Shown here piece after piece: positions 1-64,000 of a stretch of 64,000 nt of DNA. The notes below the pieces were generated by a model, which was not told the DNA's origin, did not search any database, and saw only the letters and a program-made list of their open reading frames with translations. Origin of the DNA: Candidatus Nitrosocosmicus oleophilus (lineage in GTDB: Archaea > Thermoproteota > Nitrososphaeria > Nitrososphaerales > Nitrososphaeraceae); assembly GCF_000802205.1 (NCBI RefSeq), contig NZ_CP012850.1:1550001-1614000 (forward strand), in the 5' to 3' direction. Every line of letters starts with the position of its first letter. Positions within the stretch are counted from its first letter, which is position 1. The position numbers and the translations under genes were made by a program.

Positions 1-45
1 AATAGTAACGCTAATCAATTCCTTGACAACGATAATGCTGTACTG

Positions 46-1434
46 ATGCTTCGAGATTGGTCTACAGGGTCATTCTGTGTCGCCCCAGCCTCCAATGCTA
101 AAGATCCTCTACCACGATCTGGGTATCGGGTCCTGGGTCCTGTGGTGGGCCAAGTCTCAGACACTTCTGCAGTTATACTTTATCGCGTGGATCGAGTGGG
201 CTACTATCGCTTTCGAGCATTTGATACTATTACCAATCTCAAGGTTCATGATGAAACTCAAAAATTAGAGCCCACTTATCGATTCAATCTAACCGGTCTT
301 CTACCGAATCGGCGTTATGAATTTAACCTCAGTTTTTTGCGCGCTGGTTTTGAAACTCCAGTGCCTGATGGCTCGGGCTCAATTCTTACATATCCTCCTG
401 AAGGGTCTCATGGGCAATTTACCTTTGCATTTGGTTCTTGTGTTAAATCTAAAAAGCAGATAGCACAGGGATCATGGACAGCCATTAAAGCATTAACGGA
501 ATCATCGGCAAGTGGTATCAGCCCTGTGCGCTTGTTTGTTCATCTTGGTGATACGTTCTATTTTTATGATCACGTGACTGAGGAGATACCCCGCAATGTA
601 GAATCAATGCATGCTGCTCATGTCTCAATGCGACGCCATTTAGAATTTCTCGATATGGCTAAAGTGGTACCATCTTGCGGAATCTGGGACGATCATGACT
701 TTGCTGGAAACGACAAAGATAGTAAAGCTATTAACAGCGAGTTACGTATGCAGGCTGTATGGACTTGGTTACAGTACTGGGGAAATCAACCCATTTCCCT
801 CGAAGAAATTGGTAAAACAGGACTAACTACCAGGATCTCTTATGGACTAGTTGATATTTATTTACTTGATGGCCGCTTTAGGCGTGATAAGGACAGAGGC
901 ATATTCTTTGGTAATGACATAATTGATAAAGTACTTGATACGATCAATAAACGTGGAACCATAGATCCGCGGGTTGTAATACTAGGTACTGGTATCAGCT
1001 GGAATCATCATGCAGAAGATGGAGAGGGTTACGGTCAAAGTAAATACGATGATGAGCGAGAGAGACTGTATAGAGAATTGGCAATTCGGATGGGTAAGAC
1101 CATTAATGGTCTTTTGTTTATCTCAGGCGACATTCATATCAATGAAATCTATCATATTGATCTGGGAGGAGGTCGTATGGCCCCAGAATTTGTCTCATCG
1201 CCGCTTACACGGAACACTGGTCTTAGGGGGCCACGTGACATTCAAGGTGAGCGCGTCGCTAGTTTCTCTTCAAAGGAGAAACGAGGTTTTGCCACCTTGA
1301 CAATTGATACGCTAAAAGGTACTAGAGATAAATGGAGGGCGACCATTCGTTATTTTCAAGAGGCTACTGGTGCCCAGTATGAGAGGCGTTCATATACTCT
1401 GTCTAATGGTCAATTCAATCCTGACCCGGTTTAA
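46..1434 (+). CDS. PhoD-like metallophosphatase (alkaline phosphatase D family)
   Basis: Predicted phosphodiesterase/phosphomonoesterase of the PhoD-like calcineurin superfamily. Residues about 25-120 form a beta-rich Fn3-like N-terminal domain. The catalytic domain follows, with FAFGSC (residues 127-132), HLGDTFYFYDH (D169), WDDHDFAGND (215-223) and SGDIHINE (D362, H364), the metal-ligand motifs of this family. No signal peptide is visible from the ATG at 46. The frame is open back to base 1 with no stop, so the true start may lie outside the window and the secretion signal, if any, would be missing. Length (462 aa) fits the family. It stands alone, followed by a noncoding stretch. Family assignment is secure; the substrate is not known. 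Confidence 0.9.
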   Translation: MLRDWSTGSFCVAPASNAKDPLPRSGYRVLGPVVGQVSDTSAVILYRVDRVGYYRFRAFDTITNLKVHDETQKLEPTYRFNLTGLLPNRRYEFNLSFLRAGFETPVPDGSGSILTYPPEGSHGQFTFAFGSCVKSKKQIAQGSWTAIKALTESSASGISPVRLFVHLGDTFYFYDHVTEEIPRNVESMHAAHVSMRRHLEFLDMAKVVPSCGIWDDHDFAGNDKDSKAINSELRMQAVWTWLQYWGNQPISLEEIGKTGLTTRISYGLVDIYLLDGRFRRDKDRGIFFGNDIIDKVLDTINKRGTIDPRVVILGTGISWNHHAEDGEGYGQSKYDDERERLYRELAIRMGKTINGLLFISGDIHINEIYHIDLGGGRMAPEFVSSPLTRNTGLRGPRDIQGERVASFSSKEKRGFATLTIDTLKGTRDKWRATIRYFQEATGAQYERRSYTLSNGQFNPDPV

Positions 1435-1588
1435 ATCATTAGCTCAACATAGATGCGACATGATCACCAAAAAATTTCTTTCTCTACATTTGAATTTATT
1501 AATCAAATGATTTTGTAACATGACATGTTACAAATCTAGTTCGCAACATCGTTACATATTAGAATGTTAATAAAAATATGGGACATCT

Positions 1589-1774
1589 TTACTGATATGG
1601 CTCAGGCTCTGGATTTGGTTCTGGAGATGGTTCAGGGACAGGCTCTGGATTAGGTTGTGGTTGTGGTTGTGGTTCTGGAGTAGGATAAGGCTCAGGAGCT
1701 GGCGGTGGCGGTTCGGACAATTTCCTGGATAAGATGGAACCAACAAATTCACTGATTAAGAAGTTTTCCATCAT
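1589..1774 (-). CDS. small Pro/Glu-rich low-complexity protein
   Basis: A 61-aa frame beginning MMENFLISEF with a short hydrophobic N-terminus, then PPPP and a run of P-E-P / P-Q-P repeats to the stop. The DNA is a low-complexity tract of GGTTCT/GGTTGT-like triplets on the + strand. No family is recognised. Such PEP-rich tails are common in spacer or wall-associated segments, but there is no transmembrane helix or clear signal peptide. The start is preceded by an AT-rich stretch. An overlapping frame (1567-1752) is also open because of the repeat, so coding status is uncertain. Confidence 0.35.
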   Translation of the reverse strand: MMENFLISEFVGSILSRKLSEPPPPAPEPYPTPEPQPQPQPNPEPVPEPSPEPNPEPEPYQ

Positions 1775-1884
1775 TTTATCAATAGTAGCTGATATTTTTG
1801 CTTTATGACACGCTATGAAATGAATCTTTTTTACGAGCTACTAGTAGCCGGTGTCACGTTGATAGAACTGGAGTTGGATTGTGA

Positions 1885-2115
1885 TTATCTTGATATATTT
1901 CCAAATGTGTTACTCATCGAATTTTCAGCCCCGTCTGCACTGTTATTTCTTGGCAGGGTCAAATCTTCGCTATCATTAGTATCAGTAAATGATAAATGTT
2001 TATTATCTGATGATCTGTTATCAAATAAAACTCCAAGGCCACTGCTAGCATATGCTTGCATTGAAGACCCTGCTGCAGTTAACACTATTATAGCCAAGAC
2101 AAGAATTTTAAGCAT
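1885..2115 (-). CDS. small predicted secreted protein
   Basis: A 76-aa protein with a clear N-terminal signal: Lys3, a hydrophobic stretch LVLAIIVLTAAG, and a likely cleavage after QAYA (about residue 23). The mature part is short, acidic and rich in Ser, Asn and Asp, with N-x-S/T sequons (NNS, NIS). A TATA-like CTATATA lies just upstream of the ATG on the minus strand, fitting a leaderless transcript. The frame on the opposite strand (1805-2182) is longer but lacks coding character. No family is recognised; it resembles the other short secreted proteins in this window in composition only. Confidence 0.5.
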   Translation of the reverse strand: MLKILVLAIIVLTAAGSSMQAYASSGLGVLFDNRSSDNKHLSFTDTNDSEDLTLPRNNSADGAENSMSNTFGNISR

Positions 2116-2285
2116 GCTGTATATAGTACATCAATCATTAAATAGTTCATATTTCTATCCGCAAACTATGGTATTTGATTAGGCCTTTCATTTTATACTT
2201 TAACATTATGACAGCTACTGCAATAATGGTCGGCATTCGATATTCTGTAGATACCATATATCACAACGATTAAGAGGATCCACAA

Positions 2286-2339
2286 GAATGAAATATTATT
2301 CATTCCTATTGTACGGCCGCGCTTGAGGACAGCCCGGCC
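2286..2339. ncRNA. two adjacent hairpins, one GC-rich; candidate structured RNA
   Basis: First hairpin: GAATGAA (2286-2292) pairs with TTCATTC (2299-2305). Second: GGCCGCGCT (2315-2323) pairs with AGCCCGGCC (2331-2339) with one mismatch around a 7-nt loop. GC-rich islands in AT-rich archaeal intergenic DNA often mark structured RNAs. The rest of 2116-2429 shows no gene. Strand and transcription are unknown. Confidence 0.3.
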
Positions 2340-2429
2340 CGATGAATAACGACCTAAACGATTAAGCGTAAACCAAAACTAAAAAGAATGAATACTACTC
2401 TATGTAGGTATATACGTAATTGCAATTTA

Positions 2430-2782
2430 TTAACCTGATTTAACAAAAACCTTCCAGTAGAAATAATATTGTGCTTCACCTCCTTGTGGACCATGAGTTT
2501 TGTCATGTTCATCCCTATCTATTTGTGGTCCTATAGATGCCCGTGCACCTCCCGCTCTAGAGCCTCTAATATATTCAATATCATGCATATTACTTAGGTA
2601 AGAAAGAGTTTTGAAGTTAACTCTGTGCTCTACGGCCGCATGACCGCCATATTTTTGTCTTTATGAAAAGCAGGTACGATGCCCGAGTCGCGAATAATTG
2701 ATTCCCTAAAATTATTTTCATTAAAACCATCTACCAATTTTAATTGAAGATTGTACCCAGGATATTCATCTTCTTTGGTCAT
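2430..2782 (-). pseudogene. conserved-looking hypothetical protein broken by one frameshift
   Basis: Read from the ATG at 2782 on the minus strand, the frame starts MTKEDEYPGYNLQLKLVDGF and runs well until a T5 tract (2652-2656, A5 on the coding strand), where it hits a stop. Adding one A restores a continuous 117-aa protein that continues KYGGHAAVEHRVNFKTLSY, through IGPQIDRDEHDKTHGPQGG, and ends YYFYWKVFVKSG at the stop 2430-2432. The length, 353 bp, is exactly one base short of 118 codons. Both halves have coding character, so this is one gene with a homopolymer deletion, either real decay or an assembly error. No named family is recognised. Confidence 0.55.
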
Positions 2783-3083
2783 CAAGCAATTCAATGATCA
2801 ATTTTTTGTCTACCTTAGGCAGACAATTTGCCATTGCCTCTTCAAATTCTCGAAACTTATTTTTTATATTATCGGTACAATGGAAAATAAGAATAATACT
2901 TTAAATAATAAAGACATTTTCAACCCTTACATAGTAAATCCGAACCAAGAAAATAGTAGTCTCAAAGAAATAACTATTCTTGATATAACTGTCAACGTAA
3001 AGATCTTTTGTCATCTATTTTGATGACAATACCAGAAAAAGTATTCTAAAAACTGATAAATTCAAGGACAATACTTGAAATTT

Positions 3084-3569
3084 TTATTCAGTAATTTTTG
3101 ATTTATTTCGTGAAGACCAAAAGGTTTGTTTAGAATTTTTCCATTCTATGTAATCTTTCAGTACGTTCTTATGGTCAAAACCAAAATCCTCTTTATCAAT
3201 ATCTTTGATATCCACCCATTTAATCGAGGAAGCACCATCGCCTGCTATAGGTTCTTTGTTTTGACTATTTGGAGAGATCTTTCCTATAAACACTGTGGAC
3301 ATAATATGACCTCTGGGGTCTCTATTAGGATCAGAATATACTCCCAATATATGATCCAAGTCTACTTCTACAGATGTTTCCTCCATTACTTCACGTATAG
3401 CTGCCTCTTCTACTGTTTCTCCTATTTTAATGAAGCCACCTGGAAATACCATTTTACCTTCAAAGGGCTCTTTGACTCTTTTAATAAATAACACTCGAGA
3501 ATTATTATCAATTATCGTGTCAACAGTAGGAATAGGGTTCTTATATTCATCTTGTTTTGACATATCCAT
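3084..3569 (-). CDS. NUDIX hydrolase
   Basis: A 161-aa NUDIX-superfamily pyrophosphohydrolase, acting on nucleoside diphosphates linked to another moiety. The Nudix box runs from G45: G-x5-E (E51), x7, then REVMEE (59-64), which supplies the metal-binding glutamates. The usual glycine after the final E-x is Ser66, a mild deviation. Upstream, VLFIKR and MVFPGGF are the expected beta strands. Two in-frame ATGs (3569 and 3563) are possible; neither has a strong ribosome-binding site, consistent with leaderless initiation. Its tail is Lys/Ser-rich. The substrate cannot be told from sequence. It stands alone between a pseudogene and a small zinc-ribbon gene on the other strand. Confidence 0.92.
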   Translation of the reverse strand: MDMSKQDEYKNPIPTVDTIIDNNSRVLFIKRVKEPFEGKMVFPGGFIKIGETVEEAAIREVMEETSVEVDLDHILGVYSDPNRDPRGHIMSTVFIGKISPNSQNKEPIAGDGASSIKWVDIKDIDKEDFGFDHKNVLKDYIEWKNSKQTFWSSRNKSKITE

Positions 3570-3856
3570 TAAAAATTATACAACAAACAACTTAAACATC
3601 GCACTTGGATTCTCATTATCCAATATTTTTATCCACCAATTAAACCTTGAACATCTTACTCAGTTGAACAAGTATTTAGAAAAAGTTGTTCATAAAGTGA
3701 TATGATTTCCATTTTTATTATATTGATTAATATTTGTGTACTATCATTTAGAACCAGTTGAAAAGATTAAATTTCGATTAATAGTAACGATTAGAGCAAT
3801 CTATCAGCGATATTCATCATGACACACTTAACAGATAAAAAAGGTATATTTATAAA

Positions 3857-4072
3857 ATGACAAGGGAAAATAAATCTAATCCTATGATAATGTCTTTGCA
3901 ATCTCCTTATAAGAAATTTTCGTCAATAGGGGCATACGTTGATGTTAGCGGAAAGACAAAATACTGTGTAAGTTGCAGTAACACAGCTGCTCAAGAAGTA
4001 ATATTCACTGCAGATGGATCTACCATTTTAGAAAAATACTGTGACTCCTGCGCAAAAAAGAATATACCATAA
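3857..4072 (+). CDS. small zinc-ribbon-like protein
   Basis: A 71-aa protein whose C-terminal half carries two CxxC pairs: YCVSC and YCDSC separated by about 20 residues (AAQEVIFTADGSTILEK). This is the treble-clef/zinc-ribbon spacing seen in many tiny archaeal proteins. The N-terminal 35 residues are basic and without a clear fold. The start follows TTTATAAA directly, so either transcription is driven by an A-box further upstream (TATATTTATA) or the message is leaderless. It may bind nucleic acid or act as a protein-protein adaptor, but function is not known. It resembles the 42-aa protein at 60142-60270 in layout. Confidence 0.65.
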   Translation: MTRENKSNPMIMSLQSPYKKFSSIGAYVDVSGKTKYCVSCSNTAAQEVIFTADGSTILEKYCDSCAKKNIP

Positions 4073-4937
4073 TAGATTCCAAAAGATCGTTTATCTGATC
4101 TTCACTGTCAAAATAAGCAAGGCTCACTATTCCTAGGATCTCACTTGTGAAGATGAAAACAGAAAAACATTTGTTTTAAAGAGATGAAATTTAAGAATTA
4201 CCCCACTCCTTATACGGTCCTATATCGTTACTAAATTAGGTAGCACATTCTGTTGTATGTGAAACAAATTTGGCTCTAACCCTATTTTTTTTAAATGTAA
4301 ATGGAATTTATGATCCTAGTTCTAAAATAATAGTACAATGATCTTGGATCATCTTTCAAGCATGATGAAGATAATCTGGAGAGGCCGTTTGATTCTAAAC
4401 GGAGAAACTCTTATTGTTCCATGATTACAATTCCTTGGAATATTGGAAATACTGGAAATAATAATGATGCTTCTAGTATGGGCAATCATCTCAACAATTA
4501 GTGTTGCCATTCTCATTCAAGGAATGTTTGAAAGAAAGTAGGATTTCCAAAAATAATATTGGTACCTTGAGAATCTAAATTTGATGTAAAATATAGTAGG
4601 TGATACAGTTGTCCTTTATTGTCACAAATTTATTGAAAAAATTGTTCAAGGAGCAGATAGATCCACGTCATCAAGTTTCATTTTCATAGCACTGACATAT
4701 TAGTAAATAATCATTTCTCCTCCGATATCCACGATCTATAGAACAAAGAATACATAAACGGTTACTATGATTATTAGCGCATAACATTTGACAATTAAAT
4801 ATTAATTTATCAAGATTTAGGGAATTGAAATTCAAACATTCATTTCCCCCGTCTCTGGATCTCCTATATTTGGAACTTTAAAACTAGACCTGAAAAACAG
4901 TGAAAATTAGAGTATTGTAAGAATGAGAATTAAGATA
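4073..4937. other. intergenic region with one tiny membrane ORF candidate
   Basis: No ordinary gene is supported. A 25-codon frame at 4464-4541 (+) encodes MMLLVWAIISTISVAILIQG followed by MFERK, a single hydrophobic helix with a charged tail. It could be a microprotein but has no independent support. Confidence 0.3.
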
Positions 4938-4941
4938 GAAA

Positions 4942-4973
4942 TGAGGTAGTATATGCCATCATTACATACCTCA
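4942..4973 (+). ncRNA. hairpin preceding the tandem array (divergent copy)
   Basis: TGAGGTA (4942-4948) pairs with TACCTCA (4967-4973). The arm begins with the same ATGAGG-type sequence as the two downstream hairpins, but no matching promoter element is seen before it. It may be a decayed first unit of the array. Confidence 0.3.
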
Positions 4974-5067
4974 CTCCTATTTAATGACGCTTTAAGACTC
5001 CTTCAAATAGTTGCTTGAAGTAGATTGATGTGTATAATATAGTATATAATGATAATAAATCGATAAA

Positions 5068-5125
5068 AATGAGGAAAAATCAGATGCATGCGAGGCTAGA
5101 GATAACAGCATCCTATTTCCTCATT
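5068..5125 (+). ncRNA. array unit 1 hairpin; candidate small RNA
   Basis: A perfect 10-bp stem, AATGAGGAAA (5068-5077) with TTTCCTCATT (5116-5125), encloses a 38-nt loop. It begins about 20-25 bp downstream of the first TATA-like box, at the expected transcription start. No reading frame of note is inside. Probably a small RNA or a regulatory leader. Confidence 0.4.
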
Positions 5126-5209
5126 AATGAAGTTGTTTCGTTACTCTTTAACTGGTGCTAGAGTAACCTCGTATGTATAAGATACTATTTAACGATAATA
5201 AAAATATCT

Positions 5210-5269
5210 GGAAATGGGAGGAATAAGATAATGGGGAGCATGAAATTAGCATCTTATCCTCCTCATTCC
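5210..5269 (+). ncRNA. array unit 2 hairpin; candidate small RNA
   Basis: A long imperfect stem pairs 5210-5229 (GGAAATGGGAGGAATAAGAT) with 5251-5269 (ATCTTATCCTCCTCATTCC). It starts about 20 bp after the second TATA-like box. The stem shares the ATG-G-AGGA core with unit 1 but the loop differs, as expected for a family with a conserved frame and variable interior. Confidence 0.4.
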
Positions 5270-5350
5270 ATGACTTGACAAATTACCTTTGTAAGTATAT
5301 CTAGGCCAAAGAATGTGAATAATATAGTATTTAACGATAATAAAAATAGA

Positions 5351-5709
5351 TAGGAGGAGAGGAGACGAGATTAATTATGTTAAAAAAAATGAATGTTCCT
5401 TGCGGTATTAAGTTCTAATACAGTTTAGTGGTCGTCGATTTACGCTTGATGCGAGTTTGAGTTTGATTCATTGGCAAAATAATCTAGTAATATACGTACA
5501 AGTCTAATTCTGGTAAATGAGAAATATCTTGCCAAGCAAGTCTAAATACATCGATTGAGTCACCTAAAAAATCTGTTTTGTTGTATGTAAAGCATTGAAT
5601 TATTTGAAAATCAATTGTTTCTTTGATAATCTATCATAAGATACCAAAACAAGGATGAATGTATTGGTATTAATTATGACCAATAAGGTTGTTCATAATC
5701 ATATGATAT
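5351..5709. other. intergenic region, nothing recognised
   Basis: Follows the third array element. A purine-rich stretch (AGGAGGAGAGGAGACGAGA, 5353-5371) follows the third box, but no partner arm for a hairpin is seen. No gene supported. Confidence 0.4.
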
Positions 5710-6716
5710 TTATGGATTGTTTATGACATCATATATCTTTGTTAGAATATCTACAAATTTCTTTCTGTCAGGACTAGAATTGGTAAATACAATTTCAGTA
5801 AATCCAATATTTACATATTGTTGTAGTTTTTTGATTCCTTCTTCCAAATCAGATATAACAAATAATTTTTTTTGCAAAGAATCATCGTCAATAACCTGAC
5901 CATTTTCTTCAATCTTGGATAATGTACATCAACATCAAAGAATGCTTTAATCATAGATCCTCTCCAAAATCTAATTGATTCTAATGCCTTTTGTTTATTT
6001 TCATCATATGAAGCAGGAATAAATAATATCCTTTCTAGTTTCTCATAGTCTTTTCCTGCCTTAATAGATCCTTTTTTTACGGCAGGGATCAAAATATCTT
6101 TAATTTTTATCTATGTCCAATTCATTAGTTACAAATCCATTTCCCTCCTCGCCGGCTAATTGAGCAGATTGTATGCCCAGACCAGCGATATATATCGGAA
6201 TTGGGTAAGGGGGTTTAGTATATAAATTGGAATCTTTGATTGAATAAAATTCTCCACTAAAAGTAACCCCATCTTGTGACCATAATTTTTTTATTAACTT
6301 AATGGATTCTCTTAAACGTCTAAATTTTTCTATGTTAGGTGGCCAAATATTTCCAGAAGGTACTTCATTTAATGCTTCTCCTCTCCCTAGTCCTAAAAAA
6401 ACTCTTTTTGGAAACATATAAGCCAAAGTAGCAATACTTGTGCTACTATCGCAGGATGATATCTTAGGATAGGAGCTGTTACCCCAGTACCGATAACCAA
6501 TTTGGTTGTCTTTGCTAAGGCAGCTCCCATCCATGGCCATGCAGCCCCTCCGGAAGCTCCTGTATCCCACCAAGGCATATAATGATCACTGGTCCCACAA
6601 CGTTCTATCCCCTTCTTGTCCAAATATATCACATCATCTAACAAATCAATAGGATTAATTTGTTCATGAGCTGCTTGAATACTTAATCTTGTTTTAACCT
6701 CTGCTGATTTTGACAC
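5710..6716 (-). pseudogene. LLM-class F420-dependent oxidoreductase (F420-G6PDH-like), at least three frameshifts
   Basis: Three frames together reconstruct one about 335-aa luciferase-like (TIM barrel) oxidoreductase of the type annotated F420-dependent glucose-6-phosphate dehydrogenase. Segment 1 (6716 down to about 6440) has SDHYMPWWDTGASGGAAWPW and IGTGVTAPILRYHPAIVAQ. Segment 2 has LAYMFPKRVFLGLGRGEALN, IKKLWSQDG and YTKPPYPIPIYIAG. Segment 3 has IPAVKKGSIKAGKDYEKL and then, in another frame, GQVIDDDSLQKKL and IVFTNSSPDRKKFVDIL, ending at the stop 5710-5712. Shifts fall near 6433-6441, at a T5 run (6104-6108) and near 5914-5919. A functional single product is unlikely unless the shifts are assembly errors. 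Substrate is inferred only from family resemblance. Confidence 0.8.
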
Positions 6717-6946
6717 AGATATTCTGGTATATCATATTTTATTAGGTTAACAAGGCTAGTTGAGTAGATATACACATGATGCCTTCTCCGGTTTAGACTC
6801 CTAATAACTAACAAGAAAATTTTTAATTCGAATTTCTTAGTTATTCTTTATTTAAATTAACTATTATTATCAAAATAAATGCTAATCTACTAATCAAAAC
6901 CATGTTACTAGATTGCCTATTTAATATATATTCCTTAATGTGATGC

Positions 6947-7162
6947 ATGACACATGTAGCAAAAATAACAGAAATAGTAGGCTCATCGGGCAAGAGTTGG
7001 GAGGATGCTGTTCAGGTAGCATTAACTGAAGCGACAAAAACAATTCGCGGTATAACTGGAATTGAGTTAACCGATATGACAGCTAGAGTAGATCCAAATA
7101 CGGGAAAAATATCTGAATATCATTCTACTGTAAAGATAGCCTTCGGGGTAGAACATTCCTAA
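6947..7162 (+). CDS. dodecin family protein
   Basis: A 71-aa dodecin (beta-alpha-beta-beta fold; dodecameric hollow sphere in characterised members). The family pattern is clear: VAKITEIVGSS, GKSWEDAVQVALTEA, then ITGIELTDM and STVKIAFGVEHS. Characterised flavin-binding dodecins use a tryptophan in the strand after the helix and a nearby glutamine. By eye those sites here are Gly/Ile and His, so flavin stacking may be absent or altered; this resembles non-flavin dodecin-like proteins. An ATTTAATATATA A-box lies 26-28 bp upstream of the ATG. Its role may be cofactor or ligand buffering. Confidence 0.9.
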   Translation: MTHVAKITEIVGSSGKSWEDAVQVALTEATKTIRGITGIELTDMTARVDPNTGKISEYHSTVKIAFGVEHS

Positions 7163-7884
7163 GAAGGCGATTTCCAAACTCTACCCATTTCCCTAATTTT
7201 TGAACATCAACACTTGAACTATTGCACTAGGATCTTCTTTTGAGAAATTGGCAACTTATTACTATTCTAGTTAAATCGAATATTTGTTAAATCAAATTCT
7301 TATAATCATAGTCGGGGGTTTAAAATTCATAAATTCTTTTTCCTTAGTACCGATCGATTCTGTTCAGGTAGTTTTTCTCTCCAATACGTACAATAAGTGT
7401 TCTATGAGCGCAGGATTTACATTTTTTTAGTTTAATTTTTTCCACATCAAATATTGTCCACCCCTTTTAGCTTGTTTGGTAATGTAGTTAATTCACAATC
7501 CGAGATCCTTGATCGTTGAAATTTCCATAATTCAATTGGAATCAGTTCGACGCTTTTTAAACCAATTGCACTAAGTATTATTGTACAATAAATAATACGT
7601 TCTTTTATTTATCTATTTGATCTTAATTTTTCAAAGTAATGCGTGTCCCTTGAGGCACAAAACTATCCATAATTAACCAAATATATTCTATGTATGTAAA
7701 AATATCTTACAAAGAATCAATAGAATTTATCCTGAAAAAATTGTTTTCATTCAAAGATCATAATCCATTGAAAAAATGAAAAATGAAATCTACTAATCCA
7801 TTAGACAGATTTACCATGAATAGTTTCATACCTGTCTGAAAGCTTGGTCCTAAACTCAAACTCAAATCGTAGGATATTTTCTTA
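7163..7884. other. intergenic region with a short CxxC ORF candidate
   Basis: No ordinary gene. On the minus strand a GTG-started 33-codon frame (7445-7344) reads MEKIKLKKCKSCAHRTLIV and ends NRIDRY, with one CxxC pair; a stop lies shortly upstream. It could be a fragment of a zinc-ribbon protein. The remainder is AT-rich with no recognisable element. Confidence 0.3.
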
Positions 7885-8676
7885 TCAATATCCTGTAAAC
7901 TCTTCAATCTTTATCCTATCTTTTGGGATTTCCAATTCTTTCTCTAGTAATGATTGCATCGATTTTAACATATCTGGAGGGCCACAAATATAGAATATTG
8001 CTTCGTTTAAAGTATTAGTGTCAACATGTTTTAAAATCATTTTTTTATCTATTCTGCCTTTTTCTCCATTCCATTCCTCTTCTGTGCCGAAATTGTTATT
8101 CCCCTCGGATTTATCATCACTAAGAGTATAGACTATCTTCATGTTTTCATTTAAAGCCGTCCAATCATCAAACTCTTTCTTAAAGAGTATGTTTTGTTGA
8201 TTCTTGTTTGAGTCAAACATTATTATTTTTAATGGTAGTTGTTTTTCTGTCGCGTAATTTAACATACTTCTAAACGGAGTCACTCCTATACCCCCGGACA
8301 GAAATATCAAAGGTTTTGAATAATCCGCTGGTAAAATAAATTCGCCCTCTGGAGCACTGACGTCAATCTTATCTCCCTCTTCTAAGTTTGACAGTCTCTG
8401 TTTGTATGGGGAGTCTCTTATTTTGGTGCTTAACATTATAAAATTCTCTGCTGGTGATGAAGAGATAGTAAAATGCCTAGTTGAGTCATTTGGGTCACCA
8501 TGTACATCATCTAAGTTAAAATAGGCATATTGACCTGCAGTATATTCAAACAAGGATGGCGTTTTGTTTACCTCTAATTTATCAAGTTCCTGATTAAACC
8601 TAAAAGATATGACATCGGTCCCCTCGATTTTTATTTTTTCAAATAATACAAGTCGAAAATCAAAAGATGGATTCAT
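7885..8676 (-). CDS. FAD/NAD(P)-binding ferredoxin reductase-like oxidoreductase
   Basis: A ferredoxin-NADP reductase superfamily enzyme transferring electrons between NAD(P)H and an acceptor through FAD. Counting from the ATG at 8676 (263 aa): beta-barrel FAD domain with RHFTIS (67-72), the FAD-binding RxxS/T motif; NAD(P)-binding domain with GGIGVTPFRSM (from about 128), and CGPPDM near the end, finishing EEFTGY as in FNR-like enzymes. No iron-sulfur or ferredoxin domain is fused. A longer frame opens at 8730, but its 18 extra residues are basic and not part of the fold. The ATG at 8676 follows AAGGAGA, and a TATA-like AAAATATAA sits about 40 bp upstream of it, so the inner start is preferred. 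The electron partner is unknown. Confidence 0.88.
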   Translation of the reverse strand: MNPSFDFRLVLFEKIKIEGTDVISFRFNQELDKLEVNKTPSLFEYTAGQYAYFNLDDVHGDPNDSTRHFTISSSPAENFIMLSTKIRDSPYKQRLSNLEEGDKIDVSAPEGEFILPADYSKPLIFLSGGIGVTPFRSMLNYATEKQLPLKIIMFDSNKNQQNILFKKEFDDWTALNENMKIVYTLSDDKSEGNNNFGTEEEWNGEKGRIDKKMILKHVDTNTLNEAIFYICGPPDMLKSMQSLLEKELEIPKDRIKIEEFTGY

Positions 8677-8808
8677 TATTTTTTTTCTTCTCCTTGTTAG
8701 TATGCTATCAACATTATATTTTAACTTCATAAGATGTAATTGCTGATCTCATAATGATTATAGACATTGTTATACGGGCAGTTTGTGAAAATCAGATCAT
8801 AGCGCCGC

Positions 8809-8842
8809 CCTCTATGGGATACCGTTGAATATAGAGGTCAAC
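8809..8842. ncRNA. possible pseudoknot/alternative hairpins in the FNR upstream region
   Basis: CCTCTAT (8809-8815) pairs with ATAGAGG (8831-8837). GTTGA (8824-8828) pairs with TCAAC (8838-8842), whose loop is the second arm of the first stem. The two could coexist as an H-type pseudoknot or act as alternatives. The stretch is GC-rich for this window and lies between two divergent genes. Nothing else is seen in 8731-9100. Confidence 0.25.
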
Positions 8843-9100
8843 CATACGGCAGAGCTGTTGTTGCTATGTTAACCATAACCTAATGCAATTATAATTTCAT
8901 ATAGCACCGGTACCATTCTTCAAACCTTCCATCTTATCTACTAATAATGTTGACAGAAGTAGTAAATTAGTTGAGATCTTATTTAATTATCATCCATAAA
9001 ACAAGGATTTAAAAGTTACATAAAACTATTATCATTATCGATAATGAGAATCGTATTGTAGTTTATTAAATATGGCCTATTTAAGGTATGTTTTACATCT

Positions 9101-9391
9101 ATGCTCATGAGTGCATCTTCTGATTTTACATCTACACAAAAGATACCACAAGACGCAACTAAACTTAATAAACTGACAAAGGCTTGTTCAGGATATATGG
9201 AGTTGATTAATTTTAAAAATTCCGATACACATACAGGTTATTTCTGTTATAACTGTATATATTTCATTAAACCAAACCATTGTGCGATTGTTACTGACGA
9301 AGGGCAGGATATTAATGGGAACGTGTCAAACGAAATAGCACCACATGGTATATGCTCTGTGTGGACACCGAATGCAAAGGAGATCAAATAG
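9101..9391 (+). CDS. small four/five-cysteine protein, HiPIP-reminiscent
   Basis: A 96-aa protein with a cysteine pattern recalling high-potential iron-sulfur proteins: C49-x2-C52-x8-C61-x23-C85, with Cys29 extra, and a C-terminal GICSVWTP like the Cys-x-x-Trp end of HiPIPs. Spacing differs from classical HiPIPs, so a 4Fe-4S centre is only a hypothesis; zinc binding is an alternative. There is no signal peptide, so it would be cytoplasmic. A TATTTAAGG box lies about 25 bp upstream of the ATG. The protein at 26615-27169 has two related C-x2-C-x8/9-C modules, suggesting a local family. Confidence 0.6.
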   Translation: MLMSASSDFTSTQKIPQDATKLNKLTKACSGYMELINFKNSDTHTGYFCYNCIYFIKPNHCAIVTDEGQDINGNVSNEIAPHGICSVWTPNAKEIK

Positions 9392-9416
9392 AATTCAGAT
9401 AAGAGTATTATTGAAA

Positions 9417-9618
9417 ATGCAAACTTAAGGGAATCACCTCGATTGAAAACGATATTGGTGAATCACATATTCTAGTCAGTGTAGTATATAAGTTGAGCAG
9501 CGATCTCTCTGATATCATAGATGGTATCACACAAATGGAGGGGTTACAGGGAATAACATGCTCAGAACGAATACCTACTTCTCCACCTAATATGTACACA
9601 CTTGTTCCACAATTATAG
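9417..9618 (+). pseudogene. small protein frame broken near its start
   Basis: A frame without an ATG runs to the stop at 9616-9618 and reads KGITSIENDIGESHILVSVV, then YKLSSDLSDIIDG and GITCSERIPTSPPNMYTL. Its alternating pattern of hydrophobic strands looks coding and recalls a small ACT/RAM-like ligand-binding domain, though no family is certain. An ATG at 9417 in another frame (ATGCAAACT) hits a stop at once; removing one T joins it to this frame. The 202-bp span is one base more than 67 codons. It follows the cysteine protein by 25 bp. Confidence 0.4.
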
Positions 9619-9936
9619 TACCTAGGTGTATTATTGTATTAATGTTCTAAAGAATGTATTCACATCTTTAGGAAAAAGAAATCTGAAGATAAAAAGGAGG
9701 TATAGAAGAATACTTTCAAGCAGGTGCTGTCGCTATAAAATATCAAAAAAATAGAATTGGACTGACGTAATATTGAAGTAAGTTTCTTATCTTTTAAGAT
9801 AATTTCTCCTTTTAAATCCAAGAAATCTGATTCGAAGTAAACTAAATTGACTAGTACTATTTTGACCAAACATAATATGCAATCTATTTTAGAAATTAGT
9901 GTATGAATACTTTTTATTTGTATATCTGATTAGAAA
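9619..9936. other. intergenic region, nothing recognised
   Basis: AT-rich. A minus-strand hydrophobic frame (9660-9869) is open but has a biased, unconvincing composition (Phe/Leu/Ser) and no family. Confidence 0.3.
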
Positions 9937-10272
9937 CTAATTTTTCTTTTTTACTAATCCTGTAGCCAGGCCTATATCATATACATCCTGATATTCTGAT
10001 TTTTGATTCAAATTATTTTGTATAGCCTCCAATACATCATTGATTCTATTTCCCATCGCCGGTGATTTTTTGTTCACATGATCTTTTATCTCATCCGTCG
10101 TAGCTGGAAATTGGAGTCCCTCCAATAGATTTGCCATCTTGGATAATGTTTCTCTATCTGTGGCTTCATTATCAGACGGGGTATTTGTTTTATCACCTTG
10201 TCTCAAATATGTAGAAAATTCCCCAGTTTTGGCTGGATCGGTATAATTTATGTCGCTATTGGATTCTGACAT
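9937..10272 (-). CDS. DUF2795 domain protein
   Basis: A 111-aa protein. The N-terminal 40 residues are polar and probably disordered (SESNSDINYTDPAKTGEF). The C-terminal 65 residues carry the DUF2795 pattern: LLEGLQFPATTDEIKDHV, a middle segment with paired helices and a basic end (LVKKKN). DUF2795 domains occur mainly in actinobacteria and are also seen in soil thaumarchaea; their function is unknown, though a small helical nucleic-acid or protein-binding module is often assumed. It stands alone, with its own AT-rich upstream region. Confidence 0.75.
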   Translation of the reverse strand: MSESNSDINYTDPAKTGEFSTYLRQGDKTNTPSDNEATDRETLSKMANLLEGLQFPATTDEIKDHVNKKSPAMGNRINDVLEAIQNNLNQKSEYQDVYDIGLATGLVKKKN

Positions 10273-10464
10273 ATTAATAATTATCGATCAAAGTAGTTAA
10301 ACATAACAAATTCAAAGATCTTTCTTTTTTTTAACTCAATTAATTAGGCAATTTCATCTTCAAAAACTAAAGTGAATAATAAAAATAATTGGACCTTTTA
10401 GAATTGTATGTCACACATTTTTCATTTTATTGAATTTACCGTAACTGTATATTCCCTTTTTATC

Positions 10465-10640
10465 CGTGTGAGGTGTAGCACACGATGTTTTGTATTCTCT
10501 CCCTTGAAAAAGCAGTTCCTTTGCTACTGGACATCTGTCGCGCCAGCAATATATAACCTTTTTTAGCATGAAACCAGTTCTCAATATCTGGTATATTGAA
10601 TATATGCTTGTGTTCGTTAGATTTTCATCAATTTATGACC
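10465..10640 (-). pseudogene. degraded copy of the gene at 30888-31232
   Basis: The DNA aligns with 30938-31100 over about 170 bp: both contain GATGTTTTGTATTC, AAAAGCAGTT-C-TTTGCT, GGACATC-GTC and ATATGCTTGTGTTCGTT-like blocks. On the coding strand, scattered fragments such as KELLFQGREYKTS match KKLLLQGWEYKTS of the other copy, in shifting frames with stops. It is an old remnant with no intact frame. The more open + strand frame here (10568-10783) is an artefact. Confidence 0.55.
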
Positions 10641-10951
10641 GACGAAATAAAATAATTAAAAAAGTTGTCCAAAAAAAACCACCATCACTAGTTACTAAAC
10701 AGATCAGTTTGTCTCTACGTCATCACGTAGTACCCTTTTACAGTATACAATACCTTAGTAGGAAGGCCTTCGGAAGGGGTTGACAACCCTCTTTACTTCT
10801 TTATGTTCGCATTCCAAAGTTGTTCTCTCTCTCCAGTAAGAAGTTATAGAAACTATGTTATTTTATCCTCATCCTCATCAGACAAATCATTAAAAATTTT
10901 GTATGATGTTTGAATACAGACAAGAATTTTTACCATTGAGTGAGAATACCT

Positions 10952-11149
10952 TTATCTAAGATCTTCCAAGATCAACTTGTCTATTTTTCCTCTTGCTGAT
11001 TCCTTCAAAACTTGTAACGCCAATCCAATAGATATCCCTCCCATTATCATGCTGCCTATGCCGATCGATAGTTCAGGAAATATAAATCCTATACTTGTGA
11101 ACATTACTGTGCTAGATATTAAACCCACTGTTATTAATTTTTTGTTCAT
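10952..11149 (-). CDS. small two-helix membrane protein
   Basis: A 65-aa protein with two hydrophobic segments, about residues 4-24 (LITVGLISSTVMFTSIGFIF) and 28-47 (SIGIGSMIMGGISIGLAL), and a short basic/acidic tail ending KLILEDLR. The Gly-rich second helix suggests packing in an oligomer. No family is recognised. The opposite strand has a frame of similar length (10977-11165) that is a mirror of the hydrophobic codons. Upstream on the minus strand TATATTAAAT lies about 20 bp before the ATG, a plausible A-box. Confidence 0.5.
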   Translation of the reverse strand: MNKKLITVGLISSTVMFTSIGFIFPELSIGIGSMIMGGISIGLALQVLKESARGKIDKLILEDLR

Positions 11150-11697
11150 ATCTCTAACAAAATAGATTTAATATATAAACTAGTGCTAAAATAACAAAAT
11201 AGTGCTAACTTTTCGTATTTTATGGTCCATGTCTTATGGGTTTGATGTATAATTTTTCAGTGATAGGAAGTCAGTCCAACAAGTAAAAATTAGTCAGCAT
11301 TTAATAATTAGTATTAACTGAAACTGAATATTGTGCTAAACAATTAATTGTATACACAATCGGGCGCCGCCCTTAAAGGCGAGATTAATAATAACCATTA
11401 ATTAGCAACACCTGGGAACCAAACTATCCAAACTATCCAAACTCTAATGTGTTGTGTTTTAGCAAATATCTGTTGTACCATTAATAATAGATTAACCAAA
11501 CTTATTCCTATGTTGCCATTTCTTGTAAAAATGAAACACGATGGATAAACTCTATAACAAAGTGATTATTATCCTAGTCGTAGTAATTACAATCACAAAC
11601 AATGGTACCTTTAATTTTAGCATTGATATATTGATTAATACAAATTAGAATAGATATTTAAGAAATATTTAAGAAATATAACACATTTAATTTAGGT
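11150..11697. other. intergenic region
   Basis: No gene supported. Contains a small GC-rich hairpin (CGCC/GGCG around 11361-11380) and a tandem AACTATCC repeat (about 11424-11440). Confidence 0.4.
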
Positions 11698-12051
11698 ATG
11701 TCTCAAGGTGAATGGTTTACTACTTACCTCCAGTATGAAAATCTAAGGGATTTATTAAATGTAGTACTTTATACGTCGCAGTCTTTTATGGCTATAACAC
11801 CGATGCTCTATTGTATAAGATATAAAGAGAAAGAAATCTTATTTGTCCACACAGGGATAGTTGGAGGAGTCGTTGCTCACTATTTTATCTCGGAAGAAAA
11901 ACCTTCTACAAAGTTTATTGAATTAAATAAAATGACATCAAATTACAAATTTACAAATGCCATTGGAGACAATAGTCAGTCTATCTACATTCCCATTGTA
12001 AATCTAGTTCGTTCTACTTTAGCATTTCCACTAACTGATATTAACATGTAA
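11698..12051 (+). CDS. hypothetical protein with a decayed paralogue at 52.7 kb
   Basis: A 117-aa protein of unknown function: MSQGEWFTTYLQYENLRDLL, a hydrophobic central part (SFMAITPMLY, FVHTGIVGGVVAHYF) and a polar C-terminus. The composition suggests a small alpha/beta fold rather than a membrane protein. It reads like a ligand- or DNA-binding regulator fragment, but no family can be named. The sequence from about 11650 to 11840, including the promoter region, recurs in degraded form at 52735-52920. Upstream, a repeated ATATTTAAGAAATAT supplies the likely A-box. Confidence 0.6.
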   Translation: MSQGEWFTTYLQYENLRDLLNVVLYTSQSFMAITPMLYCIRYKEKEILFVHTGIVGGVVAHYFISEEKPSTKFIELNKMTSNYKFTNAIGDNSQSIYIPIVNLVRSTLAFPLTDINM

Positions 12052-12082
12052 ATTTGAAACTGCTAAAATTAAATTATTGAAA

Positions 12083-12316
12083 TTAACAAATAGGATGGTT
12101 AGAATCCATGAGTAATCCCTTAAGACAATATGTTTGCATTACTGAACCGATACCAGTGATCGGTACTAATATATTTTTTAATTCTTGTTGTGAGCCAAAG
12201 TTCTGTCCGCATTTATCACATGAAAATGTTGTCTCGTTATTAGTAAAACTTTCGTCTGAATTTTTTCCGCTATCTACTTCGAATTTGTTTATATTATGTA
12301 CTGGACTACAAATCAT
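12083..12316 (-). CDS. truncated C2H2 zinc-finger-like protein
   Basis: A 77-aa frame whose middle matches the zinc-finger protein at 17022-17171 exactly over 99 bp: NSDESFTNNETTFSCDKCGQ then NFGSQQELK. In the intact copy this continues to KHGTSAHQLL, giving the two zinc-binding histidines. Here the sequence switches to NILVPITGIGS and both histidines are lost, so the finger is incomplete, although a late CxxxxxH-like tail (YCLKGLLMDSNHPIC) might partly compensate. It is probably a recombinant or decayed gene. The sudden change of sequence after the A6 run marks the breakpoint. Confidence 0.5.
   Translation of the reverse strand: MICSPVHNINKFEVDSGKNSDESFTNNETTFSCDKCGQNFGSQQELKNILVPITGIGSVMQTYCLKGLLMDSNHPIC
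12174..12272 (-). repeat. 99-bp perfect inverted repeat, copy A
   Basis: The reverse complement is identical, base for base, to 17042-17140. It covers the zinc-finger core of two genes. The copies face opposite ways 4.9 kb apart, so recombination between them could invert the interval. Confidence 0.9.
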
Positions 12317-12397
12317 ATTAAAACCTAATTTCTAAAAAGTTCGAGCTCTTTGGGAAAGAAGTCAAACTAAAATAGTAATTTGAAACAGTTAAGAAAG

Positions 12398-12667
12398 TTA
12401 GGAAATACGAGAGTCAAATAGCTCTGAAAGTTTTGGTCCCACAAGATTAATAGAGTTATATCCATCAACCAAAATAACTGCTCCTTTTCCCTCTAGACTT
12501 TTAAGTTCATTTCTTAACCCTTCAAGAGTAAATGATTTTTCTTCTGAGGAAGGGTTACATACATGCTCGTATAATTCATCAATCGACCATGTCGCCTTTT
12601 CAGGCATCTCTACTGAACAGAGCTTGTATAGTTCATAAGCAATATTATTTTTTAAAGTAGAATTCAT
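12398..12667 (-). CDS. hypothetical small protein, paralogue of 56411-56725
   Basis: An 89-aa soluble protein of unknown function. It shares a pattern with the 104-aa protein at 56411-56725: WSIDELYEHVCNPSSEEKSF here against WTMEQLYENLFDNPTLNH there, then a helix, G-x-G or GKG-turn, hydrophobic strand, D-G-Y/D-x-L-N, and a final helix. The helix-helix-helix-hairpin layout suggests a winged-helix-like domain and thus possible DNA binding, an inference from pattern only. It lies downstream of a small frameshifted gene on the same strand. Confidence 0.6.
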   Translation of the reverse strand: MNSTLKNNIAYELYKLCSVEMPEKATWSIDELYEHVCNPSSEEKSFTLEGLRNELKSLEGKGAVILVDGYNSINLVGPKLSELFDSRIS

Positions 12668-12736
12668 AATTTTTATATCCTATTATTTGGAAATTGATTC
12701 TTTTCTCTGTTAACAAACTTCACGATGATGGATCAG

Positions 12737-12891
12737 TTAATGTTCTGCGTCTATTAGGACGTTATCGTCTTTGTTTTTATTTTTGTGTCCATCACCGTAT
12801 TTTTGTGTCCCACCTTCATCAATTAACCTTTGTCTTTCTATATAACTAGTAGGAATAGACTTGTTGTCTTTGTTTTTTTTTCCTCTTGCAT
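12737..12891 (-). pseudogene. small polar protein, frameshifted in an A9 run
   Basis: An ATG at 12891 begins MQEEKK and then leaves frame. One extra A in the T9 run at 12873-12881 (A9 on the coding strand) restores a 51-residue protein: NKDNKSIPTSYIERQRLIDE, then GGTQKYGDGHKNKNKDDN and VLIDAEH. The span of 155 bp is one base short of 52 codons. The reconstructed product is small, charged and without hydrophobic segments. A GGTATAAAT A-box lies about 25 bp upstream. The long homopolymer makes a sequencing error or transcriptional slippage plausible alternatives to decay. Confidence 0.5.
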
Positions 12892-13218
12892 TAGCGTATA
12901 TGTAAATTTATACCATATTATTTAACAGTAGATAAATTATATTTGGAACAAAAAAAGTATAATACATTACTGATATTATTTCAAAAAAGGCAGGTAACGT
13001 TTTTTGCTCTCATAAATCAGTATTAAAGATAGATCGATCATGATTAAATAAACTATAATAGATTATGATTTGATTAATCCCGCATAATATCATCATACAT
13101 GTTCCAACATTATCATTACTGCCTATCTATCAATCAAAATGAAGAATGATAAAAATCAGTTCAAATGGATTGGATTAACATGCATGCTACCGCGGTGTAG
13201 TATTCTATTGTTGTTATG
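12892..13218. other. intergenic region, nothing recognised
   Basis: AT-rich, no gene or notable repeat. Confidence 0.4.
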
Positions 13219-13818
13219 CTAATGACTAGAGGAGTTTGTAGTAGACGTATTTATGTTTGAATTGGATCCATCTTTAACATTTGCTGCTAATTGTCTTGAA
13301 TTTTGTTCAAATACCCTTGCAGCGTTTACTCCAGTGTTTGACACGTGTCTTGAAACATCTTTTGCTTGTTGTAGTAATGGCTTCCATGCATCAAGGGTTG
13401 AGAAAATTACGTTGTTTGATAATCTAATTGTTGACACCGTGTTGTCTGCAACATTACTTACAAATCTTGTGTATGCATTAACTGCTGCATCAGGAGAAAA
13501 GAAGTTAGTGACTAATCCAGTGTATATCTCATTGTAAGGTCTCCATGCTGATTGGAGTGAATTAACGACTTCTTTTTGAGAATCAAGATATTCTTCTGAA
13601 ATCTCTTTTGCGGTTTGTAGTGATTGCTCTTGATAACTATTTACACTGTCATTGATTCGTGGAATCTGTTTTTTTGATTCATCTATTGATTTTTTGATAT
13701 TGTCTTTAGTTTCATCAAATGATTGGTTAACGGATTCTTGGAAATCATTGTTATTGTTATTATTTTGTTGATTGGTATTATTCGAATTATTTTGGTTTGT
13801 TTCTGTTTTCTTTGACAT
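13219..13818 (-). CDS. phasin-like coiled-coil protein
   Basis: A 199-aa soluble protein with an Asn/Gln-rich N-terminus (poly-N tract at about residues 19-24), a long helical core from about residue 28 to 165 (SFDETKDNIKKSIDESKKQI, then EQSLQTAKEISEEYLDSQKE), and an Asn/Ser-rich tail. The amphipathic heptads and the pattern Q-x-L-x-x-x-K-x-I-S-E-x-Y are like phasins, which coat polyhydroxyalkanoate granules; soil thaumarchaea are reported to carry PHA synthase genes. No PHA gene is present here, so the function is an inference. A clear paralogue lies at 53059-53709. Confidence 0.6.
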   Translation of the reverse strand: MSKKTETNQNNSNNTNQQNNNNNNDFQESVNQSFDETKDNIKKSIDESKKQIPRINDSVNSYQEQSLQTAKEISEEYLDSQKEVVNSLQSAWRPYNEIYTGLVTNFFSPDAAVNAYTRFVSNVADNTVSTIRLSNNVIFSTLDAWKPLLQQAKDVSRHVSNTGVNAARVFEQNSRQLAANVKDGSNSNINTSTTNSSSH

Positions 13819-14165
13819 AGTTTCTATTGGTGACCGAGGTATATAAACATGGGTATCTAATGGTTTTTAATACCAAATATTGACAGAATAGTCCTATTAT
13901 TGGATCCCTTAGTGAACCTCAAAGGAATAATACGGCCTAATTTTACCCAAAGCCATTGAAGTCAACATCAAGGGTATTGAATTGACCTCTTTCACGCTTG
14001 GGTTCAAGCCAAAAATGTAATAACCTTGTAAATGTTTATTTAACAAAAGATCTGGCCGTGCATGTATAATTTGATCTGTTGTCAAAGTTCCCCTATCAAT
14101 TAGCCTTGGATTTATTACACATATTAAAGATAATGGTCAACAGTATTTTTGAAAGTAAAACAATA
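13819..14165. other. intergenic region, nothing recognised
   Basis: No gene. A GGTTCAAGCC motif near 13992 resembles a tRNA T-loop but no tRNA fold can be built around it. Confidence 0.4.
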
Positions 14166-14456
14166 TCACATCGGGTATTGATCTATGGCTTTTTGTGTTA
14201 AATACACCAGTTTTATATTTCCTGGACTGATAAATATTAATTCATTTTTGAGCAGATGGTCTATTACAGATTGGCGTATCTGTTTATTTGATTTACCAAA
14301 TTTACTCTCACAAGAGCTGTGATTTATAAAATGTCCTTGATCATAGGAAAAGAGAAAAGGTATTGGACTCCTTAAATCACCATTTGTTTTTTCTACCAGC
14401 AGGTTGACGATTCTATTGGCCAGGCGGGTAATATTTTTAGAAATATCTGAATCCAT
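14166..14456 (-). CDS. hypothetical small winged-helix-like protein
   Basis: A 96-aa protein with predicted helices at about residues 5-25 (SKNITRLANRIVNLLVEKTN) and a second half with SNKQIRQSVIDHLLKNELIF followed by ISPGNIKLVYLTQKAIDQY. The latter looks like a recognition helix, a beta wing and a terminal helix, that is, a winged-helix DNA-binding domain. The assignment is from secondary-structure pattern only. It is distantly reminiscent in size and layout of 12398-12667 and 56411-56725, without convincing identity. It stands alone with TATATTAGTATAATAT upstream as a probable A-box. Confidence 0.55.
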   Translation of the reverse strand: MDSDISKNITRLANRIVNLLVEKTNGDLRSPIPFLFSYDQGHFINHSSCESKFGKSNKQIRQSVIDHLLKNELIFISPGNIKLVYLTQKAIDQYPM

Positions 14457-14949
14457 GTTATATTAGTATAATATCCTTTATATCTTAGACAACATTCCAT
14501 ACTAAACTGATTTCGAAAATAACAATTTTACCCTGGTGCTTGTTATACTATCTTATTATTCCCCCATGAATTTGTTATTTGGTGTATTTGACTTTTATGA
14601 CTAAAACGAAACTTGATTCTGCAAATCAGTAGTTGCCTTACGAAAGGCAGCTCTTCATCATTTACGTACGTAAATTCGTGCTACATAATACAGTGTGCAT
14701 TTGATTTTACTTTGTGGGGTTATGATCCGAGATTAAATAAAATATATCATTGACTAAACTAATGGTAGCAAGTAAAAAGATATTTTATGTTCACGCCAGA
14801 CTGTATCCCACCGGGTTGAATTAGATCTATTTAATAAGATTTCCAAAATTATTTGGTCTATTTTTTTAATTAGTCAGAAATGGGATTATTAATATCATTA
14901 CTTTGTCATATGATAGTAGTCTTCTTTGATATTGTTGTAACCAGATGCA
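14457..14949. other. intergenic region
   Basis: No gene. A short hairpin, GCCTT/AAGGC, lies at about 14636-14650. Confidence 0.4.
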
Positions 14950-15198
14950 CTATTTGATTTGGTATTTATATCCTTTTTTGTGTAGAAGGTATTTCGAAAT
15001 GAGACGCATTTCATCCTTAAAACCCGTGTAGTGCCAATAGTATTTGTTAACAACGGTCGAAATTACGAACCAGAGTATGCTATTTACTATAATAGAGAAT
15101 AGAAATCCATAATAATATGCAATAAATGTTCCAGTTATTGTACCGCCTATGAGATAAGGAATTTGACGTTTTAATGTATTTTTTAATAAGGAATCCAT
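14950..15198 (-). CDS. small two-TM membrane protein, family member 1
   Basis: An 82-aa protein, one of three close paralogues here (others at 23599-23961 and 25892-26134). Shared core: LKRQ-IP-YLIGGTITG, YYYGFLF, VNSI-WF-IS, VNK-YW, YTGFK-E. Two hydrophobic segments, about residues 14-34 and 35-50, with short basic ends, suggest a hairpin in the membrane. The family is not recognised by name. The Gly/Tyr-rich first helix and strongly conserved Y-Y-Y-G-F-L-F suggest a specific structural role. Divergence is greatest at the C-terminus. Confidence 0.6.
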   Translation of the reverse strand: MDSLLKNTLKRQIPYLIGGTITGTFIAYYYGFLFSIIVNSILWFVISTVVNKYYWHYTGFKDEMRLISKYLLHKKGYKYQIK

Positions 15199-15744
15199 AA
15201 TTTTGGCTACAAGTATATGTATAGCATACTTTATATAACATGATACTATATTTTAGAAACTTTTACTCTAGATGATAGGTGGTTCATATACAACATACTA
15301 GATCATGTGCACATTACAAGCTATAAATCTAAATTTAGATCTACCTCAAAGGGGTAAGAGTGAAATCTTACATCAAGGTATAATTCCATTTTATTTGATT
15401 GTATGTATAATTTGTTAATTCATTTTAGGATACAACGCATCTTAATGAGTATAGTTCTGGTCGCTGTGGCTATACCCAATTTGGCTAATTTTCAAGGATC
15501 AAATTATGTCGCAGTATGATGTGAAACATGAACTTGCTATAGCGAAGATACTGCCTCATTATCTAGTCCATAAAGGGATGTGAAAGAAATATAACTTTAT
15601 GAATATTCATCATTATCTATTAGAAAATTTGCAATATTATGATATTATGTTAAAAACACATTCTCATGTTTCCATCATAAATATTGCAACAATCTGTGTC
15701 TCTAAGGAAATTGATAACATGCAATACAACCCTAAAGAACTGAA
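15199..15744. other. intergenic region
   Basis: No gene. A 14-bp perfect palindrome, ATCTAAATTTAGAT (15327-15340), could be an operator or a small hairpin. Confidence 0.4.
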
Positions 15745-16299
15745 TTAACTCTTTTGAATCACCTGACCCTTAAAAATCAACAATGTAATCACTAGTCCTA
15801 ATATTATTCCAAATATGATATGTGCAATAAAACCAAACCCGTAAATGGGAATGAGATTTTGTTCAACAGTTTGGCGATCTTCAAAATTACTTTGGGTGGG
15901 ATTAGATTGGTTCATTAAATCAAAGAGATTTGGTAGAACCATACCCAAAGTAGTGGGAATAAACAAAACTATGAAAATGATTATCGAATAAATGACTCCT
16001 TCTGTTATTCCTCTTTTAAGATTTATGGTTGCAAGTTTCTTCACTGTAGATACTATAATGGCAAATATTACACCTGCAATTGCCCCAGTAAGCAAATGCA
16101 TTACAATACCCAATGTCAAATTAAGATAATAATTATCATTGATATTGCTTATTGCCATACCTCTGGCTATGGACAAGTCATCCAGAGGAAGCCCCATCAT
16201 ACTTGTAGTAAGAAAAAGAAATGGATACATGGCTATGCTTGCAATGATTCCTCCTAATGCTCCAAACAAAACTATTTTGACCGCTTTTTGATTTGTCAT
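15745..16299 (-). CDS. multi-pass membrane protein of unknown function
   Basis: A 184-aa protein with four clear hydrophobic segments: about residues 8-30 (IVLFGALGGIIASIAMYPFL), 58-84 (LTLGIVMHLLTGAIAGVIFA), 100-123 (VIYSIIIFIVLFIPTTLGMV) and 153-175. An NQSN-rich loop with sequons between the third and fourth segments probably faces outside. Glycine-rich helices resemble small transporter-like or DUF membrane proteins, but no family is recognised. The start is the first ATG after a TATATTT-like stretch. It is monocistronic, flanked by long noncoding DNA. Confidence 0.6.
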   Translation of the reverse strand: MTNQKAVKIVLFGALGGIIASIAMYPFLFLTTSMMGLPLDDLSIARGMAISNINDNYYLNLTLGIVMHLLTGAIAGVIFAIIVSTVKKLATINLKRGITEGVIYSIIIFIVLFIPTTLGMVLPNLFDLMNQSNPTQSNFEDRQTVEQNLIPIYGFGFIAHIIFGIILGLVITLLIFKGQVIQKS

Positions 16300-17021
16300 A
16301 TAAATATCGCTTCACTCTAAATGTGCATAAAGGTATATGAAATAGTCATAAATAAGAGAAACAAATAAAGACTATGTAATTTTATTGTCATCCCAAAGAA
16401 AGATCGGAGAATCATGAACTAAGATTTATCCTTGACTTCATGTGAGAATTATTGTAATTTATAACACACTAACATAGAGGGGTGAACTAGTTATTGTGAA
16501 GAGTAACGTTGTATTGACCATTATCATTTCTTAACCGCATTTGATATCGTTGAGAGCTTTCCATAGCAACTATCGCTTTACCTATAAGGATCTAATTGAT
16601 TTCGATTTTATAAATTGGTATATTATGATATCCATTTGGTGCGTTTGACTATATTTATTACGTTTAGATCTTTTTTTTGATGGTGGATACGAGCGACAAA
16701 TAGAAGGTGTCGATAGGCGATACAATATCATATGGTGATACACTTGTTTTTTAATAACAATTGTGGCCTTGTCAAATCAATTTCCTGACGGTCAAACGCA
16801 TAATCTCATCCAAATAAGATCATTTCTAAACTGTTAGAATTGAGACCGCAGGCAACCACAATATTCCAAAAAGAAAACCAAGCGGTTGATATAGTTCAGC
16901 AAGCGAAGTTGATAAGACAAAATTGTTAACGCTTCAAAATATATTTTACAAAAAGCAAACTGCCTTACTAATTACTTTATAAATTCTGGAACTATAAATT
17001 GTTTGTAGTACATGATATACC
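16300..17021. other. intergenic region with a possible coding remnant
   Basis: No intact gene. At about 16845-16928 (+) one frame reads RPQATTIFQKENQAVDIVQQ and then AKLIRQNC before a stop; it may be the end of a lost gene but has no start or recognised family. Upstream DNA has stops in all frames. Confidence 0.35.
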
Positions 17022-17171
17022 GTGAATAATTATAAAGCAGGTAGCGGAAAAAATTCAGACGAAAGTTTTACTAATAACGAGACAACATTTTCATGTGATA
17101 AATGCGGACAGAACTTTGGCTCACAACAAGAATTAAAAAAACATGGTACAAGCGCACACCAATTACTCTGA
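17022..17171 (+). CDS. small C2H2 zinc-finger protein
   Basis: A 49-aa protein from a GTG start, after an in-frame TGA just upstream. The C-terminal half is a classical C2H2 finger: C-x2-C (CDKC), 12 residues, H-x4-H (HGTSAH). The N-terminal part is Asn/Ser-rich and probably disordered. Single-finger proteins like this are frequent in archaea and may bind DNA or protein partners. The central 99 bp are identical to an inverted copy inside 12083-12316. That the copy here has an intact finger and the other not makes this the likely parental version. Confidence 0.7.
   Translation: MNNYKAGSGKNSDESFTNNETTFSCDKCGQNFGSQQELKKHGTSAHQLL
17042..17140 (+). repeat. 99-bp perfect inverted repeat, copy B
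   Basis: Identical to the reverse complement of 12174-12272. Identity stops at the A-run (A6 against A7) at one end and at a G/A difference at the other. Confidence 0.9.
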
Positions 17172-17547
17172 TTTCATATGCAAATCATTTTTGTCTGCAT
17201 CTTGAATAATTCATTATCAATCTGCAGATACCCGACTGAAAGTTTTCTTTAGTCCATTCTCAAGGTGATATGTTGTATCCTATTAAATGAAACATTAACC
17301 TCGGTTTATAGAATTATATTTAATTAACTTAATAATGGAACAAAGACAACATTACAGTCTAAACTTCAACAAACGAACATAGTGTATTGGTTTCTTTCAA
17401 TTTCAGTTGCAATTCTGAATATTCTGAATTCTCGAGAAGAGATAGAACGACCCTTACGTATTGCATTAGCACACTATTTAGTTAATTTTGGCACTAGGAG
17501 ACAATATTTACTATCGTTAAATACTTTATTATACATCATTTTCATCT
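17172..17547. other. intergenic region with promoter for the next gene
   Basis: No gene supported. A 60-codon frame (17382-17564) overlaps the next start and lacks coding character. Confidence 0.4.
17518..17534 (+). promoter_or_regulatory. A-box promoter (TTAAATACTTTATTATA type)
   Basis: TTAAATACTTTATTATA lies about 25-30 bp upstream of the ATG at 17548. Nearly the same sequence precedes the genes at 24983, 27307 and 28427 at equal distance, marking a shared core promoter and leaderless messages. Confidence 0.5.
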
Positions 17548-17967
17548 ATGGTTCATTATCTTAAGGAAAGATTAAACCGGTCTAGAAATGTATCTGCAAA
17601 AATAGAAGTTACTAAGGGCTGTATTATTGCATTTGTTTTGGCTATAACATTCAGTAGCATAGAAATGTTAAATCCGAATATTATTCAGGCACAAGTAACT
17701 ATGTATAAGTGTTCACCTGATATGGGAACAAATGTGTCAATGGTAAATTGTCTGACTAATTCCACTTCCGATACTTATAATAATTCAATGGTTGCTGAAA
17801 TGAGGCAAAACCAAACTGAGGAAATGGATCAAGAAGCAATGAATGGGACTAGTCAAACAGCAACTCAAGGAATGAAAGATGCAATGAATGAAACTGGCGA
17901 AGCACTATCAAATGTTACTGGTGGCGTGATGGAAGGAATTAAGGACTTAGTTAATGGCTCAAGCTAA
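17548..17967 (+). CDS. secreted protein with C-x-PDMGTN cysteine motif
   Basis: A 139-aa predicted exported protein: basic N-terminus, hydrophobic GCIIAFVLAITFSSI (about residues 24-38) and a probable cleavage after IIQAQ (about 50). The mature protein opens with KCSPDMGTNVSMVNCL, a Cys-x13-Cys pair with a conserved PDMGTN core, then an Asn/Gln/Met/Thr-rich region with many sequons (NNS, NQT, NGT, NET, NVT, NGS). The same motif occurs in the shorter protein at 20031-20297 (KCTPDMGTNISKSNCL). A disulfide-closed loop is likely. No family is recognised. Confidence 0.65.
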   Translation: MVHYLKERLNRSRNVSAKIEVTKGCIIAFVLAITFSSIEMLNPNIIQAQVTMYKCSPDMGTNVSMVNCLTNSTSDTYNNSMVAEMRQNQTEEMDQEAMNGTSQTATQGMKDAMNETGEALSNVTGGVMEGIKDLVNGSS

Positions 17968-18302
17968 TAATATAAATATGATACTGGAATAGCCAATGTA
18001 ACTATCCTATTTTTATTACGAAACTTTAAATAAGATAATAATCAATCTGTCAAAGTTTCGTATAAGGCTATTCAAATTTTTTTTTGTGATTACAGTTACT
18101 ATTTTTGCAAGCAAATTAAAATACAAGACTTCGTATGGCCTCTATATCGCATACTTTAGCATTTTCACATCAAGTTGCTTAGTGGTACATACTTATCCTA
18201 TTAACGAAAGGAGCGGTTCACGAAATTCTGAATTAGAATATTGTATTAACAATCCACTTTCAGAATTCAAAGTTTATCTGTAATCGTCTCGAATTGTAAT
18301 AT
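17968..18302. other. intergenic region
   Basis: No convincing gene. A 65-codon hydrophobic-start frame (18086-18283, +) is open but lacks a clear promoter or family. Confidence 0.3.
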
Positions 18303-18464
18303 ATGAGTGAGGTAACTAAACCCGAAAATGATTCATCGGAAAATGACAAGTTAAATAAAGAACTCTTAAAACCCGTAACGAAATCTGATTCTAAGATAGA
18401 AGATGAATTAAAGGAGTTAGAAGTGGAGAATTCCGGAGGGGGCAAGGATGGAGGAGGAGGTTGA
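18303..18464 (+). CDS. small acidic protein with Gly-rich tail
   Basis: A 53-aa protein starting MSEVTKPENDSSENDKLNKE, followed by an alternating K/E/D helix (KIEDELKELEVE) and a tail GGGKDGGGG. No hydrophobic core, so it is probably disordered or a single amphipathic helix that folds on binding. AAAGTTTAT, about 30 bp upstream, is a candidate A-box. The opposite-strand frame (18260-18445) is a shadow. Function unknown; its size and charge are like small nucleoid or regulatory peptides but nothing more specific can be said. Confidence 0.5.
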   Translation: MSEVTKPENDSSENDKLNKELLKPVTKSDSKIEDELKELEVENSGGGKDGGGG

Positions 18465-18618
18465 AATAGTCTTTTTTATGATGAATTATTTATGGCTCTA
18501 ATCATGATGTTTAAAGTGGTTATGGATTACAACTAGTGTGAAATTTCATACTTCCCACCTATTGTTCTACTGTAATATTTAGAAGTCTGTATAGTGTAAT
18601 TCACGAAAATTGTAATTG

Positions 18619-18840
18619 TTAGATTAATCCTAAGTTACTGTCTGACTCATTAGAATTATTTCCTTGCATGTTCGTTCCGTTAAGCATTTCACCTAATGTT
18701 ACACTGGGATTATTACGAGAAGTTAAATTTGAAGAGTTCTCTATGGACGATTGTGCTGTAACCACATGAAGACTCCCGGTATTAAAAAATACCACGGTGA
18801 TAAGAATTCCGACAAATATTAACAGGATAGATCTAGTCAT
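18619..18840 (-). CDS. small secreted Asn/Ser-rich protein
   Basis: A 73-aa exported protein: MTRS, then a strong hydrophobic stretch ILLIFVGILITVVFFN (5-20), and a probable cleavage after VVTAQ (about residue 30). The mature part is rich in Asn and Ser with several N-x-S/T sequons (NSS, NLT, NGT, NNS, NES), suggesting glycosylation outside the cell. No cysteines. Function unknown. Upstream on the minus strand, ATATAAATAAC precedes the ATG at about -25 and is a good A-box. Confidence 0.6.
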   Translation of the reverse strand: MTRSILLIFVGILITVVFFNTGSLHVVTAQSSIENSSNLTSRNNPSVTLGEMLNGTNMQGNNSNESDSNLGLI

Positions 18841-19278
18841 GCAATAATTATGTTAATAAAATATAAATAACTCCACACTTTTGAATTATTATATTCTGGC
18901 GAGCCATTGAAATGTTTTCTTGAATTTCAAAGACGTATTTCTCCAGAACTGCAGAATAATACACAATTACTCACAAATCTGCAATTTAATATCTATGTTG
19001 AGACTTATAGATTGAATTTTAATTCATTGATAACCTCAATAAAGTATTTAGAAAGATTAAATTGGAATTCTTTTTTCAATGGGTGTTGTGTTATCTTCTC
19101 TATATGAATTTGATGTATGTTCAAAACCACAATGTTTAGATTTTACTAAAGATCAATAATATGTTTCTGACTAGAGAATATTTCAATATCTTTAATCGAA
19201 GGACTAAAAAATAGCTTTCAGTATCCCAAATCGTTTAGTAGCTTCTATTTATGTCATCATAACCAATAATTAGGGACG
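18841..19278. other. intergenic region
   Basis: No convincing gene. A 66-codon frame at 18907-19107 (+) has no promoter, family or codon pattern to support it. Confidence 0.3.
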
Positions 19279-19797
19279 ATGTCAAATTCAAAAACTGTAG
19301 TTATACAAGAAAATAAAAAAAATTTAGAGAAAAAACTAGGTGAGGTCTTAGGCCTTGAAAGAGCTGCACAAAAAGCAGTCGATGAATTAATTTCAATGAA
19401 GTTAATAAAATCAGATTCTAAAGACGAAGCAAAGGATATCCAAAAAGAAGCAACATCACATGAAGAGCAAATCCAAGAAGTACTGTTGGAGCTTTCCGAA
19501 GATAAAAATATTAAATTAGATGTTCAGCAAGTAGAGCAGACAGCAGAGGAAACCGAACAAAAGGTCACTCAAATAATGAAAACATATTTAGGAAAAGAAC
19601 CCGATACATCTGAAGCACTCGAATTTCTCTGTCTGGCCGAAGGTGGAGAAGTAACTCATTATGAGGTTTTAAATTCCATTAGCACTAATTTTGATAACAA
19701 AAAATTATCTTCTACTGTAAAATCTATCCTAAAAGAAGAACAAGATCACCTAAAAAGATGTTTAGCCTTAGCAAAAGAGGAAGTATCATCTAAATAA
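19279..19797 (+). CDS. ferritin-like four-helix protein, paralogue 1
   Basis: A 172-aa all-helical protein closely related to the one at 33453-33950. Helix 1 holds LGEVLGLERAAQKAVDELIS, helix 2 HEEQIQEVLLELSE, helix 3 EQTAEETEQKVTQIMKTYLG, and the last pair LEFLCLAEGGEVTHYEVL and EEQDHLKRCLAL. E-x-x-x-x-x-H-Y-E and E-E-Q-x-H-L are the kind of carboxylate/His ligands found in ferritin-like diiron proteins, so metal binding or peroxide handling is possible. It could also be structural, as with DUF892-type proteins. A T-rich A-box region precedes it. Nearby stress genes fit but do not prove the role. Confidence 0.65.
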   Translation: MSNSKTVVIQENKKNLEKKLGEVLGLERAAQKAVDELISMKLIKSDSKDEAKDIQKEATSHEEQIQEVLLELSEDKNIKLDVQQVEQTAEETEQKVTQIMKTYLGKEPDTSEALEFLCLAEGGEVTHYEVLNSISTNFDNKKLSSTVKSILKEEQDHLKRCLALAKEEVSSK

Positions 19798-20030
19798 ATT
19801 GCTGCCTGATCCAGTAGACTGGATCGGGAAATGTTATTTTATTTTATCTGGACTTGATATTAATCTTATTAGCCAGTCTCTTGCCCGTTCTATAGTAATA
19901 TACTTGTTATAGGAAGATGGTTTCTACAAAGAAAACTTATTTGAACTAATACTAACACAGATGCTTGATCCTGAAATTAATTAAATCACTATTGCTGGAT
20001 ATTAAATACTATACTATATTATGGTCATAC

Positions 20031-20297
20031 ATGAGAGATTTAAACATCAAATCAGAACTGCTTAACGAACATTTTCACAAATTATCCGTAAAATTCGTTC
20101 TAATAATTGTAGTATCAGGATTTTTAGGGGTATCGTCCTTTGATTTGACACAAATTGATATAACTGCACAGACTATTCAAGAAAAATGCACTCCGGATAT
20201 GGGAACAAACATATCAAAGTCTAACTGTTTGTCAAACATTCCCACCAATCCAGTATATAATGTTCCAAATACCGATAATGTGAGACCGCCGTCTTAA
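20031..20297 (+). CDS. secreted protein with C-x-PDMGTN motif, short paralogue
   Basis: An 88-aa predicted exported protein from the ATG at 20031; a longer frame from 19965 adds 22 hydrophobic/basic residues but an A-box (TATTAAATACTATA, about -30) favours the inner start. Signal segment VKFVLIIVVSGFLGVSSF, cleavage near DITAQ. The mature part begins with EKCTPDMGTNISKSNCLSN, matching the motif in 17548-17967, then a short Pro/Asn tail ending RPPS. It is thus a minimal version: signal, one cysteine loop, tail. No family is recognised. Confidence 0.6.
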   Translation: MRDLNIKSELLNEHFHKLSVKFVLIIVVSGFLGVSSFDLTQIDITAQTIQEKCTPDMGTNISKSNCLSNIPTNPVYNVPNTDNVRPPS

Positions 20298-20413
20298 ATA
20301 CACCCCTCTACTCCAATTATTCCACCTCTGATACCATTACATTTCTGAGGAATCTGTAACATGTTAAACAACTTATCACCCTGATCGTATTATTTTTCTT
20401 GGGATCCTCATAG

Positions 20414-20422
20414 ACTACATAC
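20414..20422 (+). repeat. target-site duplication, left copy
   Basis: ACTACATAC directly before the left inverted end of the insertion sequence; repeated at 21419-21427. Confidence 0.75.
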
Positions 20423-21418
20423 TGCTTTGTCGCCTAACTCAACATATTTAGCTGGAATGAACAGATTGATTATTTGTGATAGACTGGCCCTCTTACAATC
20501 GCTCATTAGTTCAACGCGGTGAGATCCTCTTCTCGTATGATTTCCTTGATGGTTGGGGTTCAGAGATAGAGAATATGAATATAAACAAAAAGGGTAAACC
20601 ATTTGTATTTCCAGATTCTTTCATCTTGGCCATTGGTTACATTCGCTATTTATTTCACCTACCATACAGACAAACCCAAGGTATAATTAAGGCCACAGGA
20701 AAAAGGTTACCTGCTAATCCACCAAGTTATGGTCACATCTGTAAACGAATCAACAAGCTAAACATCGATATTAAAAGAGACAAGATGGATGACGATGATG
20801 ACCTAATAATATCAATAGACAGTACAGGTATCAAGATTACTACCAGAGGTCAGTGGATGGATGAGAAATGGAATACACAAAATAGAAAAGGATATCTCAA
20901 GATCCACGTTGCTGTAGACATAAAGACCAGGAAAATCATTGCTTTGGAAGTGACAGATGAGAAGGTACATGATGGGAAAATGCTAAAGAAACTAGTCAAT
21001 CATGTTTTGGATTCGAGAGAACCAAACACTGTAAAGATAAAATCGGTACTAGCTGATGGAGCCTATGATTCAAATCCAAACTTTGTGTATCTTGAGGACA
21101 AAAAGATCAATCCAGGTATAAAGGTAAGAAGGAACTCTATTGTTTCTCCTAAAAACAATAGGTTAAGGAACAACGAAGTAAAGTTACAAGCAAAGGATCT
21201 GTTGAAATGGAAGACAAAAAGAAAATACGGACAGAGATGGATATCTGAAACTGTGTTCTCAGCTATAAAGAGAATGTTTGGTGAATACACATCAGCAAAC
21301 AGGTTTCAAAACATGGTAAAGGAGATCATGATAAAAGTATCATTGTATAACATTTTTAGAAGAATATAACATGATGATCATGATGATAACCGGAGAATAA
21401 GGAATTATGCAACAAAGC
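20423..21418 (+). mobile_element. IS5-family insertion sequence, IS903-type
   Basis: A complete element of about 996 bp with one transposase gene. Imperfect terminal inverted repeats: left TGCTTTGTCGCCTAACTC (20423-20440) and right end, read inward, GCTTTGTTGCATAATTCC (21418 down to 21401). The 9-bp direct repeat ACTACATAC flanks both ends. Length, terminal sequence (GGCTTTGTTGAATAA in IS903) and 9-bp duplication all fit the IS903 subgroup of IS5. The near-perfect flanking repeat indicates a fairly recent insertion, and it did not disrupt a recognisable gene. Confidence 0.85.
20476..21369 (+). CDS. IS5-family DDE transposase
   Basis: A 297-aa transposase (297 codons, GTG start; TGA lies in frame just upstream). 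It has an N-terminal DNA-binding region (DWPSYNRSLVQRGEI) and an RNase H-like catalytic domain with the three acidic residues: D in SIDSTG, D in LADGAYD, and E in ISETVFSAIKRMFGE. The Y-R-x-x-E-like end motif (SETVFSAIKR) is typical of IS5. The opening resembles IS903 transposases, and length agrees with that group (about 300 aa). No frameshift is needed, so the element is probably active or recently so. Confidence 0.95.
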   Translation: MIDWPSYNRSLVQRGEILFSYDFLDGWGSEIENMNINKKGKPFVFPDSFILAIGYIRYLFHLPYRQTQGIIKATGKRLPANPPSYGHICKRINKLNIDIKRDKMDDDDDLIISIDSTGIKITTRGQWMDEKWNTQNRKGYLKIHVAVDIKTRKIIALEVTDEKVHDGKMLKKLVNHVLDSREPNTVKIKSVLADGAYDSNPNFVYLEDKKINPGIKVRRNSIVSPKNNRLRNNEVKLQAKDLLKWKTKRKYGQRWISETVFSAIKRMFGEYTSANRFQNMVKEIMIKVSLYNIFRRI

Positions 21419-21427
21419 ACTACATAC
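21419..21427 (+). repeat. target-site duplication, right copy
   Basis: ACTACATAC directly after the right inverted end; matches 20414-20422. Confidence 0.75.
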
Positions 21428-21486
21428 CTTAAAAAAATATTCCGATTAATATTGAGGATTATATAGTTTTGTATACTCTGTAGAGT

Positions 21487-21636
21487 ATGTGGGGAATAAC
21501 CATGCTATTAATTCGGCTAGCAGACTACATACAAGGGCGTAAGGATAAAAGGACTTGCACAATATGTAACTACGTTGCTACCAATGAGAAAGATTTAGAT
21601 AAACACGTACATCAATTACATGCTGATGTTATTTAA
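21487..21636 (+). CDS. small C2H2 zinc-finger protein
   Basis: A 49-aa protein with one C2H2 finger: CTIC, then 12 residues (NYVATNEKDLDK), HVHQLH with H-x4-H or H-x2-H pairing. The N-terminal 20 residues are hydrophobic/basic (MWGITMLLIRLADYIQG) and may form a helix. TTATATAG at about -28 is a good A-box. Like the finger proteins at 17022 and 45302, it is a single-finger protein; each probably binds a distinct partner. It lies just after the insertion sequence and is not part of it. Confidence 0.65.
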   Translation: MWGITMLLIRLADYIQGRKDKRTCTICNYVATNEKDLDKHVHQLHADVI

Positions 21637-21839
21637 TTTTAGCTAGTACATGTAGTATACCGCCCCACAACTGCAATCAATGATCCTTTATCATTTGTAC
21701 ATTGCTTGCCGGCGATTTAGCTAAAGCATAGGTCAGAGTGTGAAAACAGCATTAGTATTCTTTTAGACTTTGACCCTTAACTATAGACAATCAAAAATCA
21801 CTATTATATGATATATTTTCTATATTGATCGTTACTTAA

Positions 21840-22032
21840 ATGAATGAAATGGCAAAATGTACAAAATGTGGAATGGATTTTTAAATATATGAGTAGCATT
21901 TGCGGAAGAAAATTACTTGAAAAATGCTCAGTCGAAGGGCTCCACAACTGAAAAAAGATGCTCTAATTGTGCTCTAATTGTGGTAATATTGCTACATATG
22001 GCCTAAAAGAATTAGTGCGGGATAATAAATAA
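21840..22032 (+). pseudogene. zinc-ribbon protein broken by an 11-bp tandem duplication
   Basis: Starts MNEMAKCTKCGMDF, then stops. A second frame gives FAEENYLKNAQSKGSTTEKR and then CSNC, followed after an 11-bp tandem duplication (TGCTCTAATTG at 21959-21969 and 21970-21980) by GNIATYGLKELVRDNK in a third frame. Removing one copy of the duplication restores CSNCGNIATYGLKELV, giving a CxxC...CxxC zinc ribbon. There is also a frame change after the first segment. The clean duplication is a real DNA event typical of replication slippage, so this gene is decayed. Confidence 0.6.
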
Positions 22033-22166
22033 TTTTTAACTTATCTCAAACAGCCGAGGTTAGAGAAAAATTCAATTATCTTGTCCTAATTATTACAAAT
22101 GTCTAAAGTAAAAGATAGTCCCCATTATGGTACTATAAAAACGATTACAGGGCGCATTATCAGATG

Positions 22167-23585
22167 TTACCTGCCCATGGCATCTTGATATCCTTCTTTG
22201 ATTAACCTGTCTATAGTTTCAGATGTAAAGTCAGCAAGTTTTCCTGAAACACTATTATCATCATCTTTGCGTTGTATTTGAACTATTTTAGTTATTTTAA
22301 AAGTATTCTTAAGTATATCGATATTCCTTTTAGCTTCTTCGGTAAGAAATCGTCTGGGCGTATATTCATCTAATATTCTATCAATTTTCTCCCCTAGTAA
22401 TTCATCATTCTGTCCAAGAGCTATCAACTTTTCAATTAAATTAACATAGTCTGCATGGAGGCCATCTATTTTTGGGTCATATGCTTTACCAAGTTTTATA
22501 TCAATATGCCTACCTTTGACTCCATCAAAATCTTGTGGGACCTTGTTTTCAACAGAATTACTACTGTTTTGTTTAGGGTCTAACAAATTCACAATATATA
22601 TTTCCAAATCAGGAATTCTTTGGATCGGTTGTTGCTCTGGCGATTTACTTCTGTAATTATCCATCTCTGTACGCATTAGTTTTACTCGAAACGAATTTTC
22701 AAGATTTTGAGAACCTATTTTTTTTTCCCAAAATCTCTGATGTGCATATACCACTTCTTTAATTGGAGTATTACTTAAGAGTCCTCCATCCCAGAACTTA
22801 CGTTGCTCTACATCTTCATAAGCATAGGCTTCAGGTACGGTTGAACTTGCTATAAGATGTTTGATGTCTATACCCTTGTCGTAATGTACGGTTATGGACT
22901 TTCCTAAATGAGAATCACCATATTCTGATTCTCTTTTTCCTTGCTCATTCTCATAGCTGTCAAATGTAACTGTGGTTCCTTCGGCAACGTCAACACTCAC
23001 AACAAGTAATCTTGGTTCTCCTTTTTCAAAGCTTGTGGCGATAGGAAATCTACCAAACTTCTCTATGCTATTTCTTAATGGTTGGTTATCATATACAAGC
23101 CATTGGTTTTGAGAATCACAAAATTTATTATCTTGTTTTGGAGGATAAATGGGTTTGAATACTTTTTCCACACCTGTTTTAGAAAATTCTTTTACTGAAT
23201 AGTATCTTCGTGCAGATTCTTCTGATGCTATTGAGGGATTTCCTTTTTCGTGCTCTATTTTCCATTGTTTTGACGCCTCTTTTATGTTTGGCGTAGAAGT
23301 TGACAAATACTTCCAAAATTTCTCAAGCTTTTCTGAAGCACCATCCCACGTTTTATTTTCAACAAAATAACTGACAAGGATGGCACCATTGATGGCTCCA
23401 ATCGAGGTTCCTGCAATAATGTCAAATAATGGAACATCTTTTTTATTACTAACATCTTGAATTTCTTTGATTTTTTCATAGAGGCTTTTAAAAACACCGA
23501 CTTGGTAAGCACCTAAAGCTCCACCCCCTTGCAAAACTAATGCTCTTTGAACTCGAGGAATATGATATTTGTTTAAGTTTGACAT
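22167..23585 (-). CDS. patatin-like phospholipase
   Basis: A 472-aa patatin-family serine lipid acyl hydrolase. The oxyanion loop is LQGGGALGAYQ (GGG-x-x-G at 20-25), the nucleophile is S61 in AGTSIGAI, and the Asp of the Ser-Asp dyad is D266 in WDGGLLSN. The N-terminal domain of about 280 residues is the patatin core. The C-terminal 190 residues include RTEMDNYRSKSPE and PRRFLTEEAKRNIDIL and are probably a regulatory or membrane-contact extension. There is no signal peptide. It may remodel or turn over lipids; the substrate is unknown. On the minus strand it lies upstream of the two-TM protein at 23599 (11-bp gap) and may be co-transcribed. Confidence 0.92.
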   Translation of the reverse strand: MSNLNKYHIPRVQRALVLQGGGALGAYQVGVFKSLYEKIKEIQDVSNKKDVPLFDIIAGTSIGAINGAILVSYFVENKTWDGASEKLEKFWKYLSTSTPNIKEASKQWKIEHEKGNPSIASEESARRYYSVKEFSKTGVEKVFKPIYPPKQDNKFCDSQNQWLVYDNQPLRNSIEKFGRFPIATSFEKGEPRLLVVSVDVAEGTTVTFDSYENEQGKRESEYGDSHLGKSITVHYDKGIDIKHLIASSTVPEAYAYEDVEQRKFWDGGLLSNTPIKEVVYAHQRFWEKKIGSQNLENSFRVKLMRTEMDNYRSKSPEQQPIQRIPDLEIYIVNLLDPKQNSSNSVENKVPQDFDGVKGRHIDIKLGKAYDPKIDGLHADYVNLIEKLIALGQNDELLGEKIDRILDEYTPRRFLTEEAKRNIDILKNTFKITKIVQIQRKDDDNSVSGKLADFTSETIDRLIKEGYQDAMGR

Positions 23586-23598
23586 GAATAACCTCTAC

Positions 23599-23961
23599 CT
23601 AATGACAGATTCTAATGGACTCAAAATTACCGGGTTTGTTATTATCTTTACTGGCTATGGAAGAGTAATAATCTATATTATCTTTTTCTGTGTGATTATC
23701 AGCTCTGTTAGTGATATTTATTTTAGATTTATTCTTTCTTATACGGCCCATATATTTTAGAATAAGTTGAAACTCTTCTTTAAATCCAGTATAGTTCCAA
23801 TAGTGTTTGTTAACAAGAGTCGAGATAACAAACCAACTAATACTATTTACTATGATAGTAAATAAAAACCCATAATAATAAGCCATTATTGACCCAGTTA
23901 TTGTACCTCCTATAAGGTAAGGCATTTGACGTTTTAAAACTGATTTTAATAAATTATCCAA
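23599..23961 (-). CDS. small two-TM membrane protein, family member 2 (extended)
   Basis: A 120-aa paralogue of 14950-15198 and 25892-26134. The first 78 residues match the family core (LKRQMPYLIGGTITGSIMAY, YYGFLFTIIVNSISWFVIS, HYWNYTGFKEEF). The C-terminal extension of about 40 residues (from MGRIRKNKSKINIT) is basic then polar, ending SIRICH, and is not found in the others. Gene order places it just upstream of patatin on the same strand. The extension may be a cytoplasmic tail. Function unknown. Confidence 0.6.
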   Translation of the reverse strand: MDNLLKSVLKRQMPYLIGGTITGSIMAYYYGFLFTIIVNSISWFVISTLVNKHYWNYTGFKEEFQLILKYMGRIRKNKSKINITNRADNHTEKDNIDYYSSIASKDNNKPGNFESIRICH

Positions 23962-24956
23962 AACAACTTCTACTCATTGTTTATTGTATAACATAGTATA
24001 TAGACAGGTACAAGATAATTGATACTCTAGTTAGGTTATACTATAATCTAGATATAATCTATATTATCATTGTTAGTAATACTGGTAAAAATATTTACAT
24101 TACAACATACTACGTGTTCAGACTTATAGATCAGGTTAGTTAGATAATTTTTTGTAATTGAGTAATAATGTTTTTTAGTTCACAGGCCTAAATATAGAAT
24201 GCATCATTTAGGCTTGATGTTTACATCTGGAGGAGTTGAAACATCACACAATTCTACACTACAACAGGCCGTTTCCAAGTGGAAGGGCCATAATGACCAT
24301 ACACGGCCTCCCGTTGATCGCATATCCTAAAGGTGCATCCAGTGCTTTGACTAAAACATCACCTATGTTTGACAGTAGAAGATTAAAATTGGTAGGGTTA
24401 ACGAGATCCTTTATCATACCTCTACACTTGATAGATAATTACATTTCAAGTTATTAATATCTATTAGATTCATTATACATTAATTAGCACCTGGGAGTTC
24501 CTATAAGGGTAATCCCCTAGGAGGAAGTTCTATTTGCCTTTACCATTTAAAGTAAAATAGATAATCCCAATATATTACTGTGTTAATCATTCTTGCAGTC
24601 TGTTTTATTTCGTGGACATAAATTATCTTATTGTGAGACAGATTCGTCAGAAAATGAAAGGGAGTCAGTATATTTTGAGTTTAAGAGGATAGAATAAAAA
24701 GAGCCTACAATATTGATATATAAAGATCTAACAGTAAAATCATTAAGAATTATTTAGATCACTATAAGTTAAACCTATAATGAAAGGGATTCTTTTAGTG
24801 TGCGGTGCCAAATACTTTTTTTATTCTTGTCATGAGTTAAAAGTCAGTCCACATTCTTCATTCTAGAATAATGCCTTAGCATTTGTCGATCTCTAATCTG
24901 AATACTTTTCACTACTATATTGCAAAACTTGATGATTTTCTTAATTGTGGAATGTT
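23962..24956. other. long intergenic region with structured elements
   Basis: No convincing gene; the 73-codon frame at 24236-24457 overlaps hairpin sequences. Holds the structured element at 24186-24309, and a promoter-like AAATACTTTTTTTAT (24810-24824) followed by no open frame. Confidence 0.4.
24186..24309. ncRNA. structured element: hairpin plus possible multi-branch stem
   Basis: A hairpin GCCTAAA (24186-24192)/TTTAGGC (24207-24213) is followed by a second structure whose outer stem is AGGCCGT (24266-24272)/ACGGCCT (24303-24309) with an inner TTCC-AAGT-GGAA hairpin. The second is GC-rich. It could be a small RNA or a leader. Strand is not set by sequence. Confidence 0.3.
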
Positions 24957-24970
24957 AAATACTTTATTAT
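24955..24970 (+). promoter_or_regulatory. A-box promoter (TTAAATACTTTATTAT)
   Basis: Lies about 26 bp before the ATG at 24983; same sequence and distance as at 17518, 27276 and 28396. Confidence 0.5.
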
Positions 24971-24982
24971 CTAATTTAGAGT

Positions 24983-25663
24983 ATGAGCAATATCACTAAT
25001 TCAAGTAATTTTAACTGGAAAGACAATAGCATTGAATGGAAAGACATTATTAAAAAAGAAGCAAGAGGATATGTGAAAGGGGATGATCTGGGTGAGGTAC
25101 AAGAAATCGGACAAGACTTTGTTGTAACAGAAAGAGGTCGAGTCAAAAAAAACAAATTTTATCTACCTAAACCCTTAGTTGCAGGCTACGATGGAGAAGT
25201 TCTTTGGTTTAACATAACAGAACAAGAAGCTGAAGACAATTTCAAAAAAGATGAACCACCACCGACCGGTGAGTATTCAAGATACGAGTCAGCATCTGTA
25301 ACAGAACAGCCAGATACCCAAACGTATGGTAAGTCGGCATCTTCGATAGATCTTCAAAAGTATATTCCCCTTATTCAGAAAAGACAAATAGACGGCGTTG
25401 GGACTGATGCTTCCTATACTAAGTCTCAAGCAGGCATACGGGATTGGGACAATATCCTCAAAAAAGGTGCAAGAACAGCAGATGACACGGCAGTAGGAAT
25501 TGTCACGGCAGTAAATGATGAAAATGTAATAATAACTTCTGATGGTGCTAGAGATGAATTTAGCATACCAAAAAACGAAATTCAAAGTTATAATGGACAA
25601 GAGATAGTTCTGAATATGACTTACGATAGAATGGACCAGTTTAAGGTAAAAGTTCCAAGATAG
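24983..25663 (+). CDS. protein with two PRC-barrel-like domains
   Basis: A 226-aa soluble protein with two copies of a domain of about 70 residues. The N-terminal copy (about 15-90) reads IEWKDIIKKEARGYVKG, LGEVQEIGQDFVVTERG, FYLPKPLVAGYDGEVLWFNI. The C-terminal copy (about 150-226) has WDNILKKGAR, VGIVTAVNDENVIITSDGA and FSIPKNEIQSYNGQEIVLNM. A polar linker joins them. The pattern resembles a PRC-barrel domain. The first domain matches those in 36419, 37785, 43102 and 56794. Unlike those it has no DUF2382 tail. Possible roles are binding of RNA or partner proteins; the function is unknown. Confidence 0.6.
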   Translation: MSNITNSSNFNWKDNSIEWKDIIKKEARGYVKGDDLGEVQEIGQDFVVTERGRVKKNKFYLPKPLVAGYDGEVLWFNITEQEAEDNFKKDEPPPTGEYSRYESASVTEQPDTQTYGKSASSIDLQKYIPLIQKRQIDGVGTDASYTKSQAGIRDWDNILKKGARTADDTAVGIVTAVNDENVIITSDGARDEFSIPKNEIQSYNGQEIVLNMTYDRMDQFKVKVPR

Positions 25664-25891
25664 TGAGGAACTACAAAAACCATCATTTTTGTTGCACTGG
25701 CTATAATACTTTTTTTGTATATCATAATCTAGGTTAATTATTTGATAGACTTGAATGATTCAGATCATGTGACAATAAATTCAATTTCCTCTTTATTTGA
25801 TTTAGTAAAGTTTACAAATATAGATTTATCATGTTGTGCTTTAAGGTGAATTTAGGATCCTAAAAACTATGTTTAGTATCAATAAATATAA

Positions 25892-26134
25892 ATGGACACT
25901 ATTTTAAAAGCGACCCTAAAACGTCAAATGCCATTTTTGATCGGAGGCACAATAACTGGTATTATAATGAAATATTATTACGGTTTCCTGTTTGCTATAG
26001 TAGTAAATAGTATTATTTGGTTTATTATTTCGGTGATTGTCAATAAGTACTATTGGCATTATACTGGTTTTAGAGACGAACTATTTCTTTTTAGAAAATA
26101 TGTAACTGATAGAAACAAAACTAACACCAGATGA
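25892..26134 (+). CDS. small two-TM membrane protein, family member 3
   Basis: An 80-aa paralogue of 14950-15198 and 23599-23961, and the shortest. Core: LKRQMPFLIGGTITGIIMKY, YYGFLFAIVVNSIIWFIISV, NKYYWHYTGFRDELFL. The signature LKRQ-P-LIGGTITG...YYYGFLF is nearly invariant across the three. Orientation is opposite to the other two. TATAAATATAA-like sequence precedes the start. Function unknown; two tightly packed helices in a hairpin are likely. Confidence 0.6.
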   Translation: MDTILKATLKRQMPFLIGGTITGIIMKYYYGFLFAIVVNSIIWFIISVIVNKYYWHYTGFRDELFLFRKYVTDRNKTNTR

Positions 26135-26284
26135 CTGATTTAAGTTTAGTATTATATGTCAAATGAACACTAGTACGTTTTATATTTTATATTTTATATT
26201 TTACATCTTATTAGTTTATTGTTTATCATCCAGTATGCAAAGCCCTCACTGTACAATTACATTTCAGCCTCAAATGGAAAAAAG

Positions 26285-26422
26285 ATGGCGATGGAACAAA
26301 AAAACAAGAATCCATTTGACATTTATCATCAATTCTGTCCAGGATGCCATAGACTCATCATAGGTGTTTATGAATACTCTGACGAAATTCCAGCACCAAC
26401 AGAGAAAGAGGTATTGGATTAA
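26285..26422 (+). CDS. small CxxC protein
   Basis: A 45-aa protein from the ATG at 26285 (a TTG-started frame from 26219 adds 22 unconvincing residues). It reads MAMEQKNKNPFDIYHQFCPG and then CHRLIIGVYEYSDEIPAPTE, with one CPGC pair near its middle and an acidic end. A partner metal site would need a second molecule. It may be a zinc-binding fragment. Upstream TTTATATTTTATATT repeats at 26178-26200 could provide the A-box. Support is modest. Confidence 0.4.
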   Translation: MAMEQKNKNPFDIYHQFCPGCHRLIIGVYEYSDEIPAPTEKEVLD

Positions 26423-26614
26423 CTGATTATTTTAAAATTCTAATAGTTATTTTTATGCACTGTCTTTCAATTATAAACCTATTCACTCCCATATGGTGTC
26501 CATAATCAAACGTATGTCATATATTTTGGATGAAAATAATGCTAGTCTGACTCTGCTGTATTTGAATAATCTTGCCAATTCATAGGACTATTAGACTTAA
26601 AATGGAACGTTGCT

Positions 26615-27169
26615 ATGTTATTGGTTATTAATCTTGGTAAATTAAATAAATCAGTAATGGCAAAAGAATCAGGCATAGCGAAATCGATTGGAGATCAGAA
26701 AGAACAAGATATACAATTTGCGGATACAATACTGATAAACTTTTTATCGACGGGCAATAAAAAATCAAAGATTGAGGCTGGTTATAGAGAACGACATCGA
26801 AAACAACAGAATATGGGCTATGCAAAACAACAAGAATCATGTGACAAGTGTAAATTTAATCTCCCAGCGGAGCAGCTCTGTCATATTGTGGAGGGACAGG
26901 TAAATAACAAGGAAGGAATATCAAAATTTTTTTCCCCCAAGGGACACGGAATGTTACCAGGTGATATTCTTTGGCACTATGTTAATCAAAAGGGTGAAAA
27001 ATTAGATAATAAAATAGGCCGGGTGATAAATGAAGCTACAGAGGGATTTCAATGCAAAGATTGTAAATATTATCTGACATCCCATGAATGTTTATTGCTA
27101 AAAGGTAGGCTGGAACCCGAGATGAGTTGTGCTTTTATTGTAAAAATTGGAAATGGAATTAAACTGTAG
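26615..27169 (+). CDS. protein with two cysteine modules, HiPIP-reminiscent
   Basis: A 184-aa soluble protein. Module 1, near residue 76: C-x2-C-x9-C (SCDKCKFNLPAEQLCHI). Module 2, near residue 148: C-x2-C-x8-C-x12-C (QCKDCKYYLTSHECLL ... MSCAFIV). Both recall the cysteine module of 9101-9391, so they may bind iron-sulfur clusters or zinc. Between them is HGMLPGDILWHYV. The basic N-terminal 65 residues are polar, with an alternative start at M15 (26657). No family is recognised. It is monocistronic. Confidence 0.5.
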   Translation: MLLVINLGKLNKSVMAKESGIAKSIGDQKEQDIQFADTILINFLSTGNKKSKIEAGYRERHRKQQNMGYAKQQESCDKCKFNLPAEQLCHIVEGQVNNKEGISKFFSPKGHGMLPGDILWHYVNQKGEKLDNKIGRVINEATEGFQCKDCKYYLTSHECLLLKGRLEPEMSCAFIVKIGNGIKL

Positions 27170-27275
27170 GTTTACTCGTTTAAGTATGAGGGCACATATT
27201 TATAACATATTAAAATGATTTGGTATTGATATGCATTCCTGGAATGATGAACATGTGCTATCCGATGCTAGTTCG

Positions 27276-27289
27276 TTAAATACTTTTAT
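27276..27289 (+). promoter_or_regulatory. A-box promoter (TTAAATACTTTTAT)
   Basis: Lies about 29 bp upstream of the manganese catalase ATG; matches the motif upstream of the genes at 17548, 24983 and 28427. Confidence 0.5.
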
Positions 27290-27306
27290 CGATAGTACAC
27301 ATTGAT

Positions 27307-28182
27307 ATGTTTTTATCAGTAAAAAGAATACCTCATCCAATACCTCCAGCAGATAAGCCTGATCCAAAAGCTGCTCAAGCCTTACAGGAAGGCTTAGGAG
27401 GTCAGTTCGGAGAGATGCGTACAATGATGCAATACTTCTTTCAAAATATGAATTTCAGAGGAGATGCTAAACCTTATCAAGATTTACTAAGAAGTATAGC
27501 TACTGAAGAGATGGGACATGTTGAACAAATAACAAATACTATAAACATTCTTTTGGAAGGAGCTTCGACTAACACAAATAATCCAAATGAACTTCCTTTA
27601 TCAGTAGCATTGGAATCGCCAAACATTCACCACTTTTTAGTTGCAGCTCAAAGTGCTCGCCCTGTAGACGCAGCTGGAAATCCTTGGTCTGCTTCTTATG
27701 TATATGATAGTGGAAATCTTGTGCTTAACATGTTGTATAATTTGATGCTTGAGGCTACAGGAAGATTACAAAAGTGTCGATTGTATGAAATGTGTGATAA
27801 TAAAGCTTTTAGATCAACAGTCTCCTATTTAATCGTAAGAGATTTAGTTCACGAAAAGGTTTTTGCTAAAGCATTGGAAACTCTTGGAGTAGATTGGGGC
27901 AAGTCATTACCTGTTCCAAGAATAGATACATCTAAGATGCCAGAAGTTAGAGATTTAGAAAACAAGAATTTGCATAATCAGATGTGGACATTTACAAATA
28001 AGGGAGAAAAATCTCTATTAGAAAAAATATTCAAGGGTGATTCACCATTTGATGATGGTGGTACTCTTGAGGTAATAGAGGGATTCCCTGCAGGTGTCGA
28101 AATACCTAGCATGCCAGAAGCTCCTCAGGAATTTTCTCCAGGGTTGGATGCAGCTCTAATGAAATTGGCAAAGAAATTATAA
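27307..28182 (+). CDS. manganese catalase
   Basis: A 291-aa dimanganese catalase that disproportionates hydrogen peroxide. Ligands are in place: E36 (GQFGEMRTMMQ), E68-x2-H71 (ATEEMGHVEQI), E149 (LMLEATGRLQ) and H182 (RDLVHEKVFAKAL), the four-helix bundle core of the family. The C-terminal 100 residues hold the usual loop region (WTFTNKGEK, EGFPAGVEIPSMPEAPQEFS). Length is normal. The message appears leaderless with an A-box about 29 bp upstream. Its presence is consistent with soil thaumarchaea that carry Mn catalase instead of a haem catalase. The next gene downstream (28427) has the same promoter type. Confidence 0.95.
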   Translation: MFLSVKRIPHPIPPADKPDPKAAQALQEGLGGQFGEMRTMMQYFFQNMNFRGDAKPYQDLLRSIATEEMGHVEQITNTINILLEGASTNTNNPNELPLSVALESPNIHHFLVAAQSARPVDAAGNPWSASYVYDSGNLVLNMLYNLMLEATGRLQKCRLYEMCDNKAFRSTVSYLIVRDLVHEKVFAKALETLGVDWGKSLPVPRIDTSKMPEVRDLENKNLHNQMWTFTNKGEKSLLEKIFKGDSPFDDGGTLEVIEGFPAGVEIPSMPEAPQEFSPGLDAALMKLAKKL

Positions 28183-28395
28183 GAATCAGTAAATAAGGGG
28201 AAAGCATTCAATTTCATTAATGTCACAAATTACGCTCCTTATTACAATATTTTGAAAAAATAATTTTTAGAAATTCATATTTTATGGCCAGTTCTTATTT
28301 GCTGGAATTAGATTCCTGTTGAAGGAGGATATTATTACTAGGTTATACATTATGAAATGGTTGTAGTGTTTTAATGTCAAATATTATTGTGGTCA

Positions 28396-28409
28396 CTAAA
28401 TACTTTTAT
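28396..28409 (+). promoter_or_regulatory. A-box promoter (CTAAATACTTTTAT)
   Basis: Lies about 29 bp before the ATG at 28427; same core motif and spacing as at 27276. Confidence 0.5.
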
Positions 28410-28426
28410 GATATACTTTATTATAT

Positions 28427-29488
28427 ATGGATGAATACGAGAACTTTAAAACAGCTGATATCGTGGCTGAGGCCCTCATCGATTGGGGTGTAGAGGTTGT
28501 CTTCGGGTTGCCGGGTGATGGTATCAATGGTTTTATTGAGGCACTTAGACAGAGACAAGATAAAATAAAGTTTGTTTTGGTAAGGCATGAAGAATCTGCA
28601 GCGTTTATGGCTTGCGCTTATGCTAAATATACAAAAAAGTTAGGAGTATGTGTTGCTACATCCGGGCCAGGTGCCATCCATCTTTTAAATGGACTCTATG
28701 ATGCCAAACTTGACAGCGCTCCTGTCTTGGCCATTACTGGTTCAACTTATTCTGATCTCATAGGCTCAAACTATCAACAAGATGTCAATCTTTTGCAGTT
28801 GTTTTCTGATGTAGCTATATATAATAACATGATAAATTCGCCAGAACATGCCGAAATGGCAGTAGATATTGCATGCAGAAATGCTTTAGGCCGTAAAAGT
28901 GTGAGTCATTTGACCATTCCCATAGATGTTCAGGAGCAAAAACTAAAAGGCAAATATTCACCCCATAAGGTAAAAGGCCATACGTCAGACATCTTTAATC
29001 ATGATGTTATTCCAAGTCCAGAATTACTAAGAAAGGCCGCAAATATCCTTAATGAGGGAAAGAAGATTGTGATCTTGGTTGGACAAGGAGCTTTAGATGC
29101 AGGCAACGAGGTTACTGCTATTTCTGAACGGCTAGGCGCCCCAGTAGTCAAAGCCCTTTTAGGCAAGGCTGTAATTTCAGATTATAGCCCATACAGTCTT
29201 GGAGGTATCGGTATGTTAGGAACGAGTCCTGCAAGTGACGCAATGAATGAAGCAGATACGATATTAATGATAGGAACCTCTTTTCCTTATATTGATTATC
29301 TTCCAAAGCCAGGTCAAGCAAAAGGAATTCAAATTGACATTGTACCAGAGAGAATTGGATTGCGATATCCGGTGGATATAGGGTTAGTTGGAGACGCCAA
29401 ACAAACCCTGAGTTGTATGATTCCTATGTTAAACAAAAGACAGAATAAAAAAGAAAATGAATTTTTAGTATCAAAAAAAAAACAATGA
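28427..29488 (+). CDS. PoxB-like thiamine-diphosphate enzyme, N-terminal part
   Basis: A 353-aa frame covering the Pyr and central domains of a pyruvate oxidase/acetolactate synthase-type ThDP enzyme. VFGLPGDGINGFIEAL (about 26-41) and the catalytic Glu region RHEESAAFMACAYAKYT (E around 60) are clear, then ATSGPGAIHLLNGLYDAK. The central domain has KAANILNEGKKIVILVGQGA. It ends in an A10 run (29473-29482) where one more A would fuse it in frame with the following gene (29485). The product is therefore either half of a split protein with ATGA coupling or a full enzyme broken by a deletion. PoxB-like enzymes decarboxylate pyruvate to acetate; the substrate here is inferred only. Confidence 0.85.
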   Translation: MDEYENFKTADIVAEALIDWGVEVVFGLPGDGINGFIEALRQRQDKIKFVLVRHEESAAFMACAYAKYTKKLGVCVATSGPGAIHLLNGLYDAKLDSAPVLAITGSTYSDLIGSNYQQDVNLLQLFSDVAIYNNMINSPEHAEMAVDIACRNALGRKSVSHLTIPIDVQEQKLKGKYSPHKVKGHTSDIFNHDVIPSPELLRKAANILNEGKKIVILVGQGALDAGNEVTAISERLGAPVVKALLGKAVISDYSPYSLGGIGMLGTSPASDAMNEADTILMIGTSFPYIDYLPKPGQAKGIQIDIVPERIGLRYPVDIGLVGDAKQTLSCMIPMLNKRQNKKENEFLVSKKKQ

Positions 29489-30264
29489 AAAAATGGGATA
29501 GCCTTTTAAAAGAACAAGGCAGCCGTACTGACAAGCCGATTAAACCCCAAGTCATAGCCACAGCCGTTTCCAATGAATTGGATGATGACGCGATAATATC
29601 TGTAGATAGCGGAACTAATACGATTTGGGCGGCACGCTATATCTTTGTTCATGATAAAATGAAATTTTCATTATCTGGTACCCTTGCAACAATGGGATGC
29701 GGGTTGCCGTATGCAATATCAGCCAAAGTAGCGTTTCCTGACCGACAATCAGTAGCTTTCGTCGGGGATGGGGGTTTTACTATGTTAATGGGGGAGTTTG
29801 CTACAGCAGTTCAATATGATTTGCCAATCAAGGTTGTAATAATAAAAAACAATACTTTGGGAATGATAAGATGGGAACAAATGGCTTTTCTGGGAAATCC
29901 AGAATATGCTGTAGAATTTACACCTATCAATTTCGCAAAGTTTGCTGACGAATGTGGTGGAAAAGGTTATTCTATTACAGAGCCCGAAGATGTAGGACCA
30001 ATAATTCATCAAGCTATGAAGGAAAAAAAACCTACAATTATAGAAGCACACGTAGATCCATTTGATCCTCCCATGCCTCCAAAAGTAGAACCTGAGTTTG
30101 TAAAGAATATTGCGGAATCATTTGCAAGGGGACAACCCTATGCCTCTAGGATTGGGCTAACACTCTATAGAAATCAGATCCACGAAAGATTAAGAGGTCT
30201 CCATCATCACAATTCATTAAAAAATCATGATCACAAGCGTTCTTATAATGAAGATAAAAAGTGA
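29485..30264 (+). CDS. PoxB-like thiamine-diphosphate enzyme, C-terminal part
   Basis: A 259-aa frame with the PP (diphosphate-binding) domain: DSGTNTIWAARY, LATMGCGLPYAISAK, and the ThDP/Mg motif GDGGFTMLMGEFATAVQYDL ... KNNTLGMIRWEQMAF. The C-terminal tail (IGLTLYRNQIHERLRGLHHH, then basic) suggests a PoxB-like membrane- or partner-contact end. It overlaps the preceding gene by ATGA. The missing or extra A at the A10 run suggests one 611-aa protein. If the split is real the halves would need to associate for catalysis. A short His/Asn-rich end follows. Confidence 0.85.
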   Translation: MKKWDSLLKEQGSRTDKPIKPQVIATAVSNELDDDAIISVDSGTNTIWAARYIFVHDKMKFSLSGTLATMGCGLPYAISAKVAFPDRQSVAFVGDGGFTMLMGEFATAVQYDLPIKVVIIKNNTLGMIRWEQMAFLGNPEYAVEFTPINFAKFADECGGKGYSITEPEDVGPIIHQAMKEKKPTIIEAHVDPFDPPMPPKVEPEFVKNIAESFARGQPYASRIGLTLYRNQIHERLRGLHHHNSLKNHDHKRSYNEDKK

Positions 30265-30887
30265 ATTCTCTACTCTTATGTCTTAATCAAGTCGTTTATA
30301 ATTCGGATATGACTCCTATTCCGTGTAGGTTGAATGCCATGCCATATGACAGTAGGGTTCCAAAACCTATAAAAAATATAATTGTTTACTCTAGAGAAGC
30401 AAGTTCACAAAAATCAAACTACAGAATGCGAACCCTATATCATCAAACATGGAAATTCATAAAGGGTTAATTATTGTGAAGTGTTTGCAACGTTTCAATG
30501 CTTAATTAGCATTGATAAATTGACTCCTCATTGAAGAGTGTTACTTGTTCTAATTGTTATTCAATTCTCTAGATTATCTTTGTAGAAGAAATTCTTGCTG
30601 ATCTATCGTAAGATGTGACTAATAAGAAACAAGGTAAGGCAAACTCCGAAATTATAAATATTATGATCGACAATAGAGCTATTTACACATTCCTCGATAT
30701 TGAACTCTATGGAGAATAGATTCCAACAAGATGTATTCTATTTCAAAATCTCCCTTTTCCTAACCCAATTCTAGGTTGGTTCATCAATTCATCTTTAAAA
30801 CTAGAATAAAAAATAAAAGTAATTGTGGTGATTGCATTGAATTTTCTGTCGTCGTTTTTTTATTATTATGAATTTATCATCATTAAA
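30265..30887. other. intergenic region, nothing recognised
   Basis: No convincing gene. A 69-codon frame (30261-30470) overlaps the end of the previous gene and has no support. Several AT-rich stretches are present. Confidence 0.4.
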
Positions 30888-31232
30888 TTATTCTCTTTTT
30901 ATCAATATGAAATGAGGGATATTAGATATTATTGCAGGATGCGATGTTTTGTATTCCCATCCTTGTAAAAGCAGTTTCTTTGCTTCTTGGACATCCGTCA
31001 CAGCAGTAATATCTACAACTTTTTTTCGTAGGAAAGTAGTTCTCTTTGTCTCTGGTGTATTGAATTTATGCTTGTGTTCGTTACCATTTTCATCAACTGG
31101 CTTTCAAATGGTTTTTTGTGTGATTGGATCCTCAACCCATATTTTGGAATGTGATACACTGTTCTTAAAAACCAGCGCTTTTACATATAGTACATTCTCG
31201 CATCTTTTTTTGATAAAGCGGGATTGATGCAT
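30888..31232 (-). pseudogene. hypothetical protein with one in-frame TGA
   Basis: From an ATG at 31232, a 115-codon frame reads MHQSRFIKKRCENVLYVKAL, then HSKIWVEDPITQKTI, a TGA at 31104-31106, and KPVDENGNEHKHKFNTPETK, KRTTFLRKKVVDITAV, KKLLLQGWEYKTSHPA to the stop at 30888. Reading through the TGA (TGG Trp expected from the neighbours) gives an uninterrupted 114-aa protein, so it is a single point mutation, a sequence error, or, less likely, recoding. A decayed relative lies at 10465-10640. No family is recognised; a basic, mainly beta protein is likely. Confidence 0.6.
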
Positions 31233-31451
31233 CCGCTTGATTTAATAAATTGGACATTTTGGGTATAATCAGATCGCCTTTTGTATTTATAAATTTATGA
31301 TGAAGTCCATGTCCATCTTAGTGCCAATTTTTTTAATTTTTAAGTTTTCTCCTATCATTTTGATATGGGCATGGATCAAACAGTAATATTTTGGGCATGC
31401 ATAGATACGTCCATATTAACATAAGGCATTGGTTAGACTTTAATCAATATG

Positions 31452-32282
31452 TCACCTGTTTCCTATGAGAACAGCTTTTGCTAAACCATACTCGTATTCA
31501 CTTAATAAATTAGAGTGACAACTTTTACTGTGTCCAAGACTATCTGAATATTCTAATGATTCTACACTGGATATTGGGACCATGCCATCATTAGGTTTTG
31601 GAAGACTGTCATATCCACCTTGTTGGATAGGTGCCAATAGATCGCAGTTTCCAGCATCAGGATTCCATTCACCTGCAATAGTATAATATTTTGTATTTGG
31701 ATTCTCTTTTACTTTTGTAACTTGAGCCCCTGGTTTTAGATCGTATATTGCAGGTGCACATACATCATTATTTACTGCTAATGGAGATCCCGCATTAGGA
31801 GTTCCTATCATTATTAAATTAGCCACATCCTGAGTACTATTTCCCAAATACATCCTAGCATCTAAACCGCCTTTGCTATGACCAACTATATTGACTTTAT
31901 TTTGACCAGTTTGATCTTTGACATTAGCAATTTGACTGGATAATTCTTTCGCATGTTCGGCAGCTGAACCACATTTATCATCGGATTGGGTAAAAGTTAT
32001 GGGGAAAACTGGAATATTGTCTTTTTTTAACAAATCTTCCCACTTTTTCCATGTGGATGCATCTGATAAATAACCATGTATCAAGAGAACAGGTAATGGT
32101 TTAGTTGCATTACTATTTGTAGAAGTGGGGGTAGCTGAAACTTCAAAATAAATTTGTTGAAGTGATATAAAACAAACAAACAAACCTAAAGCAACTAAAA
32201 TAAAAGAGGCCACAACTATAATTTTATCATTGTTTTTAATCTTCAAATCAGTACCAATTGTATATAATAGCTTAAATAACAC
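31452..32282 (-). CDS. membrane-anchored alpha/beta hydrolase, lipase-like
   Basis: A 276-aa predicted exported lipase-type hydrolase. Residues 20-45 form a single hydrophobic helix (IIVVASFILVALGLFVCFIS), an anchor or uncleaved signal. Then a polar linker, the oxyanion motif LLIHGYLSD (66-74), and the nucleophile S136 in VGHSKGGLDAR. Acid and His candidates lie in PNDGMVPISSVESLEY and SKSCHSNLL. Pattern and length match the PGAP/triacylglycerol lipase-like group with disulfide-prone cysteines (CGSA, VCAP, NCDL, SCH). It probably works outside the membrane on lipid or ester substrates. It stands alone. Confidence 0.88.
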   Translation of the reverse strand: MLFKLLYTIGTDLKIKNNDKIIVVASFILVALGLFVCFISLQQIYFEVSATPTSTNSNATKPLPVLLIHGYLSDASTWKKWEDLLKKDNIPVFPITFTQSDDKCGSAAEHAKELSSQIANVKDQTGQNKVNIVGHSKGGLDARMYLGNSTQDVANLIMIGTPNAGSPLAVNNDVCAPAIYDLKPGAQVTKVKENPNTKYYTIAGEWNPDAGNCDLLAPIQQGGYDSLPKPNDGMVPISSVESLEYSDSLGHSKSCHSNLLSEYEYGLAKAVLIGNR

Positions 32283-32538
32283 ACATTATAAGCTCCCTGA
32301 GTACTAGGAAAAATTCAAGATATATCTGTTGTACATCGATTTGCTTCTTATCATTTTATACTTGGTTACGTTACGTTAACGCCCAGTTTACAAACCATGT
32401 TATCTTATAAAGATGCATCTTTACAGATTATTTGTTTAATCTATTGTAAATATCATCAATTGAATGAATCCCTCCAAATGATAGTCTATAGTATTACAAT
32501 CAGAGAATAAAATACTGTCTATTGCTTTATCACTACTC

Positions 32539-33177
32539 TTGTTTATGGGGATCTATGTTATCGCATTTCCCATAGAACAGTACAGTAACGTCAAAGCACA
32601 AACACAATCTAAAAACACTACCACTTCTCCTCCTTCTATTACACCTATGAACGCTACTCAACTAAATGCTGCTTCCGCTAATGTTTCAAAACCGGTTGAT
32701 GGTTATGGCAGCCCTCCCACTGGTCCATTAACGGCTGTACGGCACGTGTTTGTCGATCCTACTCTCCGAGTATATCATTTTTGTAAACTTGATGATAAAA
32801 TCATGATGGTGTGTCAACTATATGACAGCAGTTCTCCAAATGCAACATTAATTGGAGTAGAGTATATGATCGATTCTAAAACATATCAAGCATTACCGGA
32901 TAGAGAAAAAGCAAACTGGCATTATCATAAAGATGAGCTTTCTCCAGACAGAGCAAATCAAAAGTCCCCATTACTAAATGATTTACAACAAAAAGAATGG
33001 CTAGTGAAATTATCAGAGTCATATGGGAAGGTTATACTGAACTGGAATCCTCTTGATACATTACCTGTTTTCCCATCACAAATTGAACAAATACAACATC
33101 CTTTAATGGTTAATCAAACAGTCAATAATAATACTGAAAAATATGTTGGAAGCTTTAACCAAACATTAGACTACTGA
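32539..33177 (+). CDS. secreted OBAP-like (DUF1264) protein
   Basis: A protein with the DUF1264 (oil body-associated protein) domain. Residues about 45-190 contain PTGPLTAVRHVFVDPTLRVY, HFCKLDDKIMMVCQLYDS, LIGVEYMIDSKTYQALPDRE, WHYHKDEL and the tail EIQ/QIQHP-like segment, matching the family found in plants, fungi and bacteria. The N-terminus is hydrophobic and ends near VKAQTQS, so it is probably exported. The annotated TTG start at 32539 leaves a short signal; the hydrophobic sequence runs upstream in the same frame (NKILSIALSLLLFMG), without an ATG, so the start is uncertain. Biochemical role unknown. Confidence 0.75.
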   Translation: MFMGIYVIAFPIEQYSNVKAQTQSKNTTTSPPSITPMNATQLNAASANVSKPVDGYGSPPTGPLTAVRHVFVDPTLRVYHFCKLDDKIMMVCQLYDSSSPNATLIGVEYMIDSKTYQALPDREKANWHYHKDELSPDRANQKSPLLNDLQQKEWLVKLSESYGKVILNWNPLDTLPVFPSQIEQIQHPLMVNQTVNNNTEKYVGSFNQTLDY

Positions 33178-33452
33178 TCTATGGTATGGGATATTGATAA
33201 CGAACAAACTAAGTCAAATAGTCTATCCAATCCTGTTCTAAATTAGCATGCCTGCGATACATATGAACCTTCAGATCAAATCATCCTGACCAAAGTAAAA
33301 AAAATACTTACATCTAGGAATTACAATCATCCTTCATTTTGGTTACCATAAAATGAAAAGATAGAGTATAGAATCAAACGAGAAAAAATGTAGTTAATAA
33401 AAAATCGGATCTCTAGTAGAGTTATTTAAATTTTTATACATAAGAAATTCCA

Positions 33453-33950
33453 ATGCCAAATAAAAAAGAAAACATAGAAAATTTACAAAAGAAATTGGGT
33501 GAAGTTTTAGGTTTAGAACGAGCAGCTCAAAAAGCAGTGGATGAGCTAATATCGATGAAATTATTAAAGTCTAATTCGAAGGATGAATCTAGGGAAATCC
33601 AAGAAGAGGCAAGTAATCATGAGGAAAAAATCCAAGAAGTTGCAAGTATCTTCTCTGAAGATAAAGATGTGCAATTGGACATAAACAAAGTAGAAGAGTC
33701 TGCCAAAGAAACAGAGGAAAAAGCAACTAACATTATGAAAATATATCTTGGAGAGAAACCGGATACGTCAGAAGCTTTAGAATTCCTATGTTTAGCTGAA
33801 GGTGGTGAGGTAGCTCATTATGAAGTTTTACAGACTATTTGTTCAAACTTTGATAATAAAAAAGCATTATCAACAGTAAAATCTATACTAAAAGAAGAGC
33901 AAAGACATCTTACTCGATGTATTGATATGGCGAAATCGGTAGTTTCATAA
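33453..33950 (+). CDS. ferritin-like four-helix protein, paralogue 2
   Basis: A 165-aa helical protein, close to 19279-19797. The shared core is long: KKLGEVLGLERAAQKAVDEL, ISMKLLKSNSKDESREIQEE, PDTSEALEFLCLAEGGEVAH and KSILKEEQRHLTRC. Conserved Glu/His pairs (HEEKIQE, EVAHYEVL, EEQRHL) fit a metal site in the four-helix bundle. Compared with paralogue 1 it is shorter at the N-terminus and C-terminus. Two paralogues 14 kb apart imply duplication and retained function. It is monocistronic with an A-box-like TTTAAATTTTTATA upstream. Peroxide or metal handling is a guess supported only by the neighbourhood. Confidence 0.65.
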   Translation: MPNKKENIENLQKKLGEVLGLERAAQKAVDELISMKLLKSNSKDESREIQEEASNHEEKIQEVASIFSEDKDVQLDINKVEESAKETEEKATNIMKIYLGEKPDTSEALEFLCLAEGGEVAHYEVLQTICSNFDNKKALSTVKSILKEEQRHLTRCIDMAKSVVS

Positions 33951-34070
33951 TGAAATACTTTGAAGATCTTTCATCAGAAAATTCCTATTTTATATGTCTG
34001 AGATAACGTGATTCTGTCTTTTACTTTGAAGTCCTGGAAACAATTAAGGAAAGAGGGATGAAATTAGAAC

Positions 34071-34352
34071 ATGCGATTAAAAATATATGAATTTGACCCT
34101 AGACCTAACGATCAAAGTCCATTCACCCTTCTCTTAACCAAGGGAACCAAGGTGCTCGGATACAATTTCAGTATAGATCAACATGATACGCTAGTTTGCA
34201 CCGAAGATGATTCTATAAGTGAAAAAGAAAAAAGAACTTTTCAATGGATCATGGATGGCGACATAATAGAGAATCTAGAAAATTATAAGTATCTGGGAAC
34301 ACGGAATGGTCATCGCTATTTATCTGAAATTGCTGGAAAAGAGGTGGAGTAA
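34071..34352 (+). CDS. hypothetical small protein
   Basis: A 93-aa soluble protein: MRLKIYEFDPRPNDQSPFTL, then a beta-rich centre with KVLGYNFSIDQHDTLVCTED and an amphipathic end (LENYKYLGTRNGHRYLSEIA). No family is recognised. It lies convergently with the CorA-like gene and its stop is adjacent to that gene's stop (34353). A stretch AGGAAAGAGGGATG just upstream may act as a ribosome-binding site, unusual in this window. It has normal coding composition. Confidence 0.5.
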   Translation: MRLKIYEFDPRPNDQSPFTLLLTKGTKVLGYNFSIDQHDTLVCTEDDSISEKEKRTFQWIMDGDIIENLENYKYLGTRNGHRYLSEIAGKEVE

Positions 34353-35407
34353 TCATGACAATACACTTTCTTCCCTTTCCTTAATGAAGATCCATTGTTT
34401 ATGTTTAAAGAATAGCAGTAACAGTAAGACAATAACCCCCATAGTTAAAATAACAATGACAAAACCTGACGGTATATTATTTAGATGTGATAAATCCAGT
34501 CCATTCATTCTATAAATACCCACTATCAATGTCAATGGCAATAATATCACACTAAAAATAGTCAAAATTCTCATAGTATCGCTTAATTGTAGGGAAACGT
34601 TTGCAATATACAAATCTCGTGTTGAATTTATGGTATCTCTATATGATTCTATTAGTTCAATTAGCTGATTTATGTCATCGTAAGCCATACGTAAATATTT
34701 AATTTCATCCTTATCTGCTTGAGTATGTGAAAGAAAATTCATTATATCGTGTGTATACCAAAAATGCCTCCTTAAAATAATAATTTGCTTTGCCACAGTA
34801 TCTAAATAACTGAACATGCTTTTTGAAGGCTTTTTATACAAAAACTTTTGCTCAAGATCAGTAATAGTATGTTCTATTGAAGTTAACAGATGTTCATATT
34901 TTCCTATAACCTCGCTAATTATTGTATAATATAAAGCATCGATATTTGGATCTTTTAATTTTTTGTTTTTCGGTTCAAATATATGTTTTATAGGACTTAT
35001 CAAATCAACATTGGGAGAATGGATAGTTATTAGCCAATCTTTTTCCTATAAACATGTAGAGTCCCTCAATAGTTAATTGTTTGAGGGTTTTGTATTGAAT
35101 GTCCAAAATTATGGTAAAAAGATAATTATCTAAAATACGTGACTGGGGTCTTTTTACTTTCTGCTTTATAAGATTGATTGCATTAATATCCCAGGTTAAA
35201 CTCTTTCTGAATATCAAGCAATTCCACATTGGTTGGATCAACTATATCAATCCACAATCTAAAACCCTTTGCAAGTTCAACTTTGCTATCATTTTCTTTT
35301 AGACCTGTGGAATTATAACAAATAGTTTTTTTGGTGGTACTTGCTTGCAATGACAGTTTGATTAGTGGTGGAATTAAAAATACTTTAGCTAAAATGATTA
35401 ACTTCAT
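34353..35407 (-). pseudogene. CorA-type magnesium/divalent cation transporter, frameshifted
   Basis: Together three frames form one CorA-family protein of about 350 aa. N-terminal cytoplasmic part: FRLWIDIVDPTNVELLDIQK, then after a G3 tract (+1 base) DINAINLIKQKVKRPQSRIL, and after an A5 tract (+1 base) DWLITIHSPNVDL. The 216-aa C-terminal part contains the long helix and two membrane segments (ILTIFSVILLPLTLIVGIY and FVIVILTMGVIVLLLLLF). The invariant G-M-N pore motif at the end of the first segment is R-M-N here (YRMNG; AGA for GGA). Frameshifts near 35200 and 35040 and the GMN change suggest a non-functional gene, but single-base assembly errors could explain the shifts. Confidence 0.75.
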
Positions 35408-35690
35408 TCTTAAGGTAGAATAATCTGAAAGTTTGTGGCAACTTTGATCTTATCAAGAGATCCAAAGAATAGGTTTCGGTGCTCTTACTGCATTTGGTTC
35501 TGACTTAAAACCTTATTATGATTTACCAATAATAAGGCCAATAATATATTATATTTAGCAATTTGAAGATCATAATGATAATTTGACTTTTGTTATTGCT
35601 ACCTACTGGATATTTTAATTCTATCGGGTAAAATGTCTCTTTACTTGTGGGCCTATTATAGTATGTTGTTCATAAGAAAATCTTTTAATA

Positions 35691-36078
35691 ATGGGTGAAA
35701 TAATTGATAAAGTCAAGGAAAAATCAAAAGATGTAAAAGATGCAATTGTGGACTCTACGAAAGATGTTGCAGACAACGCAAAGGATACTTTAGACCAAAC
35801 CGAAAACATATCGGTAAATTCAACTGATAAAGAATAGGAAGAAGGAATTGCTGCGACAAACAAGAATAGAAAAAGTGATCCCTTAACAGAGTATTCAGAT
35901 TAGGAACCCATGACTCCTGCTAAATTACTTACAGGAGAACCTACGGCAGTCGAGACCCAAGCGATCAGAAAATTACTTCAGAAGGTCAGACAGGTACGAA
36001 TACTGAACAGGTACGAATACTGAACAGGCAAGCGAAATGTACCGAAAACGGGGAATGACTAAGATAGAAAAGAATTAA
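35691..36078 (+). pseudogene. decayed small-helix protein, paralogue of 58119-58523
   Basis: An ATG at 35691 (A-box TATTATAGTA about 28 bp upstream) opens a 48-aa frame: MGEIIDKVKEKSKDVKDAIV, DSTKDVADNAKDTLDQTENI, ending at a TAG (35835-35837). Readthrough continues EEGIAATNKNRKSDPLTEYS, D, then another stop, EPMTPAKLLTGEPTAV, and a frame change, matching the longer protein at 58119-58523. A 17-bp tandem duplication (unit CAGGTACGAATACTGAA, two copies starting near 35993) further disrupts it. The N-terminal 48-aa frame may still be expressed, since amphipathic coil is retained. Function unknown. Confidence 0.6.
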
Positions 36079-36418
36079 TCAAGATGAAGCAAATAGTTAC
36101 TAAGGACAAATATCTAGAATTTACTTTCATGAATAACCTTAGTCACCTGGTCTCCCTTTTTGGAATGGCAAAATATTAAGGATAATTGGGATCTCATTTA
36201 TTAACAAGTATCACGAAACCAGCAGTTTTACGGATGGATAATGGATTGTATCATTTCAGATGAAATATTTCTATGGAAAATTGATTAAAACAGTAGAATT
36301 CTTTTATAGTCTTAGATTCTTCGAAGCCAATCACTCAATATCGGAACTACATACTTACAATTTGCTTTAATCAAATAATTAGCCTGCTTCTAATTAACAA
36401 TACAAATAATCACGGAAG
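36079..36418. other. intergenic region, nothing recognised
   Basis: AT-rich. No gene or notable repeat seen. Confidence 0.4.
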
Positions 36419-37183
36419 TTATAGAGGGATTCCGGGTCTGTTTTTTTCTATTGCTTCACTGTCATACTTAATCTCTTCTTTTGTTATTTCTTCTGCTATT
36501 GTTTTAGTTTCAGTTCTCGGTTTTTTCTTTACTATTACTTCCTCTCTAACAAAGGATTTTTTTGTAATTACAGGCTCTTCTTTCTTGATTGGAATCAAAA
36601 ATTCTTTCTTTGAATACATTGAATCTTCGCTCTCGGCTTCCTGAGGGGGTTCTTGATTGGAAGTATCATTCTTGTTTGAATTAATATTTGTTCCTTTGTC
36701 AAATGAATTATCATTCATTATGATATCTCTTCTTTCAATTGTTACATTTTCATGCATTAACTCGATCTCTACATTCTTACTTTCCCTTATAGGTTCTTTT
36801 GTAATTTTTATATTATCTTCAGTAATGTTCTTGGTTACATTTAGATCTTGACTTATCAATGGGATTGACATTTCTTCTCTCCTTATCTTATCCGGTGATC
36901 CTGAGGAAGAACTATCATTAAAGACACTTCCCCCAATCTTTTGTTCATAAGTTTGGAGATCTGACTCATTTAGCGAGAAGTTTAGGAAAACTCCATTAAA
37001 GTGTTTCACAGAAGTTTTCGGTAGATGGTATATTTTCTTATTAAACATACCCACTTCGGTAACGATATAGTCGCCTGATATTACTTTAATCGTACCAAAG
37101 TCTATGCCATTCTCACCTAGTGCTTCCTTTCCTATAACTTCATCCCATTTGATCTCATTGTTATTTTCAGATGACATATACAT
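36419..37183 (-). CDS. PRC-barrel-like plus DUF2382 (YsnF/AvaK) protein
   Basis: A 254-aa protein. The N-terminal domain (about 8-80) matches the PRC-barrel-like domains here (IKWDEVIGKEALGENGIDFG, YIVTEVGMFNKKIYHLPKT). The C-terminal region has the DUF2382 pattern in two parts: IPLISQDLNVTKNITEDNIK / KEPIRESKNVEIELMHENV and FLIPIKKEEPVITKKSFVRE / VIVKKKPRTETKTIAEEI. These repeat as beta strands with alternating K, E, T. DUF2382/YsnF proteins are linked to stress in bacteria, but the function is not established. No signal or membrane segment. The spacer between the parts is Asn/Ser-rich. It is in a run of three such genes on the minus strand. Confidence 0.8.
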   Translation of the reverse strand: MYMSSENNNEIKWDEVIGKEALGENGIDFGTIKVISGDYIVTEVGMFNKKIYHLPKTSVKHFNGVFLNFSLNESDLQTYEQKIGGSVFNDSSSSGSPDKIRREEMSIPLISQDLNVTKNITEDNIKITKEPIRESKNVEIELMHENVTIERRDIIMNDNSFDKGTNINSNKNDTSNQEPPQEAESEDSMYSKKEFLIPIKKEEPVITKKSFVREEVIVKKKPRTETKTIAEEITKEEIKYDSEAIEKNRPGIPL

Positions 37184-37478
37184 GATACTTATTTAACAAA
37201 TTATATATGGTTGATAGGATTTTATTTCCACGTATCTATTTCTCTTGTATTGCACAACCATTTCGATACTTTCGAAATTTTTTTTAGAAAGGTGGATAAA
37301 TTATTTATCTTTACTTTTTAGGTTCAAAAAATAAGTATTATTTAATTTTGTAACTTTAAATCTTTTTTAATACTGTCATTAACAAACACTTTGCATTTTT
37401 CAATTGAAATGCTACTACAAATGGCTATCCTATTAAATTACTTTTGTGCAGATAATTAATTTTATTTTGATCCGAATG

Positions 37479-37652
37479 AGTATGAATGATGAAATCCTTC
37501 TAGGAACAATATTAGATAAAAGAGCAAATAAACAAAAAACTAATTTTTTTATAGAGAAAAGAAAAGCAATGGAAAAAAGTAAGGATATTGAAGGTAATTA
37601 CTCCATCAAAGAAAACAAAATGATAGGTGACTCTGTGGTATCCTGGCAATAG
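37479..37652 (+). CDS. hypothetical small charged protein
   Basis: A 57-aa basic/acidic protein from the ATG at 37479 (a longer in-frame start at 37446 adds 11 residues). Reads MSMNDEILLGTILDKRANKQ, KTNFFIEKRKAMEKSK, with a polar tail. No family, no hydrophobic segment. TTAATTTTATTTTG about 25 bp upstream could be an A-box. It lies between two minus-strand DUF2382 genes, on the opposite strand, so it may be a spurious frame. Confidence 0.35.
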   Translation, partial: SMNDEILLGTILDKRANKQKTNFFIEKRKAMEKSKDIEGNYSIKENKMIGDSVVSWQ

Positions 37653-37784
37653 GAATTAATTGCCGACCACATAAATATGGACGTTACACAAGTCAAAACC
37701 TTCAAAACAGATCAGACTTCAATGTCTATCTCCTCATTTAAGGCTATCAACCTACGATTCACATTAGTTGAAACCTCTTGTTTT

Positions 37785-38561
37785 CTAGTTTAATGTCTGC
37801 TCCTCTTTTACTCTTGTAGGTTCGATATCGTTTGATTTCATGTGCTCTTGAATCAATTCCTCTGTTATTGTCTTTTTTTCAAACAAAGTTTCTTTCTTTA
37901 CTACTACTTCTCCTTTAACTCGAGATCTTTTCACTATAAGGGGTTCTTCTCTTTCAAGCGTCATGCTTATTTCCATAGTTTCATCCTGTCTTCTCCACTC
38001 CTCTTTCTCCTCGTTTTTCTCTATTTGAGTAACCGATAAATCACCATCTGATTCATAAGAAATGGGCTCATCTTTCTTTCTAACAGTATTTTCCTTAAAA
38101 GGCCTTTTTGTTATTGTTAATTTATCATATATTAACTCAATCTCTACTTTGTTAGTTTCCTTAATTGGTTCTTTTATTATCTGCATATTCTCCTCTATCG
38201 TCTTTTTAGTTACTTCTAAATTCTCATCAATCAGTGGAATAATTGTCTGTACCTCTTGTGACATGTCTGATGCTTTAAAAGATGAGTATCCTTCGAATAA
38301 ATTATCCTCTATTTGTTCGTAACTTTTTAGATCAGATTCATTGATCTTCAATTTCAAAATTTCTCCATCAAAACTTTCTATTGATGAAACTGGGAGATGA
38401 TATTTTTTCTTATCTATTAAACCTCTTTGGGTGACAACAAATGTATTCCCTATCTCTATAACTTTTCCTAAATCGAGTCCGTCAATTCCTATAACTTCTT
38501 TCTTTATGACCCCGTCAAGATTAATATTCTTAGACTTTATTGATTCATCCTTACCAGACAC
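37785..38561 (-). CDS. PRC-barrel-like plus DUF2382 protein
   Basis: A 258-aa paralogue of 36419-37183. N-terminal domain: INLDGVIKKEVIGIDGLDLG, FVVTQRGLIDKKKYHLPVSS, FDGEILKLKINESDLKSYEQ. DUF2382 part: IPLIDENLEVTKKTIEENMQ, KEPIKETNKVEIELIYDKLT and MTLEREEPLIVKRSRVKGEV, VVKKETLFEKKTITEELI. The central linker is acidic. Domain order equals that of 36419 and 43102. It is 42 bp from 38604-39356, so the two may form an operon, although a TATA-like TTCTATATATTAGG lies in between on the same strand. Function unknown; envelope or stress-related roles are guesses. Confidence 0.8.
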   Translation of the reverse strand: MSGKDESIKSKNINLDGVIKKEVIGIDGLDLGKVIEIGNTFVVTQRGLIDKKKYHLPVSSIESFDGEILKLKINESDLKSYEQIEDNLFEGYSSFKASDMSQEVQTIIPLIDENLEVTKKTIEENMQIIKEPIKETNKVEIELIYDKLTITKRPFKENTVRKKDEPISYESDGDLSVTQIEKNEEKEEWRRQDETMEISMTLEREEPLIVKRSRVKGEVVVKKETLFEKKTITEELIQEHMKSNDIEPTRVKEEQTLN

Positions 38562-38603
38562 AAATTTTTTTGTATAACATAATATTTAATCATGTTCTAT
38601 ATA

Positions 38604-39356
38604 TTAGGTAAATTCTTCCTTCTTGCCATCAGGATATTTGACAGTAACTTTTTCCTTTCTAACTTCTACGTTAACGTGACGCTTTTCAACAATTCGAGAT
38701 TTTTTAATTGTTATTTCTCCAAGCTTTACCATTTTTTTATCTATTATTACTTGTTCTCCCCAAATAGGAATAATTTGTTCCTCTTCTTCAAAGCTATTAT
38801 TGTTATTGATATTGTCAGAAAGTTGGATCTGACTATTAACTGTACTATCTTCAGAATTAGACAGTAATGGCTTTTTTTCACTCTGACTAGACTCCTTCTC
38901 AGTAGGAAGCAATGTTGTTTTTGTTGTATCTTCATCCTTTTGTAGCTGTATGTCCAAATCATTTGGGTAATGGCGATTATATCCACTCCTTCTCTTATCG
39001 TGTTGATTCGCATCTACTTCAGTTTGGTTAGGATTAAACACTTCTGAAATTTTTTCCTTAACTTTTGAATAAATCTCAACTAATTCATTGTGACTGTAAG
39101 AGTCAAATTCTTTTCCATTTATGAACATCTCCTCATAATTTATAGGGACTTCAATTTTTTTTGTTGATTTTATCCACCTTTTTTCCAAATATAGTTTCGT
39201 CTCTGTAACCTCTTTCGTAACCTCAAATTCTTCCGCATGGATCGGAATTCTTTCTACAATTACTTCTTTTAGTTGCGAATTAATGTCCCGGGAAGGAAGA
39301 CTATCTTTAATCGGGGTAATTATATTGTCATGCGGGACTATAGAATTGTTATTCAT
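38604..39356 (-). CDS. DUF2382-containing protein without a PRC-barrel domain
   Basis: A 250-aa relative of the neighbouring genes with two separated DUF2382-like segments. The first (about 20-95): VIVERIPIHAEEFEVTKEVT, TETKLYLEKRWIKSTKKIEV, PINYEEMFINGKEFDSYSH. The second (about 195-250): IIPIWGEQVIIDKKMVKLGE, ITIKKSRIVEKRHVNVEVRK, VTVKYPDGKKEEFT. Between them is a 100-residue Asn/Ser/Asp-rich linker. It lacks the N-terminal PRC-barrel domain and starts instead with a polar leader. The first gene in the run on the minus strand, it may be transcribed first. Function unknown. Confidence 0.7.
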   Translation of the reverse strand: MNNNSIVPHDNIITPIKDSLPSRDINSQLKEVIVERIPIHAEEFEVTKEVTETKLYLEKRWIKSTKKIEVPINYEEMFINGKEFDSYSHNELVEIYSKVKEKISEVFNPNQTEVDANQHDKRRSGYNRHYPNDLDIQLQKDEDTTKTTLLPTEKESSQSEKKPLLSNSEDSTVNSQIQLSDNINNNNSFEEEEQIIPIWGEQVIIDKKMVKLGEITIKKSRIVEKRHVNVEVRKEKVTVKYPDGKKEEFT

Positions 39357-39577
39357 AAATAATATATATTATTAATATTTATAATAGTGTGCAAAATACT
39401 TTGAGTATTACTTTTGATTCTTGTATTCATCCATTTAGATCATGCATACATACTAATATTGAATTATTTTGAACAGGCATTCATTAATAACTCACTTATA
39501 ACAGATACCGTTCATAGTTTAGGTAAGGTAGTTGTGTTTTTTACTATGCTTATTAACGATGATATATACTTTATTTA

Positions 39578-39868
39578 TTGATTAAAATTAAAGAAGTTAA
39601 CACTGACCAAGTAAAAAAAGGAATAGGTAAGATTGAGGTCAGGCTGGAAAATAGAGAGGTAGTCACGTTTGAAAGTTATCCCGTTGTGGTTAACTCGAAA
39701 GACCTGAAATACATTCATTATGAAATACAAAAAAAGCAAGATGATCTTAAAGATCGTGGTAATGAGAAACATGGGATAATTGACAAGGCAAAACAGAAAG
39801 CTTTAGAACTTAAGGATACCGTTGCAGACACCGCTAAAGAGTTATCAAGTCCACAAAAGAATGAATAA
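39578..39868 (+). CDS. hypothetical protein with a beta-rich N-terminus and amphipathic tail
   Basis: A 96-aa protein with a TTG start (frame begins at 39578). The N-terminal half is beta-rich (IGKIEVRLENREVVTFESYP, VVVNSKDLKYIHYEIQKK), the C-terminal half a charged helix (IIDKAKQKALELKDTVADTA). The helix resembles in rhythm the decayed protein at 35691-36078 (VKEKSKDVKDAIVD). No family is recognised. The minus-strand frame of similar length is a shadow. An AT-rich A-box region precedes it. It faces the DUF2382 run divergently. Confidence 0.5.
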   Translation: MIKIKEVNTDQVKKGIGKIEVRLENREVVTFESYPVVVNSKDLKYIHYEIQKKQDDLKDRGNEKHGIIDKAKQKALELKDTVADTAKELSSPQKNE

Positions 39869-41106
39869 TATGTTATATACTAGTTTCCTTCGACTTAGTC
39901 ATATATTTACTAAATAGATAAAAACTACGAAGACCTCTCGTGCCTCTACCCGATGGAAATCACTATAAACATCACTTCGCTCATTAGAGCCAAGTGTGCA
40001 GTCAAGATGCAAAAGAACACTCATAACATCTTGCCGAGATTGGAAAAAGAAATAATGGTTATTCACGGGATAAAAAAAATAATGCCAATACCCCGTTATC
40101 CTATTTATTTTCAGTGAATCTCATTGGATATTATGGCCACCTAAAAGGTATGTATTAGCCATTCATTTTTAATAATTTTTATAACAATTACAACTGAACA
40201 TGAAAAGATCATAGGTTAATAATTATTAATACAAATCCCCCGTACGAGATTTAGCTAGTCAAATAATAAGATTTGGTTTAGCAATTATTTCATTTAGTAT
40301 CGATATTTAATATGACCTTCCTGCAGTTCAAACAATCATATAATAAATTTATCACCACTAAAAGAATTGGGCCAAAAATATGACATTATAAACCATGTTA
40401 AATAAAACCCCATACCAGTCTAGGAGCAATAGACATTTTCTGACAGGAGAACAGATCATGAAAAAAGTAATAGAGACTACTTCAGTCCGTCTGGTCTTTT
40501 TTTGATGCGTAGATAGAGGAATAAATTTCCTCACACCGAATCTTCTCCCTTATTACGCATTTATAAATGATTAAACAGACGTTTGAAGATTTATTCATGC
40601 GAAGTTTACTTGCCTTTTTCTCAGGCCTGTTCTTGATACTATACCTTCATTTTTTGAAAAATCCAAGTGTTTTACAACTTTGTCTTGAGAATGTTAAGTT
40701 TATGATAATGATTGTATCTTTTATCTTATACCTATGATAGGTAATGCTCATCTTTTCTTTTTTTACGAGGAGCTGGAACCTTTGCTTTGTTAATATCTGA
40801 AGTAACTGGGACTATACGGGAATCTTCGGTGTTAATTGACTACAAGATTTAGAAGTATTAAGACTTTCCACCTGAGGTTAATTTAGAATATCATCTCTAT
40901 GTTCTCAAGGACACTCGCAGCATAGTAAAAACGAATATGTTTCAATTTGGAAAAAGTATGGACGAATCTTTATTATTTTGTTTCTTAAATATTTTTACAA
41001 TTTATTAAAAAAAATGATGAACCAAGAACTATCAATATAGATCTTGTATTATTACTCTATTTTTTTATTGGTTATTGTGGAGTGAAAGGGTTGTTGAAGA
41101 GATAGA
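39869..41106. other. long intergenic region, one small membrane ORF candidate
   Basis: Over 1.2 kb without a confident gene. A 56-aa frame at 40567-40737 (+) reads MIKQTFEDLFMRSLLAFFSG and LFLILYLHFLKNPS followed by a second hydrophobic stretch (KFMIMIVSFILYL), which could be a two-TM microprotein. Nothing else is seen. Confidence 0.35.
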
Positions 41107-41511
41107 TTATGAATTTGTCATATTGCCCATTTCAATTGTAGTTTGGTTAAATGGCACTGTGGTCTTATTGGCGATAGTGGTCATAGCAGGCCCCGTGGGT
41201 TGAATTAGTGTTTTATTTTCAAGATTTGATAAATTTCCAGGTTGCTGTGTCAATGTTTGGTTTCCGAGTGGTTGAATTTGGGATTGATCTATCGGCTTTG
41301 TTGTTTGATTAACAGTAACTGTCGTTTGTTCGGCTGGTATGGTAGTCTGATTTGCTATTGTTGTTTGTGGCTTTTCTGTAATAGTTGCCATTGTCTCGTT
41401 TTGAGAAGTTGCATTTGTTTGATTTTGATTTTGAGCGTATACTGTTCCAGTGTATGCCAAAGTAAAAAGCAAAGCGGCAGTGCACACCAGAATGATGAAA
41501 GTGTTTTTCAT
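41107..41511 (-). CDS. secreted Thr/Asn/Gln-rich, sequon-dense protein
   Basis: A 134-aa exported protein. The signal is clear (TFIILVCTAALLFTLAYTG, about 3-21; cleavage likely after VYAQ at about 27). The mature protein is low-complexity, built of N-x-T repeats (NQT, NAT, NET, NKT) and TTI / TTV strands, with at least ten N-glycosylation sequons. No cysteine. It looks like a surface or cell-wall linker protein and is like the small secreted proteins at 18619 and 53960 in composition. A TTTAAATA A-box about 26-30 bp upstream of its ATG supports the start. Confidence 0.65.
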   Translation of the reverse strand: MKNTFIILVCTAALLFTLAYTGTVYAQNQNQTNATSQNETMATITEKPQTTIANQTTIPAEQTTVTVNQTTKPIDQSQIQPLGNQTLTQQPGNLSNLENKTLIQPTGPAMTTIANKTTVPFNQTTIEMGNMTNS

Positions 41512-41969
41512 TAGTACAATTTAGATTCTATACTTTAAATAGATCTTATCAAACCTTTCCCTCATATTCTACCCTGCTATCCGTATTATGACTTTAATGC
41601 CTAAATCCGAATTTTAGTAACGAGGGATTCGAAATAAGAATTTGGTAAAAGACTGAAATAAAAAAATGTCATTATGAAAGCCAGAATTGGAAAAAAGAGA
41701 AATGTGAATAATTTATTCGATTGGCTGGAATAAAAACTGCGTATCTGACAGAAATATCACGCCTGGAAATAAATGTCTAGATTAGTTTCATAATAATAGA
41801 AAAAATGATAATCCAAAATATGGTGACATTTTAGATGATATTGACATTTGAATTTCACCCGCCCATTTACTCGATTATGTGGTTATAGTTGTGTTGTTGT
41901 TATTTTGGTCTCTGTTTATCATGTCCTATTGGTTGGACAAATCAGAACATCGGTAAAAAATTCATCCTT
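41512..41969. other. intergenic region, nothing recognised
   Basis: AT-rich, no gene or repeat seen. Confidence 0.4.
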
Positions 41970-42326
41970 TTATGACTTTGGTTCCCAAACCCCTATTATG
42001 TTTTGTTGAGGGTCCTTCAATATAGCAAAGTACCCCTCTGAGACCTGCTGCTTATCCAAAACAATTTCGGCTCCAGCAGTTTTTGCTTTACCGACACACT
42101 CGTCTAATGAATTAACTTCCACATACATTGTAGGTTTTTGTTCCGCATTACGTCTTTTTAGTATGGCTCCTTTTATTCCAGCGTTTTCCACGTACCAGTA
42201 GTCAGAAGTGTCATTACCTTTTTCAAATTCCCAATTAAAAATTGATGAATAAAATCCTTTTAATTGTTCAATATTGTCTGATGGTAATTCAAAATAGTTG
42301 ATTGTGTTTAAGGAATTGTTTGACAT
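41970..42326 (-). CDS. VOC-family (glyoxalase-like) protein
   Basis: A 118-aa vicinal oxygen chelate protein counted from the second ATG (42326); a longer frame opens at 42338. It shows the paired beta-alpha-beta-beta-beta module: NYFELPSDNIEQLKGFYSSI, FNWEFEKGNDTSDYWYV, MYVEVNSLDECVGKAKTAGA, VLDKQQVSEGYFAILKDPQQ and the end IIGVWEPK. The pattern is of the glyoxalase/bleomycin-resistance superfamily; metal ligands appear incomplete, so it may bind rather than convert a ligand. It lies 20 bp downstream of the SRPBCC gene (42347-42805) on the same strand, suggesting a two-gene operon. Confidence 0.85.
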   Translation of the reverse strand: MSNNSLNTINYFELPSDNIEQLKGFYSSIFNWEFEKGNDTSDYWYVENAGIKGAILKRRNAEQKPTMYVEVNSLDECVGKAKTAGAEIVLDKQQVSEGYFAILKDPQQNIIGVWEPKS

Positions 42327-42346
42327 TTTGGATCTCAATAAGGTGA

Positions 42347-42805
42347 CTAACTTGATTCTAGCTTTTGTTTTACTGTTTGTGCTGCTTGCTGTATTCCTTG
42401 TCTAATTTTATTTTCTGCTTGACTTCCAGTCAGGAAGTTAGCAATCTTTCCTGTTGTTGGTAATTCGTAGTTTATAGTATGATTTACTGTCGTAGTGTTA
42501 CCACCATTACTTTGAAAATCTTGTATACTTTCCCAGCTTTGAAACGGACCTTCTGTTTGTCTAGTGACAAGTCTTTTATTTTGTTCTTTTTGAGCAACTT
42601 CGAGGATCATTTCATCTTTTTTGCCCATATATTCTCCTTTTACTTTCATTTCAGAACCTTCTTCAGTTTTTTGCCCTGAAAGATTTTCTGATTCTTTAAC
42701 TATATCACGTGGCAATGAATCCTTAATATTGTCAGGATTTGTATAAAACTCAAAAACCTGTTCTACAGGTGCTTGGATGTCGACATTTGTTGTTATTGTC
42801 GTCAT
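42347..42805 (-). CDS. SRPBCC-family (START/polyketide cyclase-like) protein
   Basis: A 152-aa protein from the ATG at 42805 (an upstream in-frame ATG at 42838 adds 11 basic residues). The SRPBCC fold is seen: TITTNVDIQAPVEQVFEFYT, NPDNIKDSLP, a beta-sheet with VKGEYMGKKDEMILEV, GPFQSWESIQDF, and a C-terminal helix (AENKIRQGIQQAAQTVKQKL) forming the pocket lid. Such proteins bind hydrophobic ligands. It is directly upstream of the VOC gene, an arrangement common in co-transcribed ligand-binding pairs. The ligand is unknown. Confidence 0.85.
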   Translation of the reverse strand: MTTITTNVDIQAPVEQVFEFYTNPDNIKDSLPRDIVKESENLSGQKTEEGSEMKVKGEYMGKKDEMILEVAQKEQNKRLVTRQTEGPFQSWESIQDFQSNGGNTTTVNHTINYELPTTGKIANFLTGSQAENKIRQGIQQAAQTVKQKLESS

Positions 42806-43101
42806 TAAAAATCTTTTGAAGGCAAACCTTATATTCAACCAAACCTTGCAAAATGATAGTTAGCACTAGTAAAGAACCATATTCACAATTTTCAAAAGTC
42901 AAAATCATTAATCATCTTCTTTGCAGTATGCCGATGGGTGTATCCTATACAAATCGATATCACCTATAATAATAACGAATATTATGGTCGTATAAATTGT
43001 TATTTTGTAATAATAACTTACTAGTGTAGACAAACTATGACTATTACCATGGATAGTAATATTGTATCTATCTATATAAACAATGTTATATAACTTAGTT
43101 T

Positions 43102-43743
43102 ATGAGTTCAACTATTAATTGGAATGACGCAATAAAAAAAGAAGCCAGAGGTTCGAATGATGAGGATTTTGGTGAGGTTCAAGATTTTTCAAATGGTTAT
43201 GTTTTTGTACAAAAAGGTATTATCAATAAAGAAAAATTCTTCATACCTCAAGAAAAGGTTGAAAGTTTTGATGGCGATATAGTTCGTTTTAGTATTTCTG
43301 CAGAAGAAGCAGCAAGCAAATATCAGGGTGAAGTCTTTCTAGAACCATCTCAGAGTATGGAAGAGCAAACGTCACATTCAGAAGTAAAAGATGAAGTGAC
43401 AGTACCACTCACTGAAGAAAGATTAGACGTAAACAAAAGAGTTGAGGAAAGCCATACTACTATTACAAAGGAACCAGTTACAGAAACAAAAACTATCGAA
43501 GTGCCAGTAACACATGAAGAAGTGTCAATCGAACGAAGGCAACCAACCGGAGACACATCGACCACACAAGAACCAATTACTTCAAGAGAAGATATCGAAA
43601 TACCCTTAAAGAGTGAAGAAGTAGAAGTTTCAAAGACTCCTTATGTAAAAGAGGAAGTGGTGATAAAGAAAAAACCAGTAACAGAAACCAGACAAGTTAC
43701 AGAAGAGATCACATCTGAGCAAGTTAATACAGCAAGTATGTAG
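43102..43743 (+). CDS. PRC-barrel-like plus DUF2382 protein
   Basis: A 213-aa protein in the same family as 36419 and 37785, opposite strand. N-terminal domain: INWNDAIKKEARGSNDEDFG, YVFVQKGIINKEKFFIPQEK, VESFDGDIVRFSISAEEAAS. DUF2382 region: VPLTEERLDVNKRVEESHTT, TKEPVTETKTIEVPVTHEEV, SIERRQPTGD and IPLKSEEVEVSKTPYVKEEV, VIKKKPVTETRQVTEEI. This is the best match to the two-half DUF2382 consensus in the window. Not secreted. The frame opposite (43350-43565) is a shadow. Upstream, TATATAAAC about 30 bp before the ATG is a candidate A-box. Confidence 0.82.
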   Translation: MSSTINWNDAIKKEARGSNDEDFGEVQDFSNGYVFVQKGIINKEKFFIPQEKVESFDGDIVRFSISAEEAASKYQGEVFLEPSQSMEEQTSHSEVKDEVTVPLTEERLDVNKRVEESHTTITKEPVTETKTIEVPVTHEEVSIERRQPTGDTSTTQEPITSREDIEIPLKSEEVEVSKTPYVKEEVVIKKKPVTETRQVTEEITSEQVNTASM

Positions 43744-44182
43744 TATGCAAGAATAGTGAGATTTGATATAGGTATTTCTAAAATACCTAAAAATTTTAGA
43801 AACGATTATTCTATTTTGTAATCATCCTTAGTATTATACAAATTAATATAATAAATAATGCAACTTATACTATTATATAGTATCATAATCATTTGACCAC
43901 AACTACAGAAAATGTAATCTGTACAAACTAGTGGTTATTACAAGCATACAGATGCTCAATGAATTGTAAAAAGGAAATGATGACGTGGCTATTAATAATG
44001 TATTCTAAGAATTCAGTCACGCATATTCTCCTTTTAATATAGAAAGTAAGAAAATGAATATTTTTCTAGATTCATTTTATATTGGTGATAAATATATGCC
44101 TGAATTAATTAGCGGTTAAAAATAATATAACTATCAGATGCATTCTAAGTCTTTACTATAATTAGTAATTATATTTCTAATC
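43744..44182. other. intergenic region, nothing recognised
   Basis: AT-rich, no gene seen. Confidence 0.4.
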
Positions 44183-44686
44183 TTAATTTTTCTGACTAAA
44201 TAAATGAATATATTTTGCAATTAAATTTATTATTCCGTATGAAAGAAGTGATGCAATGAGTGATGAAATAGTAGCCGCTTCAACAGCCGAATAATCCAAT
44301 TTTAATAATTGTATTATAAGAAAAAACCTCGTTAGGTTATTAACAATATCAAATACGGAGCTAGCAAAAATCATTTTAATTAGAATCTTTCTTAAGGCAT
44401 GAAAATTGATTTTTCCACTATATATCTTTGTGTATTTTTGTTTGTTGTCTAGGTGAAAAAGAATCGAAAATACTATTTTATACGTCAGAAATCCTGTAAT
44501 AACAGTCAATGCAGAATTAAGCACATAATTAAGGGAATATTGAGCAGAAAAGTGTGCAATAATTACACTTGACAGAAAGCCTATCGTACCTGAAATGAGT
44601 AGATTTTTATTTAAAGAAATAATGTAGTAATATTTTTGATAGGACTGCTGGAGGAACTCACTTATTTTATGCGTTATTGCCGTCAC
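44183..44686 (-). CDS. multi-pass membrane protein of unknown function
   Basis: A 167-aa protein with four hydrophobic segments: about residues 28-48 (NLLISGTIGFLSSVIIAHFS), 55-76 (LNSALTVITGFLTYKIVFSI), 103-126 and 135-158 (AATISSLIASLLSYGIINLI). Basic loops lie between. The length and repeated layout suggest a small four-helix membrane protein. No family is recognised. The N-terminal TAITHKISEFLQQSY is an amphipathic helix. It is monocistronic with AT-rich flanks. Confidence 0.6.
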   Translation of the reverse strand: MTAITHKISEFLQQSYQKYYYIISLNKNLLISGTIGFLSSVIIAHFSAQYSLNYVLNSALTVITGFLTYKIVFSILFHLDNKQKYTKIYSGKINFHALRKILIKMIFASSVFDIVNNLTRFFLIIQLLKLDYSAVEAATISSLIASLLSYGIINLIAKYIHLFSQKN

Positions 44687-45301
44687 AGTATGTGTCTTGA
44701 ATTGTTTAATATGTTATTTAACCATCAACAATTCACACTTCTGGATATTACTACTAAAAATAAGAGAAAAATAATTTACTAAATTATAAATTCGGGCGTT
44801 ATTCTCTAGGATAAAAAATATGTTCAAAGTTGAGGACGACATGCAGGCATGCGATAAGTTGCCAAATTTACAATGTCTTCAGATATTAAATGTATACGGC
44901 TATATTCTACATTTGATATTCAGATATCACGAGCGTTCAGCCGAGACTTTTCCACAGAATGACTAGAATACCGAATTATTCGAAAAATTGAATAATTTAA
45001 TCTAGGGTTAGTCACCTGCAGACGACAGATGTTGCTATAAATGATTTACACAGTTTATTACAAATACCATGAATCAGTAAGTAAAATAGGGAGTGGGGGT
45101 AAACTTATTTTTTTGATGTAATAGGCGTTATTGATAATATAAATTAAAAAATTAAATAAATTCAGCGGGCAGCTCCAAATGTAAAGTTTAGGATTAGTTA
45201 CATAAGAGGTTGTTCAGGAGACTGGTTCAAATGTTACTCAAATATAAGCGTAGCCTGCTTATCGAAAAAAAGTTTAATATTTAGACTATAATATTTTTAG
45301 T
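44687..45301. other. intergenic region, nothing convincing
   Basis: No supported gene; a 48-codon frame at about 44820-44966 has no family, promoter or codon pattern. Confidence 0.35.
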
Positions 45302-45550
45302 ATGGGTTCAGATCCAGGTACTGATATACCCCAAGCCCAAGGGTTAGATAAGGAAAACGTGGGCCAACATAGTATAGATGATAAAAAACCAGGCGGAGAA
45401 CAGTGCAGTATTTGTGGATTAGTTGCACGCAATAATATTGAACTAGACGAACATATCAAACATGCTCATAGCCAGAGAGATCCTAACAATTCAGATGATG
45501 TGTATTCAGACGAACAAAAAATAGATCCATTCGTGAAAACTGAAGATTAG
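45302..45550 (+). CDS. C2H2 zinc-finger protein with acidic tail
   Basis: An 82-aa protein. The finger is in residues 35-57: C-x2-C (CSIC), 12 residues, H-x4-H (HIKHAH). The first 34 residues are Gly/Asp/Gln-rich and the C-terminal 25 acidic (DDVYSDEQKIDPFVKTED). A single finger with acidic tails may bind protein rather than DNA. The TATA-like sequence ACTATAATATTTTTAG lies 3-20 bp upstream of the ATG; a further A-box sits before it. Related finger proteins are at 17022 and 21487. Confidence 0.75.
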   Translation: MGSDPGTDIPQAQGLDKENVGQHSIDDKKPGGEQCSICGLVARNNIELDEHIKHAHSQRDPNNSDDVYSDEQKIDPFVKTED

Positions 45551-45993
45551 TTTTTTGAATGGCAATTTTAAATAAGAAAAGTAATAGAGACGTGATCATA
45601 AATCCAGGTTTAAAGAGTTTTAGCCATCAACATCACCCAATGATTCTTTTTTACAAACCATCAAAGACGGTGAATAGAAAACGATCATAGTCAAAATATT
45701 ATTTGATTCATCATTATCCCGTTTTTGTAACCACTTTAAAACTATTTTGTAAATTAAAAAAAGGAATAGATGTTGAGATCCAACTTTTTAAGAGGATCAC
45801 GAGTTCCTATCTTTTGATATGAATAGTGCGAGAATTCCCTTGTTTTCTGGATCAATAGCGAAGTGATTAAATCAACAGGTGCAGCACAGACCTTTCGAAT
45901 ATGAACCTCGTAGATTGATTCAATTTTTTATATAGTATCTGACCCGTTTCAAAGTGCATTAAGAGTGTCATTTCTTGACGCCTCGTTATATGA
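45551..45993. other. intergenic region, nothing recognised
   Basis: No gene seen. Confidence 0.4.
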
Positions 45994-46274
45994 TTAACAA
46001 TTCAGGCATTGTAATATTATATGGCGATAATTGTATGTCATTACATTTTCTGCTATAACAAATCCACAGCAGCCACAAATATGTGATTCCAGTTCGACCC
46101 CTTTGACTATCTTATTCTTATCAACACCGCTAAAGATAATTCTTTTCTCTGCGTTAGATGGTGATATGACCTGAAGTTTAATTATTTTAGTCTTTTGACA
46201 TTTATTTGCAGGAACAGATAAAGTGTACTCTTTTTTCTTATAACAAAAGTAATTAAATAATCTGGCTTCATCAT
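45994..46274 (-). pseudogene. cysteine-rich zinc-ribbon-like protein, frameshifted at an A6 run
   Basis: From ATGATG at 46274: MMKPDYLITFVIRKK, then the frame is lost. One more A in the T6 tract (46231-46236) restores EYTLSVPANKCQKTKIIKLQ, VISPSNAEKRIIFSG, VDKNKIVKGVELESHICGCC, GFVIAENVMTYNYRHI and ILQCLNC to the stop. The span of 281 bp is one base short of 94 codons. Cysteines (C, CGCC, CLNC) suggest a zinc ribbon. A coding frame continues upstream of the ATG (GKSQYPTVKIQIDVL), so the true start may lie beyond 46274. No family is recognised. Confidence 0.5.
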
Positions 46275-46364
46275 AAGTACGTCAATTTGAATTTTTACAG
46301 TTGGATACTGACTTTTACCATCATCTCTATCGAATCATATGACGACACTCCCGTCAAGACTGGT

Positions 46365-46820
46365 TTACATAATATTTCTAAAATTTTTAATCTCTATTGT
46401 TTCAAAATCTGTCCAAATATTATAGCCTGTAAAAATAAATACTTGAAAGTGTAGATGTGGAATATAGGTATACCCCGTCATTCCAACTTTGGATATCTCT
46501 TCACCGACATGAACCACTTGATTTAATTTGACCTTGGAGCTTTTGTAATCAAGGTGGTCATATCTGGAATATTCTCCATTTGAATGTTTGATAGTAATAA
46601 AATTAGTGTAAAACCAATATGATGCATCAGGTCCTCCAACGTTAGAGTCATCCTTGAGGTGACTAACTACACCGTCTGCTGCCGCAAGAACGGGTGTACC
46701 TATAGGAGCGATAAAATCCACTGCATTTCGAAGCTTACCAACATGAGCAGGAGAAGATCTATCTATCCTTTGTAACAATTCTCTTGGGATGGGTAATGCG
46801 TATATGTTTTTTGTTCTCAT
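46365..46820 (-). CDS. M23-family metallopeptidase domain protein
   Basis: A 151-aa protein of the M23/LytM peptidoglycan-hydrolase-like fold. The motif H-x-x-x-x-x-x-x-x-D (SPAHVGKLRNAVDFIAP) gives the AVDF-type of site; GTPVLAAADGVVSHLKDD follows, and the second His motif is HLHFQV near residue 127. Residues SRYDHLDY and VGEEISKVGMTGYT are typical. It lacks a signal peptide, and archaea lack peptidoglycan, so the substrate may be another glycan or peptide, or the domain may serve as a lysin-like scaffold. It is monocistronic. Confidence 0.85.
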   Translation of the reverse strand: MRTKNIYALPIPRELLQRIDRSSPAHVGKLRNAVDFIAPIGTPVLAAADGVVSHLKDDSNVGGPDASYWFYTNFITIKHSNGEYSRYDHLDYKSSKVKLNQVVHVGEEISKVGMTGYTYIPHLHFQVFIFTGYNIWTDFETIEIKNFRNIM

Positions 46821-47055
46821 ATAAAAAAAATATTCACTTTATGTTGATCATAATTTAATAAACTATAATAAGACCATCTCTACATCATGTAGGCATATTA
46901 GATATTTGACGATTGGACTATCTGACTATTCTTTCCGGTATCCGATTCTACTACTTTTTATATTTTTGTTTATTTTGTTAAATTACTACCATGTAGTGAG
47001 AATGTTTTCTTGACAGGTTCATAAATATAAAAGGGATGTTAAATGTATTAGATCA

Positions 47056-48801
47056 GTGTCAAGAATATCATCCAAATCAAAATCCCCTTTTGATATATTT
47101 GGAGATTTTAGGAAACTGGAATTGATATCCTCTGAGCACAAATTATTAATAACTTCTTTTCCTGGTTTTAATAGAATAAATAAAGATGAAATAAAACCCA
47201 GATACATTCTTGAAGTAACTAAAGAAAACATTGACTATTGCAAGAATTTAATGAAGGTACTTGATCTTCGTCATTTAGACAACCTTCAAGGGAACTTTCT
47301 ACTCTATAAAAACAAGTATTGGTTTCTTTATAGCGCCAATAATTCCCACCCAAAGGGTAATAAAGAGAAAATAGAAAGGAACAAAAATATGGATCTCTTA
47401 CTTGGTAACAATTCCACTCCGGAATTTGTAGACCAACAACAAAAATTCTTTGATACAATTTGGGATAATTCCATCCCTGCATCTGTTAAAGTTAAAGAAT
47501 TAGAAAATTCCGAAAAAGGATTATCCAATTTTGATAATATCCTCAACAGCAATTTTCGCGATGAGGTTTTTGACCCACGAAGTAACAGTAATATTGATGA
47601 TTTGAAGAATACAGTGAGGATAATTAGACATAAACAGCAAAGTGAACATTTATTATTGTCTAGTGTTTATAATGCAAGTTCTGAGGTTCTTTTAACTACT
47701 AGTTCGGTTAAATATTTAGAACATCTCTGCAAAATAGGCCTAGTAGCAAGTTTAAGACATGCCATAGGTCAAAAAGCAAGAATAATCCTTCTTTATTCTG
47801 ATTATAAAAACAAGGAAATATTTGATAAAGATATCTTGAATTTAATCTCTGATATTAAAGATCATGTTAAACTTGAACATATCACAGGTACCGTGGGTAA
47901 CGTATTGATTGTTGATAGTTCTAAAATACTATTGTTAAATGGTGAAGGAAAAGAAGAAGATGATAAAGATGAGGTAGAAGCATCAGCTGAACTCAAGAAC
48001 AGCGATATTTGCGGAGTCTATAGCAATAATAAATCAATTGTAAACAACTATGGGGCATTATTCGATACTCTTTTGAATGAAAAGGAAGTCCTTGGATATG
48101 TAGCTAAGGTAAAGGACCAACTTGAAATTTCCAATAAGGAGTTGATAGAGTCTAATAAAAAATTAAAGATAAACTCAGAGTTACAGTTAGAGTTTATCAA
48201 TTTGGCTGCTCATGAGCTTAGAACACCCACTCAAGCTATCGTAGGATATATTGATATGATTGAAAATTATCCTGATGACAGCAGTGATAATCAGAATTAT
48301 CTAAAGTCTATTATGAGAAATGCAAACAGGTTGGTAAGATTAGTAGATGATTTGTTAGATGTTGCACGAATAGAATCACGCACGATGATCTTAGCTAAGG
48401 AGATAACAAATCTGGAACATTTAGTTAATACAATTGTTCAAGATTTTAGAGTTGATTTAGAAAGTAAAAAGCGGATAGAAGATAATAAGAACGATAATAA
48501 CAATCGTGATGATGATGAAGTTGAGCATCGTAAGAAGAAGAACTTAGAAATTATTTCGACTTTAGATTTAGATCAAGTAAACAACAAGACAGGATTTGAT
48601 GTAATGATAGACCGAAGTAAAATAAGTCAAGCCCTATCAAACATTATTGGTAATTCCTTAAACTCTATCTACAGAAATAAGAAAAATAGTGATATTGACA
48701 GTAATTATGTTAGTATAATTATATCAAAGAGTATGAACCACGAGAACAAGAAAAGAGACGATGACCGTATTCCTAAAGAAAACAAAAAAATGAAATATTA
48801 G
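47056..48801 (+). CDS. sensor histidine kinase, main part (frameshift before ATPase end)
   Basis: A 581-aa signalling protein from a GTG start. The N-terminal 350 residues form an input region of unknown fold (LRHLDNLQGNFLLYKNKYWF; IGQKARIILLYSDYKNKE) and a coiled linker (QLEISNKELIESNKKLKINS). The HisKA domain holds FINLAAHELRTPTQAIVGYI with phospho-acceptor H386. The ATPase N-box is SQALSNIIGNSLNSIYRN. The frame ends at an A7 run (48784-48790) and continues in the next frame as 48801-49019; one more A would join them. Convergent with a KaiC-like gene. No response regulator gene is adjacent. Confidence 0.88.
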   Translation: MSRISSKSKSPFDIFGDFRKLELISSEHKLLITSFPGFNRINKDEIKPRYILEVTKENIDYCKNLMKVLDLRHLDNLQGNFLLYKNKYWFLYSANNSHPKGNKEKIERNKNMDLLLGNNSTPEFVDQQQKFFDTIWDNSIPASVKVKELENSEKGLSNFDNILNSNFRDEVFDPRSNSNIDDLKNTVRIIRHKQQSEHLLLSSVYNASSEVLLTTSSVKYLEHLCKIGLVASLRHAIGQKARIILLYSDYKNKEIFDKDILNLISDIKDHVKLEHITGTVGNVLIVDSSKILLLNGEGKEEDDKDEVEASAELKNSDICGVYSNNKSIVNNYGALFDTLLNEKEVLGYVAKVKDQLEISNKELIESNKKLKINSELQLEFINLAAHELRTPTQAIVGYIDMIENYPDDSSDNQNYLKSIMRNANRLVRLVDDLLDVARIESRTMILAKEITNLEHLVNTIVQDFRVDLESKKRIEDNKNDNNNRDDDEVEHRKKKNLEIISTLDLDQVNNKTGFDVMIDRSKISQALSNIIGNSLNSIYRNKKNSDIDSNYVSIIISKSMNHENKKRDDDRIPKENKKMKY

Positions 48802-49019
48802 TGACCATTAAAGATACTGGTAAAGGCATAGATTCTGAAATTCTTCCAAGACTGTTTACAAAATTTGCCACTAACAGATATTCAGGAACAGGGCTGGGAT
48901 TGTATATTACTAAAGCTATTATCGAAGCTCATGGAGGGAGAATCTGGGCAGAAAACAATCAGAATGAAAGGGGTGCTACTTTTAGATTTACACTACCACT
49001 AGTACGAACAGGAAATTGA
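48801..49019 (+). CDS. histidine kinase ATPase C-terminal part
   Basis: A 72-aa frame starting GTG/ATG-like right at the stop of the previous frame. It holds the G1 box VTIKDTGKGIDSEILPRLFT, F-box KFATNRYSG and G2 box TGLGLYITKAIIEAHGGRIW, completing the HATPase domain whose first half is in 47056-48801. Alone it cannot be a functional ATPase. The junction is the A7 run, which suggests an assembly error or real frameshift; a natural -1 slippage is possible but unproven. The full product would be about 654 aa. Confidence 0.8.
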   Translation: MTIKDTGKGIDSEILPRLFTKFATNRYSGTGLGLYITKAIIEAHGGRIWAENNQNERGATFRFTLPLVRTGN

Positions 49020-49058
49020 ACCCATTCATTTTTATGTGTTAAAGTCTGGATGTGTATC

Positions 49059-49379
49059 CTATTCCTTTTTTTCAAACAATTTTTTTGCCTCAAGTATTTT
49101 TTCTTCAAAGTTGGTGCTAATGACAAAATTCGGTTCGATTCCCATCTTTTCATAAAGTATGCGAAGGATTCTTCTCTGAATGACTCTTGTCCCCCCATCT
49201 ATAGTAGCTATTAAAGCATTAGTAAGCTCATGAGGATTATTGTAAGTATCTGTCAGCCGGATAGAGTATTTTTCTTGGACATGAATTTTAATAATTCTGG
49301 CAATATGTGGTCCCATCACAGATAGAGCTTCATTCACAGATTCTCCATATATTTTTACAAAATCTTTTTCTCTTTGCAA
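49059..49379 (-). CDS. hypothetical protein in a KaiC-like neighbourhood
   Basis: A 106-aa soluble helical protein: MQREKDFVKIYGESVNEALS, VMGPHIARIIKIHVQEKYSI, a central NPHELTNALIATIDGGTRVI and a C-terminal coil (EEKILEAKKLFEKKE). Layout suggests a helical regulator. It sits 123 bp downstream of the KaiC-like gene on the same strand, and similar small genes are often found beside archaeal KaiC homologues, so it may be a partner. Family not recognised. It is convergent with the histidine kinase. Confidence 0.55.
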   Translation of the reverse strand: MQREKDFVKIYGESVNEALSVMGPHIARIIKIHVQEKYSIRLTDTYNNPHELTNALIATIDGGTRVIQRRILRILYEKMGIEPNFVISTNFEEKILEAKKLFEKKE

Positions 49380-49502
49380 ATGGATTCAATCCTTATTTTA
49401 GAATGGTTGTAGTCTCTTAATTTCCGGTTTATACATGTTTGATAGCCCCTGCATATCATGTTGGAATCATTTATCGTAGTTGTCATATTCTGCACTCTTC
49501 CT

Positions 49503-50999
49503 CTACTTTCTAGCAATACCTGAGAAAATTCCGGTATAGTCGTCCCCAATAGGACCCACTATTTCCAAGCCCTTGTCTTTTGTAATTACAAACTCTAGTA
49601 TGGCCCCATCCTGATGTGACATGCTTACTTTTAAAATCATCATTATGCGTTTCATACGTCCATATAATTCTACAAATCTAAGCAGGATTACATTATTAAA
49701 AAGAGGGGATAAATTCAGCTCAGTAACCTGGAAAATATTTTTCTGAGCCCCAAGTAGAGTAACGAGCGTTGTAACCTGATATCTGCGCACAAGACTAGAA
49801 ATACGCTCTGTTATGTCATGCAAATCATCTTTATACCTATGTTCATAGATTGAGAGGCCGTCTATAACAAGTCTTTTTGGTTTCTTTGTCTTGATATTCT
49901 CTTCTAGACTTGCGATAAAAGCATCAGGGTTATAATCGACATGATTATACGATAGAATAGATAATCTAGCACTTTGTTCTCCTTCTCTATCTCCTAGAAC
50001 AACTCCTTTTTTGTCTTCCTCTTGACTTTGCACATTTGACACCAGATCATTCATATTATAACCAAATCCTTTACCCATTCTTTTTATTTCTCCTTCAGAA
50101 TCTTCTAGTGAACAAAATATTCCAGATTCATTGTGTTTTCTTACACCTTCTGCAATAAATTGAAAAGCAAACGTGGATTTTCCAGAACCACTGGCTCCTA
50201 TAATTGCAGATAATGTACCTTCAACAAGCCCTTTCCCATCAATTTTCTCATCAAGGTTAACAATTCCACTTGAAACTCTTTTCTCTGAAGTAGGAAAGTC
50301 CATTTCTATTCGCTGTTTCGGATACAATGTCAACCCCTTGCTAGTAATGCTGCATACATGTTTTTCTCTATTAATGGCAGTTCCTCTCATCTTTAACACC
50401 TTGAGAAAAATTGGAGATGCATTATCTGGTCCGTGTTCTAGTTTTATAACCGCATCAGCTACAGATTCTTCTATACCATTGCCTAAATCGTTACTTCCGT
50501 ATGGGATTTCTGAAATAATTAAAGTAGTAATTCCCTCTGCTCTCATAATTTTCCCCAAAAATACTTGTACTGTAATTCTAGATTCAATTCGATTTGTAAA
50601 TGACATGGATAGAGCTGAAAATGAATCAAGTACTATTCGTTTAGCATTAATCGACCTTATAGCAGCCAAGATTTCCTCAAAAGCATCTTGTATCCCATCA
50701 TTGGCAAGGGAGACAAAATCGAGATAACTAAAGCTTGCTTGATCTTCAAATTTTTGAAAATCCATTCCTAACTTCTTAGAGGTAGCATAAAATTGTGATT
50801 TTGATTCACTAAAGGAGATATAAACACCAGGTTCGTCTGGTTCGGAAGTTAAACCATTGTATAGAAATTGTGATCCAAGTATAGTTTTACCAGTGCCTGA
50901 ATTACCTGCAACCATTATGGTGAATCCCCTAGGTATTCCGCCCTCTACTAGAGAATCAAGATTTGGAACCCCTGTTGATATTCTCTGATCCAAATCCAA
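49503..50999 (-). CDS. KaiC-like two-domain RecA ATPase
   Basis: A 498-aa protein with two RecA/RAD55-type ATPase domains. Domain 1: LDSLVEGGIPRGFTIMVAGN, Walker A GNSGTGKT (32-39), Walker B RIVLDSFSAL (121-130). Domain 2: EKIDGKGLVEGTLSAIIGAS, Walker A GASGSGKS (268-275), Walker B LVIDGLSIYE. This is the domain order of KaiC/archaeal KaiC homologues, which act as ATP-driven regulators of signalling; clock function is not implied. The typical CII autophosphorylation sites cannot be identified by eye. It is convergent with the histidine kinase (49019) and upstream of 49059-49379, a common signalling neighbourhood. Confidence 0.92.
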   Translation of the reverse strand: MDLDQRISTGVPNLDSLVEGGIPRGFTIMVAGNSGTGKTILGSQFLYNGLTSEPDEPGVYISFSESKSQFYATSKKLGMDFQKFEDQASFSYLDFVSLANDGIQDAFEEILAAIRSINAKRIVLDSFSALSMSFTNRIESRITVQVFLGKIMRAEGITTLIISEIPYGSNDLGNGIEESVADAVIKLEHGPDNASPIFLKVLKMRGTAINREKHVCSITSKGLTLYPKQRIEMDFPTSEKRVSSGIVNLDEKIDGKGLVEGTLSAIIGASGSGKSTFAFQFIAEGVRKHNESGIFCSLEDSEGEIKRMGKGFGYNMNDLVSNVQSQEEDKKGVVLGDREGEQSARLSILSYNHVDYNPDAFIASLEENIKTKKPKRLVIDGLSIYEHRYKDDLHDITERISSLVRRYQVTTLVTLLGAQKNIFQVTELNLSPLFNNVILLRFVELYGRMKRIMMILKVSMSHQDGAILEFVITKDKGLEIVGPIGDDYTGIFSGIARK

Positions 51000-51848
51000 A
51001 ATTAATCTACGGCTTATTGATAATGATGATATATAAATTTATAATATCATTAGTATATCGATAAGAAGAATTGAAATTAATCATATAAGTTTAGTTATTC
51101 GTGTAAATTGGATAAGTCTCACAAAGGCTCGGGTCCGGTGGACTTCAGTACGATATCGTTCCTATACCTGGTTTCTATTGAAAGCTGTAGATGTTTCTCT
51201 AAAAATAAGAAAAATTAGTTAAATCATACCTTATTTTGACGCACATCATAAAAATATTCTTATACTTTTATTTGTGATTAAGGTGATATTTCTTAATTTA
51301 TATGGACATTTTTCATTTGATTTATTTCTAAATTTGTTTATTCAAAATCCAGTATTTGAGCATGCAAAACAACATGAGTAAATGAGAAAATATCATTGAT
51401 ATCAAGAAAATTTTTATGGTATCGAGAATAACTGATATTTTGATTTATTTATAAACATACAACCAAAATATAATTTATTTATGTATTCAAAAAAAAAAGA
51501 AAAATATGACATGTTACTATCTTAAATGGGCGAGAATAATTTAATACTAAAATTTATTCATCTATTGCAATTCCATGACCGACGGATTTCTGTATTTTAT
51601 TTAAAGGGATTTCAAAGGGCTCTGTCAACTTATCGTCAGATATTTGCACTAATTAGCGTTGTAAAAAAGCGTCAGATAACTTGTATAATAAATAAATTAT
51701 AATATGAATTATTGAATTGTATTTGGAAGTACAAATATTATTAGTAGTGTTCCTAGCGAAGAACTAAAGTATAAGATGTATTGGGGAGATGAACATCTGA
51801 AAAAATTCCCTTCGCATAGGAATTATACACCGATGAAAAAGTGATTAG
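51000..51848. other. long intergenic region
   Basis: No gene supported. Contains a GC-rich hairpin (GGTCC/GGACT about 51132-51144) and the palindrome ACGATATCGT (51150-51159). The rest is AT-rich. Confidence 0.4.
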
Positions 51849-52076
51849 TTAGTATCTATTCCAATTCTGGAAATACCTCGCTGGTTTATACCAATAAAGC
51901 CGATTATCTCGATTACATTTAGAGCATTTGACATTCATTCTTACGTTATTATACCAATCAAACCAATTACCAACAGTTCTAATTTTCCTGTTTGCTTCTA
52001 TATGCACTACATCAGGTGTTCTAGTTTGAATATTACTACCACAATGGACGCAACCAAACTCGAATGAAGTAGACAT
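51849..52076 (-). CDS. zinc-ribbon-like small protein
   Basis: A 75-aa protein counted from the second ATG (52076; the first at 52082 adds two residues). CVHC near residue 9 and CSKC near 52 form two CxxC pairs about 40 residues apart. The sequence between has VGNWFDWYNNVRMNV; the C-terminus is aromatic and basic (RLYWYKPARYFQNWNRY). Such spacing fits a split zinc ribbon. An acidic N-terminus is absent. Function unknown; possible nucleic-acid contact by the aromatic tail. Confidence 0.6.
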   Translation of the reverse strand: MSTSFEFGCVHCGSNIQTRTPDVVHIEANRKIRTVGNWFDWYNNVRMNVKCSKCNRDNRLYWYKPARYFQNWNRY

Positions 52077-52082
52077 GATCAA

Positions 52083-52734
52083 TATTTCTTATTCATATAT
52101 CTAAGGATTTCTTACGATCGCGTCTAATCATTAGCCATGAGAAGATGCTAAGAACTACTTCTCGTAGGTGAGAGACACTGTTGAAATTCTCAAATAAAGC
52201 AATGTTGATCTAGAATGTAATCTTTAGGGGAATAAAGTTCTAACATAAATAATTCTTAAGAAGGAGAACGTATTATACACTCAGAGTATCGTGGGGGAAA
52301 TTAGTCCTCGTAATATTCTGAGGATGATATAAAGTCCAAAACCAGCATCTAAAAACAAAGCACTTTCCAAATTAGTTCGGCGACTAATTCTTCGAGGGGA
52401 TGAGTGATTGACAGTTGACGTCCATACCTGCTATGGAATGATGAGTCCAACATCATCATTCTTTACTTTATAGAACTACATTATTCTTTTTATTAGTAAC
52501 GAAATTTATTTATTGGGGAAGTTATTTTTTATCAAATTAATATGATTGTCTTTATCTTCTAACTCAATTTCATCCCCATCTTACATGTTCAACATGTCCA
52601 TTAGAGGCTTGCAGATCTACCACTACTCTTAATACTTCAGAGTACAGGAGACCTCCAGTTCGCTTAATGTATCAGAGAATTAGGTGAAGATAGAAACGCC
52701 GCCTTTATGGTATAGTGAGATACAACTAGAATAG
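52083..52734. other. intergenic region
   Basis: No gene supported. A hairpin GAATGATG (52436-52443)/CATCATTC (52454-52461) is followed by T-rich DNA and might be a terminator or a small RNA feature. Confidence 0.35.
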
Positions 52735-52925
52735 ATATCTAAGAAATATTACACATTTTAGTTCAGGTCAGTCTCAAGGCGGATGGCTACTACTTACCTC
52801 CAACATGAAAATCTAATAGATTTATTAAATTTAGTACTTTACACATCGCCGCCTTTTATGGCTATAACACTGATGCTGTATTGTATAGGATCTCAGAGAA
52901 AGAAACTCTAGATAGATAGAGTTGC
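52735..52925 (+). pseudogene. decayed copy of the 11698-12051 gene and its upstream region
   Basis: The DNA aligns to 11650-11840: shared blocks include AGATAT-TAAGAAATAT, TCTCAAGG-G-ATGG, ACTACTTACCTCCA, GATTTATTAAAT-TAGTACTT and TTTTATGGCTATAACAC. The start ATG is CAG here, and several substitutions and stops destroy the frame. The copy stops near 52920, so only the first half of the gene is present. Together with the intact gene it shows a duplication followed by decay. Confidence 0.6.
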
Positions 52926-53058
52926 CGGGAGGTTTTTATCTAACTCTAGTAATATTGTAGGTTGATCAGTATGAGCTGATTAGCGATGTATGAACCCACT
53001 GGTTGGTATTAAAAACCATTTGATACCTGCATTTATATTGTACATATACTATAATAAT

Positions 53059-53709
53059 ATGATGTCCAAAAATGACAAAATAGAAAATAATGACCAAAAT
53101 TCATCTTTAGATAACAATAATGTCAATATTCAAGAAAGTATTTTTCAAAGTAACCAAAGATTGTATAATAGAATTGTAGAACAAAACACCGCATCAATCG
53201 AACAATCTTTCGATGAGTCAAAACAAAGGATAGATGAAAGTATAAGAGAAGCAAGAAATCAGATTCCACGTTATACTGAAACTGTCAATCAACTTCAAGA
53301 ACAAACACTTCAGGCTACTAAGAATATTGCAGAAAGCTACCTTGAATATCAAAAACAAACGATCGATTCTCTTCAGTCAATATCTACACCATGTCTATAC
53401 AATGTAAATTCCCAATTATTGAATAATCAAGAATACTTTAGAAGAATACCAGAAATATACTCAAAAATAGTAAATAATTTTGCAGAAAATACTATATCTA
53501 TGAGTAGAATTTTTAATGATATGGCATTTAGTAATATTGAATTATTCAAAAATGTAATCGATAACACAAAGAAACAATCCAAACATCTTGCGGAAATAGG
53601 AAAAAGAAATATATCAGCATATGAGAGAATCGAAAGAGAAAACAACGATGTATTATTATCAACTCAAAAATATCATCAGTCTAAAAATCAAACGAGAAAG
53701 ATAAATTAA
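53059..53709 (+). CDS. phasin-like coiled-coil protein, paralogue 2
   Basis: A 216-aa paralogue of 13219-13818, counted from ATGATG at 53059; the longer frame from 52990 includes 23 unlikely residues. Shared features: a polar Asn/Asp N-terminus, the core QSFDESKQRIDESIREARNQ and IPRYTETVNQLQEQTLQATK, EYQKQTIDSLQS, and a basic tail. Predicted to be almost wholly helical. Phasin-like granule coat or a simple coiled-coil scaffold are both possible. TTTATATTG, about 26 bp upstream of the start, is a good A-box. Confidence 0.6.
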   Translation: MMSKNDKIENNDQNSSLDNNNVNIQESIFQSNQRLYNRIVEQNTASIEQSFDESKQRIDESIREARNQIPRYTETVNQLQEQTLQATKNIAESYLEYQKQTIDSLQSISTPCLYNVNSQLLNNQEYFRRIPEIYSKIVNNFAENTISMSRIFNDMAFSNIELFKNVIDNTKKQSKHLAEIGKRNISAYERIERENNDVLLSTQKYHQSKNQTRKIN

Positions 53710-53959
53710 TACTTTCTTCTCTATTTCTGTCAATATTTCATTTATAGTTTATAGAAAACCTACTAGATCTCGAGAAATTGGATAAAGCGATTATCAAAGT
53801 CTGCTATCCATTTGGGGATTACTATATGATATCCACTGAATAGAGATCGAATTTAATCAAAATAGACATTCATTATAGTGGAACAAAATAATAGACTCTC
53901 AATAATGAATACACTTTCATAATAAGAGATGTATAATTAAAGTTAAAATATAAAAAAAA

Positions 53960-54445
53960 TTAGCCCGAATCTCCGTCTTCGCCATCATCAGATGATGAGG
54001 ATGGTGATACAGCTGGAGCTGGAACTACTACTACTTGTTTTCCACTTGCGTTGATCAATGCGTTTTGAATCTGAACTAGATTATCTTGTGCTGCACTAGT
54101 GTTATCATCGTTTAAAGCTAAGATTGCTGCATTTGTGTAATTAAGCAATTTTTCATTCATTTCTGGGTCTTGTTGCTTAGATTGATTAGTTTGTGACTGA
54201 GTTTGATTTGCTTGAGCTAATTGTTGTTGTGCTTGATCTTTTTGTTGCTGAGCTTGTTGCATTTGTTGATCGGCCTGCTGTAATTGTTGTTGAGCTTGTT
54301 CTGTAGAATTTTGTCCGCTTGTTTGATTGGTCTGATTTGTCTGTCCTATTATTTGTCCATAGATATTGGAGCTTCCCGTATTTAGTAATAATACCAAGCT
54401 AATGGCTAGTATTACTGGGACGCTAACATTCATGAAAGTCTTCAT
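53960..54445 (-). CDS. secreted Gln-rich coiled-coil protein
   Basis: A 161-aa exported protein: signal VPVILAISLVLLLNTGSSNI (about 9-28), cleavage near IYGQ. The mature part is a Gln/Ala repeat (QQLQQADQQMQQAQQQKDQA, QQQLAQANQTQ) forming a long coiled coil, followed by an Asn-rich helix (NEKLLNYTNAAILALNDDN) and an acidic Ser/Gly end (SSSSDDGEDGDSG). Sequons NQT, NST, NYT, NDT, NAS are present. Probably a surface-attached coiled coil. No family is recognised. Confidence 0.7.
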   Translation of the reverse strand: MKTFMNVSVPVILAISLVLLLNTGSSNIYGQIIGQTNQTNQTSGQNSTEQAQQQLQQADQQMQQAQQQKDQAQQQLAQANQTQSQTNQSKQQDPEMNEKLLNYTNAAILALNDDNTSAAQDNLVQIQNALINASGKQVVVVPAPAVSPSSSSDDGEDGDSG

Positions 54446-54549
54446 TGTAATATCCTATGAAACAAAGTTTTTATAGTGTGATTGGTGCGAGAATAACCTT
54501 ATTTTAGACAATTTTCTAGGATGCTATACTCTATTAGTAAAATCATTAA

Positions 54550-54909
54550 ATGAATAATTTCATTACTATAAATAAAATTTTAATCATTAATGTAGTCTTA
54601 GCGATTTCTTTACTACTCCCCGTAAGTCCAACTTCAACTACCATGAATACATTACTACAACTAACACGCTAATCAAGGCACAGGTCGATCCCAGTCATCT
54701 AAACAAAATGTTTGGCTCGGGACCTTTTGTTTCTTGTAATAATTTGCATGCACAAAGTAAAAGTAAACAAAACAGGGCATTAATCTATTGGCCCAAAGTG
54801 GAGGTAGTGATAAAGGTAAAAGACTGGTGACAATACAACTAGTTCAGGGGACAATGTAAACACACAAAGTAAAAATAATACCTATAGTACCGCTGTCGGC
54901 CAACAATAA
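54550..54909 (+). pseudogene. secreted protein remnant, several frameshifts
   Basis: The first frame gives a good signal peptide: MNNFITINKILIINVVLAIS, LLLPVSPTSTT, then a stop. Continuing frames read TTNTLIKAQVDPSHLNKMFG, SGPFVSCNNLHAQSKSKQN, next GINLLAQSGGSDKGK, and TGDNTTSSGDNVNTQSKNN, TYSTAVGQQ, with shifts near 54655, 54775 and 54825. The pieces look like one exported Ser/Asn-rich protein of about 118 aa. Three shifts in 360 bp make decay more likely than error. Confidence 0.55.
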
Positions 54910-55026
54910 CATATTTTTTTCTTAAGTCGCTGTAGCCTACCATTATTCACTTAGAGTGATTGCACTAATAATGAAAACCGATAATATGCGTAGGATGAGT
55001 AGAGTCAGTTGTGTAGATTAAGGACA

Positions 55027-55518
55027 TTAATTACTTGTAGAGAACAATCCGTCGTCAAGGTTGATGAATGGTTTTTCTGGATGATCTCCTTTTTGGTTTG
55101 TGAATTGTTGACAACTTTCTGCTGTATTAAAACCGGATTCTAGAGGCAAGAAAGGGGAAGAAGTAACGCATACAGAATATGGGGCACCATCCTTAAATAA
55201 ACCAGCTGGGGTTTGAATCGGCTCCATCTCATATGTATTGATACCATCGTTTACCAAAGATTGCATATTTTCAAAAGGCGTATCGGAAGTAGGAACGATG
55301 CAGAATGCTTCTGGATCATTTACCGAATCAAGTGTGACGGTCCCTTCGTATACACAATAACTGAAAGTCCCTTCTACATCCTCACTCCATTGAACGCTAG
55401 GGGTGATCTCAAGACCTTCTCCAGATTGGGCATTAACAAAAGAATTAAGAGCGATAGTATTCATAAATAATATAGATACTAACGATATAACACAAACCAA
55501 TAAGAAAATTTTATTCAT
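55027..55518 (-). CDS. secreted protein with four cysteines
   Basis: A 163-aa exported protein. Signal IFLLVCVISLVSILFMNTIA (about 4-23), cleavage near VNAQ (residue 31). The mature domain has a beta-rich body: SVQWSEDVEGTFSYCVYEGT, PEAFCIVPTSDTPFEN, APYSVCVTSSPFLPLESGFN and AESCQQFTNQKG. The four cysteines may form two disulfides. No family is recognised. It lies next to a secreted-protein pseudogene and is in a region of four exported proteins. Confidence 0.6.
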   Translation of the reverse strand: MNKIFLLVCVISLVSILFMNTIALNSFVNAQSGEGLEITPSVQWSEDVEGTFSYCVYEGTVTLDSVNDPEAFCIVPTSDTPFENMQSLVNDGINTYEMEPIQTPAGLFKDGAPYSVCVTSSPFLPLESGFNTAESCQQFTNQKGDHPEKPFINLDDGLFSTSN

Positions 55519-55743
55519 TAATATAAAGTTATTAACAAAATATTTAAAAACTGAACATTCTAGTCAATAATATCTAGATAGAAAAAGAAGATCTAGTCTT
55601 TAGTAATAACAAGATAGATGAAAATGCCTTGCCATTCATAAAATAGAATTAAGAAGATCGACTGATATTACCAAAACACGAACCATGCAAGGCAACTGAT
55701 TGTACATGTATATAAACTATTATTGACATTACTTTTTGAAGAT

Positions 55744-55911
55744 ATGCTCGGAACTCTTTGGACAATAATTTTGATTATAATAGCAATTATCGTAATAGTA
55801 GTATTACTACGGTTTCTTTTTGGAATATTAGTTATAGCTCCTGTGGGGATGGAATTCGTTAAACCTGGCACAACTACTGATATAGCGTTGTCAATAGTTA
55901 ATAGCATCTAG
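55744..55911 (+). CDS. single-pass membrane microprotein
   Basis: A 55-aa protein from the ATG at 55744 (an in-frame longer start exists at 55723). A long hydrophobic helix, TLWTIILIIIAIIVIVVLLR (about 4-23), then FLFGILVIAPVG and a polar C-terminus (KPGTTTDIALSIVNSI). TATATAAA about 30 bp upstream of the ATG is one of the clearest A-boxes here. The helix and downstream segment might be two membrane passes. Function unknown. The opposite-strand frame is a mirror image. Confidence 0.55.
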   Translation: MLGTLWTIILIIIAIIVIVVLLRFLFGILVIAPVGMEFVKPGTTTDIALSIVNSI

Positions 55912-56410
55912 TTAGTTGGTGAAATAGCATATGCTCCCTGAACACGTATTGTAGAGTGCTACGTTGATCAAAGTGTATGTCATACCATAATAATTTTTCT
56001 ACTTGATATTAATTTCTTTATCCTTAAATAGGTATCATTCTTTTAATCATCTTTTTCCTTCGCATCATGGTGAACGAATTCAAATAGTGTTAGAACAATA
56101 TTGATCACAGAAAGAATGGAAAAAAATTCACGTATTCTTACCGCCTAGCAATATCTTTTTTAATGGTTACACTTGTGAACTTTCTACTAACAACATGTTT
56201 TATTTATTCTGCTTTAATCGACTGCTGATGAAGAGCGAAAAGAAATAACCGTAACAGTTTCCAAATGTCCTCTTATACGATGTTAACTAGAAGTTTTGAG
56301 TGTTCTTTTTAACCATGCCTACTTATTCTCAAGAAATCCAGTAGAGAAATGTATTATTCGAGCTTAACTTGGCGGGCTTGATAATACATAAACAGATTAA
56401 TTCGTAGGAT
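55912..56410. other. intergenic region, nothing recognised
   Basis: No gene seen. Confidence 0.4.
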
Positions 56411-56725
56411 TTAGTTTTCTACTATTTCTCGATGTTCGTTAAAAAAATGTATAAGCAAATTTCTGGAGAATCCATCTATATTCAACTTATCATCGTCAAA
56501 AGAGATTAAGCCGTGACCTATAACCCAATTCATATCCTCCGTAAAACGTTCAAAGGTTAACATATTATGATTTAGTGTTGGGTTATCAAATAGATTTTCA
56601 TATAATTGTTCCATTGTCCAGAGTGTTTTATTAGAATCGTAAATACCCTGTAAGTGCCTGCATAAAACGAGTATCTCTTTTGTTGGTGTGTTACCCTCAA
56701 GACTCATGTTTATTTCTTTATTCAC
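56411..56725 (-). CDS. hypothetical small protein, paralogue of 12398-12667
   Basis: A 104-aa protein (a second ATG lies 7 codons in). It shares its centre with 12398-12667: LWTMEQLYENLFDNPTLNHN, then MNWVIGHGLISFDDDKLNID and a C-terminal helix. The predicted helix-turn-helix and wing layout suggests DNA binding without proof. It ends at FFNEHREIVEN. The gene stands alone; the PRC-barrel-like gene 56794-57033 is 68 bp upstream on the same strand, so they could be co-transcribed. Confidence 0.6.
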   Translation of the reverse strand: MNKEINMSLEGNTPTKEILVLCRHLQGIYDSNKTLWTMEQLYENLFDNPTLNHNMLTFERFTEDMNWVIGHGLISFDDDKLNIDGFSRNLLIHFFNEHREIVEN

Positions 56726-56793
56726 AGTTCAAAGATTTTCTTATTCTATGATATGTTTAATTACTAAAAAAAATATTAACCCTTCGATAATAT

Positions 56794-57033
56794 CTAATCT
56801 TTTATCTTGTAGATGTTCTCAGCGTCTTCCTTTGTTACCCTAAACCACAAATTATGCCCATCATATCTATCGACTAGGTTTTTAGGAATTGAATATACTT
56901 CTTTGTCCACTACACCAGCTTTAGTAATAACATTATCCAGTCGAATTTCCTGTACTTCTCCGAGGTCAGCGTCGTTTATACCTCTTGCCTCTTTTTTAAT
57001 AACATCGTTCCAGTCAATATTGTTGTTACTCAT
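56794..57033 (-). CDS. single PRC-barrel-like domain protein
   Basis: A 79-aa protein from the ATG at 57033 (two codons inside the longest frame). It is just one copy of the domain that heads 24983, 36419, 37785 and 43102: IDWNDVIKKEARGINDADLG, EVQEIRLDNVITKAGVVDKE, YSIPKNLVDRYDGHNLWFRV. It thus shows the domain can stand alone. No DUF2382 part. An ATTTAAAT-like A-box is present upstream. Function unknown. Confidence 0.65.
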   Translation of the reverse strand: MSNNNIDWNDVIKKEARGINDADLGEVQEIRLDNVITKAGVVDKEVYSIPKNLVDRYDGHNLWFRVTKEDAENIYKIKD

Positions 57034-57097
57034 GACCAATATTAATTATCATAATTTAAATAGATATACCGTAATTTTCATAAAGTATGAGATAAAG

Positions 57098-57271
57098 ATG
57101 TCCTTGGTAAATGATTAAAGACAAGAAAGAGTCACAAGAGAAAAGTATACGGTCTTTCGTATTGAGGTTATAAGCGCTGATGAACCCCTAAGATTAGCAC
57201 ATGAAGGTGGATTGCTTCATAATGCCATTGCCAGTCATTATTTCTTAATAACGTGGAGCTTAGATTCGTAA
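57098..57271 (+). pseudogene. short coding remnant with early stop
   Basis: From ATG at 57098 the frame has a TAA at codon 7, then reads RQERVTREKYTVFRIEVISA, DEPLRLAHEGGLLHNAIASH, YFLITWSLDS to the stop at 57269-57271. The latter looks coding but has no start of its own and no family is recognised. It may be a decayed 5' region or a missed upstream start. The region to 57412 is otherwise noncoding. Confidence 0.35.
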
Positions 57272-57412
57272 TACGGAGTAAATCCTTTGTTGTCCCATTA
57301 CTTGCACCGTTAACTCTTCTCCAATAGTAAACCTCAGCAAGAAACAAGCCTTGTGCATAAATTGCCGAATCAGAAATATTTTTATATTTTTATTTATATT
57401 TTATTGGTCAAC

Positions 57413-57643
57413 ATGAACAGAAATGTTCCCGATAATTTGTCTAATCAGATAACAAAGGCAAATAAACCAACAACATCAACTCATGTCAATAAAAAAGCCA
57501 TATCATGTCACCGGCTGTATTGTTTATCTAAAGTGGTTTGCAGATGTACAGAGTGCTCGTTCTATTATTGTTATGAACATGTCCAAACACATCCGCATCC
57601 AAGAGAAAAACTTGAGATTATAGAGGACACAATAAGCAATTAA
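57413..57643 (+). CDS. AN1-type-like zinc-finger protein
   Basis: A 76-aa protein from the ATG at 57413; the longer frame from 57353 adds a hydrophobic leader of unlikely codons (KYFYIFIYILL). Cys/His pattern in the second half: CHRLYC, then CRCTEC, then YYCYEHVQTHPHP, with a C-x2-C-type core and H-x5-H-type end typical of AN1 fingers. The first 30 residues are polar (DNLSNQITKANKPTTSTHVN). TTATATTTTATT upstream of the start is a candidate A-box. AN1 fingers often bind ubiquitin-like or protein partners; the function here is unknown. Confidence 0.65.
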   Translation: MNRNVPDNLSNQITKANKPTTSTHVNKKAISCHRLYCLSKVVCRCTECSFYYCYEHVQTHPHPREKLEIIEDTISN

Positions 57644-57758
57644 TAAGGATGTTGTCTTCTCTCCATCCAGTCTACTAGTATCCATTTTTTTCCTATTTAT
57701 TATGACAGTTAATTGTTCGTATTTCTCTTGCAATTCTCCCTCACTTCTCATTTCAAAG

Positions 57759-58145
57759 CTATTGGTTTATTGTTGGAAAGTTGGGAAAATTATATTGTTG
57801 ATCGATATTCACATTATAAATCAACTTACTTATGAGTAGTTGAAATTGTCTCTTATAGTTTATTTCTGAAAATCGTTTAACAGAATCACTAATCCTCTGT
57901 CTTTCCTCATCAGCCACGTCTAGTGCGGATGCTACTACTTGAGATGCTTGTTCTAACGAATCATATTGATAAATTGTTGGGACGAACTCTGTTTGTCCTC
58001 CAGTAATAGGTACAACAGCAATCAAACCAGCACTCATTGCCTCTACTATGGAAATTCCAAAATGTTCTCCCTCTCGTGAATGGAAATATACTTTACTTTT
58101 CTTCATTATCCCGATTAACTCCTCAGAGCTAGTGACAAATTCAAA
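57759..58145 (-). pseudogene. glycosyltransferase group 1 C-terminal fragment
   Basis: The C-terminal part of a GT4-type glycosyltransferase: SSEELIGIMKKSKVYFHSRE, HFGISIVEAMSAGLIAVVPI, GGQTEFVPTIYQYDS, and the end of the second Rossmann domain. The N-terminal half, including the acceptor-binding domain, is missing; the match continues just past the first ATG (58106) to about 58145 and then the sequence changes to another gene on the other strand. So it is a 5'-truncated gene at a breakpoint. Family is clear, activity not expected. Confidence 0.7.
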
Positions 58146-58523
58146 GAAAAAGCAAAGGATGTAAAGGACGCAGTTCTAGATGCTACAAAAGACGTTGAAG
58201 AAGAGACCAAGATTACCACAGATCCATCGTCAAAAGCATCGTCGTCAAATTCTAGTGATAGAGAATACGAAGAAGGTACTGCTGGAACAAATAGGAATAG
58301 GCAAAGTGATCCCTTAACAGAGTATTCAGATAAAGAACCAAATACTCCTGCTAAGATTAACGCAGGCGAACCAACAGCAGTCAAAAGAGACCCAAGCGAT
58401 CAGAAGATTACATCAGAAGGTCAAAGTGGGACAAGTACCGCTGAAGCACAAGAAGAATATCGTAAATGTGAGATGACAAAGGTGGATTCGCATAGTCATT
58501 CCCATGAGTATTCGTCATGCTAA
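58119..58523 (+). pseudogene. small-helix protein lacking its start, paralogue of 35691-36078
   Basis: An open frame of 134 codons with a stop (TAA, 58116-58118) just before it and no ATG start. It reads SDKFKEKAKDVKDAVLDATK, DVEEETKITTDPSSKASSSN, YEEGTAGTNRNRQSDPLTEY, SDKEPNTPAKINAGEPTAVK, RDPSDQKITSEGQSG, ending with a His/Ser tail (HSHSHEYSSC). It corresponds to the protein at 35691-36078 without its first five residues, so only the start is lost at the junction with the glycosyltransferase fragment. An alternative upstream non-ATG start cannot be excluded. Confidence 0.6.
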
Positions 58524-58677
58524 TATGGTCATTAATCCGCACCGATCAAAAATTATTCTGAAAATAAAGCAAGATGTTCTTTTAATTTTTATAATCTTTT
58601 AACAATTACACTGAAAGTCCGATTTTCTCTAAATTATTTATCTTAGACCTAAACGAAAAAATCACACACTATTAAAA

Positions 58678-58788
58678 TTATTTTATATTTTCAAGTTCTT
58701 TGGAACATTCATTACAGACGGTCTCATCTTCTTTTGAAGTAAATAATTTGCCACAGGATGAACATTTTATTGTATGTTCTTTATACAA
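58678..58788 (-). CDS. small zinc-ribbon ORF
   Basis: A 36-aa frame from TTG at 58788: YKEHTIKCSSCGKLFTSKED, ETVCNECSKELENIK. Two CxxC pairs (CSSC and CNEC), 14 residues apart, make a typical zinc ribbon. An ATG at 58801 in another frame starts MLERI and runs into a stop; removal of one G (AGGATTG to AGATTG) would join it in frame as MLERLYKEH. So the true gene may be frameshifted. It is one of several tiny zinc-binding proteins here. Confidence 0.4.
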   Translation of the reverse strand: MYKEHTIKCSSCGKLFTSKEDETVCNECSKELENIK

Positions 58789-59151
58789 TCCTTTCTAACA
58801 TTTGCAACAAATTATTAAAACAATTACTATCTTGTATTTGTCCTTATTCTATCTCAAATCGCTAGTGAAAAGAATAGGCGAAAATTATCTTAACTGCTTC
58901 CCTGGACAAGCAATAGAGGAGTGGAAACAGTACCTACATGAAGTTAGTTTACCATGAGAAAAGATAAAAGGTCGCACTGGTTCATTGATGGCATAAGAAA
59001 TTAATAAATTATGAATATTTTTCGTGGCGTTAACCAAACTCCTAAAGCTTTGATTACAATATTAAGACGTAAATCTAAATGGATTTTTTGAACTTCACAA
59101 TAATCAACGATGTTTTATTAGGAAATAAGTCAAGTTAATTTTCTAACACAT
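58789..59151. other. intergenic region, nothing recognised
   Basis: No gene seen beyond the possible upstream start of the preceding zinc ribbon. Confidence 0.4.
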
Positions 59152-59832
59152 TTACCTCAGGATCTCGATTACCTTTTTGGCTGCTAGAAAAGCAGATGCA
59201 GGATTCTGTCCAGTTATTATCCTTCCGTCACTAACTACAAAAGGTTTAAAGTTTTCACTTTTTTCAAAATTGCTTCCCACTTCTTTGAGACGATCTTCCA
59301 AAGAAAAAGGAACAGTCTTTTCTAGTTTTACAGTTTCTTCCTCATCATTTGTAAAACCAGTTACTCTTTTGTTTTTTAGTATAGAATTTCCATTTTTGTC
59401 TTTCGCCTGCAATAGTCCAGCTGGTCCATGACAAACGGCAGAAATAACTTTATCATCGTTGTAAAAATCTTCTACTATTTTCTTTAAATCTTTGTCTTCA
59501 GATAAATCCCACATTGGTCCATGGCCACCAGGTAGAAATAAGGTATCATAGTCACCAGAATAAATATCAGATAGAAGTTTGGTATTTTCTAATTTCTCTT
59601 TGGCATCTTTGTCATTTTGAAGGCGCTTAGTATATTCAGTTTGATTTTCAGGTTGTAAACTCTTTGGATCAACAGGTGGTTTTCCACCATTTGGGGATGC
59701 GATTGTAACTTCATATTCATTGTCTGTAAATTCATAGTAAGGACTAGCAAATTCTTCAAGCCAATATCCGGTTTTATGTCCGCTGTTTCCTAATTGATCA
59801 TGAGAGGGTAAAACAAAAAGGACCTTTTTCAT
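59152..59832 (-). CDS. DJ-1/PfpI family protein, Hsp31-like
   Basis: A 226-aa DJ-1/PfpI superfamily protein, class I glutamine-amidotransferase fold. The nucleophile elbow is SAVCHGPAGLL with C134 and H135; E26 or E27 (YWLEEFASPYYEF) could be the third residue, as in Hsp31-type proteins. Other motifs: FLPGGHGPMWDLSEDKDL, KRVTGFTNDEEETV and DGRIITGQNPASAFLAAKKV. Hsp31-like members include glyoxalase III and chaperones, so it may detoxify methylglyoxal or protect proteins. Length is right. It is monocistronic. Confidence 0.9.
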   Translation of the reverse strand: MKKVLFVLPSHDQLGNSGHKTGYWLEEFASPYYEFTDNEYEVTIASPNGGKPPVDPKSLQPENQTEYTKRLQNDKDAKEKLENTKLLSDIYSGDYDTLFLPGGHGPMWDLSEDKDLKKIVEDFYNDDKVISAVCHGPAGLLQAKDKNGNSILKNKRVTGFTNDEEETVKLEKTVPFSLEDRLKEVGSNFEKSENFKPFVVSDGRIITGQNPASAFLAAKKVIEILR

Positions 59833-60141
59833 ATCTTTTGATCTCCAACAAACTATAAAATGCTCATGGTAAAATAGTAATAGTTTAGCTAACTTAATTT
59901 AATGTCTCTAATTAAGGATTATTTAGATTCTAGATATTTTTATCAATTTAGCTTGTAATTTTATTATTTTCTTCAACAGTGTATGACTGAGACAAAGTCC
60001 TGTAATACTTGATACTGACGCGAAATCAATCCAGAGATTAGATTAAAATCATGAATGTGCTTGCAAAGAAATCTTTTATCATATGATTGTTCAAACGGTA
60101 ATTCACGATTTTATTTTACGCTGCCAAATGTATAGGAATTC
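59833..60141. other. intergenic region, nothing recognised
   Basis: No gene seen. Confidence 0.4.
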
Positions 60142-60270
60142 CTAATATGCGTATGCTCCGTCAGCAGGCCTACATTGATTACACAGAGTAGTTTTTTCAC
60201 CTTTATCGTTCTTTGTTATGCTCATTACCTCTACATTTTCCATACCACATTCATCACATCTACCTTTCAT
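60142..60270 (-). CDS. small zinc-ribbon protein (42 aa)
   Basis: A 42-aa protein, ATG at 60270: MKGRCDECGMENVEVMSITK, NDKGEKTTLCNQCRPADGAY. Two CxxC pairs (CDEC and CNQC), 21 residues apart, form a treble-clef or zinc ribbon resembling the C-terminal half of 3857-4072. No other domain. Such tiny zinc ribbons are common in archaea and probably act in RNA or protein binding. The frame is clean, with good codon pattern. Confidence 0.6.
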   Translation of the reverse strand: MKGRCDECGMENVEVMSITKNDKGEKTTLCNQCRPADGAYAY

Positions 60271-60372
60271 AATCATTCATAATCATGAAACTTTAAAAGA
60301 CCAATCTATCCTAGCCAAATACTCTATCCACGTTGATACCTTTATTTCTTGTCTAAATAATTATTAATATGA

Positions 60373-60558
60373 TTACGCCTTTAACTCATCATCTTGGGTT
60401 TCTAAAATACTATTGGCATCATCCTCTGAGCCTACTTCTGAAGCAGAATTTTGTTGGTTTTCCAAAGATGTAGATGATTGTTCAACCTTTGATAATTTTT
60501 TCTTACTTGATCTCTTTGCAGTCTCTATTTTTTCATCTATCCTCTGTTGTTCAGGCAT
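60373..60558 (-). CDS. small charged protein
   Basis: A 61-aa soluble protein: MPEQQRIDEKIETAKRSSKK, KLSKVEQSSTSLENQQNS, and an acidic end (SEDDANSILETQDDELKA). Charge is asymmetric: basic N-terminal half, acidic C-terminal half. No hydrophobic core or family; probably disordered or a nucleic-acid-associated peptide. The ATG follows ATAATATTTGATC, a candidate A-box. Support is moderate. Confidence 0.45.
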   Translation of the reverse strand: MPEQQRIDEKIETAKRSSKKKLSKVEQSSTSLENQQNSASEVGSEDDANSILETQDDELKA

Positions 60559-61136
60559 AACCTGTCTAGTTGATCAAATATTATAAAGCCTAACCAGATT
60601 TGAGCTAGTATTATTGATTCACCACCAGAATCACAGAGTATGGTTAGTTTTGATATGCTGACTTAAGGATGGATCATCATGTCTTAACGCTATATTCAAA
60701 ATTGAACTTCCTCTAAAGTTATTGAAGAATAGTAGGATTGGAATAACAGAATTAATTTATTACGCATAACTTGTGCACTGAATATGATGGGTGACACATG
60801 GTTTTTGACAATAGTTCTTATCTATAGGAACTCGTAATAAATTTGACTAAATACGTGGATTCAACGCAACATTCTTCTGCTGCTTTGATGAATTCCCAAA
60901 GAACCTTCTGATATTACAATGCATATTGCCTATGTTATTATCTATACAATGATATCTGCAGAATGAGCCTTAGTACTGTTATTGTTTTGTTGTTGAGCCA
61001 GCTGGGAGTCTTATCCTCATGATTTAATATCATTGAATCATTTGGATTTCCATAGGACCGAATTCTATAGACCATACTTTGGGTTAGTATACGTGAGTTT
61101 ATTCATTAATCCTCTATCTCAAAATTTATTGTGATT
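60559..61136. other. long intergenic region, nothing recognised
   Basis: No gene seen in this part of the 1.1-kb gap between 60558 and 61710. Confidence 0.4.
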
Positions 61137-61151
61137 AAATACTTTTATTAT
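61135..61151 (+). promoter_or_regulatory. orphan A-box promoter (TTAAATACTTTTATTAT)
   Basis: Same core motif as before the genes at 17548, 24983, 27307 and 28427, yet no frame opens downstream. Transcription would begin near 61164. Confidence 0.4.
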
Positions 61152-61163
61152 ACAATATCATTT

Positions 61164-61230
61164 GCTGACACACACAACCACAAAAAGTAAAACCATTGGG
61201 AATTTTCCCTACCGATGAGGTATTAGGTCA
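61164..61230 (+). ncRNA. candidate small RNA downstream of an orphan promoter
   Basis: Starts about 27 bp after the A-box. Contains a perfect GGGAA-TT-TTCCC hairpin (around 61197-61208), then CGATGAGG and CTGA motifs reminiscent of C/D-box RNAs, though the boxes do not match the consensus well. No open frame longer than 18 codons. The 61231-61709 remainder has no gene apart from an unconvincing minus-strand frame (61497-61688). Confidence 0.35.
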
Positions 61231-61709
61231 TTACTGAATTTATGTTTGTGGCCTATTTGTATGCCTCATTTCTAGTATTCATATCTGAAATCAATGATGC
61301 ATTTTTTTGTCATGCAAATAATCTTATTCATCCTATTAAAATTTTAACTATTTTTTGCGATCTTTTAATAAAAATAATCAAAAAAACGCAAATAGATTGA
61401 GCATATGAGATCCCGATAGACAATGTAACAATACTGGGATTTTTTGATTGTAGTCAACCTTGCGATTCATTTAGATTTAGCAGGACAAGATAATTGTTAA
61501 CCCCATATCATAATAGTGTAAATTAATTCCAAGATTTTATGACGTTTTGGAATTGAATCAATTGAGTTAATTACTAACTCATCATGTACAGAAGAATTGA
61601 AGATGACCATCAAATATAATAGTTGACCATATGTATTAGTCAATTTGCAATTCTCAATTTTAGTAGAAGGATTGAAAGATAAAAACATAAGTCTAGTGTA
61701 ATCAGATCA

Positions 61710-62714
61710 TTGCAGCATCCTAAAAAAAAAATTAATCTGGCCATGTCAGTTCTCGACTTGGTAATGGTAAATACTGGCGGTTCTCCAAGTCAGTCAATGC
61801 GAAATAGTTTGGATTTAGCTCGACATGTGGAACGCTGGGGATATAACCGATATTGGTTAGCAGAACATCATAATATCAAAGGCATTGCTAGTGCGGCTAC
61901 TTCGGTGCTAATCGGATTTATTGCAGGAGGTACATCCACCATTCGAGTTGGCTCCGGCGGGATAATGCTTCCAAACCACAGCCCACTTGTCATAGCCGAA
62001 CAATTCGGAACACTAGAGAGTTTGTACCCTGGCAGGATTGAGCTAGGTTTAGGACGTGCCCCGGGAACTGATAGACTGACTGCTATGGCCTTGAGACGTG
62101 GTGGTCTTGATGAATCAGAGGAAGATTTTCCTAATAGCGTAGAGGAATTGATGAGCTATTTGACACCCCAAACCACTGGTACAGATGTAAGGGCTACACC
62201 CGGAGAGGGATTGAACATACCTATCTGGCTTCTTGGTTCTAGTATTTTTAGTGCTCAACTAGCTGCAGAATGGGGTTTACCATTTGCCTTTGCTAGCCAT
62301 TTTGCTCCTGCACACTTGGAATCTGCTATAAACATTTATCGAGAACGGTTCCAACCTTCTAAAACCCTACAAGAACCTTATATCATGGCTGCTGTTAATG
62401 TGTTTGCAGCTGATACCGATGAGGAAGCAAACCGTCTATTCACTTCCGTACAACTGATGGCGTTAGGAATGATTAGAAGAAATCATGGACTGCTGCAACC
62501 CCCCGTAAGTAATATGGATGACTTATGGGATCAGCTTGAAAAATATGCAGTGGGAGAACGGCTCAAATATTCTTTTGTCGGTGGCCCTGCCAAGATTAAA
62601 AATGGCTTGGAATCCTTTTTGAATCAAACCCAGGTAGATGAAATCATGGGTGTTTCCCATATTTATGACCATACTGCGAGACTGCGCTCTTTTGAGATTT
62701 TATCTTTAATCTGA
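61710..62714 (+). CDS. luciferase-like flavin-dependent monooxygenase
   Basis: A 334-aa LLM-class oxidoreductase (bacterial luciferase fold, MsnO8-like). The barrel begins at [20 protein letters not shown], then [80 protein letters not shown] and [14 protein letters not shown]. The start is a TTG with 11 residues before the internal ATG; the first beta-strand ([11 protein letters not shown]) needs them, so the TTG is preferred. It binds FMN or F420; the electron donor cannot be distinguished from sequence. Length is standard and the frame is intact, unlike the F420-dependent-type pseudogene at 5710-6716. Confidence 0.92.
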
Positions 62715-63342
62715 CAATAGCAAACCATCATAGACTACATTATCCAAAGACTGTAGAACAAAATATCCATCTACCTCCTTACCACTATTTGTCACATACA
62801 TCTTGACGTTTTATTTATTTTTAACACATTAGCTTCGATATTGGTTATCTTGTGTAACAAGGATAACCCAACCTATTGCCCTAGCGATAATACCTTGTTG
62901 ACGTTGTGGTAGAGTCACGATGTTTATAAAACCGGAAACATAACAACCAAGCATTACAACAGCAATCTAAAATGTACCGCAAATTGCTTAGCATTGAAGC
63001 TATTACCTTACATTACTTCGTTTATCCATCAACAACCACCTGCTTTTTTTTAACTTTTATGGATGTTCTCCATGTGATCACCATGTTATGCAGGATCAAA
63101 TCGCGCTAACTGTTTCCTCTATGTTATCCATGATTGTGATATTTTATGTCTTGGGTCTAAATCGGGATTGAATTATTTTTGTTACTAATTCTAAGTATTA
63201 TAAACTAGGATCTTCAAGCATGATAACTCATTATTACTTTCTAAATCATTGGAAAACAGGAACCGTATTTCTATGAATATTGATCTAAAAATCTTGTCAG
63301 TTTTAGACAATCTTTTTATAATTACTAATTCATCACCAGTAC
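62715..63342. other. intergenic region
   Basis: No gene. An inverted repeat AACAAGG (62856-62862)/CCTTGTT (62893-62899) spans a 30-nt loop; function unknown. Confidence 0.4.
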
Positions 63343-64000
63343 ATGGAAAAAATTTCTAATATCGGCAAACAATATAGAAAAACTGTTTCTCTGTTAACTT
63401 TTTTTGTAATATGGACTTCTATTTTTTCTGTGATTATGTCGATTAACGCTGGAGATTTTACTTCTAATTTATTCCAAGCAGTTTATGCTCAAAATAATCA
63501 AACAGAAGCCGAAGACGTTCAAAAAGAGTCATTAGTGAAAGATGAATCATTGCAAAAACAAGACACGAACAATAATGATAATAAACTTCAACCCCGGGTA
63601 ATTACCAATCCTGGACCTCAGAACTGTGGAATAAATCCCAATGCACCGCCATGCTGTACACCTGGAGAGGATAAAGGATGTATCGGCGAAGTACCTCAGA
63701 ACTGTGGAATAAATCCCAATGCACCGCCATGCTGTACACCTGGAGAGGATAAAGGATGTATCGGCGAAGTACCTCAGAACTGTGGAATAAATCCCAATGC
63801 ACCGCCATGCTGTACACCTGGAGAGGATAAAGGATGTATCGGCGAAGTACCTCAGAACTGTGGAATAAATCCCAATGCACCGCCATGCTGTACACCTGGA
63901 GAGGATAAAGGATGTATCGGCGAAGTACCTCAGAACTGTGGAATAAATCCCAATGCACCGCCATGCTGTACACCTGGAGAGGATAAAGGATGTATCGGCG
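63343..64000 (+). CDS. secreted cysteine-rich tandem-repeat protein (3' end outside window)
   Basis: An open frame from ATG 63343 to the window end without a stop; at least 219 codons. Residues 18-33 are hydrophobic (LLTFFVIWTSIFSVIM) and export cleavage is likely after VYAQ (about 50). A polar linker of about 40 residues follows (QTEAEDVQKES...). From residue 92 it consists of identical 26-residue repeats: PQNCGINPNAPPCCTPGEDK plus GCIGEV, with four cysteines each. Four full copies and most of a fifth are seen. A TATAATTACT A-box lies about 27 bp upstream. Likely a disulfide-stabilised surface or extracellular protein; family not recognised. Confidence 0.8.
   Translation, partial: MEKISNIGKQYRKTVSLLTFFVIWTSIFSVIMSINAGDFTSNLFQAVYAQNNQTEAEDVQKESLVKDESLQKQDTNNNDNKLQPRVITNPGPQNCGINPNAPPCCTPGEDKGCIGEVPQNCGINPNAPPCCTPGEDKGCIGEVPQNCGINPNAPPCCTPGEDKGCIGEVPQNCGINPNAPPCCTPGEDKGCIGEVPQNCGINPNAPPCCTPGEDKGCIG
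63616..64000 (+). repeat. identical 78-bp tandem repeats
   Basis: Units begin at 63616, 63694, 63772, 63850 and 63928 (last one truncated by the window). They are identical in DNA sequence, so the array is young or kept uniform by recombination. The repeat keeps the reading frame (78 = 26 codons). Confidence 0.95.

Follow-up and report, generated by a model that had tools for sequence, protein, structure and literature searches.

A tandem array of three predicted minus-strand small RNA genes in Candidatus Nitrosocosmicus oleophilus and its relation to a dispersed family of hairpin units

The window, the whole stretch of 64,000 nucleotides of the Candidatus Nitrosocosmicus oleophilus genome analysed here, contains an array of repeats and hairpins that probably represents three consecutive small non-coding RNA genes on the minus strand, each with its own promoter, tandem-duplicated and most likely encoding trans-acting regulators. 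Each gene would carry an extended archaeal promoter, designated R, with the TATA box TTAAATA. The product would be an RNA of about 90-110 nt with a short conserved stretch at its 5' end, forming a 5' hairpin in some units, and a long imperfect hairpin, hairpin A, at its 3' end; the stem of hairpin A, AAUGRGG...CCYCAUUUCUAG, is kept by compensatory changes, and its loop differs by subfamily. The array probably originated by tandem duplication of the entire transcription unit, and other copies, single or paired, are dispersed over this genome and those of its relatives. The RNAs would most likely act in trans as post-transcriptional regulators, using the loop or pyrimidine-rich regions. Expression of the RNAs, their exact ends and their function are what we infer from sequence.

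The box GATAATAAA was located at 5051, 5194 and 5336, with spacing of 143 and 142, as given in the preliminary description, and each box was found to lie inside a 33-nt direct repeat, R, whose copies at 5031-5063, 5174-5206 and 5316-5348 are 79-91% identical to the middle one. The three copies of R alternate with three variable hairpins, at 4936-4979, about 5068-5126 and about 5209-5270. Folding against dinucleotide shuffles confirmed the hairpins described after the first two boxes and the one before the first box, each being more stable than the shuffled sequences (z about -2.5; 1-3 of 200 shuffles equally good). No hairpin was detected by folding downstream of the third box on the plus strand (z +1.45). 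The ATG-rGAGGA core once assigned to these hairpins is present in two of them, and the third reads ATGAGGTAG. In agreement with the view that no reading frame explains the pattern, the sole open reading frame spanning the array is one of 43 aa (5030-5161); a tRNA search of the array gave none. The hairpin at 4936-4979 was found to be part of a complete third unit, with a conserved stretch of about 50 nt (4882-4935) ahead of it on the plus strand. As the unit recurs in this genome and in the genus, with covariance E values of 1e-22 to 1e-11, the array pattern is well beyond chance.

Elsewhere in the window, a perfect 78-bp tandem repeat of about five copies occupies 63615-64000 and continues past the window end. 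On the minus strand at 5710-6716, a frame that looks by eye like a luciferase-like monooxygenase is split into several pieces.

The unit, consisting of hairpin A, about 60 nt and R (about 145 nt altogether), was found to be a dispersed family in unrelated intergenic sites, with nine copies in this genome (G000), about 11 in six other Nitrosocosmicus genomes and one in a sister genus. The nine copies include the three of the array, one at 61120-61278 of the window, a pair at 55 kb, and single copies at 1002, 1542 and 3174 kb. By DNA search of 41 genomes, true relatives were detected in the same genome and in G013. A first covariance model, built on eleven aligned units, gave more units in G007, G012, G002, G014, G003 and G000; several of these were weak (E 0.007 to 4), and showed identical anatomy once their sequences were read. 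A second model, built from 18 units, gave E values of 4e-22 to 7e-9 on its own training members. Outside the training set, it detected units of the genus in G013 (C208, E 3e-7) and G012 (C128, E 3.5e-4), and the unit of the sister genus in G078 (C353, E 1.4e-12). The covariance search of Nitrososphaerota genomes proposed beforehand thus yielded relatives with compensatory changes. The second model gave no convincing unit in 8 of the 15 genomes of the genus, and no further convincing unit was found among 300 genomes of the order.

Weak covariance matches in G136 and G241, of another family of the order, were not RNA copies but precede an Alba-like ORF (by eye), and a match in G238 was rejected as not being a unit. 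In genus g44 (loci L204 and L205), which belongs to another family of the order, an ORF judged by eye to be Alba-like has an R-like core, TTATCGTTAAATACTATATTATCC-ATG, immediately ahead of its start.

Comparison with 4227 Rfam covariance models gave none at gathering threshold in the window or in eight loci, except for a tRNA elsewhere in L069, and within 4840-5420 no match was found even at E up to 5. Searches of mainly open literature, judged by titles and abstracts, gave no mention of small RNAs of Nitrosocosmicus or of this unit family. Judged from these sequence comparisons, the family appears new and lineage-restricted. As a separate observation, a sequence of about 50 bp resembling a tRNA 3' end (CCGGTGGGCTTCGAATCCATGAGG) was noticed at L023 8643-8732; it is present in dozens of copies in the genus, and clusters at 1.00-1.11 Mb of G000.

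The structure of the unit was then assessed from the aligned copies. Within the 13-bp stem of hairpin A, 82.9% of cells are paired as compared with 41-47% when the pairing is slid, and 16 cells are double-changed as compared with 7.5 +/- 2.0 after shuffling (0 of 500 shuffles as high), these counts leaning towards the stem as many units were found with a model already containing part of it. The covariation score exceeded all shuffles, which do not keep the relatedness among units; the count of pairs carrying a double change was not unusual (137 of 500 shuffles). Compensatory changes have preserved hairpin A. Folded as a single sequence, hairpin A was strong in most units, and some units (G012 C77 and G003) are without part of the stem. 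A second hairpin, B, was rejected as a family-wide feature, being convincing in only a few units; it is strong in the middle array unit W1, in unit 1 of G013 C51 and in unit 0 at 55 kb of G000. The loops of hairpin A could be sorted by eye into four groups: ..GGCATATAYYCCC.. in the first units of arrays, ..CTCTARCCTCG.. in the second units of arrays, ..CANNACTG..TTG.. in G007, G002, G012 and the 1611-kb copy of G000, and ..YTAGTKTAT.. in G078, the 3174-kb copy of G000 and G013 C208. A conserved stem with group-specific loops is as would be expected of paralogous trans-acting small RNAs.

The same unit might instead be a small non-autonomous mobile element (MITE-like), or a palindrome working at the DNA level, with no RNA product of its own, and this we consider unlikely. 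Like archaeal MITEs and palindromic repeats, the unit is a short, dispersed, intergenic palindrome with several copies per genome; several genomes of the genus lack it, and the asymmetry between G-U and A-C gave no strand preference in the counts. Unlike archaeal MITEs, however, it has a promoter-type sequence at one end, and at single copies neither mutual inverted repeats of the ends nor a target duplication could be seen by eye. Furthermore, the copies are old and diverged, with 58% mean column identity, and nevertheless keep the stem by double changes. Collections of phages, plasmids and viral contigs, in which archaeal viruses are poorly covered, gave no match, and one loop scanned as a spacer-like match to viruses gave none. 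In the search for an empty site at the 1002-kb locus, the neighbour genes were matched separately in other species and no joined empty site was found; in the identity profile of this locus between G000 and G013, the flanks were mostly 92-97% identical, the two species being too close.

For the reading as small RNA genes, the order of parts within the unit bears on the direction of transcription. On the plus strand of the array, the unit reads AACTAGAAATGAGG...hairpin A...about 60 nt...TGTATAAAATAGTATTTAAYGATAATAAAAATA, the last part being R. In tandem arrays, R of one unit adjoins the hairpin of the next; at single-copy loci the order is unchanged, R always being located 3' of hairpin A, and nothing is conserved beyond R. 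In the BLAST comparison of G007 with G002, the aligned segment was exactly the unit, with AACTAG at one side and the end of R at the other (L128 9607-9766, 90.7%); the adjoining intergenic flanks were unalignable, and the neighbour genes were mostly 77-83% identical. The order at single loci and the limitation of this alignment to the unit together indicate that R belongs to the unit and forms its boundary.

On the minus strand, the sequence of R is TATTATCRTTAAATACTATWTTATACA, also written as TATTTTTATTATCRTTAAATACTATWTTATACA. By a genus-wide pattern search, 21 R-like sites outside the units were examined, with start codons counted for ORFs of 25 aa or more. In the minus orientation of R, a start codon was located 28-31 nt from TTAAATA at 8 of the 21 sites, as compared with 4% at random and 0 of 21 in the reverse direction, though this leaves few independent cases, namely three and, in addition, a GTG-start ORF of the window. 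Six of the eight are orthologues, in six genomes, of one 31-aa protein (MSEENKKKFDCRCGAAFDTVEELDKHNHEAH; 28 aa in one), for which the spacing from TTAAATA to the start is exactly 29 in all six. The remaining two are MVHYLKER.. at 17512 of the window and MSIEGENAS.. in G005; the GTG-start ORF near 38571, 28 nt from the motif, is an extra case outside the 21. TTAAATA alone was less informative (8% against 5% for the reverse complement), and the promoter argument therefore rests on the extended motif. A promoter matrix derived from the sequences upstream of 30 tRNAs proved too diffuse for orienting R. As shown by analogy with the protein genes, R would be a promoter directed into the unit.

In agreement with the minus strand, T made up 47% of the sequence following hairpin A on that strand, as compared with 22% after R on the plus strand and 34% in the genome; T-runs of four or more after hairpin A were not commoner than by chance (29% against 22%). 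Mean folding z was -2.6 on the minus strand and -2.1 on the plus strand, several single-copy units favouring the plus strand.

Several genes lying behind this motif were noted in passing. The 31-aa protein is Cys/His-rich and zinc-finger-like, and its gene (L181, L189, L198, L174, L176 and L187) looks leaderless. In the window, the extended R motif at 17503-17541 precedes a secreted-like ORF of 139 aa (MVHYLKERLNRS..), and that at 38571-38594 precedes the GTG-start ORF VSGKDESIK.. of 258 aa on the minus strand.

The preliminary description had proposed a tandem, promoter-driven small RNA family, of which the family and the non-coding hairpin units stand, while the strand and the pairing of promoter with hairpin are revised. 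In that reading, R would be an A-box-type promoter for the plus strand, with the hairpin forming the start of a plus-strand small RNA 15-25 nt after R. That spacing fits two of the three boxes, TATTTAA, which can also act as a TATA box, is found 29 nt ahead of some ATGs, and a number of units fold better on the plus strand. This reading is nevertheless quite improbable, as the third box is without a hairpin downstream and the extended motif never preceded a start codon in this direction. A plus-strand hairpin RNA cannot have R as its upstream promoter, because at single-copy loci the hairpin comes before R and nothing past R is conserved. Given the minus-orientation motif before start codons, GATAATAAA is not the A-box; it is the sequence flanking the minus-strand TATA box TTAAATA on its upstream side, read as the reverse complement. 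The plus-strand starts proposed at 5068, 5210 and 5355 are thus replaced by predicted minus-strand starts near 5020, 5163 and 5305, for which the spacing was taken from the protein genes.

On the minus strand, the three predicted genes, designated W2, W1 and W0, would be arranged as follows. R copy 3 (5316-5348), a copy of the direct repeat whose motif is located 28-31 nt before start codons elsewhere, would be the promoter of W2 and be paired with the hairpin at 5209-5270. The first T of its TATA box TTAAATA is near 5334, and the small RNA is predicted at 5208-5305 with putative ends (covariance match 5205-5349, E 3.4e-12, training member; predicted fold -28.2 kcal/mol, z -2.6), its 3' hairpin A folding with z -3.5. 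On the same basis, R copy 2 (5174-5206) would be the promoter of W1 and serve the hairpin at 5068-5126, with the first T of TTAAATA near 5192 and a predicted RNA at 5066-5168 (covariance match 5060-5207, E 1.8e-14, training member). Both the 5' hairpin B (5140-5167, z -3.9) and hairpin A (z -3.5) of W1 fold. R copy 1 (5031-5063), again on this basis and 79% identical to the middle copy, would be the promoter of W0 and serve the hairpin at 4936-4979 (z -4.9); it carries the TATA variant TTATATA, with its first T near 5049, and the RNA is predicted at 4936-5020 (covariance match 4932-5064, E 4.7e-17, training member). The W0 RNA may possibly extend through the pyrimidine-rich tail beyond the last unit (minus strand, 4882-4935, ending ..CTAGTT), which was found by comparison to be common to four arrays, those of L021, L024, L025 and the window. 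The single further copy at 61120-61278 is oriented on the plus strand, with the promoter at the low end and a predicted RNA start near 61164; it was assigned after reading its sequence, with E 2.2e-11 by the second model, of which it is a training member, and E about 4 by the first, independent model.

The arrangement of promoter, hairpin and U-rich tail could also be that of a cis-acting leader, riboswitch-like or attenuator, of a downstream minus-strand gene, and at some loci a same-strand gene is indeed present 190-430 nt further on. Yet the downstream genes differ between loci, several loci lack a downstream gene on that strand, and three complete units are stacked in the array, making this very unlikely; the neighbour genes common to some loci are apparently coincidental, the gene families being multi-copy. 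That the units are genes for very short peptides is barely credible, for although an ATG (AATGAGG) or GTG lies within the minus-strand stem of most units, many frames stop by codon 3-4 (ATG AGG TAA, ATG AGG TAG, ATG AGG AAA TAG) and others run 10-30 codons without a common sequence. As read by hand, reading frames are not common to the units and the predicted product is non-coding.

Among archaeal trans-acting small RNAs are sRNA154 and sRNA162 of Methanosarcina mazei. The units, as predicted RNA genes, resemble these in being short and intergenic and in having stable stem-loops and a TATA-type promoter of their own, but differ in having many paralogues, some in tandem; we know of no sequence relation of the family to archaeal trans-acting small RNAs. 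Tandem paralogous small RNA genes of bacteria are represented by the Qrr and OmrA/OmrB types. With these the units share adjacent or dispersed copies, a common framework, own promoters and one diverging part, whereas the promoter here is archaeal and it is the loop of the 3' hairpin that diverges.

Ammonia-oxidising Nitrosocosmicus matter for soil nitrification, and the family, for which a promoter, a structure, subfamilies and predicted 5' ends are defined, offers candidates that can be tested directly. Being conserved 29 nt ahead of the start codon of a single small gene across six species, the promoter motif is also a useful anchor for transcription mapping. Tentatively, the units might encode structured regulatory RNAs that form an expanding family of paralogues specific to Nitrosocosmicus and near relatives, in which loop-defined subfamilies perhaps have different targets and the stem is a handle for a common RNA-binding protein. 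If true, this would be an archaeal network of multiple small RNAs of a kind not described before.

Follow-up and report, generated by a model that had tools for sequence, protein, structure and literature searches.

Within the window, i.e. the whole stretch of 64,000 nucleotides analyzed here from the genome of the soil ammonia-oxidising archaeon Candidatus Nitrosocosmicus oleophilus (a single contig of 3.43 Mb, 99.75% complete), two open reading frames meet head to head (Table 1). The frame on the minus strand, which spans 57759-58175 from stop to stop, corresponds to a glycosyltransferase (GT) and matches the Pfam family Glycos_transf_1 (PF00534; 1.2e-09) at profile positions 76-131 of 172, and the frame on the plus strand (58119-58523) encodes a small, hydrophilic and helix-rich product that showed no match in Pfam or NCBIfam. 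Own-genome searches covered the whole 3.43 Mb contig, and the relatives compared were 15 genomes of the genus Nitrosocosmicus, the own genome included. A plasmid search with positions 57000-59000 as query gave no match.

Table 1. Features of the locus, the second small-gene copy and the contig of the relative used for comparison
Feature	Coordinates	Strand	Basis or status
Probable deletion junction; switch from GT to small-gene homology at 58132/58133	58130..58133	.	Column counts
GT4-type glycosyltransferase, C-terminal remnant, about 124 codons plus stop	57759..58132	-	Homologue comparison, PF00534
Small-helix gene lacking codons 1-5 (start included) and its promoter box; open from codon 6 (Asp) to stop	58133..58523	+	Homologue alignment
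Partner small-helix copy; start and TATA-like box present, two in-frame TAGs and frame shifts	35691..36043	+	Pseudogene
Contig G013:C242 of Candidatus Nitrosocosmicus sp. WA-bin7 (JARFXS010000089.1), 11.4 kb			Closest GT match, same genus

When the GT frame was compared with the intact GT4 (Glycos_transf_1) homologues of Nitrosocosmicus, which have 407-465 codons, it aligned with their C-terminal part but lacked their N-terminal domain entirely and their C-terminal one in part. The original prediction had described a fragment without its N-terminal half; the gene is indeed truncated, but the loss amounts to about 70% of the GT, only about 121-125 codons being kept in the window. A functional GT4 enzyme has complete N- and C-terminal domains, and the match of the remnant to the profile starts at position 76 of 172; given the fold, we presume that a protein with these parts missing is not an active enzyme. 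The remnant was the only own-genome match to a C-terminal GT query that found matches in 9 of the 15 genus genomes, and therefore the absence of this GT is common in the genus. Its closest match, the GT of WA-bin7 (hereafter G013), is 80% identical. The remnant departs from its homologues at only 1 of 35 conserved columns (13 GT rows), and comparison with the G013 GT gave a dN of 0.099 and a dS of 0.452 (dN/dS about 0.22). These data suggest that the GT was under selection until recently and, since both frames are still open, that the loss is recent.

On the other side of the junction, the small genes of the relatives have five more N-terminal codons, including the start, than the window copy, in agreement with the expectation that only the first few codons (here codons 1-5) were missing. 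In six of the nine inspected copies that have an ATG, the one at 35691 included, a TATA-like box (TTATANTATG) precedes this codon by 33-39 bp; the box is absent upstream of the window gene. The first in-frame ATG left in this gene is at 58473. The possibility that a working small protein is translated from an unusual start was rejected, as no ATG, GTG or TTG precedes 58473 and only ATT codons, at 58212 and later, are available. A scan for sigma-70-type promoters, which are not expected in an archaeon, found no more of them than in shuffled sequences. The window copy departs from the family at 5 of 49 conserved columns, the fourth highest count of the 35 rows compared, and only three degraded copies show more (the count used the 35 genus rows of a total of 39, the matches in L013, L017, L018 and L088 being left out).

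The copy at 35691 is the only other member of the small family found in the own genome. It had been proposed to show the start that the window gene has lost, and the start is present; nevertheless, this copy is itself a pseudogene. Its two in-frame TAGs and frame shifts mean that no intact family copy was found in the own genome.

To locate the junction, each position was compared with 8 GT and 10 small-gene homologues, chosen for having the region (in the small-gene row from G008 a repeat takes the place of the normal leader). The homology switch was sharp, GT-like up to 58132 and small-gene-like from 58133 on, and it confirmed that two truncated genes meet head to head. At 58128 and 58129 the window agrees with 6 and 7 of the 8 GTs, respectively, and with none of the 10 small genes; at 58134 and 58135 it agrees with 0 and 1 of the 8 GTs and with all 10 small genes. 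Only 58130-58131 fit both sets of homologues, and therefore any microhomology amounts to at most about two bases, as judged from diverged relatives. The overlap of the reading frames that had been noticed near the joint does exist (58119-58175), but it is a trivial by-product of reading from stop to stop and contains no shared coding sequence. A search for flanking repeats across 56500-60000 found only short, imperfect ones, none of them usefully spanning the joint; one of these, of 14 nt, lies at 58142-58155, ten bases from the joint, and its other copy is at 59299. Among the 15 genus genomes searched, the own genome alone has this joint.

In G013:C242 the small gene (2346-2638, minus strand) and the GT (3137-4470, plus strand) are oriented head to head as in the window, and the 5' part of the GT plus about 500 bp separate the small gene from the rest of the GT. 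The G013 GT is longer than the window remnant but has two frame shifts, and the G013 small gene is a short form that lacks the N-terminal helix and has a frame shift; therefore, the ancestor is not seen intact. No relative among the 15 genomes has the arrangement of the window with both genes complete; such a relative is what the original prediction had named as its refutation. In a further relative, G014, a fragment from the N-terminal part of a GT is found close to a short-form copy of the small gene, in the other relative orientation (G014:C128, L083:1012-2605).

Beyond the pair itself, six segments of G013:C242 have their best own-genome matches at contig positions 1553085, 1562368, 1582401, 1596361, 1607728 and 1608246, all within the 64-kb window but in a different order, and the segments 5207-5348, 7047-7323 and 8662-8725 match only outside the window. 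Between the two regions, adjacency has been conserved for the GT-small gene pair alone. The window stretch thus appears, from these matches, to be a homologous but expanded and reshuffled counterpart of the G013:C242 neighbourhood. In window coordinates, segments of that contig fall at 3085-3610, 12368-12998, 32401-33185, 46361-46879 and 57728-58551, reordered and spread over ~55 kb.

The original prediction had called for a search for the missing GT part elsewhere in the genome, and such a search was run at the protein and DNA levels. When the own genome was searched with the N-terminal 281 residues of the G013 GT, nothing matched at E values up to 10, and the G013 DNA from the small gene to the end of the GT hit nothing there beyond the known fragment and some short matches that look like chance. 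The protein query itself gave matches in 10 of the 15 congeneric genomes, a positive control indicating that the own-genome null result comes from a working search.

Taken together, these results are probably best explained by a single deletion between divergent GT4 and small-helix genes that was sealed through end joining at sites sharing little or no microhomology. An ancestor would have carried a GT4 glycosyltransferase gene and a gene for a small helix-rich protein in divergent orientation, and one deletion would have removed the intervening DNA together with the 5' parts of both genes. The GT would have lost about 1 kb of its coding sequence and the small gene its promoter and codons 1-5, along with the upstream region that the two genes shared. 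Judged from G013, the deletion would measure at least 1.4-1.5 kb. Both remnants are now pseudogenes, neither of them having a plausible start plus a native promoter.

A breakpoint of either a deletion or an inversion had been proposed, and a breakpoint is supported; the gene order in G013 and the lack of any match to the GT 5' part favour the deletion. An inversion or translocation, after which the GT 5' part and the start of the small gene moved elsewhere and were later lost, is unlikely. It would suit the much rearranged neighbourhood, in which the segments of the G013 contig lie over about 55 kb in another order, and the GT N-terminal fragment of G014 with its opposite relative orientation. 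Nevertheless, a plain inversion would have kept the GT 5' part, of which the own genome shows no trace; the 3.43 Mb contig accordingly yielded no reciprocal joint, and the pair has the same relative orientation in G013, so that no inversion is needed.

It is very unlikely that an unrelated copy of the small gene received or captured a GT fragment at its 5' end and that the proximity of the two genes in G013 is coincidental in a multi-copy family. The family does reach up to 8 matches per genome, and at the DNA level the window copy resembles a copy from G010 (78% identity) more than that of G013 (72%), no GT match having been found in G010. A tree of the small family in which the window and G013 copies were held together had a lnL 3.2 lower (p-AU 0.22), so that their joining is neither supported nor rejected (30 of 39 rows were used, with the second G008:C41 copy, two partial copies from G009, three degraded ones and three rows of other genera left out). 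In G013, however, the small gene was located at just two places, so that a chance position near the GT in the right orientation is improbable, by a rough estimate below 1 in 1000; the G013 contig is, moreover, a homologous neighbourhood. The deletion reading presumes that the window and G013 small genes are orthologous. Finally, an assembly artefact at the joint is scarcely credible even though the joint is known from assembled sequence alone, because the genome is a nearly complete single contig and the small copy carries extra changes at conserved sites, as in a real remnant.

A single deletion, the preferred reading, would place the locus beside the truncated prokaryote pseudogenes born by deletion, in which two truncated genes likewise meet at a sharp joint, and here too the own genome yielded no match to the missing GT part. 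The locus differs from them in that both partners, presumably once divergent, are truncated at their 5' ends; otherwise nothing is unusual, and the locus is a case of ordinary genome decay. The listing from a literature search on archaeal pseudogenes formed by deletion with microhomology contained nothing directly relevant. The locus is nevertheless a trap for annotation, as both open frames are remnants rather than genes and the only other copy of the small protein found is also broken. It provides at most one data point on how glycosyltransferase genes turn over in Nitrosocosmicus, a genus whose several GTs are tied, in a passage of PMC11559005, to a glycocalyx-like surface. GT remnants or broken GTs lie beside small-gene copies in three genomes (the window, G013 and G014), in differing states. 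That rearrangements recur at the GT-small gene neighbourhood in the genus, possibly as part of the turnover of cell-surface glycan genes, seems quite doubtful to us.

Two further features of the window were noted. A frame at 57353-57643 encodes 96 residues rich in Cys and His (CHRLYC...CRCTEC...CYEH) and possibly zinc-binding, its only Pfam match being weak and below the cut-off. The small gene at 56794-57039 belongs to a family that is multi-copy in the window, with DNA matches near 36458, 43041 and 25031, and that adjoins small-helix genes in the relatives G010, G009 and G007.
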